From Desulfobacterales bacterium (GTDB lineage Bacteria > Desulfobacterota > UBA8473), in assembly GCA_016209225.1 (NCBI GenBank), contig JACQWO010000062.1, positions 1-34,611 on the forward strand: a stretch of DNA of 34,611 nt, written 5' to 3'. This document shows positions 1-34,611 of the stretch, in pieces (position 1 is the stretch's first letter; every line of letters starts with the position of its first letter). The position numbers and the translations under genes are program-made. The notes below the pieces were generated by a model. It was not told the DNA's origin, did not search any database, and was given only the letters and a program-made list of their open reading frames with translations.

Positions 1-40
1 ACACTTGAATCCTTGAATCCTTGACCCCTTGAATCCTTTC
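1..40 (-). repeat. Right-end fragment of the four-helix-bundle (MLKNYK-type) repeat family
   Basis: The window opens inside a run of CTTGAATCC-like units. The same units end the full-length repeat at 23759-23948, where they follow the C-terminal codons of a four-helix-bundle gene (HLNP-stop can be read here on the plus strand). Only this end is visible, so the element continues beyond the window edge. The strand is not meaningful for so short a piece. Confidence 0.5.
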
Positions 41-60
41 AATTTTATAATTTTGGTTGC

Positions 61-1776
61 TCAATCATAAACCTTCTCTAAAGCCTCTATCCTGGACTTC
101 ATTGGCGGCGGTTCTTCTGAATCGATAATCACATCCAGTACTGTGGGTTTTCCGCTTGCAATAATATCATCCATCATATCCTTATTTATCTCACCTGGCT
201 TCTCGATCCTTATCCCCTTCGCCCCTAATCCCTCTGCAATCTTAAAAAAATCTACCCTTTTAAATTTAGAGGCAACAACATGGGCATCAGAGGCCATCCT
301 TTGCCCATGATAAACCATACCCAACTGGGCATCGTTGAGGATCACCCAGATTACCGGCATGTTGTAATTAACAGCGGTCGCTACCTCCATCCCATTCATT
401 AAAAACCCCCCATCTCCCACAATTGCTATTACTGGCTTATCAGGGACAGCAAACTTTCCTCCAATGACGCTTGCCACCCCATATCCGACGGGAGCAAAAC
501 CTAAACCAGCCATAAAAGTATTAGGATAATAAACAGAAAAATAGTGCAGTGTCCATGTTAAACTATTACCTATATCAATGAATACTATTGCATCTTTGGG
601 CAAACTCTCTCTTAATTCCCTCATCAACCTCTGGGGTTTTATGGGATTAGCATTGGAGTTCATCTTATCCTCATCGAGATAGACTTGAGAATCCTCTTTG
701 AATCTCATAAACTCATCCATCGGCATATTCGGTCTAAATTCAGGTACATTCTTTATCTGCCGCTTCATCTCATAGTAAATCTCGGTTAATATGGCATTGG
801 CATCACCTACCAACCCTACTGTAACAGGGTAGTTCTTACCGATCTGGTATGGATCTATATCTATCTGAAGAAGGGCTTTGCTGGGTAGAAGCCTGCTGTC
901 CCATGCCTGGGTAGCCCACTCTGTAAAGCTCGTTCCAACGGTTAAAAGAACATCTATGCCACCTTCTAGATATTTCTCAGCCAGGAGGGAAGATGCAAGA
1001 CCGAATGGTCCGAGGGATAGAGGGTGGTCCGAAGGAAAGGCGCTCTTTGCCTTTGGTGTTGTGACTACCGGTATATTCAGCATCTCTGCAATGGTCTTTG
1101 CCTCGTCAGTGGCATCGGATGTCAGCGTCCCGTTACCCAGGAGCATGGCCGGCCTTTCGGCCTGGAGCAAGTATGTAGCTGCCCTTTTAACGCTCTCTCT
1201 ATCGAAGGGTTGGGACCAGCCCCGATATGTTTCAACCTTTCTCAGGTCAAAATCTATCTCCTCTTTCATTACGTCCCGCGGCAGGTTGAGATGAACAGGG
1301 CCCTGTCTGCCGCTTAATGCATATCTCAATGCCCTTCTTACCATCTCCGGCAGCATAGCCCCTTTGAACACCATGGCGCTGTACTTGGTAAGGGGCTTAT
1401 ACATAGCCACTACATCTATCCCATCGCTTGTGGATTCTTGCAGAGCTCCTTTTCCAAAAGTCGATGTGGAAACCTGACCCGTCAATACCATGACCGGGGT
1501 AGAATCGCCGTAAGCCGAAGCCACCCCGGTCATCATGTTTGTAGAACCAGGTCCTGTTGTTCCCATGCAAACCCCGAGTTTGCCGCTAACCCGGGCATAG
1601 CCACATGCCATAAGGGCTGCCCCTTCTTCATGCTTTGCAAGGACAGGTGTAATCTTTTTGGACTCATACAGGGCATTGTTAATGGGTTCTAAAACCCCTC
1701 CAGGCACCTCAAATACATACTCCACGCCTTCTTCTTCCAGATACTTAATCAAAAGCTCCGCTGCCTTTATCTTCAT
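61..1776 (-). CDS. Thiamine-pyrophosphate-dependent acetolactate synthase-like enzyme
   Basis: A three-domain TPP enzyme of the acetohydroxyacid synthase/pyruvate oxidase superfamily, 571 residues. The N-terminal pyrimidine-binding domain has the catalytic Glu in the KHEEGA motif (about residue 50) and the GTTGPGSTN loop. The C-terminal domain carries the TPP/Mg motif GDGGF through VILND (about residues 454-483). A central FAD/nucleotide-type domain lies between. The start was moved to the internal ATG at 1776 because AGGAGA lies 6 bases upstream; the longer reading to 1812 has no ribosome site and begins one base from the stop of the MCP gene. No small regulatory subunit (IlvH/IlvN) is next to it, so a catabolic or single-subunit carboligase/decarboxylase role is as likely as branched-chain amino acid synthesis. 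The substrate cannot be deduced from the sequence alone. Confidence 0.85.
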   Translation of the reverse strand: MKIKAAELLIKYLEEEGVEYVFEVPGGVLEPINNALYESKKITPVLAKHEEGAALMACGYARVSGKLGVCMGTTGPGSTNMMTGVASAYGDSTPVMVLTGQVSTSTFGKGALQESTSDGIDVVAMYKPLTKYSAMVFKGAMLPEMVRRALRYALSGRQGPVHLNLPRDVMKEEIDFDLRKVETYRGWSQPFDRESVKRAATYLLQAERPAMLLGNGTLTSDATDEAKTIAEMLNIPVVTTPKAKSAFPSDHPLSLGPFGLASSLLAEKYLEGGIDVLLTVGTSFTEWATQAWDSRLLPSKALLQIDIDPYQIGKNYPVTVGLVGDANAILTEIYYEMKRQIKNVPEFRPNMPMDEFMRFKEDSQVYLDEDKMNSNANPIKPQRLMRELRESLPKDAIVFIDIGNSLTWTLHYFSVYYPNTFMAGLGFAPVGYGVASVIGGKFAVPDKPVIAIVGDGGFLMNGMEVATAVNYNMPVIWVILNDAQLGMVYHGQRMASDAHVVASKFKRVDFFKIAEGLGAKGIRIEKPGEINKDMMDDIIASGKPTVLDVIIDSEEPPPMKSRIEALEKVYD

Positions 1777-1812
1777 CAATATCTCCTGTCTGATAGGGAT
1801 TTGCCTATCCAT

Positions 1813-3405
1813 TTAAAAATCCTTAAAATCTTCTTCCAAGGGGATAACCTGTTCCGGTCTTACTGCCTTGACTCCTCCAAGTGTCCCGTTTCCAGGCTTC
1901 ACAGGAGCGGCGGGTTTACGGCCATTTCCATTTGGCTTATGGGTGAATGACAAGGTTTGATGATGGCCCGTCTCCAAACGGCGCAATGAAACCGAAGAAA
2001 CGACTCCGTTGCCATTGCTGCCCCTTACCAGCATAACCAGGTCTCCGACAAAGTCTTTCATCTGTTCCGCCTGGGCATTCATCTCCTCCGACGCTGAAGC
2101 AGACTCCTCAGCATTGGCCGCATTCTGCTGCACCACCTTGTCCATCTCGGCCACGGCCTTGTTGATCTGATTCACTCCCTGAGCCTGTTCATTCGAGGCG
2201 GCTGAAATCTCTCCAACCAGCTCGCCCACTTTCTTGGCCCCTGTTGCCACTTTCCCAAAAGCCTCATTTGTCTTTGTCACAATATCCGAACCATTCTTGA
2301 TCTTCTTGACCGTGCCTTCGATTAAATTGGCTGTATTCTTGGCAGCATCCGCAGCACGCATCGCCAGATTCCTTACCTCATCGGCCACCACCGCAAATCC
2401 GGCTCCTGCTTCTCCGGCCCGGGCTGCCTCCACTGCCGCATTCAGGGCCAACAGATTGGTCTGGAAGGCAATCTCATCAATCGTCTTGATGATCTTGGCC
2501 GTCTCCTCACTGGCAGTTGAGATATCCTTCATAGATTCTGTCAATTCCACCATCGAAAGATTGGCTTCCTCCACCACCCTGCTTGTATCCGCCATAAGGG
2601 CGTTGGCCTGCTGGGCATTGTCCGCATTCTGCTTGGTCATGGATGCCATCTCTTCGATCGAGGAGGAAGTCTCTTCCAACCCAGAGGCCTGCTCAGAAGC
2701 GCCCTCGGCCAAAGATTGGCTCGCAGATGAAACCTGTGCAGAGGCCGAAGCTACCTGCTCCGAACCATCGGTAAGGCCTTCTGCGACTCGGGTGATGGGC
2801 TTGGTGATGGAACGGGTTACAAAAAATGCGATAAACAACCCAAGAACAATAGCGATCAAAGCCCCGCTTATCATAAGCATATCGCTCCATTCCATTGTTG
2901 CCAGCATATCCTTTTTCTCTTTCTCCAGGGCTTTCTTACACAACCCCTCAATTGGTCTGCCCGTTTCCGCCAATTCCAGATCCACTGCATTTATAAGCTT
3001 ATCCCCCTCCTCCCTTGTCATTGACTTTCCTGCTGCAACTGCCTCTACAAGGCGAGAAAAGGCTTTTTCATATTTGCCGATGGCGTCAAGGATATCATCC
3101 ATCACCTTTATATCTTCCTGATCTTTGAACTTGGTTTTCGTCTTGTTTGTCTGCTTTTTTAAATCGTTGATTCCTTTGTTAACCGTTTCAATGTATTTGT
3201 TGTCCTTTCTTATAATAAGATTCTTTTCCTGCCTCCGAATCTCGAGCATCAGCTTGGCAATGCGGTTTGTATCATCAGCTTTATCCGCATCTTCTACAAT
3301 GTTGCTTATGCCGCTCCAGCCGACATAGGAAACAATCGCCGTAAGAATCAAGACAACAATGAACCCGACCATAATCTTTGTTCCAATTTTCAGGTTCTTA
3401 AACAT
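1813..3405 (-). CDS. Methyl-accepting chemotaxis protein
   Basis: A 530-residue transmembrane chemoreceptor. It has an N-terminal membrane helix (about residues 11-33), a short helical periplasmic sensor segment of about 140 residues, a second membrane helix (about 175-200), a HAMP linker beginning TRSITKPI, and a long cytoplasmic coiled-coil signalling domain. The hairpin tip that contacts CheA/CheW is intact (EIAFQTNLLALNAAVEAARA). The start at 3405 is preferred to 3420 because the upstream ATG itself lies in the GGAGG Shine-Dalgarno. The stop abuts the next gene at 1812. The C-terminus has a Gly/Pro/Asn-rich tail and no CheR-binding pentapeptide. A cheW remnant lies just upstream on the same strand, suggesting a former cheW-mcp operon. 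The ligand is unknown. Confidence 0.93.
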   Translation of the reverse strand: MFKNLKIGTKIMVGFIVVLILTAIVSYVGWSGISNIVEDADKADDTNRIAKLMLEIRRQEKNLIIRKDNKYIETVNKGINDLKKQTNKTKTKFKDQEDIKVMDDILDAIGKYEKAFSRLVEAVAAGKSMTREEGDKLINAVDLELAETGRPIEGLCKKALEKEKKDMLATMEWSDMLMISGALIAIVLGLFIAFFVTRSITKPITRVAEGLTDGSEQVASASAQVSSASQSLAEGASEQASGLEETSSSIEEMASMTKQNADNAQQANALMADTSRVVEEANLSMVELTESMKDISTASEETAKIIKTIDEIAFQTNLLALNAAVEAARAGEAGAGFAVVADEVRNLAMRAADAAKNTANLIEGTVKKIKNGSDIVTKTNEAFGKVATGAKKVGELVGEISAASNEQAQGVNQINKAVAEMDKVVQQNAANAEESASASEEMNAQAEQMKDFVGDLVMLVRGSNGNGVVSSVSLRRLETGHHQTLSFTHKPNGNGRKPAAPVKPGNGTLGGVKAVRPEQVIPLEEDFKDF

Positions 3406-3473
3406 TTTCTTTTCCTCCATTTAGATATATCCATCGTAGATCGTAATCTGACCAATGATTGTCCACTGACAAC

Positions 3474-3626
3474 TTAGGCTGCCTTATCCAATACCGAAAT
3501 CTCTTTACTATCCAATACCTCGTCAATGTCGAGCAGAATCTTGATCCCCCCTTTGACTTTAGCCATACCCAGGATGTAATCCGTATCCAGCCTCGCCCCA
3601 AACGTAGGCGTCTCCTCGATATCTCC
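3474..3626 (-). pseudogene. C-terminal remnant of a CheW-like coupling protein
   Basis: Reading the minus strand up to the TAA at 3474-3476 gives about 50 residues ending in the CheW C-terminal pattern: DIEETPTFGARLDTDYI, then LGMAKVKGGIKILLDIDEVL, and a short tail. This matches the last two beta strands and final helix of CheW (I-EE-P-FG, D-I-GMAK, LLDID). Upstream the frame reaches a TAG at 3639-3641 with no start and no match to the N-terminal two thirds, so the gene is truncated. It lies 70 bases upstream of the MCP gene, its natural partner. The identification rests on motif recognition; a database search would settle it. Confidence 0.75.
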
Positions 3627-3703
3627 TCCCTTTTTTTCCTATTTCAAAAACGTCTTTTCACCAACTAACGACCTTCTACCTGTTTTTCCTCAATTCATTC
3701 TTT

Positions 3704-3754
3704 CTACTTTGTGCCTTTGGCGCTCTGTGCCTCTGTGCCTACCTGAATAGTTAC
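3704..3754 (+). repeat. Solo end of the GTAACTAYTCAGG / GGCACAGAG repeat family
   Basis: This segment repeats, inverted, the left end of the complete element at 12454-12612: reading the minus strand gives GTAACTATTCAGGTAGGCAC followed by cacagag/cacaaag units. Only one terminus is visible here. It lies between the cheW remnant and the GxxExxY-derived element and is part of about 230 bases of debris (3627-3854) in which I see no gene. Confidence 0.6.
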
Positions 3755-3854
3755 ACCGTATGTAACCAATGAACCGATAGCAACAAATTTAACCGATGCA
3801 ACAACCTAAGTATTAAATCGGCAGAATGGTGAAAAACTTTAAGTAAAATTTTTG

Positions 3855-4018
3855 GTAACTACTCAGCCACCGATCTACGCTGATCATCACTGATGTTTTT
3901 TCTTTTATTATCATATACAAATCTTTTGAATTCTGGTTTTCTGCCAAAATTCAATAATAAGCTCTGTGATTTCTTTGTATTTAAACCTATCTGTGTGAAT
4001 CTGTGGCTGAATAGTTAC
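3855..4018 (-). mobile_element. MITE-like element, internal-deletion derivative of a GxxExxY-protein element
   Basis: A 164-bp unit bounded by inverted repeats of about 30 bp that begin GTAACTAYTCAGCCAC. Read on the minus strand the left part encodes RFKYKEITELII and, after a deletion junction and a frame change, the right part (3954 to 3859) encodes LNFGRKPEFKRFVYDNKRK and ends ...SVAE-stop inside the right terminal repeat. These are the two ends of a GxxExxY-family protein (start K-Y-K-E-I-T-E, end NFG-KPEFKR). The middle of the gene, including the GxxExxY motif, is missing. A second copy with different deletion ends is at 18620-18796 in the opposite orientation. No transposase is encoded. 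Confidence 0.8.
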
Positions 4019-4149
4019 AAGAAAAGCAGATAAAGAAGTGGGGCAGGCCATGGAAATTGAGGCTTATTGAAGAAAAGAATGCTGAATGGAGAGATTTATA
4101 TAACGAAATAGTAGACCAACAAAAAAAGGGGCCAGTCGAAATGACCTAA
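4018..4149 (+). pseudogene. C-terminal fragment of a GIY-YIG endonuclease-like protein
   Basis: Starting at the very base where the repeat element ends, the plus strand reads EKQIKKWGRPWKLRLIEEKN, then AEWRDLYNEIV and a short tail to TAA at 4147-4149. This matches the C-terminal third of small GIY-YIG domain proteins (REKQIK-W-R-WK--LIE--NP-WRDLY). The GIY and YIG motifs and the catalytic Arg and Tyr are absent, and the sequence on the other side of the element does not supply them. The remnant probably results from a deletion associated with the repeat. Its last codons overlap the terminator of the tRNA gene on the other strand. Confidence 0.7.
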
Positions 4150-4153
4150 CCCC
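4121..4153 (-). terminator. Rho-independent terminator of tRNA-Thr
   Basis: Immediately downstream of the tRNA on the minus strand, GGGGUUAG can pair with CUGGCCCC (8 bp including two G-U pairs), followed by seven U residues. It lies 11 bases past the encoded CCA end. Confidence 0.75.
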
Positions 4154-4163
4154 TTGATTTTAC

Positions 4164-4238
<75 letters not shown>

Positions 4239-4318
4239 ATCGATCTTTCAAAGGCTGTTTGAAAATAGATTCCTCTTAAGAATCCTTTCCATACACGAAA
4301 ATGGACAACTATTGGGGA

Positions 4319-4531
4319 CTATTCTTTCTTAATCTTTTCACATACAATTTCTTTCAGGTAAAGCGCAATACCTACCAGTAGACAAGTATCAGCAAATCGT
4401 AGAAATCCTGCAGGCCCGACGCTTACCCAGCTAAGACCTTCAGGAGCAAAAACCTTCACACCTAAACCAACTAATAGACTAACCATACCGATTATTATGA
4501 GAATATTTGCGAGCCAATGAATAAATCGCAT
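4319..4531 (-). CDS. Small membrane protein, two predicted transmembrane helices
   Basis: A 70-residue hydrophobic protein. Helix 1 spans about residues 5-27 (NILIIIGMVSLLVGLGVKVF), a short loop with GLSWVSVGP follows, helix 2 spans about 41-60, and the tail is strongly positive (KEIVCEKIKKE). Its start is supported by a near-perfect Shine-Dalgarno, AAGGAGGTGA, 6 bases before the ATG, which makes it a real translated gene in spite of its size. It lies alone between tRNA-Thr and trpC. I do not recognise a characterised family. Confidence 0.75.
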   Translation of the reverse strand: MRFIHWLANILIIIGMVSLLVGLGVKVFAPEGLSWVSVGPAGFLRFADTCLLVGIALYLKEIVCEKIKKE

Positions 4532-4838
4532 TTATATTCACCTCCTTTCTGCTATTAATAAATAAAGGATTCAAAAGAGGAATGGTTAGTATTACTCCCT
4601 TTGGAGAAAAAAGGTACATTTATGTTAAAAATTCTCATTTTATCAGGAGCCCAGATTCAAAGGGAATTAGAGAAAACAAGGAATTTACTAAACTGGAGCA
4701 GACATTCAGGTTAGGTTAATCGAAATATGACGTAATATAACATGGGATACAATGTATTTCAAGAAAATTATTCAATCTTAAGTAAATTGATGCTGGAATG
4801 GTATTGCAAATAAAGGGCAAATAGAAAAGTAGCCTTCT
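4532..4838. other. Gene-free stretch between trpC and the small membrane protein
   Basis: About 300 bases, AT-rich, with no ORF of substance, no recognised repeat and no strong promoter. A weak hairpin (CCTTC/GAAGG) next to the trpC stop could act as the end of the trp operon, but it lacks a good U run. Confidence 0.4.
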
Positions 4839-5630
4839 CTATTGGAAGGACAGAAGTTCGGTGAGTTTTTTTGCTATATCCCTCTCCCTCATAAGACTTT
4901 CTCCGATGAGAAAGGCATGTGCCCCGCACTCCCGTAATCTTGAAATATCTTCGGCTGTATTGATGCCACTTTCACTCACCACAATCTTATCCTGCGGGAT
5001 TTCTTTGATGAGACGTTCTGTTGTGGATATATCGGTTTTGAAGGTTTTCAGATCCCGGTTGTTTATGCCGATAATTTCAGCCTCTGTTTGAAGAACCATC
5101 TTCAATTCTTCAAGGTTGTGGACTTCCACAAGAGCCTGCATTCCCAGCCCTCTTCCGGTCTTTAAAAGGACATTCAACTCACAGTTGTCCAGTATCGCTG
5201 CAATCAATAAGAAGGCATCGGCGCCGAATACGCGGGCCTGGTATATCTGGTACTCATCGAAGATGAAGTCCTTACATAGAAGAGGAATAGCAGTCACCTC
5301 TCTTATTTTTTTGAGGTAATCCGGGCTTCCATGGAAAAATTTCTCTTCTGTAAGCACGGATATAGCTGATGCCCCATTGGCTTCACATATCTTTGCAATC
5401 TCCACCGGATCGAAATCCTCCCTGATTATCCCTTTAGATGGCGATGCCTTCTTCACCTCAGCAATAATTTTTATTGGAGTGGATGGAGAGGTTATGGCAG
5501 ACTTGATGTCTCTTATAGGGGGCGAGTTATCTATCTGGTCTCGAAGTTCATCTATAGCACACCTTTTCTTGCCCTCTATCAGGACCTTCTTTTTATGGCT
5601 GATAATCTCGTGTAAAAAATCACCGTTCAT
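4839..5630 (-). CDS. trpC: Indole-3-glycerol-phosphate synthase
   Basis: This 263-residue (beta/alpha)8 enzyme converts carboxyphenylaminodeoxyribulose phosphate to indole-3-glycerol phosphate, the fourth step of tryptophan synthesis. Family motifs are in place: AEVKKASPSKG (phosphate and substrate-binding Lys) at about 57-67, CKDFIFDEYQIYQAR at about 117-131, INNRDLKTF at about 183-191, SESGI at about 213-217 and the phosphate loop IGESLM near residue 240. It is a stand-alone domain without the fused TrpF seen in enteric bacteria. It is the last gene of the leftward trp operon, separated from trpD by about 150 bp of repeat. The ribosome site is poor (GGTGAATA), and it lies within GTGAACGG-type repeat sequence. 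Confidence 0.95.
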   Translation of the reverse strand: MNGDFLHEIISHKKKVLIEGKKRCAIDELRDQIDNSPPIRDIKSAITSPSTPIKIIAEVKKASPSKGIIREDFDPVEIAKICEANGASAISVLTEEKFFHGSPDYLKKIREVTAIPLLCKDFIFDEYQIYQARVFGADAFLLIAAILDNCELNVLLKTGRGLGMQALVEVHNLEELKMVLQTEAEIIGINNRDLKTFKTDISTTERLIKEIPQDKIVVSESGINTAEDISRLRECGAHAFLIGESLMRERDIAKKLTELLSFQ

Positions 5631-5633
5631 TAT

Positions 5634-5778
5634 TCACCGTGGATTTGGGGTCAGACCCGTAGCATAGTTCAGTTCAGGGTTCAACAGTGAACGGTGAACC
5701 GTGAACCGTGAACCGTTTGAAAATGTCGGGTCAGACCCCAAATTACCGTTCTGTTCACTGTTCACTGGTCACTGTTCA
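5634..5778. repeat. Compound repeat between trpC and trpD
   Basis: The spacer holds two kinds of repeat. An inverted pair, TTTGGGGTCAGACCCG at 5644-5659 and its complement CGGGTCAGACCCCAAA at about 5728-5743, brackets tandem GTGAACGGTGAACC units; more TGTTCACTG units follow up to the trpD stop. Related GTGAAC units recur at 26164-26195 and 32432-32441. The GGGGTCAGACCC motif is a familiar type of dispersed palindrome in this kind of genome. No gene is present. Confidence 0.7.
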
Positions 5779-6789
5779 CTATTTATTACTCATTTCCACA
5801 AGCCCTTCCAGCTTCTTCATGGCAGCGCCGCTATCTATGGAATCTTCTGCAACCCTGATACCTTCGGCAAAGGTTTCCGCCTTTCCACCGGCTACAATAG
5901 CGGCTGATGCATTTAGGAGAACTATATCCCTTTTGGGTCCTTTTTCACCTTTGAGTACCCCCAAAGTAAGACGGGCGTTCTCTTCAGGGCTCCCACCCAG
6001 AAGGTCTTCAGCACGGCATCGTTCAATATTGAAATCCTCTGGTTTTATCCAATAGGTATCCACCTTTCCGTTTTTTAGCTCAGAGATTTTTGTCTTAGAG
6101 GTCAGACTGATCTCGTCCAGCCCATCCTCACCATGGACCACAAAGGCGTGTTGGCTCCCCAGATTACCCAAAACAGCAGCCAATTTTTCTGTCAGCTCTT
6201 TGGAATATATGCCTATTACCTGCGCAGAAGCATCCGCAGGGTTGGTCAAGGGCCCCAATATGTTGAAGACAGTTCTTATGCCAATCTCCCGCCGGGGTCC
6301 GATCGCATACTTCATTGCTCCGTGAAGCAGAGGGGCAAAGAGGAAGCCGATACCGTTTTCATTAAGGCATCTTTCCACTGTGCTTGCGTTTGCTTCGATG
6401 TTTACCCCTAAAGCCTTTAAGACATCTGCGCTTCCACAGTTGCTTGAAACTGATCTGTTCCCGTGTTTTGCCACGGTTATTCCAGCCCCTGCTGCCACAA
6501 AGGCTGAAGTAGTAGATATATTAAAGGTATTGGCCCCATCTCCACCAGTCCCGCATGTATCTATAACTGTAGAAGAGTTTGTGTTTATCTTAATAGCCTT
6601 TTCGCGCATAACCCTGGCTGCACCGGTAATCTCCTCCACAGTCTCCCCCTTCATCCGGAGGGCAGTAATAAAGGACCCTATCTGGGCAGGGGTTGCCTCC
6701 CCACCCATTATCTGGTTCATTACCCCCACCATCTCTGTTTCAGACAAGTTGTTCCCCTCTATTACTTTTCCTATTGCCTCTGTAATCAT
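5779..6789 (-). CDS. trpD: Anthranilate phosphoribosyltransferase
   Basis: This enzyme transfers phosphoribose from PRPP to anthranilate, the second step of tryptophan synthesis. The 336-residue length is normal for the stand-alone enzyme. The PRPP-binding loop [15 protein letters not shown] (about 79-93), the KHGNRSVSS anthranilate/PRPP site (about 108-116) and the conserved [10 protein letters not shown] (about 177-186) are all present. The ATG at 6789 has AAGGAG 9 bases upstream. Between it and trpG lies a 70-bp inverted-repeat element whose terminal GTAGTTAC abuts this Shine-Dalgarno. Confidence 0.96.
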
Positions 6790-6804
6790 GATACTTGTCT
6801 CCTT

Positions 6805-6880
6805 GTAACTACTCCAGGTAGATAGGCTGTAGACTGAAGACTGTTAGGACACTTCAGCCTTCAGCCTCTCTACCTGTTAA
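6805..6880. mobile_element. Minimal inverted-repeat element, GTAACTACTC / GGCTGTAG family
   Basis: The left end GTAACTACTCCAGGTAGATA GGCTGTAG and the right end, read inverted, AGGTAGAGAGGCTGAAGGC match each other and the ends of the element at 15872-16217. The core is only about 20 bases, so this copy is essentially two terminal repeats back to back. It sits in the trpG-trpD spacer. Confidence 0.6.
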
Positions 6881-6932
6881 TCAACTAATTTTTGACGAAG
6901 CGTTTGGGGTTGATATTCAATAGCGACAGTTC

Positions 6933-7505
6933 TTATAAACTGATACTATTCAGAAAATTCTTCAAAAGGTCCTTTCCCACCTTGGTCAGTATAGACTCTG
7001 GGTGGAATTGAATCCCCTCTATATGGTATTCATTATGCCTGACTCCCATGATCTCACCATCTTCACTCTCTGCGCTTACCTTCAGACAGGCAGGAAGAGT
7101 GGCTTTCTCGATGACCAATGAGTGGTATCTCGTAGCCTCGAAGGGATTTGGCAGGTCTTTATAGACTCGTTCATTGTCATGATGTATAAGGGAGGTCTTG
7201 CCATGCATTATGTTTTTAGCTTTAATGATCCTTCCGCCGAATGCCTCCCCAATTGACTGATGCCCTAAGCAGACGCCCAGTATTGGTATCTTGCCGGCAA
7301 AATGTCTGATTACAGCTAACGAGATACCGGCTTCCCTGGGTCTGCCAGGCCCGGGTGAAATAGTGAGTCCCCGGGGTTTCAGGTTGTCAATATCTTCTAT
7401 ACTTATCTTATCGTTTCTAAATACCCTGACTTCCTCACCCAGTTCTGCAAGGTACTGGACCAGGTTATAAGTAAAAGAATCGTAATTATCAATCATCAAA
7501 AGCAT
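6933..7505 (-). CDS. trpG: Anthranilate synthase glutamine amidotransferase subunit
   Basis: This class I glutamine amidotransferase supplies ammonia to TrpE. The protein is 190 residues, and the catalytic triad is visible: Cys79 in GVCLGHQ, and His168 and Glu170 in FHPES. The oxyanion-hole motif SPGPGRP is at about 50-56. It starts 3 bases after the trpE stop, indicating translational coupling. Because many bacteria use one amidotransferase for both anthranilate and 4-amino-4-deoxychorismate synthases, it could also serve as PabA; the operon position supports TrpG. Confidence 0.94.
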
Positions 7506-7508
7506 CTT

Positions 7509-8993
7509 TTATCCCAATCCATCTTTAGCCATCTCAAGGGCTTTCATCATAGCCTTAGCCTTATTTACTGTTTCAGACCACTCTTTATCCGGTTCTGAAT
7601 CAGCAACAATACCGGCGCCTACCTGAATATATATAGTGTGATCCTTTATTATCACTGTCCTAATTGTAATACAGAAATCCATATTGGCGGAAAAGCTAAA
7701 GTATCCTACAGCACCGGCATAAGGGCCTCTTCTGGTAGGTTCTAAATCCTCGATTATCTCCATCGCCCTCACTTTAGGAGCCCCGGAAACCGTTCCGGCG
7801 GGAAAACATGCCTTAAGAACGTCAAAGCTATCCTTATCATCATCAAGAACCCCCTGGACATTGGAGACTATATGCATCACATGGGAGTATTTTTCTATTA
7901 CCATAAGTTCGTTGACATTGACTGTAGCTGTTTTTGCTACTCTACCCACATCATTTCGCCCAAGGTCCACCAGCATTATATGTTCTGCAATCTCCTTAGG
8001 ATCTTTAAGCAAATCCTTCTCTAATTCTTGGTCTTCTTCAGGGCTTTTGCCCCTGGGGCGTGTTCCGGCAATAGGTCTAAGGGCGATACGATTGTCTTCA
8101 ACCCTAACCATAACCTCCGGGGATGATCCTACTACCATCAAGTCATCGAACTTCAAATAGAACATATACGGTGAGGGATTTATAATCCTTAAACTCCGAT
8201 AAATATTCATGGGGTCTATATCAGCAGCCTGTGTTTGGAATCGCTGTGAAAGGACTACCTGTATAATATCCCCTGCCACGATATGCTCTTTTGCCTTTAC
8301 TACTGTATTTTCAAACTCCCCTTTTGAAAGATTCGATGTAATATTTAGACTTGGTTGATTAGTAATCGGTATTGATTTTCTCATCAGGGGCTCTTTTAAT
8401 CTTGAGACTATGGAATCTATCTTTCTTGTAGCCTCTCTGTATAAGCTCTCCAGGGAACTCCCCTCGTTTAAGTAAACATTAGACACAACCTTTATGGTTT
8501 GTTTAAGGTTGTCAAATATCAGAATGGTGTCTGTAATCACAAAAAAGCTGTCGTATATGTTAAGATCATCGGTGGTATTGTCAGGTAATTCTTCAAAGAA
8601 CCTCACCATGTCATAACTCAAATAGCCCACCGCTCCGCCAAAAAACCTTGGGAGTCCATCCATCTTTACAGGTTTATACTCCCTCATTAAATCCCTTAAT
8701 CTATCGAGGGGGGATTTGACGTTTTTCCACTCTTCTTTATTTTTTCCACTGATAATTTCTACCGTGTTCCCTTTGCTTCTGAAGATTATAGAGGGATTAA
8801 AACCAAGGAAGCTGTATCTGGCCCATTTTTCACCCCCCTCCACACTTTCCAGCAGGAATGAATACTTGCCGCTGTTTATCTTCTGAAATGCAGAGACCGG
8901 GGTCTCCATATCTGCCAGGATATCTCTGTATACGGGTATAAGGTTGCCTTCTTTTGCTTTCTTGCAAAACTCTTCAAAAGACGGGAAGTACAT
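7509..8993 (-). CDS. trpE: Anthranilate synthase component I
   Basis: TrpE makes anthranilate from chorismate with ammonia delivered by TrpG, the committing step of the pathway. It has 494 residues. The N-terminal regulatory motif LLES (47-50) is the Trp feedback-binding site in characterised enzymes, so feedback inhibition is expected. The chorismate-binding core carries PIAGTRPRG, the DLGRNDVGRV block and the C-terminal GAGIVADSEPDKEW. The likely Shine-Dalgarno is AAAGGAACGG, about 8 bases before the ATG; it lies in the degenerate end of a dispersed repeat inserted between trpB2 and trpE. Confidence 0.96.
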   Translation of the reverse strand: MYFPSFEEFCKKAKEGNLIPVYRDILADMETPVSAFQKINSGKYSFLLESVEGGEKWARYSFLGFNPSIIFRSKGNTVEIISGKNKEEWKNVKSPLDRLRDLMREYKPVKMDGLPRFFGGAVGYLSYDMVRFFEELPDNTTDDLNIYDSFFVITDTILIFDNLKQTIKVVSNVYLNEGSSLESLYREATRKIDSIVSRLKEPLMRKSIPITNQPSLNITSNLSKGEFENTVVKAKEHIVAGDIIQVVLSQRFQTQAADIDPMNIYRSLRIINPSPYMFYLKFDDLMVVGSSPEVMVRVEDNRIALRPIAGTRPRGKSPEEDQELEKDLLKDPKEIAEHIMLVDLGRNDVGRVAKTATVNVNELMVIEKYSHVMHIVSNVQGVLDDDKDSFDVLKACFPAGTVSGAPKVRAMEIIEDLEPTRRGPYAGAVGYFSFSANMDFCITIRTVIIKDHTIYIQVGAGIVADSEPDKEWSETVNKAKAMMKALEMAKDGLG

Positions 8994-9001
8994 CTATATT
9001 T

Positions 9002-9179
9002 CCGTTCCTTTCAGGCAAAGGAGTCTAGGGTTCGTGGGTTCAAGTGTTTGTTTTATAGTGATTTTATCAGGGATGTCAGTATCCTTTAATTCTTTGTGAT
9101 TTTTAAGCATTTCACTCGAATCCTTGAATCCTGGACCCCTTGAATCCTTATCATCGATCAAATAATTTGGAGATGATCC
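9002..9179 (-). mobile_element. MITE-like element derived from a four-helix-bundle gene (MLKNYK type)
   Basis: Read on the minus strand this is the inverted copy of the element at 23759-23948, with most bases identical from GGATCATCTCC through GATCGATGATRAGGATTC, the start MLKNHKEL, the deletion junction and the segment CCCTGATAAAATCA to the GAACCC units. The GGATCATCTCC terminus directly abuts the TAA of trpB2 (9180-9182). The other terminus has diverged and forms the trpE leader and Shine-Dalgarno. No complete ORF remains. Confidence 0.75.
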
Positions 9180-10532
9180 TTAAATCTTCGGCAGTTTTTC
9201 CAATGCCTCTTTTATCATCTCCTCAGGATACTCATAGTCCTCTAATTGGCCTGCAAGATAAGCATCGTAGGCCGCCAGATCAAAATGGCCATGGCCACTG
9301 AAGGCAACAACAATGCACTTTTCTTCCTTTGTTTCCTTGCATCTCATTGCTTCGTCAATGGCGCCCTTTATAGCATGAGCTGTTTCCGGGGCAGGAATAA
9401 TTCCTTCGGTTTGGGCAAACTGTATTGCTGCCTCAAAGACGGGATTTTGATGATATGCCCTTGCTTCAATAACCCCTTGGTTTACCAAAAGACATAGAAG
9501 AGGGGCATCACCGTGATACCTTAATCCCCCAGCATGGATGCCTGGCGGGACAAATGTATGGCCAAGGGTGTACATCATCAAAAGTGGGGTCATCTGGGCA
9601 GTGTCACCAAAATCATAGCGGTAAGGTCCCTTAGTCAATGTGGGACATGAGGTAGGTTCCACCGCGATTATCCTCATGTCTTTACCGTCCAACCTATCTT
9701 TGACAAATGGGAAACAGAACCCGGCAAAGTTGCTCCCCCCGCCAACACAACCGATCAGAACATCCGGGGATTCCCCTGCTAATTTCAATTGTTCTTTTAC
9801 CTCTAAACCTACAATGGTTTGATGTAATAAGACATGATTTAGCACACTCCCCAGAGCGTATTTGGTGTCTTCGTGGGTAGCTGCATCCTCTACCGCTTCT
9901 GAGATGGCCATACCAAGGCTCCCCATTGTGTTTGGATCTTTCTCTAAAATAGTTCTTCCTGCATTTGTTAATTTCGTTGGAGAGGGATGCACCGTTGCTC
10001 CCCATGCATGCATCAAAGACCTCCGGTAAGGTTTTTGCTCATAGCTCACCTTTACCATGTAGACGGTACATTCTATATCAAACTGTTTGCAGCTAAAAGC
10101 CAGGGCACTTCCCCATTGCCCTGCCCCTGTCTCTGTAGCAATCCTTTTCACCCCTTCTTTCTTGTTGTAATATGCCTGAGCAACGGCACTGTTTGGTTTG
10201 TGACTTCCGGCAGGGCTTACGCTCTCGTTCTTATAGTATATCCTGGCAGGGGTTGCCAATGCCTTTTCCAGTCTTTTTGCTCTATGCAAAGGGGTTGGCC
10301 TCCACAGTTTGTAAATATCCAGAATTTCATTCGGTATCTCTATCCAGCGCTCCTGACTTACCTCTTGTTCTATAAGTCCCATGGGAAATATTGGGGCAAG
10401 ATCTTCAGGGCCTATTGGTTGGCCTGTTCCTGGATTTAATGGGGGCATAAGCGGTTTGGGCAAATCTGCCTGTACATTATACCACTTCTGAGGCAACTCT
10501 TTTTCACTCAACAAGATCTTAGTTTCGTTCAT
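9180..10532 (-). CDS. trpB2: TrpB2-type tryptophan synthase beta chain
   Basis: This pyridoxal-phosphate enzyme joins indole and serine to make tryptophan. The 450-residue length, the N-terminal extension and the FPMGLIEQE and WRPTPLHRA segments mark the TrpB2 branch rather than the classical TrpB1. The PLP lysine is K112 in GSHKPNSA, and the phosphate-binding CVGGGSN lies in the second half. The start has AAGGAG 7 bases upstream. It is the first structural gene after the trp attenuator. No trpA is seen, which fits TrpB2 enzymes that can work without the classical alpha-beta interface. A trpA/trpB1 pair elsewhere cannot be excluded. Confidence 0.93.
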
Positions 10533-10633
10533 AATATTCTCCTTTTACTCAAAAGAATTTGCTGGAGGAATATCCTTCCAGTTATCCCTAAAATACCTAT
10601 AATAAAAAACTCTACACCACCCCCTTTCCCACT

Positions 10634-10721
10634 TTTTGTAATTTTTAAGCATTTCGCTTGACTCCTTGAATCCTTGACTCCTTGAATCCTTTTCATCGAC
10701 CAACTCTTTGGGAGATGAACC
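10634..10721 (-). repeat. Left-half copy of the MLKNYK-type four-helix-bundle repeat in the trpB2 leader
   Basis: On the minus strand the segment starts with the terminal repeat GGTTCATCTCCCAAAGAGTT, continues with the GGATTCAAGGAGTC units and reaches ATGCTTAAAAATTAC (MLKNYK), as in the complete copy at 23759-23948. It then changes to unrelated sequence down to trpB2. The 71-residue reading frame across it is the fossil frame of the repeat plus flanking DNA, not a gene. It lies between the trp terminators and trpB2, so it is part of the operon mRNA. Confidence 0.65.
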
Positions 10722-10789
10722 AGATATAGAGAGTTTTAAAGGTCTCTCTTCAAAGATCAAGAGGACTTTCTGCTACTTCTGCCGAGAGG

Positions 10790-10837
10790 AAAGAAAACAA
10801 AAAAGCCATGGACGAAAAGGAAGAGCCCATGGCTTTT
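10790..10837 (-). terminator. Second terminator (T2) of the trp leader
   Basis: On the minus strand AAAAGCCATGGGC (plus positions 10825-10837) pairs with GTCCATGGCTTTT (10801-10813): 13 bp with one G-U pair and an 11-base loop, followed by a run of U with one G. It is a strong intrinsic terminator lying 26 bases beyond terminator T1 and before trpB2. The 5' arm can also pair with the 3' arm of T1 (8 of 9 positions including two G-U). Confidence 0.8.
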
Positions 10838-10842
10838 GATAT

Positions 10843-10880
10843 AAAAAAGGCCGCAGGCTACAGGATTTGCCCACGGTCTT
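10843..10880 (-). terminator. Attenuator terminator (T1) of the trp leader
   Basis: On the minus strand CCGUGGGC (plus 10869-10876) pairs with GCCUGCGG (10851-10858), 8 bp with two G-U pairs, with a 10-base loop, further outer pairs and six U residues after it. Its 5' arm overlaps the 3' arm of the antiterminator, so the two structures exclude each other. Confidence 0.8.
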
Positions 10881-10936
10881 CCATTGATTTTTACTTATTG
10901 ATTATTTAGTATCGAGTGAGAGGGGCGGGCAAATCC
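10863..10936 (-). promoter_or_regulatory. trp antiterminator hairpin
   Basis: GGATTTGCCC (plus 10927-10936, inside the leader peptide gene just after the Trp codons) is perfectly complementary to GGGCAAATCC (10863-10872). Forming this stem uses the GGGC needed for terminator T1. A ribosome stalled on the three Trp codons at 10953-10961 would leave the first arm free. The Trp-codon stretch GGUGG can itself pair with CCGCC next to that arm, giving a possible segment 1:2 stem as in enteric trp leaders. Confidence 0.75.
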
Positions 10937-11000
10937 ATAGTATGTAATTGTTCCACCACCAATTGCTATCGTAACTATAGGAGATTTCTTTGCCGCTCAT
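10902..11000 (-). CDS. trpL: trp operon leader peptide (Trp-Trp-Trp)
   Basis: This 32-codon ORF on the minus strand starts ATG at 11000-10998 and stops TAA at 10904-10902. Residues 14-16 are three consecutive Trp (NWWWNNY) and residue 22 is a fourth Trp; four Trp in 32 residues is far above normal use. It lies between a promoter-like sequence (11035-11062) and two intrinsic terminators, upstream of trpB2. The role is ribosome-mediated attenuation: low charged tRNA-Trp stalls the ribosome at the Trp codons, frees the antiterminator arm and lets transcription enter trpB2-E-G-D-C. The Shine-Dalgarno is weak (TAAGAG, or AAAAGGG farther upstream). The peptide itself probably has no function. Confidence 0.85.
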   Translation of the reverse strand: MSGKEISYSYDSNWWWNNYILWICPPLSLDTK

Positions 11001-11034
11001 ACTCTTAAAGCCCTTTTAATAAAGTGTACAATTC

Positions 11035-11062
11035 ATTAACATAATTAGATTCCTATTGTCAA
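11035..11062 (-). promoter_or_regulatory. Candidate trp operon promoter
   Basis: On the minus strand a perfect -35 TTGACA (plus 11057-11062) is followed after 16 bases by GTTAAT (11035-11040), a four-of-six match to TATAAT. Transcription would begin near 11027, about 27 bases before the trp leader peptide start. Confidence 0.55.
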
Positions 11063-11088
11063 GTATTTTCTGATTTATAATTTTTTTC

Positions 11089-11115
11089 TTGACAAATTAA
11101 TCGTCAGCATATAAG
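11089..11115 (+). promoter_or_regulatory. Candidate aroF promoter
   Basis: A perfect -35 TTGACA (11089-11094) and a -10 TATAAG (11110-11115) are separated by 15 bases, slightly short but workable. Transcription would start near 11122, about 16 bases before the aromatic leader peptide. The -35 boxes of the two divergent promoters are only 26 bases apart, so one DNA-bound regulator could affect both. Confidence 0.55.
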
Positions 11116-11137
11116 AAAGATAAGAAAGGAGTCGGTC

Positions 11138-11224
11138 ATGTTGTTTTATTTTGCAAATTTTACATTTAAGATATTTTGCTGGCGGTTTTATTTTATCTTT
11201 ATAAAGTCTGCCCAGCATCCTTGA
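11138..11224 (+). CDS. Phe/Tyr-rich leader peptide of the DAHP synthase gene
   Basis: This 28-codon ORF begins ATG at 11138 and ends TGA at 11222-11224, with AAAGGAG 6 bases upstream. It contains 8 Phe, 2 Tyr and 1 Trp (for example MLFYFANFTF and CWRFYFIF), so 11 of 28 residues are aromatic. It is followed by an antiterminator/terminator pair and then by aroF, the first enzyme of aromatic amino acid synthesis. It resembles pheL/pheST-type leaders in principle, but I know of no named counterpart for this AroF type. It is too short for ordinary ORF calling. A ribosome resting on the stop codon would cover the antiterminator arm at 11205-11214; one stalled near residues 13-18 would leave it free. 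Confidence 0.83.
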   Translation: MLFYFANFTFKIFCWRFYFIFIKSAQHP

Positions 11225-11275
11225 ACTTAGATTTATAAAATAAAACACAACAGATATCAAGGCCATGGGCAGACT
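11205..11275 (+). promoter_or_regulatory. aroF antiterminator hairpin
   Basis: AGTCTGCCCA (11205-11214, overlapping the last codons of the leader peptide) is perfectly complementary to TGGGCAGACT (11266-11275). The second arm overlaps the 5' arm of terminator T1 (11259-11269), so antiterminator and terminator cannot coexist. Additional A/T pairing is possible between the early leader (TTGTTTTATTTT) and AAAATAAAACACAA at 11238-11250. Confidence 0.78.
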
Positions 11276-11306
11276 GAAGGCAAGACTCATGGCTTTTTTA
11301 TTTTTA
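11259..11306 (+). terminator. First terminator (T1) of the aroF leader
   Basis: AAGGCCATGGG (11259-11269) pairs with CTCATGGCTTT (11286-11296), 11 bp with two G-U pairs and a 16-base loop, followed by a U run interrupted by one A. It is preceded by the mutually exclusive antiterminator. Confidence 0.8.
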
Positions 11307-11327
11307 CATAGTACGTTAGTGTATATT

Positions 11328-11367
11328 AAGCCATGGGTGAAAAACTCATGGCTTTTTTATTTTTTTT
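11328..11367 (+). terminator. Second terminator (T2) of the aroF leader
   Basis: AAGCCATGGG (11328-11337) pairs with CTCATGGCTT (11345-11354), 10 bp with one G-U and a 7-base loop, followed by a long U run with a single A. The 5' arm GCCATGGGT can instead pair with ACTCATGGC (11285-11293), the 3' arm of T1, when T1 is not formed. The ATG at 11333 lies inside this hairpin and is not the aroF start. Confidence 0.8.
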
Positions 11368-11389
11368 AAATCTGCTTAGGAGGGGAAGG

Positions 11390-12406
11390 ATGATAATTGT
11401 AATGAAAGCAAAAGCAACAAAAGAGGAGTTGGAGGATGTTGTGAAGAAGATAGAAAAATTGGGGTATAAACCCCACATTATTCAGGGGGTAGAAAGGAGT
11501 GTCATTGGGGCTGTCGGTGACGAAAGGGGAAAGGCCAAACTGCAATCTTTGGAAGTCCTTCCTGGGGTTGAGAAGGTTGTTCCTATCCTTAAACCTTACA
11601 AACTCGCTAGTCGTGACATAAAGCCAGAGGGAACTGTTGTCAACATCGATGGCAAAGTAGAAATAGGCGGTAATAAGATAGTAGTTATTGCAGGGCCTTG
11701 TTCTGTTGAGAGTGAGGAACAGATCATAGAGTCAGCTCACATTGTAAAAGAAGCTGGCGCAGATATTCTCCGCGGCGGCGCCTTTAAGCCCCGGACTTCT
11801 CCGTACAGTTTTCAAGGCTTAGAAAAAAAGGGGCTGATCTTGCTCGCTAAAGCTAAAGAGAAGGTTGGGCTTCCAGTTGTAACTGAGATCATGAACCCTA
11901 AAGACGTGGATCTGGTTGCAGAATATTCAGATATTATGCAGGTTGGGGCAAGGAATGTCCAAAACTTTGCCCTTCTGAAAAAACTGGGGAAGCATAATAA
12001 ACCCATCTTGCTAAAACGAGGGATGTCTACCACTGTAGAGGAATTCTTGATGTCAGCAGAATACATACTCTCTGAAGGGAACAAAGACGTGATTTTGTGC
12101 GAGAGAGGCATAAGGACATTTGAAACCGCTACAAGAAATACCCTGGATTTGAGTTGTATTCCGGTTTTAAAAGAAAGAACCCATCTGCCTATAATTGTGG
12201 ATCCAAGTCATGCTACAGGGTTTTGGTCATATGTAGCTCCAATGTCGTATGCAGCAATTGCAGCAGGGGCCGATGGCCTGATGATAGAGGTGCATCCCAA
12301 TCCGGAAGATGCTGAAAGCGACGGTATTCAGTCCCTGAACCCCCATAAGTTTGCCGCTTTGATGGAGAATCTAAAAGCCTATATAGCGGCCGCAGGCAGG
12401 ATGTGA
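11390..12406 (+). CDS. aroF: 3-deoxy-7-phosphoheptulonate (DAHP) synthase, AroF/T. maritima type
   Basis: This enzyme condenses phosphoenolpyruvate and erythrose-4-phosphate, the first step of aromatic amino acid synthesis. It has 338 residues. The N-terminal ferredoxin-like regulatory domain (about 1-70, [18 protein letters not shown] onward) is typical of the Thermotoga-type enzyme that is inhibited allosterically by Tyr/Phe. The barrel follows with AGPCSVES (metal-binding Cys), [25 protein letters not shown] and DPSHATG. The ATG at 11390 is chosen because AGGAGGGG precedes it; the upstream ATG at 11333 lies in a terminator hairpin. Its transcript passes through a leader peptide and two terminators, so expression is probably tied to charged aromatic tRNAs. 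Confidence 0.96.
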
Positions 12407-12453
12407 CAATTCCTTGACTTTTATACCTTTATGATTTACCCTCTTAACAAATG

Positions 12454-12612
12454 GTGACTATTCAGGTAGGCACAGAGCACCAAAGGCACAAAGTAGGAAA
12501 AAATAACGAAATGACCCTGTTTTGCCAAAACACTTTGTGATGGCGAGTCGGAGGAGTAAGCCTTTCTGCTTTGTACCTATGTGCCTTTGCCACTTTGTGC
12601 CTGAGTAGTTAC
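12454..12612. mobile_element. Inverted-repeat element of the GTAACTAYTCAGG / GGCACAAAG family
   Basis: A 159-bp unit with left end GTGACTATTCAGGTAGGCAC and, inverted, right end GTAACTACTCAGGCACAAAG; each continues with cacagag/cacaaag-type units for about 40 bases. The roughly 75-bp core has no clear gene; a short frame ending FAKTLCDGESEE-stop might be the tail of a lost cargo ORF, but this is weak. It occupies the aroF-thioesterase spacer. A lone end of the same family is at 3704-3754. Confidence 0.65.
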
Positions 12613-12646
12613 GTTACCCACTATTTTAAGCTCAGGGAGGAAAAGG

Positions 12647-13069
12647 ATGGATAAAAAAGTCCTGGAGGTTTTGTCCGGCAAAATACAAAATGACCCCTAT
12701 GCACGGTTTTTAGGCATCGAATTGATAGAGATCAATAAGGGTTACTCAAAATTGAGGATGCCCCTAAAGGACTGTATGCAAAATTTTGCGGGCATTGCCC
12801 ATGGTGGCGCCATCTTCAGCTTGGCAGATCACGCATTCGCAGCGGCATCAAATTCTCACGGCACACTCGCTGTTGCCTTAAATATGGGTATTACTTATAT
12901 TTCTGCTCCTTCGGAAGGTTCGGTTTTAGTGGCAGAAGCTAAAGAGATAAGTTTAACTCCAAGGACAGCCTTATATAGGATAGATGTGTCAACTGAGGAC
13001 AATAAGCTTATTGCTTCATGTCAGGGGATTGTTTATAGGAAAAAGAACTCTATACCCGGTATGGATTGA
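12647..13069 (+). CDS. PaaI-type hotdog-fold acyl-CoA thioesterase
   Basis: A 140-residue protein of the PaaI/4HBT hotdog superfamily, which hydrolyses acyl- or aryl-CoA thioesters. The signature NFAGIAHGGAIFSLADHAF (about 45-63) contains the HGG turn and the acidic residue expected in the active site. The hydrophobic strands VALNMGITYISAP and ALYRIDVST follow at the normal spacing. A strong GGGAGG ribosome site precedes the ATG. The natural substrate is not deducible; a phenylacetyl-CoA-type role is possible but no paa genes are nearby. Confidence 0.88.
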   Translation: MDKKVLEVLSGKIQNDPYARFLGIELIEINKGYSKLRMPLKDCMQNFAGIAHGGAIFSLADHAFAAASNSHGTLAVALNMGITYISAPSEGSVLVAEAKEISLTPRTALYRIDVSTEDNKLIASCQGIVYRKKNSIPGMD

Positions 13070-13101
13070 GCGAGGGGAAAAACTGAAGAAGGAATAAAGA
13101 G

Positions 13102-13830
13102 TTGAAATGGGCAGTCTTATCGGATATTCACGGAAATTTAGAGGCATTTAATGCCGTTTTGGATTGTCTCTCTAAAGAGGGCATTGACAGAGTAGCCTTT
13201 TTGGGAGATGTTGTTGGTTATGGGGCAAACCCCAATGAATGTATTGATCGCCTTAAAGACATTGCGGACATAGTTGTGGCAGGCAATCACGATTACGGAG
13301 CTGTCGGATTAACAGATACCTCCAATCTGAACCCTGTAGCCAGGGCTGCCATTGAATGGACGGCAAAGGAGTTATCAACCATCAATCGCAACTTCCTGTC
13401 AGGGTTTCACTTAATTTCCATTATAGATGATATTACATTTGTTCACTCTACACCATACAATCCACAAAATTGGGACTACCTCTCTTATCGTGATGATTTA
13501 ACTATGAATTTTGATTCATTTAAGACTCGAATCTGTTTTATAGGACATTCTCATATACCTGTTGTATTTAAAAAAGATAAGGGAGAAAGGGTTTCTCTTT
13601 CAAGAGCCCTAATAGTTCGATTGGAAGAGGGGGCCAGGTATCTAATTAACGTGGGAAGTGTAGGACAACCCCGGGATGGTATTCCAGATGCAGCCTTTGG
13701 CATCTATGATGCGAAAGAATGCGTGTTTACACTTAAGAGGTCCCCCTATGACATTGGGACTGCCCAAAAAAAGATTATAAAGGCTGGACTGCCGGAACGT
13801 TTGGCGGCCAGGATAGCTGTAGGCAGATAA
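13102..13830 (+). CDS. Calcineurin-like metallophosphoesterase
   Basis: A 242-residue metallophosphoesterase with the five metal-binding blocks in order: DIHGN (8-12), GDVVGYG (36-42), GNHD (61-64), VHST (about 114) and GHSH (about 148). The GYGANPNEC and INVGSVGQPRDG segments are typical of the YfcE/MJ0936-like subgroup of phosphodiesterases. The start is TTG at 13102, with GAAGGA about 10 bases upstream; no ATG fits the conserved N-terminus KWAVLSDIHGN. It is 32 bases downstream of the thioesterase and probably in one transcript with it and larB. Confidence 0.88.
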   Translation: MKWAVLSDIHGNLEAFNAVLDCLSKEGIDRVAFLGDVVGYGANPNECIDRLKDIADIVVAGNHDYGAVGLTDTSNLNPVARAAIEWTAKELSTINRNFLSGFHLISIIDDITFVHSTPYNPQNWDYLSYRDDLTMNFDSFKTRICFIGHSHIPVVFKKDKGERVSLSRALIVRLEEGARYLINVGSVGQPRDGIPDAAFGIYDAKECVFTLKRSPYDIGTAQKKIIKAGLPERLAARIAVGR

Positions 13831-13886
13831 GGAAAAGGGGTTATCTCTACAGTGTTATAGCAAGGGACAAAAAGAGAGAAGGATAG

Positions 13887-14645
13887 ATGGAGCTGGGACA
13901 GTTAAAACGCTTGTTAGAGGGGGTTAAAAAAGGGGATGTTGGGATTGACGAAGCATTGGAGTCGTTAAAGACCTTACCCTTTGAAGACATTGGTCATGCC
14001 ACCATTGATCACCACCGCCATTTGAGGCTCGGATTCCCAGAGGTAATATTCGGCGAGGGGAAGTCGGATGGGGATATCATAGCCATAGTCCAAAGGATGG
14101 TTGAGAAGGGAGAGAATATTTTAATAACCAGGGTGGAGAAAAAAAAGGCCATCAACATAAAAAAGGCCTTTCCAAAGGCAAAATACCATCCAAAACCACG
14201 AGCAATTACAATAATAAATCAGCAAATAAAAAAGGAGGGGAAGGGCACTATCCTGGTCATAAGCGCCGGAACCTCGGATATCCCCATTGCTGACGAGGCT
14301 GTACTTGTTGCTGAGATGATGGGTAACCGGGTAGATCGCCTTTATGATGTGGGGGTTGCCGGTATACATCGGTTGGTAAGTCAGCGGGAAAGGCTTTTGC
14401 AAGCCAGTGTCCTGGTGGTTGTGGCAGGAATGGAAGGCGCCCTGCCAAGTGTAGTTGGTGGACTCGTATCGAAACCGATCATTGCAGTTCCTACCAGCAT
14501 TGGCTATGGAGCAAATTTTGGCGGAGTAACTGCTTTACTTGGGATGCTGAATTCCTGTGCCCCTGGGGTTGCCGTGGTGAATATAGACAATGGCTTCGGG
14601 GCAGGATATATTGCGGGCTTAATAAATAAGGATTTGAAGGCATGA
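13887..14645 (+). CDS. larB: Pyridinium-3,5-biscarboxylic acid mononucleotide synthase (LarB)
   Basis: LarB carboxylates and hydrolyses nicotinic acid adenine dinucleotide to start synthesis of the nickel-pincer nucleotide cofactor of lactate racemase and related enzymes. It has 252 residues. The C-terminal half resembles PurE: VISAGTSDIPIADEA and the VVVAGMEGALPSVVGGLV and VPTSIGYGAN glycine-rich loops are conserved. The start codon overlaps nothing and has a GAAGGA site. It overlaps larC by 4 bases (ATGA), a sign of coupled translation. LarE, the sulfur transferase, and a LarA-type racemase are not in the window. Confidence 0.93.
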   Translation: MELGQLKRLLEGVKKGDVGIDEALESLKTLPFEDIGHATIDHHRHLRLGFPEVIFGEGKSDGDIIAIVQRMVEKGENILITRVEKKKAINIKKAFPKAKYHPKPRAITIINQQIKKEGKGTILVISAGTSDIPIADEAVLVAEMMGNRVDRLYDVGVAGIHRLVSQRERLLQASVLVVVAGMEGALPSVVGGLVSKPIIAVPTSIGYGANFGGVTALLGMLNSCAPGVAVVNIDNGFGAGYIAGLINKDLKA

Positions 14646-15820
14646 GAATAGCCTATCTTGATTGCTTTTCCGGAATTAGTGGAGATATGATTCTGGGCGC
14701 TATGGTGGATTTGGGACTCCCCAAAACTAAATTAGAAGATGAGCTGAGCAAGCTATCCTTAAGTGGGTATGAAATAACCTGTTCAACTGAAGCCAGGATG
14801 GAGATTAGCGGCTCCAGGGTAAAGGTAATTCTAAAAGAGAAGGACTCTGACCACCGAAGCTTTCCCGATATAAGACGTCTCATTGCTGGGAGTTCGCTGG
14901 ACAAAGACACCAAAGAGCTAAGTATTAAGGTATTCCACCGTTTAGCGGAAGCAGAGGCTAAAATACACAAAAAGGATATTGACGATATATATTTCCATGA
15001 AGTGGGCGCTGTTGATTCTATTGTTGACGTTGTTGGGACAGTGGTCGGAATAAAACATTTTGGGATTGAGGAGGTCTATGCCTCTCGGATTCCTTTGGGC
15101 TCAGGATTTGTAAAATGTCAGCATGGGACACTACCCCTTCCAGCGCCGGCAACCCTGGAGCTCCTGAAGGGTAAACCGGTTTATGAAGCAGGTATCATGG
15201 GAGAGCTGGTTACTCCTACCGGGGCAGCTATAATTACCACATTAACAGATAAGTTTGGCAGAATGCCTCCGATGATAATAAGGGATATAGGCTATGGTGT
15301 GGGTGACAAAGAATTTGAAAATATTCCCAATCTACTCAGGGTCGTTCTGGGAGACGATGAACGAGAAAGAGAGATTGATAGAGTAACTGTCATTGAAACT
15401 AATATTGACGACATGAATCCTGAGGTCTACGACTTTTTGATGGAAAGGCTCTTTGAGGAAGGCGCCCTGGATGTCTCTCTATCGCCCCTTCAGATGAAGA
15501 AGAACAGGCCTTCGGTACTGCTAAGGGTAATTTGTCATGAAGGGGATAAAGCCCGTGTGATCAATACCATTCTTAAGGAATCAACGTCTTTTGGTGTTCG
15601 TTATTATGAAGTGGAGAGGGTTAAGGTACCCCGTAGATTGGAAGAGGTTGAAACAAGGTTTGGGAAGGTTACAGTAAAGATTTACCAGGACGGAGATACG
15701 GTAATCAACGTATCACCTGAATATGAAGATTGTAAGAAGATAGCAAAGGAAAAGAAAGTGCCATTGAAGACGGTTTATAATGAGGCGGTCAAAGAGGTTC
15801 TCTCTTCTTCTAAGAAGTGA
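14642..15820 (+). CDS. larC: Pyridinium-3,5-bisthiocarboxylic acid mononucleotide nickel insertion protein (LarC)
   Basis: LarC is the CTP-dependent nickel insertase that completes the nickel-pincer nucleotide. It has 392 residues in one uninterrupted frame. The N-terminal region has the conserved YLDCFSGISGDMILGAM start, the HFHEVGAVDSIVD-type block (FHEVGAVDSIVDVVG) and LPLPAPATLELL; the C-terminal region has ETNIDDMNPE and MKKNRPSVLL. In Lactiplantibacillus larC is expressed by a programmed frameshift; no such break occurs here. It is the last gene of the larBC pair. Confidence 0.94.
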   Translation: MRIAYLDCFSGISGDMILGAMVDLGLPKTKLEDELSKLSLSGYEITCSTEARMEISGSRVKVILKEKDSDHRSFPDIRRLIAGSSLDKDTKELSIKVFHRLAEAEAKIHKKDIDDIYFHEVGAVDSIVDVVGTVVGIKHFGIEEVYASRIPLGSGFVKCQHGTLPLPAPATLELLKGKPVYEAGIMGELVTPTGAAIITTLTDKFGRMPPMIIRDIGYGVGDKEFENIPNLLRVVLGDDEREREIDRVTVIETNIDDMNPEVYDFLMERLFEEGALDVSLSPLQMKKNRPSVLLRVICHEGDKARVINTILKESTSFGVRYYEVERVKVPRRLEEVETRFGKVTVKIYQDGDTVINVSPEYEDCKKIAKEKKVPLKTVYNEAVKEVLSSSKK

Positions 15821-15871
15821 AACATTTAATAATTATGACCGCTTTTAAAAATTTTAATATTATGATATAGT

Positions 15872-16217
15872 ATAACTGCTCAGGTGGATAGGCTGTAGGC
15901 AGTTAGCCTGTAGGAGGAAATTATGCGCGACCATACGAAGCTCAGAGCGGCGGTTTCGGTGCCGTCAAACATCGTTGAGGGATGTGCACGCGAGAGTCAT
16001 GCCGAATACCTTCGCTTTCTTGAAATAGCCTTCGGTTCCGCAAGGGAACTGCATTACCAGTTCGGCTTGGCCAGCCGCTTGGGTTATACAAATGAGTTGG
16101 ACGTTCCCGAATGCGACTCGAAAATGGTGGAGACCGAGAAGGTTCTGAGCGCCTTGATTCGGTCAATGCGTGACTAACAGCCTTCAGCCTACAGCCTAAA
16201 CAACCTGAGTAGTTTAA
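15872..16217 (+). mobile_element. Gene-carrying inverted-repeat element with a four-helix-bundle cargo (MRDHTKLRA type)
   Basis: The left end TAACTGCTCAGG, continuing GTGGATAGGCTGTAGGC, matches the inverted right end TAAACTACTCAGG, continuing TTGTTTAGGCTGTAGGC. Between them lies a four-helix-bundle gene with its own ribosome site (GTAGGAGGAAATT). Copies without the gene occur at 28738-28862, 6805-6880 and 20104-20170. The element lies between larC and a toxin-antitoxin pair. No transposase and no clear target duplication are visible. Confidence 0.75.
15923..16177 (+). pseudogene. Four-helix-bundle (23S rRNA IVS-type) protein, N-terminal internal deletion
   Basis: The 84-residue frame matches four-helix-bundle proteins of the 23S rRNA intervening-sequence family: [20 protein letters not shown], then [18 protein letters not shown] and a C-terminal helix ending LIRSMRD. 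Full-length members have about 115-120 residues. Here the N-terminal MRDHTKLRA runs straight into AVSVPSN, so about 35 residues forming the first helix are missing in frame. The junction probably arose between similar LRA and RRA codons. Whether the short product folds is unknown. The family forms pentameric bundles and its cellular role is unclear; the related Avd protein works in diversity-generating retroelements. Confidence 0.75.
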
Positions 16218-16237
16218 CATTAATGGAGGTAAAAAAC

Positions 16238-16426
16238 ATGTTTGGGGTAAAACAGGAAGTCATAAAATTGGTTCAATCTCTTCCAGATGAAGTCACTGTT
16301 GATGACATAATGGCGGAATTGTATTTTAAATTGCAGGTTGATGCTGGATTAAAGGAACTTGATGAGGGGAAGGGTATCCCGCATGAAGAAGTTGAAAACC
16401 GGATGTCAAAATGGCTCTCAAGATAA
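16238..16426 (+). CDS. Antitoxin of a ParE/RelE-type module
   Basis: A 62-residue acidic, helical protein (FGVKQEVIKLVQSLPDEV at the start, EVENRMSKWLSR at the end), of the short addiction-module antitoxin type. The ATG at 16238 is chosen because GGAGGT lies 7 bases upstream; the ATG at 16223 overlaps that ribosome site. It overlaps the toxin gene by 16 bases. It should bind the toxin and repress the operon, but no separate DNA-binding fold can be recognised. It begins 20 bases after the right end of the repeat element. Confidence 0.78.
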   Translation: MFGVKQEVIKLVQSLPDEVTVDDIMAELYFKLQVDAGLKELDEGKGIPHEEVENRMSKWLSR

Positions 16427-16704
16427 AATGGTCTCCAAGGGCAGTTTCTAACCTAGAAAAAATCTGTAGTTATATCGCTAAAGATTCTGAATACTACGCC
16501 ATCCTTTTTGCCAAAAAAGTAATCAAAATAGTTAAAGCTATCCCTCAATTTCCCAAATCAGGCAGAATAGTTCCGGAATATGGATATGAGAACATAAGAG
16601 AAAAGATTTACGGAAACTACAGGATTATCTATCGCCTCAAAGGCGAACTTATCGAAATTGTTGCCATCAGCCATGGCGCAAAATCTTTAAATAGCATAAA
16701 GTAG
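16411..16704 (+). CDS. ParE/RelE-superfamily toxin
   Basis: A 97-residue basic protein of the ParE/RelE fold. The pattern IKWSPRAVSNLEKICSYIA at the start, the central FPKSGRIVPE, and NIREKIYGNYRIIYRLKGEL, then EIVAISHGAK at the end, is characteristic of plasmid-stabilisation toxins of this superfamily. ParE members poison DNA gyrase and RelE members cleave ribosome-bound mRNA; the G-R-PEYG--NIRE-I-G-YRI-YR pattern favours ParE-like but the target cannot be proven. It is encoded directly after its antitoxin. Confidence 0.87.
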   Translation: MALKIKWSPRAVSNLEKICSYIAKDSEYYAILFAKKVIKIVKAIPQFPKSGRIVPEYGYENIREKIYGNYRIIYRLKGELIEIVAISHGAKSLNSIK

Positions 16705-16816
16705 GCAGCCATAACTTCGTATAACAACCAATACCGCATTGCAGATGAAGGATGCGGGGATTGAATCTAAGGCGGTGGAAAAACAGGTAAGTTTTTTAAA
16801 GATAGGGAGTTGAAGA

Positions 16817-17035
16817 ATGCCAATATATGAATATAGATGTGACCTTTGTGGGGAAGAATTTGAGGAACTGGTCTTCGGGACTTCTCCAAAGGTAAATTGT
16901 CCAAAATGTAAAAAGGCAAAGGTTACGAAGTTGATCTCTACCTTTAGTTTCAAGAGCGGCGGTAATTTTTCAAGCTCTGCCGGGGACAGTAGTTGTGGAA
17001 CTTGTTCATCACACAACTGCAGTTCGTGTCATTAA
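16817..17035 (+). CDS. FmdB-family zinc-ribbon regulatory protein
   Basis: A 72-residue protein starting MPIYEYRCDLCGEEFE, the standard FmdB-type zinc ribbon, with CDLC and CPKC knuckles (about residues 8-11 and 28-31) and a flexible Ser/Gly/Cys-rich tail containing CGTCSSHNCSSCH. The tail cysteines could bind an additional metal. GGGAG precedes the ATG. A 22-codon frame (16747-16815) just upstream has no recognised homology. The function of the family is poorly known; some members are linked to formamide/amide operon regulation. Confidence 0.85.
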   Translation: MPIYEYRCDLCGEEFEELVFGTSPKVNCPKCKKAKVTKLISTFSFKSGGNFSSSAGDSSCGTCSSHNCSSCH

Positions 17036-17040
17036 AGTTG

Positions 17041-17111
17041 GTTCTGAAAACTCGAACCCTTGACCCCTTGAATCCTCGAATCCTTTTTTGCAACTAAATA
17101 GGAGAAGAACC
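17041..17111 (+). repeat. Right-half copy of the MLKNYK-type four-helix-bundle repeat
   Basis: The segment reads ENSNP-stop followed by CCTTGAATCC-like units and ends with the terminal repeat CAACTAAATAGGAGAAGAACC, matching the right end of 23759-23948. Its last base (17111) is also the first base of the CTG start codon of the next gene, and its AGGAG provides the ribosome site. Confidence 0.7.
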
Positions 17112-17773
17112 TGAAATACTACCCGATAAATATAGACATAACAGACAAGAGATGTGTTGTGCTGGGTGGTGGAGGGGTTGCTGAACGGAAGGTAGAATCA
17201 CTTTTAAGATGTGGCGGGGCAGTCACTGTAATAAGTCCTGATTTGACTCCCCGATTAAAAGAGCTTCTATCCCATAGCAAAATCCAACATTTATGCAGAG
17301 AGTACCAGAGAGGAGATTTTGAGGATGCCTTTCTGGTCTTTGTTGCTACCAATGATCCCATGGTAAATGCCGAGTCCAGCCAGGAGGCTCTGGGAAAGGG
17401 GATCCTGGTTAATACAGTAGACACGCCAAAGAGATGTAACTTTATAGTTCCGTCTGTGGTAGATCGGGATGATTTGGTTATAACCATCTCTACCTCTGGA
17501 AAAAGCCCTGCCCTTGCGAAAAAGATACGTGAAAAGCTGGAAACCGGCTACGGAGAAGAGTATAGCATCTTTCTGACCATAATGGGCGCTGTACGAGAAA
17601 GGCTATTAAAGGCTGGTAACAATTCAGAAAAAAACAGAAAAATATTCTACAGACTGGTAGACTCAAATATGCTTGCTCTTATAAAGGAAGGGAAAAAGGA
17701 TAAGGTGGATAGTATCCTGTTGGATGCCCTGGGTAAGGGGTACTCGTTGGGTGAATTGGGGGTCGACCTCTAA
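17111..17773 (+). CDS. Precorrin-2 dehydrogenase / sirohydrochlorin ferrochelatase (CysG N-terminal / Met8p type)
   Basis: This NAD-dependent enzyme oxidises precorrin-2 to sirohydrochlorin and often inserts iron to give siroheme. The conserved family start KYYPINIDITDKRCVVLGGGGVAERK extends upstream of the first ordinary start codon (GTG 17159, inside the Rossmann motif), so translation must begin at CTG 17111, giving 220 residues. GGGGVAERK is the NAD loop, TPKRCNFIVPS and ISTSGKSPALAKKIRE are the active-site segments. The CTG appears to result from the adjoining repeat (AGGAG is 6 bases away). It heads a tetrapyrrole cluster with a CcsA/HemX-like gene and hemA. Confidence 0.87.
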   Translation: MKYYPINIDITDKRCVVLGGGGVAERKVESLLRCGGAVTVISPDLTPRLKELLSHSKIQHLCREYQRGDFEDAFLVFVATNDPMVNAESSQEALGKGILVNTVDTPKRCNFIVPSVVDRDDLVITISTSGKSPALAKKIREKLETGYGEEYSIFLTIMGAVRERLLKAGNNSEKNRKIFYRLVDSNMLALIKEGKKDKVDSILLDALGKGYSLGELGVDL

Positions 17774-17793
17774 GTGTTATAAGGGTTTCAAAG

Positions 17794-18612
17794 ATGAACA
17801 CACTGTTTTTCAAGATCGTATTGGTCTTTTATTTAGCCGGAACATTTAGCTATCTATTGTACCTCTTTAAACAAAAACCCCGTATTTCCAAGGTTGCCAC
17901 TATTATCCTGACCAGTGGTTTTGTCTTTCATACCATAAGTCTAATAGTAAGGTACTTTGAAGCTGGGTACACACCAATAACCAACCTTTATGAAGCGCCT
18001 TCATTCCTAGCATGGGCAATAGTTGGTGTCTATCTGTTTATTCAATTTAAATATAGGATTACTTCTCTTGGCTCTTTTATTTCACCTGTCGCATCCATCT
18101 TAACCCTTCTTTCTTCTGCCTTTTCCGAAGAGATCGGCCCTCTCTCCCCTGTATTGAGGAGCTTCTGGTTGCCTATTCATGTAATTCTGGCGTTTCTGGG
18201 CGATGCTATTTTTGCCCTGGCCTTCTGTGCCGGAGTTATGTATCTAATACAGGAACATCAGATAAAGTCAAAAAAGATCGGCTCCTTTTACCATAGGCTG
18301 CCCTCTTTAAAGCTACTGGATGATATAAATCATTATTCTCTAACTATAGGGTTCCTCTTGCTTACCATGGCAATGGTTACCGGTTCAATATGGGCAAGGC
18401 ACGCATGGGGAGCTTTCTGGAGCTGGGATGCCAAACAGGTCTGGTCATTGCTTACATGGGTCTTTTACGCTGCTTTGCTGCACGGAAGGATAAATATAGG
18501 TTGGAGAGGCAGGGTAGCCGCAATTTTTGCAATTCTTGGTTTTCTTGCAGTTATGTTTTCCTTCCTTGGCGTAAATACCCTGCTTTCAGGGTTACATACG
18601 TATGATAGATGA
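17794..18612 (+). CDS. CcsA/HemX-type cytochrome c assembly membrane protein
   Basis: A 272-residue integral membrane protein with about eight hydrophobic helices. It carries the tryptophan-rich WWD-type signature WGAFWSWDAKQVWSLLTW (about residues 202-219), which handles heme in the CcsA/CcmC/CcmF family, and conserved His residues before and after it (FHTIS near the start, WARHAW before the motif and LLHGR after). Its position between a siroheme gene and hemA matches HemX-type proteins that accompany hemA; CcsA in system II cytochrome c maturation is the alternative. No CcsB/ResB partner is in the window. Confidence 0.87.
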   Translation: MNTLFFKIVLVFYLAGTFSYLLYLFKQKPRISKVATIILTSGFVFHTISLIVRYFEAGYTPITNLYEAPSFLAWAIVGVYLFIQFKYRITSLGSFISPVASILTLLSSAFSEEIGPLSPVLRSFWLPIHVILAFLGDAIFALAFCAGVMYLIQEHQIKSKKIGSFYHRLPSLKLLDDINHYSLTIGFLLLTMAMVTGSIWARHAWGAFWSWDAKQVWSLLTWVFYAALLHGRINIGWRGRVAAIFAILGFLAVMFSFLGVNTLLSGLHTYDR

Positions 18613-18619
18613 TTAAATT

Positions 18620-18796
18620 GTAACTATTCAGCCACAGATTCACACAGATGAACGCAGATGACGCAGATACAACAGCAAGCTTAAGCTTGCTGTTGTATAC
18701 AAAGAAATCACAGAGCTTATTATTGAAGATTTGTATATGATAATAAAAGAAAAAATATCAAGGATGATCAGCGTAGATCGGTGGCTGAGTAGTTAC
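18620..18796 (+). mobile_element. MITE-like element, second deletion derivative of a GxxExxY-protein element
   Basis: A 177-bp unit with ends GTAACTATTCAGCCACAGAT and, inverted, GTAACTACTCAGCCACCGAT, near-identical to 3855-4018. It keeps YKEITELII from the gene start and RFVYDNKRKNIKDDQRRSVAE-type C-terminal codons (18727 to the TAG in the right terminal repeat). Its deletion removes more of the gene tail than the other copy does. A 32-bp perfect palindrome interrupts its left part and is missing in the other copy. It lies between ccsA/hemX and hemA. Confidence 0.8.
18667..18698. repeat. 32-bp perfect palindrome
   Basis: Both halves pair exactly: ATACAACAGCAAGCTT and its complement. The same 32-bp design, with three base changes per half that are all mirrored, is found at 25930-25961. 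Here it is nested in a GxxExxY-derived element. Confidence 0.8.
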
Positions 18797-18834
18797 GAAA
18801 ATTTCCCTTTTTTCAGCATGAACTAAGGTATCAA

Positions 18835-20103
18835 ATGCACATAATCGTAGTAGGTTTAAATCATAAAACGGCTCCTGTTGAATTGAGGGAAAAGTTGCAC
18901 TTTCCATCAGAAAACATTGAAGAGCCTCTGAAAAGGGTAACAAGCCTACCACAGATTAGTGAGGCACTGATACTCTCTACCTGTAACAGGGTAGAGATTG
19001 TAGCAGTTACCAGAGATATTCGAGAAGGGACAGAGGAAATCAGGAATTTCCTGTCTTCCTATCACGGTATACCAATGAGCCGGTTAGATTCCTGCCTGTA
19101 CTCTTATGACTCTTACGACGCTATTAAACATATCTTCCAGGTTGCTTCCGGCTTGGATTCTATGGTTATGGGAGAACCTCAGATTTTAGGCCAGCTTAAG
19201 GATGCCTATAGCCTGACTAATAAGTATAAAACCTCTGATGTAATACTCCATAGGTTTCTTCATAGGGCTTTTTCAGTTGCCAAAAAGGTAAGGACGGAGA
19301 CCAAAATCGCTACGTCTGCTGTCTCTATAAGCTATGCCGCTGTTGAATTGGCCAAAAAGATTTTTGATACCTTAAAAAATAAGGTTGTTATGCTTATTGG
19401 CGCGGGGGAGATGTCTGAACTGGCAGCCAGACATCTACTGAACCATGGGGTTAAGGAAATTCTGATTGCCAACAGAACATACAGCAGAGCAGTAAAGTTA
19501 GCTGAAGAGCTGGGTGGCAGACCTGCCGTTTTTGAAGATATTACCCTGTTTCTGGACCAGGCAGATATTGTAATAAGTTCTACCGGCTCTGCCCATTATA
19601 TCATAAGGTCTGATGATGTGGTAAGAGTCCTTAAAATACGAAAGCACAAACCTATGTTCTTTATTGATATTGCCGTGCCCCGAGATATTGACCCCAAGAT
19701 AAACGATATTAGCAATGTCTATCTTTACGATATAGACGACATGGAAGGGGTAGTTGGTACCAATATAAAAATGCGGGGGGAAGAGGCCAAAAAGGCTGAA
19801 AGGATAATAGAGAAGGAAATAGAACAATTCAATAAATGGTTGGGGACTTTAAGCGCTGTTCCTACGGTTATCTCCCTCAGGGAAAGGTTCGAGGAGATCA
19901 GGAAGAAGGAGGTAGAAAAGACCATTTCCAGTTTGAATGGAAGTTCAAAGATTGATGCAAAGGCGCTGGATGCCCTTACAACTTCAATTATTAATAAGAT
20001 CCTTCACTATCCTGTAACTCAATTAAAAACGCTGGATAATACCCGTGAGGGGAACTATTTTGTTGATGCCGTTAGGAAACTGTTCGATTTAGAAGAGAAA
20101 TAG
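18835..20103 (+). CDS. hemA: Glutamyl-tRNA reductase
   Basis: HemA reduces glutamyl-tRNA to glutamate-1-semialdehyde, the first step of C5 tetrapyrrole synthesis. It has 422 residues. The N-terminal catalytic domain starts IVVGLNHKTAPVELREK and holds the active-site Cys50 in STCNRVE; GEPQILGQ follows. The NADPH domain has VMLIGAGEMSELAARHL (about 185-201) and the C-terminal dimerisation helix carries HYPVTQLK. Start ATG has AAGG upstream. It probably follows the siroheme and CcsA/HemX genes in one cluster, interrupted by a repeat element. Confidence 0.96.
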   Translation: MHIIVVGLNHKTAPVELREKLHFPSENIEEPLKRVTSLPQISEALILSTCNRVEIVAVTRDIREGTEEIRNFLSSYHGIPMSRLDSCLYSYDSYDAIKHIFQVASGLDSMVMGEPQILGQLKDAYSLTNKYKTSDVILHRFLHRAFSVAKKVRTETKIATSAVSISYAAVELAKKIFDTLKNKVVMLIGAGEMSELAARHLLNHGVKEILIANRTYSRAVKLAEELGGRPAVFEDITLFLDQADIVISSTGSAHYIIRSDDVVRVLKIRKHKPMFFIDIAVPRDIDPKINDISNVYLYDIDDMEGVVGTNIKMRGEEAKKAERIIEKEIEQFNKWLGTLSAVPTVISLRERFEEIRKKEVEKTISSLNGSSKIDAKALDALTTSIINKILHYPVTQLKTLDNTREGNYFVDAVRKLFDLEEK

Positions 20104-20170
20104 CTTAGGTGGATAGACTGTAGCCCCATTGTACAACGGGGCTGTAGGAGCTACAGCCTAAAGAACCTAT
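20104..20170. mobile_element. Minimal inverted-repeat element, GGTGGATAG-CTGTAG family
   Basis: Directly after the hemA TAG, TTAGGTGGATAGACTGTAGC is matched inverted by TAGGTTCTTTAGGCTGTAGC at the other end. Inside is a smaller hairpin, AGCCCC with GGGGCT. The ends resemble those of 15872-16217, without any cargo. The hairpin might also end transcription of hemA, although it lacks a U run. Confidence 0.55.
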
Positions 20171-20199
20171 TGCACTTGACAGAAAAGAGAATTATTATT

Positions 20200-21021
20200 A
20201 TGAAGAGGATACTGACAATAGCAGGTTCTGATTCAGGGGGAGGGGCTGGTATTCAGGCAGATTTGAGGACCATTGCCCTTTTGGGTGGTTTTGGGATGAG
20301 TGTAATTACTGCCCTGACCGCCCAAAACACCCTGGGGGTTCAGGATGTCTATCCCATTTCCCCTGAATTTATAGAAAAACAGATAGATTCCGTTATCACA
20401 GATATAGGGGTGGATGCAGTTAAAACCGGGATGTTGGCTAATGCTCAGGTAATTAAGGTCGTTGCCAGGAAGACTAAAGAGTACAGGATAGAAAAACTCA
20501 TTGTAGACCCGGTTATGATTGCCAAAGGGGGAGAGACTTTACTGTCCAAAGATGCCATAGGTACCCTTATCGAAGAACTGATACCCCTGGCTTTTCTCAT
20601 TACCCCAAACCTTCATGAGGCCTCAGTTATCTGTAGAAACCCGGTCGAAAACCTGGACGAAATGAGGGAAGCTGCCAAAGATATATACCAAAAGGGAGCA
20701 AAGAATGTCCTTATCAAAGGAGGTCATTTGCAGGGAAGATCAATAGACATCCTTTTTGACGGGAAAAGTTTTTTCGAGTATGATTCTGAAAGGGTACATA
20801 CTGAGAACACCCATGGGACAGGATGCGTATATTCGGCAGCCTTGACTTTTGAGATTGCAAAAGGCAACCATATTCACCAGGCAGTTAAGAATGCCAAAGA
20901 GTTTGTGACCAGCGCCATCAGAAACTCTTTGCCTTTGGGTGGAGGACACGGTCCTGTCAACCCTTATGGTGTCTTCTCAAAAGAGATTCAACGTTACCAT
21001 GTGGTTTCCCAGGTTAAATAG
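20200..21021 (+). CDS. thiD: Hydroxymethylpyrimidine/phosphomethylpyrimidine kinase
   Basis: ThiD phosphorylates HMP and HMP-P for thiamine synthesis. From the ATG at 20200 it has 273 residues and begins with the family start MKRILTIAGSDSGGGAGIQAD; the 10 extra residues from the TTG at 20170 are not conserved. Ribokinase-fold motifs are present: TALTAQNT, VDPVMIAKGG and, near the end, ENTHGTGCVYSAALT with the catalytic Asp position replaced by Cys-containing GTGC, as is usual in ThiD. It precedes thiC, which makes its substrate. The ribosome site is weak. Confidence 0.94.
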   Translation: MKRILTIAGSDSGGGAGIQADLRTIALLGGFGMSVITALTAQNTLGVQDVYPISPEFIEKQIDSVITDIGVDAVKTGMLANAQVIKVVARKTKEYRIEKLIVDPVMIAKGGETLLSKDAIGTLIEELIPLAFLITPNLHEASVICRNPVENLDEMREAAKDIYQKGAKNVLIKGGHLQGRSIDILFDGKSFFEYDSERVHTENTHGTGCVYSAALTFEIAKGNHIHQAVKNAKEFVTSAIRNSLPLGGGHGPVNPYGVFSKEIQRYHVVSQVK

Positions 21022-21120
21022 CTGTTAGAGTACTGAAAGAAGAAATTTTAAGGATTGCAAAGTGAAGGGCTTAGAGAAGTCAGAGGTCAGAATTCAGAAA
21101 ATAATATATAGGGGGGGAAA

Positions 21121-22404
21121 GTGACTAAATTATCGGATGCCAAAAAGGGAATAATCACTGATGAAATGAAGAGGTGTGCTCTGGATGAAGGGGTGGAGGA
21201 AGAGTTTATCCGCCGTGGTATTTCAGAGGGCAATACGGTTATTACCCATAATGTTAAACATAAATCCATAAAGCCTCTTGCCATTGGCAAGGGGTTAAGG
21301 ACCAAGATAAATGCGAATATCGGGACATCTAAAGACCATGTTGATGTCAGTGAAGAGCTCGAAAAGATGATGGTAGCCATAAAAGCAGGCGCTGATACCA
21401 TTATGGACTTGAGTACATGGGGAGAAGTAGATGAGATAAGAAAAGTGATTATAAGAGAGTCTTCTGTCCCTATTGGGACTGTCCCTATCTATCAGGCGGC
21501 TGTTGAGACTGTACAGAAGAAGAAAGAGTCCATAGTCCACATGACAGTAGAGGATATCTTTAAAGTAATAGAGAGGCACGCTGAAGACGGTATTGACTTT
21601 ATTACAGTCCACTGCGGTGTAACCCGTGAGTCTGTTGGGAGACTTAAGAAAGAAGGTCGAATAATGGACATAGTCAGTCGAGGAGGGGCATTTTTGGTTG
21701 AGTGGATGGCATACAACAATAAAGAGAACCCCCTCTTTGAGCACTTTGATCGCTTACTGGATATAGCCAGGGCATACGACCTTACCCTTAGTCTGGGAGA
21801 TGGACTTCGACCAGGTTGCCTGGCTGATGCCACAGACAGAGGGCAGGTTCAGGAACTGATCCTTCTTGGAGAACTTACAGAAAGGGCATGGGCTGTGGAT
21901 GTACAGGTTATGATCGAGGGGCCCGGGCATGTGCCTATCAATCAGATTGAAGCCAATGTCCTTTTAGAGAAAAGGTTATGTCATGGTGCACCCTTCTATG
22001 TTCTAGGGCCATTGGTTACCGATTTAGCCCCCGGGTATGACCATATAACCTCTGCTATTGGAGGGGCAATTGCCGCGTCAGCCGGTGCAGATTTTCTTTG
22101 CTATGTTACACCTTCAGAACATCTGGGGTTACCATCTATCGATGATGTAAGAGAAGGTGTAATTGCCTCAAGGATTGCTGCCCATGCCGCGGATATAGCA
22201 AAAGGGGTAAAAGGCGCTATAGAAGAAGACAACAGGATGGCCATGAGCCGAAAGAAACTGGACTGGGAAAGTCAAATCAACCTGGCTCTGGATCCGGAAA
22301 AAGCCAGAAGAATAAGGAACAGTAGAAAACCAGAAGACAGTGATGTCTGTACTATGTGTGGTGAATTTTGTGCCATTAAGATTGCCAGTAGAGGGTTAGA
22401 GTGA
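21121..22404 (+). CDS. thiC: Phosphomethylpyrimidine synthase
   Basis: ThiC is a radical-SAM enzyme converting aminoimidazole ribotide to HMP phosphate. It has 427 residues and starts with GTG after a GGGGGGAAA ribosome site. Conserved blocks include [44 protein letters not shown] and [11 protein letters not shown]. The Fe-S cluster motif lies at the C-terminus, C-x2-C-x3-C (C410, C413, C417 in CTMCGEFCA). This is the short form lacking the extra N-terminal domain of the E. coli protein. I see no TPP riboswitch in the 100-base thiD-thiC spacer. Confidence 0.96.
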
Positions 22405-22439
22405 GTTTTTAGACCCAAGGGGATGTAGGGGAAAGATAA

Positions 22440-22631
22440 ATGACCAGAGAAGAGATTATAGATAAGGTTAAGGAGATTAAAAAGAGTAAGGGATTGACCC
22501 AGGGCAGGTTGGCCAAACTAATTGATGTTGACCCTAAGTACATAGCATATATCGAAGATGGGCATGTGGGGGAGGTGCCGATGAATATTTTAAATAAGAT
22601 TAAAGACACCATCGATTATCTTGAGGACTGA
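22440..22631 (+). CDS. Small XRE-family helix-turn-helix protein
   Basis: A 63-residue Cro/CI-type DNA-binding domain: KVKEIKKSKGLTQGRLAKLI gives helices 1 and 2, and DVDPKYIAYIEDGHVGEVPM the recognition helix and turn. AGGGGAAAG lies close upstream of the ATG. It consists of the HTH domain alone. It lies 36 bases after thiC and could be cotranscribed with it; its targets are unknown. Confidence 0.83.
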   Translation: MTREEIIDKVKEIKKSKGLTQGRLAKLIDVDPKYIAYIEDGHVGEVPMNILNKIKDTIDYLED

Positions 22632-22637
22632 GAGATT

Positions 22638-22971
22638 ATGGAAAAAACAAATTATAAAACAGTTTTCTGATCGTAGCCTTTTGGATACCAGAATAGTCAA
22701 TCTTCTTTTTGAGAATTACAAAGAAATTTTCTCCTATGTCGCTGAAAAACAGGTTGTTGCCAGAGAGTTCTACGAAAAGCAATTTGCTTTTATCCATTAA
22801 CGACCTGTATCTTAAAGTTCATCCCCGTCTTTTTTGAGAAACAAATCCTACCAAGAGGACAAACATTACTACAGATACTCGATGCTTATCCTTGTATTTG
22901 CCAGACTGATGAAAGAAGAATGGATAACGGTCGGTGAAATAGAAGGCATGAATGAGGACAAAATCGCTAAG
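22638..22971 (+). pseudogene. Broken small ORF upstream of rsmG (several apparent frameshifts)
   Basis: Coding-like sequence continues through three frames. From ATG 22638 only 10 codons are open, but removal of one A in a run of six leads to KQIIKQFSDRSLLDTRIVNL, then LFENYKEIFSYVAEKQVV up to a stop at 22798; a further shift gives NDLYLKVHPRLF, and one more at a run of six T leads to RNKSYQEDKHYYRYSMLILV, then FARLMKEEWITVGE, which merges with the rsmG frame. The protein family is not recognised. Either the gene has decayed or the assembly has small indel errors at homopolymers. Confidence 0.4.
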
Positions 22972-23655
22972 ATGAAAGAATCTATTGAAGAAATCCTTTA
23001 TAAAGGGGCAAATGAAATAAATGTCTCTTTAACCCTCAAGGAGATTGAATTATTTAAAACTTACCTAATGGAGCTAAAGAGGTGGGGTTCTAAAATAAAT
23101 ATTACCGCCATACATAATGACTTAGAGATTGTGATAAAACATTTCATTGACTCCCTTTCCCCGTTGAACTATATACCTCAAGACTCTTCTTTGTTGGACA
23201 TTGGTTCAGGAGGGGGGTTCCCGGGTGTACCTTTGAAGATTGCCAATCCATCTTTAGATGTCACACTACTTGATTCTACCCTAAAGAAGGTAAACTTCCA
23301 AAAACACATAATAAGGCTACTCCACTTTAATAAGATTAAAGCAGTACATGGAAGAGTTGAAGATAAAGATATGCATGGTGAAATAGGGCCACCCTTTGAT
23401 GTGGTTATTTCAAGGGCATTTTCAGGTTTAGGGAAATTTTTAGCTATAGGAGAGCCCTACTTAAAAAGAGACGGGCTCCTGATGGCTATGCGGGGAAGGG
23501 AGGCAAAAAAGGAACTGGCTGATAATGAAGAAACCTTGATCCACCTGAGGTTAGCTGTTGTTGATATAGTTGAATTTTGCTTGCCGTACTTAAATGAAAA
23601 GAGAAGCCTTATTATATTTTCCAGACACTCTGCCCTCAACCCTTCTGTCCGCTAA
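22972..23655 (+). CDS. rsmG: 16S rRNA (guanine-N7)-methyltransferase
   Basis: RsmG methylates G527 (E. coli numbering) of 16S rRNA with S-adenosylmethionine. From the ATG at 22972 the protein has 227 residues. The N-terminal KRWGSKINITAI (about 36-47) and the SAM loop LLDIGSGGGFPGVPLKI (about 74-90) are diagnostic, followed by VHGRVED and VVISRAF. The frame is open for 46 codons farther upstream (TTG 22834), but this part looks like another broken gene, and an alternative ATG lies at 22951, so the start is uncertain. Position before parA-parB is the common arrangement near chromosome origins. Confidence 0.9.
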   Translation: MKESIEEILYKGANEINVSLTLKEIELFKTYLMELKRWGSKINITAIHNDLEIVIKHFIDSLSPLNYIPQDSSLLDIGSGGGFPGVPLKIANPSLDVTLLDSTLKKVNFQKHIIRLLHFNKIKAVHGRVEDKDMHGEIGPPFDVVISRAFSGLGKFLAIGEPYLKRDGLLMAMRGREAKKELADNEETLIHLRLAVVDIVEFCLPYLNEKRSLIIFSRHSALNPSVR

Positions 23656-23697
23656 GAATACAATCTTCCAGCATATAATCTTGATGGCTTCGTAAAA

Positions 23698-23713
23698 AGT
23701 TCCACGTGAAACA
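23698..23713. promoter_or_regulatory. parS-like centromere site
   Basis: AGTTCCACGTGAAACA matches 14 of 16 positions of the ParB-binding parS consensus TGTTTCACGTGAAACA. It lies between rsmG and parA, the classical neighbourhood of a functional parS. The two mismatches are both in the left half. Confidence 0.7.
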
Positions 23714-23758
23714 TCCGATTTCCCCTTTTCAAAAGATACATTCTGTGTTATTATTTAA

Positions 23759-23948
23759 GGATCATCTCCAAATTAGTTGATCGATGATGAGGATTCAAGG
23801 GGTCTAGGATTCGAGTGAAATGCTTAAAAATTACAAAGTTAATTAAAGGATGCTGAAATCCCTGATAAAATCATTAGAAAACAAACGCTTGAATCCTTGA
23901 ACCCTCGAATCCTGGACCACTTTCTCCCAACTAATTGGGAGAAGAACC
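23759..23948 (+). mobile_element. Complete MITE-like element derived from a four-helix-bundle gene (MLKNYK type)
   Basis: A 190-bp unit with terminal repeats GGATCATCTCCAAATTAGTT and, inverted, GGTTCTTCTCCCAATTAGTT. Next inside are GGATTCAAGGGGTC-type units. The core reads MLKNYKVN-stop and, in the same frame, RMLKSLIKSLENKRLNP-stop (23847-23900): the first and last residues of a four-helix-bundle protein fused with about 90 codons deleted. The inverted copy is at 9002-9179, partial copies at 1-40, 10634-10721 and 17041-17111. It lies just before parA. Confidence 0.8.
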
Positions 23949-23960
23949 AAATAAGAATAA

Positions 23961-24722
23961 ATGAGAAAAATCATCTGTATAGCCAATCAAAAAGGTGGAG
24001 TAGGTAAAACCACTACAGCCGTTAACCTGGCTGCTTCTCTTGCTGTGGCTGAAAAGCAGACTCTCTTAGTCGATATAGACCCCCAAGGAAATGCCTCTAG
24101 CGGGGTCGGTCTTAACAAAGATGAGATTAAAGAGAATATCTATCATGCCCTTATGGAAGAGAAGAACGTTGAGGATGTCATAAAAAAGACAGAATTGACT
24201 TTTCTTGACGTACTACCCTCAAATATTGATCTTACAGGAGCCGAGATCGAACTGGTCAACCTTCCTTCAAGGGAGTTCTGTCTCCGTAAAGTCATTCAAA
24301 AAATAGAGAATAAGTACGACTATATTATCATTGACTGCCCCCCGTCCCTGGGTCTGCTAACCCTCAATTCTCTTGCAGCGGCCGACTCGATACTAATGCC
24401 CGTTCAGTGTGAATACTATGCACTGGAAGGCCTAAGCAGGCTTTTAACGACGGTACGGTTGGTTAAAAAAAGTTTAAATCCCAGGCTGGAAATAGAAGGA
24501 TTACTGCTGACTATGTTTGATAACCGAAATAATCTCTGTCAACAGGTTGTCGAAGAAGTAAAGACACATTTCAAGGATAAGGTCTTTAACGTTATGATAC
24601 CAAGAAATGTAAAGTTGGCTGAATGTCCAAGCTTTGGCAAACCAATTTTAATCTATGACATAAACTGTAAAGGGGCGAGGAGCTATCTACAATTGGCAGA
24701 AGAAATTATGATGGCAAAGTAA
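23961..24722 (+). CDS. parA: Chromosome-partitioning ATPase ParA/Soj
   Basis: ParA moves ParB-parS complexes by forming ATP-dependent DNA-bound dimers. It has 253 residues without an HTH domain, the short chromosomal type. The deviant Walker A motif KGGVGKTTT is at 11-19 (signature Lys11), Walker A' [10 protein letters not shown] at about 38-47, and Walker [15 protein letters not shown] at about 120-133. Cooperation with parB (after 277 bases of repeat) and the parS-like site upstream is expected. Its last codons (MAK-stop) lie inside an inverted-repeat arm, so the C-terminus may have been replaced by repeat sequence. Confidence 0.96.
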
Positions 24723-24980
24723 AAAGTCCATCTGTCCCGATGAATCGGGATTCCGCTGCATCCCCTGCCCTGTTAAATCCATGATCATGGGGGTTCGTGT
24801 ATTCTGATTTCCAAAAGACCTTAGAAATTGGACACACTTTCAGCGCAACCATTTAACAGGGTAAATCATTGCGGCGTACTCCTAAGTACGCCTCACTCCT
24901 TCGGATTTGCACGCCTTGCATCTGGAGCTTTTTACTTTGCCATCCCAATTTTGACTTTTTACGAGTCCATCAAATTATGA
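24710..24980. repeat. Structured repeat filling the parA-parB spacer
   Basis: A 17-bp perfect inverted pair, GATGGCAAAGTAAAAAG at 24710-24726 and its complement at 24928-24944, encloses nested hairpins: TCCCGAT/ATCGGGA, CCCTGTTAAAT (24768-24778) with ATTTAACAGGG (24851-24861), and GGCGTACT/AGTACGCC (24873-24892). Outside it, TGATGGACTCGTAAAAAGTC is read on the minus strand, and a similar TTGATGGCTTCGTAAAAAGT occurs at 23681-23700 next to parS. No gene is present in this spacer of 277 bases. Confidence 0.7.
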
Positions 24981-24999
24981 ATAACGGAAGGACAGGGCA

Positions 25000-25851
25000 G
25001 TGACTAAGAGAAAGGTATTAGGGAAGGGATTGGGTGCATTAATCCCAGAGATTAACCAGCATGATGACAAAGACAACTATGTTTACTGCAATGTGGAAGA
25101 CATTCAACCCAATAAATTTCAGCCAAGAAAAGGATTTGATGAGGCAGGGATAGAAGAACTCGTTGTCTCGATAAAAGAGAAGGGAATTATTCAGCCCTTA
25201 ATCGTCAGAGATGTTGGGGATGGTTATGAGTTGATTGCAGGAGAGAGAAGGTGGCGGGCTGCCAAGAGGGCTGGTATCACAGAAGTTCCTGTAATTGTAA
25301 AGAAGGCTTCCGATACCGAAGTCCTGGAACTTTCTTTGATTGAGAATATCCAAAGGGAAGATCTGAGTTGCCTGGAAGAGGCGGAAGCATACAAACAACT
25401 CACGAAAGAATTCACCTTGACTCAAGAAGAGGTTGCAAAAAGGGTTGGGAAGGATAGATCCACAATTACCAACTACCTTCGTTTATTAAAGCTTCCTCTG
25501 GAGATAAGGGATGGTCTATCAAGAGATGTTGTCACGATGGGACATGCAAGGGCATTCTTGAGCCTGGAAACCCCGGCAAAACAGAGAGAGGCTTACAGAC
25601 AGGTTTTAAAGAGGGGGCTTTCCGTCAGGCAGACAGAGAAGATGGTCAGGGGATTAAAAAAGGAGAAAAAAAACAAACCACTGGAAAGAGACAAGGATAT
25701 CCATTTAAATGCCATTAAAAATGAGCTTATAAAGCAATTTGGGACCCAGGTAAAGATAGTTGCCAGAAAAGGGGGAAGAGGAAAGATAGAAATCGAGTTT
25801 TATTCCCTGGATGACCTGGATAGGATTATAGAAACATTAAAGGGACGGTAA
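25000..25851 (+). CDS. parB: Chromosome-partitioning protein ParB/Spo0J
   Basis: ParB binds parS, spreads along DNA by CTP-dependent clamping and stimulates ParA. It has 283 residues and a GTG start preceded by GGAAGGA. The N-terminal KRKVLGKGLGALIPE is the usual ParA-contact and start region, the CTP-binding part holds NKFQPRK and ELIAGERRWRAAKRAG (about 77-92), and ENIQRED follows. The HTH region spans TQEEVAKRVGKDRSTITNYLR, split here as TQEEVAKRVGK and DRSTITNYLRLL (about 147-170). The C-terminal dimerisation domain ends LDDLDRIIETLKGR. Confidence 0.96.
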   Translation: MTKRKVLGKGLGALIPEINQHDDKDNYVYCNVEDIQPNKFQPRKGFDEAGIEELVVSIKEKGIIQPLIVRDVGDGYELIAGERRWRAAKRAGITEVPVIVKKASDTEVLELSLIENIQREDLSCLEEAEAYKQLTKEFTLTQEEVAKRVGKDRSTITNYLRLLKLPLEIRDGLSRDVVTMGHARAFLSLETPAKQREAYRQVLKRGLSVRQTEKMVRGLKKEKKNKPLERDKDIHLNAIKNELIKQFGTQVKIVARKGGRGKIEIEFYSLDDLDRIIETLKGR

Positions 25852-28731
<2,880 letters not shown>

Positions 28732-28737
28732 GTTTTA

Positions 28738-28862
28738 AGTAACTGCTCAGGTGGATAGGCTGTAGGCAGTTAGCCTGTAGGAGGAAAATGAGTTGGATGT
28801 TCCAGAATGCGACTCGAAAATGTGACTAACAGCCTTCAGCCTTCAGCCTAAACAAACCCTTG
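28738..28862 (+). mobile_element. MITE-like deletion derivative of the MRDHTKLRA-type four-helix-bundle element
   Basis: It begins GTAACTGCTCAGGTGGATAG and keeps the ribosome site GTAGGAGGAAA of 15872-16217. The gene is reduced to a piece corresponding to [12 protein letters not shown] (ATGAGTTGGATGTTCC onward) and then jumps to the stop and CTAACAGCCTTCAGCC. Two internal deletions relative to the longer copy are thus visible. The right outer terminus has lost GTAGTTAC. It lies in the gyrB-gyrA spacer. Confidence 0.8.
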
Positions 28863-28870
28863 AGGAGCAT

Positions 28871-31303
28871 ATGCATTTACAACAACAGAAGATACCTGTA
28901 AGTATTGAAGATGAAATGAAAAAATCCTATATGGATTATGCAATGAGCGTCATTGTAGGCAGGGCACTACCCGACGTGAGAGACGGATTAAAACCCGTAC
29001 ATCGAAGAATTCTCTATGCCATGAATGAGATGGGTAATGATTGGAATAAGCCGTATAAGAAATCCGCCAGGATTGTCGGTGATGTTATCGGAAAGTATCA
29101 TCCCCATGGTGATTCAGCTGTGTATGATACTATAGTCCGTATGGCCCAGGATTTTTCAATGCGATATCCTTTGATTGATGGGCAGGGGAATTTTGGTTCT
29201 GTAGATGGAGATCCGCCGGCAGCCATGAGATATACAGAGATAAGGATGACCCGATTGGCTTCAGAACTTCTGTCGGATATTGAGAAAGAGACTGTTGATT
29301 TTGTCCCAACTTATGATAATTCCCTTACGGAGCCCACAGTCCTTCCATCGAAACTCCCAGATTTATTGATTAATGGCTCTTCTGGAATTGCCGTTGGAAT
29401 GGCCACAAATATACCACCTCATAACCTGAGAGAAATAATAGAGGGGATTATTGCCTTGATAGAGGACCCAGATATCAGCATCGATGACTTAATGAGGCTG
29501 GTTTCAGGGCCTGATTTCCCCACTGCTGGATTCATTTGTGGCAAAAGGGGCATAAAAGAAGCCTATAAAACAGGAAGGGGAATAATACATATAAGGGCCA
29601 GGGCAATTATTGAAAGGAATAAGGACAGTGGCAAAGAAAGCATCGTGATTTCAGAGCTTCCTTACCAGGTGAATAAAGCAAGACTGATCGAAAGCATAGC
29701 TGAATTATCAAGAAAAAAGAAGATAGAGGGGATCTCAGAGCTAAGAGACGAATCAGATAGAGAAGGAATGCGGATAGTTATTGAATTAAAGAGGGATGAA
29801 ATTGCAAAGGCTATCCTTAACCAACTCTATCAATACACCCAAATGCAGGGTAGCTTTGGTATAATAATCCTGGCCATTGTTGGTGGTCAACCAATGCTCC
29901 TAAACTTAAAAGAGGTCCTATACCATTTTTTGAACCATCGAAAAGAGATCGTCACAAGAAGGACATCTTTTGAATTAAAGAAGGCGGAGAACAAGGCCCA
30001 TATCCTTGAGGGTTTGAGGATTGCCCTGGAAAACATGGACGAAGTTATAGCCCTTATCAAATCCTCCGCGAACCCGAAGGTCGCCAAGGAAGGCCTAATG
30101 AGTAGATTTTCTTTGTCTGATCTCCAGGCTCAGGCAATCCTGGACATGAGGCTACAAAGGCTCACTGCGCTGGAACAGGAAAAAATCATAGAAGATTATA
30201 TGGAGATTTTAAAGTTAATCGAGAAATATAAACAGATCCTGGCAAATGAAAGGCTTGTTTTGGATATCATTGTGGAAGAGCTGATGGCATTAAAGCAGAT
30301 GTATGGTGACGAGAGGCAAACAGAGATTATAGAAGAGGATACGGAAATTAGTCTGGAGGACATGATCGTTGAAGAAGACATGGTTGTAACCATTACCCAT
30401 AGTGGCTATATAAAGAGAAACTCCATATCCCTTTATCGAAGTCAAAGGCGTGGTGGTAAAGGTAAGATAGGGACAACCACCAACGACACAGATTTTGTTG
30501 AACACCTGTTCGTTGCTTCGACCAGAGAATTTATGCTCTTTTTTACAGATAAAGGTAAGGTTTTTTGGCGAAAGGTCTATGAGATCCCCCAGGCTGGAAG
30601 GGTATCCCGAGGTAAAGCTATTGTCAATCTACTGAACCTGGGTTCTGATGAAAACATCTCTGCAATCCTGCCTGTGCGAGAATTTAAAGATAACAAATAT
30701 GTTACCATGGCAACAAGGAATGGGATTATAAAGAAGACCCCTCTCACTGCTTACAGTAACCCCCGTGTCAATGGAATAATTGCCATAAATATTGATGAAG
30801 GAGATCGGCTAATCTCCGTAAGACTGACCGACGGAACGCAAGATATCTTCCTTGGTACTAAATCAGGGAAATCTATAAGGTTTAAAGAGGCCCAGGTTAG
30901 GAGCATGGGAAGGGTAACCAGAGGCGTCAAGGGCATCAAACTGGCAAAGGATGATGAACTCATTGGCATGGAAATCATAAACAATGATACTGCCATTCTT
31001 GCCGTCACTGAAAATGGTTTTGGCAAAAGGACAAAGGGCTCAGAGTACAGGGCTCAAGGGAGGGGTGGTGCAGGTGTAATTACAATAAAAGCCACCCAGA
31101 GGAATGGATCTGTTGTCGCCATAAAACAGGTAACCGACCAGGATGACTTAATGCTCATCACTGATCGAGGGAAGATTATCAGAATCAGCGCTAAAGGTAT
31201 TTCAATAATAGGAAGAAACACCCAGGGGGTAACGTTGATTGATGTAGACAAGGAAGAAAAGGTTGTTGGCGTAGCCAGATTGGCAGATAATGAGCAAAGC
31301 TAA
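28871..31303 (+). CDS. gyrA: DNA gyrase subunit A
   Basis: The DNA cleavage and rejoining subunit of gyrase, 810 residues. The catalytic Tyr121 with Arg120 is in [10 protein letters not shown]. The quinolone region [19 protein letters not shown] keeps Ser82 and Asp86 (E. coli 83 and 87), the drug-sensitive state. The C-terminal DNA-wrapping beta-pinwheel has the GyrA box QRRGGKG (about residue 520), which distinguishes it from ParC. GAGGAG precedes the ATG by 3 bases. It forms the holoenzyme with GyrB. A ParE-type toxin, which often targets gyrase, is encoded about 12 kb away. Confidence 0.98.
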
Positions 31304-31331
31304 AGGAGAATAGAATAAAAAAAAGGAATTG

Positions 31332-32351
31332 ATGAAAAAAAATATTGGAGTAATAGGGGCAGGGAGCTGGGGAACCGCTCTTGCAAACCTTGTTGCAGAA
31401 AAAGGCTATACAGTTACCCTTTGGGTTTTTGAACCAGATCTTTGTGAGATATTGAAGAGAGAAAGAGAGAACCCGGTTTACCTCCCAAAATTTAGGTTGT
31501 CCAAGAATATTAACCCTACTACCTCTTTTGCTGAGGTCTGTCTGAATAAAGACATACTTGTATCGGTTACCCCCTCCCACGTAGTAAGAAGCGTTATTTC
31601 TCAAACCCTCCCATACCTGTCTGAAAAATCAATTATAATTAGTGCATCTAAGGGAATTGAGAGTGATTCTTTGATGACCATGTCCCATGTGCTTAAAGAG
31701 GTACTGCCTGGCAAATTACATAAGACTATGGTCTATCTGTCAGGCCCCAGTTTTGCTAAGGAAGTCATTCAAAAAACCCCGACGGCCGTAGCGGTTGCCT
31801 CAGAAAACATGGAGGCAGCTAGGATTGTACAGGAGATCTTTGCAACATCTTACTTCAGGGTTTATACAAATTCCGATGTTATTGGAGTAGAATTGGGCGG
31901 AGCAGTAAAAAATGTTATTGCCATTGCCGCTGGAGCATCTGATGGATTGGGTTTCGGACATAACACGCGAGCTGCGTTAATTACTCGTGGTTTAGCGGAG
32001 ATAACCCGCCTGGGTGTTAAAATGGGGGCAAACCCCTTAACCTTTTCAGGGCTTGCCGGTTTAGGAGATCTGGTCCTGACCTGTACCAGTGATCTAAGCA
32101 GGAATAGGTCAGTAGGCTTTAAGCTAGGAAAGGGAATGAAACTCAAAGAGATATTAAACGAGATGAAGATGGTGGCTGAGGGGGTAAAGACTACCAAGGC
32201 TGTCTATCGCATTGCCAAAAACATGGACGTAGAGATGCCTATTACAGAGCAAATCTATCGTTTGCTTTACGAAGATAAACCTGCCAAGGATGTTGTGACT
32301 GAGCTTATGACCAGGGACCTAAAATGTGAATTGGATTCTTACAATAACTAA
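31332..32351 (+). CDS. gpsA: NAD(P)-dependent glycerol-3-phosphate dehydrogenase
   Basis: GpsA reduces dihydroxyacetone phosphate to sn-glycerol-3-phosphate for phospholipid synthesis. It has 339 residues. The N-terminal Rossmann motif IGVIGAGSWGTALANL (about 4-19) and the conserved SASKGIE, SGPSFAKEV, GGAVKNVIAIAAG, GLAGLGDLVLTC and RNRSVG blocks are present. ATG 31332 is preferred to the adjacent TTG 31329 because of AAAGGA upstream. It follows gyrA closely, as in many related genomes. Confidence 0.96.
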   Translation: MKKNIGVIGAGSWGTALANLVAEKGYTVTLWVFEPDLCEILKRERENPVYLPKFRLSKNINPTTSFAEVCLNKDILVSVTPSHVVRSVISQTLPYLSEKSIIISASKGIESDSLMTMSHVLKEVLPGKLHKTMVYLSGPSFAKEVIQKTPTAVAVASENMEAARIVQEIFATSYFRVYTNSDVIGVELGGAVKNVIAIAAGASDGLGFGHNTRAALITRGLAEITRLGVKMGANPLTFSGLAGLGDLVLTCTSDLSRNRSVGFKLGKGMKLKEILNEMKMVAEGVKTTKAVYRIAKNMDVEMPITEQIYRLLYEDKPAKDVVTELMTRDLKCELDSYNN

Positions 32352-32386
32352 TTTGGATTTAGCGTTTACTTAACTACTTCTCCCTG

Positions 32387-32440
32387 AAAAATTCCACTGG
32401 AGCAAACATCAGCAGAATCATTAAATAGCTCACCGTTCAC
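32387..32440 (+). repeat. Third copy of the gyrB-leader-like motif
   Basis: ATTCCACTGGAGCAAACAT, then CAGCAGAATCATTAAATAG and CTCACCGTTCACC, parallels 26125-26172 (ATTCCCTTTGGAGGGAACAT, GAGCAGGATCATTAAATCG, TTCACTGTT). The copy is untranslated. It lies just downstream of gpsA, followed by a run of ten C (32465-32474). Confidence 0.55.
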
Positions 32441-32512
32441 CGCTAAACCCTTTTTTCTCTCCTGCCCCCCCCCCATACGAGAGAGAGTTAGGGGGTAAGG
32501 ATGAAAAACCCC

Positions 32513-32541
32513 TTGACACTACTAGGGTTTTAATCAATAAT
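32513..32541 (+). promoter_or_regulatory. Candidate promoter of the recombinase gene
   Basis: TTGACA (32513-32518), a 17-base spacer and AATAAT (32536-32541, five of six matches) form a good sigma-70-type promoter 40 bases before the original ATG. The same stretch contains AAAACCC/GGGTTTT and may also form a weak terminator for gpsA. Confidence 0.6.
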
Positions 32542-32581
32542 CAAACCATATAAGCCTCATCTTATCCAGGGAGGATCAGTT

Positions 32582-33678
32582 ATGGGGTAGTAACAGTCAG
32601 CAAGGATAGCCCAGACGGAATAGCAGTTTCCTTTCCATATGACCCTCAGCTTGTTGAAAAGGTCAAAGCCATTGAAAGCCGCAAGTGGCATCCTGATAAA
32701 AAGTACTGGAGCTTTCTTAATACTGATGAAACCTTAAAAAAGATTTTAAAGGTTTTTGAAGGAGAAGAAATCCACATAGACCCTGCACTAACTCCCCCAT
32801 CCCCTCTTAAGTTAAGAGGGGAGAGAGGGGAGTTAGACTTTGAAGACCTTCGCAGAGAGCTTGTATCGAGAAAATACAGTTATAAAACCGTTAAGAGCTA
32901 TATTTATTACAACAAAGATTTCCTTACCTTTGCCGACAAGCAGCCGTCTAAAATCAAAGATAATGATATAAAAGACTATCTACTTTATCTTGCAGAAGAA
33001 AGAGAATCTGCAACCTCGACATTGAATCAGGCTATTAATGCCCTGAAGTTCTACTATGGGACTGTCCTTAAGAAGAAATTTATCTATGAGGTAAAAAGAC
33101 CCAAGAAGGATAAAAAACTTCCGGTAGTTTTAAGCAAAGAAGAGGTTGCAAAAATCATTAACTCGGTTGACAATCTGAAACACAGGGCAATCCTGATGCT
33201 TGTATATTCTGCTGGATTGAGGGTTGGAGAAGTGGTAAGATTAAAACCAGAGGATATAGATAGCAAAAGGATGCTGATTCATATTAAAGGTGCAAAGGGC
33301 AGGAAGGACAGATATACATTGCTTTCTGAAAAAGCTTTGGAAATCATAAGACAATATTGGAAGAAGTACAGACCTGAAAAGTGGCTTTTCGGAGGTGCAA
33401 GGGATGATAGATACCTTTCAATAAGAAGTGTTCAGAAGATATTTGAGCAGGCATGTGAAAGAGCCGGCATAAGAAAAGAGATAACAGTACACGGTCTCAG
33501 GCACAGCTTTGCTACACATTTGCTGGAAGGAGGAACGGACTTGAGGTATATTCAAGAATTATTGGGGCATAAGGACAGCAAGACGACCGAGATATATACC
33601 CATGTCAGCACAAAAAGCCTTGGAAAGATCAGAAGTCCACTGGATAGTATAGACCTGAAAGAAGGAGGTGATAACTAA
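32582..33678 (+). CDS. XerC/XerD-like tyrosine recombinase, frameshifted at its start
   Basis: The frame is open from 32587 to 33678 but has no start codon before TTG 33022. GGGAGG and ATG at 32582 lie one base out of frame; one more G in the GGGG at 32584-32587 would give a 365-residue protein beginning MGVVTVSKDS. It has an N-terminal region of unknown function (SFPYDPQLVEKVKAI, then RKWHPDKKYWSF), a SAM-like core-binding domain and a complete catalytic domain: Arg in GLRVGEV, Lys in KGAKGRKDR, HGLRHSFATH, GHKDSKTTEIY with the nucleophile Tyr. No IntI-specific insert is seen. The break is either a real mutation or an assembly error; the remaining 218-residue ORF covers the catalytic part. 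Confidence 0.82.
32788..32836. repeat. Palindromic repeat inserted in frame in the recombinase gene
   Basis: CTAACTCCCC at one end and GGGGAGTTAG at the other enclose CCCCTCTTAAG/TTAAGAGGGG, forming a nearly complete 49-base palindrome. It is translated as the linker LTPPSPLKLRGERGELD between the N-terminal region and the core-binding domain. Its composition (Pro/Gly/Arg-rich) differs from the rest of the protein, as with in-frame palindromic elements known from Rickettsia. Confidence 0.7.
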
Positions 33679-33686
33679 AATAAAAA

Positions 33687-33777
33687 GTTATAGGATAGGG
33701 ATTCTGGCTTTTCAGCCAGAATCGGAATAAACGAAACAGGTTCGTCTATAACCCCAATTTTGAGGGGATAAACGAAC
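33687..33777. other. Cluster of inverted repeats after the recombinase gene
   Basis: GTTATAG (33687-33693) and CTATAAC (33746-33752) bracket a perfect hairpin GATTCTGGCT/AGCCAGAATC (33700-33723). Overlapping it, GTTCGTCTATAACCCC (33740-33755) pairs imperfectly with GGGGATAAACGAAC (33764-33777). This could be a terminator pair or a recombination site used by the adjacent recombinase. The rest of the 299-base spacer up to hicB has no recognisable gene. Confidence 0.45.
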
Positions 33778-33977
33778 TTATTACGCTTATGAACAAGTTA
33801 TCTGCAATTGCGGATAGGGAGAAATAATTAAAAGCACCTATTTTAGGAAGAGGGTGTGAAGATTGTGTTAAAGAGTGAAGAAAGACCATCAAGACCAGAA
33901 ATCCTATTCACCCATTAGTTGAATATAGGGTAGAGTCAAGAAAGTTTGATAAATGTTGGTTTAAATGGGAGGGGGAA

Positions 33978-34202
33978 ATGAGTATATATAAATTCTCAGT
34001 TGTTGTTGAGAGGGACATTGATGGCTATTTTGCTCTCTGTCCCGAACTTCAGGGTTGCTACACACAAGGTGACACTTATGAAGAGGTTTTGGGGAATATC
34101 AAAGACGCTATCCGCCTTCACATAGAAGACAGAATTGAAAGCAGTGAAGAAATTCCTCAGGCAGAATCAGTAAGTCTCACCATGATGGAAGTAGCATTAT
34201 GA
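33978..34202 (+). CDS. hicB: HicB-family antitoxin
   Basis: A 74-residue HicB antitoxin with the degenerate RNase H-like fold: FSVVVERDIDGYFALCPELQGCYTQG, read in parts as VVVERDIDGYFALCPEL and QGCYTQGDTYEE, followed by the helix EVLGNIKDAIRLHIED. It lacks a C-terminal DNA-binding domain, so autoregulation would need another mechanism. GGGAGGGGG precedes the ATG. It overlaps hicA by 4 bases; the order antitoxin-toxin is the reverse of the E. coli hicAB order. Confidence 0.9.
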   Translation: MSIYKFSVVVERDIDGYFALCPELQGCYTQGDTYEEVLGNIKDAIRLHIEDRIESSEEIPQAESVSLTMMEVAL

Positions 34203-34429
34203 GTGAAAAACTACCGAGGGTAACTGCTGCTGATGTAAGCAGGGTGTTAGAACAAGCAGGTTTTTCCTTTTCACGGCAGAGTGGGAGCCACAAGATATAC
34301 AAGAATAAAAAAGGCAGAAGGGCAACAATACCTTATCATTCAGGAAAGATTCTCCACCCGAAAGTCTTGACAAGCATTCTCAGGGATGCTGATTTGACAG
34401 TAGAGAAATTTAAAGAACTCTCAAAATGA
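34199..34429 (+). CDS. hicA: HicA-family mRNA interferase toxin
   Basis: A 76-residue toxin with a double-stranded-RNA-binding-like fold. The sequence VTAADVSRVLEQAGFSFSRQ, then GSHKIYKN with the catalytic His, and the C-terminal ATIPYHSGKILHPKVLTSIL and LRDADLTVEKF are typical of HicA. It should cleave mRNA when HicB is depleted. It overlaps hicB through ATGA, giving coupled translation. Confidence 0.92.
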   Translation: MSEKLPRVTAADVSRVLEQAGFSFSRQSGSHKIYKNKKGRRATIPYHSGKILHPKVLTSILRDADLTVEKFKELSK

Positions 34430-34446
34430 TTCCGGCCGCAACAGCA

Positions 34447-34511
34447 GATAACACGGGCTAAAAGACTGCTGTCCAAATGCTTCGCACTTCGCAAAGCCCG
34501 GGAACGTTATC
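34447..34511. other. Long imperfect hairpin after hicBA
   Basis: GATAAC (34447-34452) with GTTATC (34506-34511) and CGGGCT (34454-34459) with AGCCCG (34495-34500) make a nested two-block hairpin with inner GCTTCGC-type pairing. The block arrangement (AAC outside at left, GTT outside at right, offset inner block) recalls integron attC sites, but the R-box consensus fits only partly. A further GATAAC lies at about 34591. No gene is seen from 34430 to the window end. Confidence 0.4.
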
Positions 34512-34611
34512 GGAAATGACCGCAAACTAATTTTAAACGGGTGAAAGACACGTAATGCCTCCTTAGTTTACGGATGAGGGGTTATTGCGATAACAGTGAT
34601 TTGATTTTTAT

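Follow-up and report, generated by a model that had tools for sequence, protein, structure and literature searches.

The aroF leader and its competing helices

The window analysed here, a stretch of 34,611 nucleotides from a Desulfobacterales bacterium, carries on its forward strand the gene aroF (11390..12406, with 11390 as the best start), coding for a type I-beta DAHP synthase with an N-terminal ferredoxin-like regulatory domain. This assignment is based on the presence of both PF00793 and PF18152, together with TIGR01361, which scored above its cut-off, and NF006421. The same genome contains a paralog, aroF2 (L002, G000:C86:42034-43038), which is 63% identical and has no leader. As read from the sequence, aroF2 sits behind the apparent end of pheA, and second paralogs tend to be placed likewise.

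Upstream of aroF, a short open reading frame extends from an ATG at 11138 to a TGA at 11224 on the forward strand, preceded by the Shine-Dalgarno sequence AAGGAG (11126..11131), 6 nt 5' of the start codon. Translation of its 28 codons gives MLFYFANFTFKIFCWRFYFIFIKSAQHP, with eight Phe, two Tyr and one Trp residues, just as a previous sequence-only reading of this DNA had described; the ORF, predicted to be translated, is thus rich in codons for the amino acids of the pathway that aroF serves. As for the promoter-like element noted in that reading, the hexamers TTGACA (11089-11094) and TATAAG (11110-11115) are present on the forward strand (11089..11115) and both are kept in the sister species, but the 15-nt spacer between them is short and the pair was not listed by a promoter scan with spacers of 16-18 nt.

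The transcript downstream can adopt alternative structures. Region 1 (11177..11191) pairs with 11202-11218, forming a putative anti-antiterminator or pause hairpin, and region 2 (11205..11224; AGUCUGCCCA followed by CCUUGA) is the 5' strand of an antiterminator whose 3' strand, region 3 (11257..11275), overlaps the 5' arm (11259-11269) of a first terminator, T1 (11259..11299). The 3' arm of T1, region 4, spans 11286-11296, and its U-run 11294-11299. The 10-bp antiterminator pairing noted before, between 11205-11214 (AGTCTGCCCA) and 11266-11275 (TGGGCAGACT), is indeed perfectly complementary and overlaps the T1 5' arm. It is accompanied by a second helix of 6 bp, absent from that account, in which CCTTGA at 11219-11224, stop codon included, pairs with TCAAGG at 11257-11262; the computed duplex with both helices has an energy of -28.2 kcal/mol. 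Also overlooked was a second terminator after T1, here termed T2 (11328..11359), with a 5' arm (region 5, 11328-11338), a 3' arm (region 6, 11344-11354) and then a U-run; the gap of these tandem hairpins is 36, and region 5 is able to pair with region 4 too. Intrinsic terminators are thus found between leader and structural gene, together with a mutually exclusive antiterminator joining the 3' end of the ORF to the terminator 5' arm, and a protecting 1:2 helix.

This arrangement is more than chance. An RNA fold z of -2.96 was obtained, and the pattern GCCATG-N4-30-CATGGC has three matches in the window versus 0.03 expected. Across the 3.1-Mb genome, the GCCATG-CATGGC-U hairpin occurs only at T1 and T2 of aroF and at the second terminator of a divergent trp leader, the one further match being the opposite strand of the latter. 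Conservation among relatives, described below, points the same way.

Folding of the window transcript was computed with a ribosome placed at each codon and, as a simplification, about 14 nt beyond the A site covered. With stalls at F13, W15, F17, Y18 or F19 the 2:3 pairing was formed and T1 was absent, while T1 was formed with the ribosome at F21 or at the stop codon; stalls at the first Phe codons yielded mixed results. These results and the alignment of relatives delimit the predicted sensing codons as F13 C14 W15 R16 F17 Y18 F19 (11174..11194), and antitermination predicted at these stalls implies that the switch reads each of Phe, Tyr and Trp. In the proposed mechanism, when the three tRNAs are charged the ribosome would reach the leader stop codon and cover region 2, so that T1 would form and transcription would stop. 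Scarcity of any one charged tRNA would stall the ribosome at F13, W15, F17, Y18 or F19, masking region 1; regions 2 and 3 would then pair, T1 would not form and RNA polymerase would continue towards aroF.

Aromatic leaders in relatives and across the phylum

In three species of the same genus and one of the same family (loci L004, L005, L042 and L006), the leader and its Shine-Dalgarno sequence persist together with the antiterminator, both terminators and the block CAAGGCCATGGGCAGACT. In the alignment CWRFYF is invariant within the genus, and the rest of the peptide drifts. Both the aromatic codons and the competing stems, on whose persistence in close relatives the sequence-only reading had made its proposal depend, were therefore found in all four. 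Other relatives keep an aromatic leader while sharing neither sequence nor reading frame with that of the window.

The comparative search for Phe/Tyr-rich ORFs 5' of aroF that had been suggested there was carried out across the phylum: aroF was sought in 297 genomes and the upstream DNA was fetched, giving 135 regions. A strict detector looked for an ORF of 8-60 codons with a Shine-Dalgarno sequence and at least four F/Y/W per seven residues, and for a stem with a U-run no more than 140 nt away. It was passed by 40 of the 135 regions, a fraction that is biased as a frequency since five of the loci had been included after being reached through a match to the hairpin pattern or through one of their close relatives, and by none of the 135 reverse-complement controls. 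All passes corresponded to best-hit aroF genes (40/113), none to second paralogs (0/22). A relaxed and partly hand-picked set, in which the Shine-Dalgarno requirement was dropped and the remainder judged by eye, comprises 64 leaders in 25 families, with a terminator after every one; even with this relaxed reading, about 43% of the best-hit aroF genes showed no such leader. WWFYFYYWGGVCP, YFYWFYTYFALVCP and FFWFYFFRSPASG are examples.

The 64 leaders add up to 258 Phe, 224 Tyr and 73 Trp residues, and Phe and Tyr are found together in 60 of them. This composition is what would be expected for the enzyme of a common pathway, in contrast with the W-rich leaders of trp genes and the F-rich ones of some aminotransferase genes. 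Since W15 lies inside the sensing stretch and 51 of the 64 leaders hold all three residues, Trp is probably sensed too.

The pairings were then compared among loci. The ORF end paired with the T1 5' arm better than shuffled sequence (p <= 0.05) in 50 of 61 cases. In a permutation test in which strands were re-paired between families and pairing strength was compared within and between families (25 families), the three helices co-varied, with z values of -5.4 for 1:2, -6.8 for 2:3 and -9.9 for 3:4, each with 0/2000 permutations, while the control pairings 2:4 and 1:3 showed no co-variation in the same test (z +0.6 and +0.3). Strand pairs such as GTCTGCCC/GGGCAGAC, GAACCGCC/GGGTGGTTC and AGGTATGC/GCATACC differ between loci, so the pairing reflects more than mere conservation.

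These data bear on two other explanations. The window does show a T-rich leader region with TTT as its Phe codons, as would be the case if the aromatic run simply reflected AT-rich DNA (TTT/TAT codons) before an ordinary terminator, with no regulation. Very different aromatic leaders at aroF of other families, the lack of any pass among the reverse-complement controls and the co-variation of 2:3 and 1:2 argue against this idea, which we consider hardly credible. An RNA with alternative folds downstream of a leader could also be a switch of another type, acting through translation reinitiation or through direct binding of tRNA or amino acid, as T-boxes and riboswitches do; this appears very unlikely, given that neither the window nor any of 18 relatives gave a match at gathering score to an Rfam cis-regulatory family, T-box and riboswitches included, and that the switching helices overlap intrinsic U-run terminators and are located some 100 nt or further upstream of the aroF start, off its Shine-Dalgarno sequence. 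From the anatomy of the locus, its conservation and the co-variation of three helices, all directly seen, we infer that the leader is translated, that the ribosome stalls on it and that transcription terminates after it. Classical ribosome-mediated transcription attenuation is the likely mechanism, and there is a very high probability that the aroF attenuator reads charged tRNA-Phe, tRNA-Tyr and tRNA-Trp together. The earlier idea that this Thermotoga-type (DAHP_snth_FXD) enzyme is attenuated in response to Phe and Tyr is hence supported comparatively, with probable sensing of Trp and an apparently coupled second terminator as additions to it.

The second terminator

A close second terminator is present in 34 of the leaders, with a computed 4:5 pairing between the T1 3' arm and the T2 5' arm of -11.6 to -28.4 kcal/mol. 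In these 34 tandem loci (18 families), with strands of equal length, 4:5 co-varied with z -5.4 (0/5000), and the mirror pairing 3:6 was weaker, with z -3.0 (7/5000); no significant co-variation was found for 4:6 and 3:5 in the same loci by permutation. If T2 were merely a copy of T1, 3:6 should equal 4:5; on the other hand, T2 may descend from T1 and 3:6 shows a small excess as well, which weakens the case for coupling of the two. When the transcript was made to stop short of region 6, 4:5 was formed in 34/34 loci; with region 6 present, the complete T2 hairpin (5:6) was favoured at equilibrium in 19 loci, against 15 for 4:5. For the window species, 5:6 gave the lowest energy even with 2:3 formed, so a relay there must be kinetic.

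These results fit a relay in which one ribosome decision would set two terminators. In the antiterminated state, the freed region 4 would capture region 5 while region 6 had yet to be transcribed and T2 would be disarmed, while in the terminated state polymerases slipping past T1 would meet an intact T2. Alternatively, only T1 might be involved in classical attenuation, with T2 as an independent back-up or a relic of duplication and no role for 4:5. Such a reading, which we find possible though rather doubtful, agrees with T2 being at least as stable as 4:5 in those 19 loci, the window among them, with its absence from roughly half of the aroF leaders, and with the near-palindromic CCATGG/CCGTGG core common to all arms, which brings about some automatic cross-pairing. 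It does not readily explain why 4:5 co-varies across 18 families far more than the equivalent 3:6, nor why in many loci the 4:5 helix reaches beyond the T2 stem into its loop, an extension of no use to T2 itself; moreover, an uncoupled T2 would block expression in the starved state as well. On balance we lean slightly towards the three-signal relay attenuator, in which a single stall would control two tandem terminators through the T1 3' arm and the T2 5' arm in no fewer than 18 families of a single phylum, being less sure of it than of attenuation itself. If true, combining a single sensor with two terminators would be a novel means of making attenuation sharper.

Related candidate attenuators and known systems

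The hairpins of aroF have counterparts at other genes. A divergent trp operon in the window, with trpB-like, trpE, trpG and trpD genes, has a leader of its own that had been overlooked; on the reverse strand it is preceded by a Trp-rich leader ORF (10903..11001, containing SNWWWNNYILWICPP) bearing a WWW run and a further W, by a 10-bp antiterminator (GGATTTGCCC/GGGCAAATCC), and, at 10797..10884, the antiterminator 3' strand and tandem terminators, the second of which is a GCCATGG hairpin as at aroF. Pairing between the T1 3' and T2 5' arms is weaker there than at aroF (-13.7 kcal/mol). That CCATGG terminators might simply be customary throughout this genome was rejected, since only the two aromatic leaders carry them. 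Across the phylum the hairpin is strongly enriched over the reversed control, and 20 loci of this wider family were fetched, gene names besides aroF and the window trp genes being read from sequence. Among them are W-rich leaders before trp genes. In five loci (L149, L151, L156, L159 and L162) a gene resembling those of PLP-dependent aminotransferases lies behind F-rich leaders such as MKFNNFFFFFFVFTRAHPCP and MGRFFSFYFFYFYFGRGHP with a GCCATGG terminator, which suggests that this gene serves Phe/Tyr synthesis. The same kind of terminator was observed with the aromatic leader MFENTPTQAYYYRFYFRRGDCP before an indolepyruvate ferredoxin oxidoreductase alpha (iorA)-like gene (L158), and with the Leu-rich ORF MVSLRIRRLELLDLLLEPD before a 2-isopropylmalate synthase-like gene, apparently leuA (L168), which reads like the attenuator design of aroF applied to another amino acid. 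A trp/aro cluster from another phylum, that of Athalassotoga saccharophila, has an aroF preceded by the short ORF MTVLLSGNYWYYGCARFMVCRP with a terminator (L104, 2870-3000), and by eye CCCGGTTTATG/CATAAATCGGG is a candidate antiterminator pairing. No Rfam family matched among the examples scanned of this wider set of the phylum, for which the GCCATGG/GCCGTGG hairpins offer a comparative handle on attenuators of trp, aminotransferase, iorA-like and perhaps leuA-like genes.

Our literature search covered open-access sources; older comparative papers, including Vitreschak 2004 and Lopatovskaya 2010, may hold earlier in silico predictions. Within those sources we found no description of such attenuation for this enzyme type or phylum, no paper that treats attenuation of trp by a leader peptide in Geobacter or Desulfovibrio, and no report of two terminators coupled via a shared strand. 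While the mechanism class is ordinary and well supported, its breadth throughout the phylum, its use for this enzyme type and the pooling of three signals are new, and the relay is probably so. The locus points to probable attenuation of the first enzyme of aromatic synthesis across one phylum.

The type I-beta enzyme of the window differs in subtype from the DAHP synthase encoded by aroF of Corynebacterium glutamicum. The latter is nonetheless a precedent for attenuation of a DAHP synthase: in the aroR-aroF system, an aromatic leader peptide with the motif Phe-Tyr-Phe lies 5' of the gene and ribosome stalling raises transcription (Neshat et al., 2014; PMC11802643, PMC4046766). Both systems have an aromatic leader before a DAHP synthase gene, but they belong to different phyla, the short FYF motif there contrasts with a long F/Y/W run here, and tandem terminators, apparently coupled here, are not described for aroR-aroF in those sources. 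The Salmonella mgtCBR tandem attenuators (PMC3641672) share the name and a leader with short ORFs and attenuation, but two short ORFs act in that leader, whereas a single ORF is found here, with two terminators that a shared strand appears to link. The pheA and pheST leaders (Phe_leader, RF01859) have in common a Phe-rich leader and the 1:2 / 2:3 / 3:4 logic, and differ from the aroF leader, with its mixed F/Y/W content, its other target gene and its second terminator; the RF01859 model gave a weak whole-model match to the window, below cut-off (24.9 bits, gathering 55, E 0.088). The E. coli trp leader has a single terminator. The trp operon leader (trpL) is the mechanistic archetype of the switch proposed here, but it senses Trp only.
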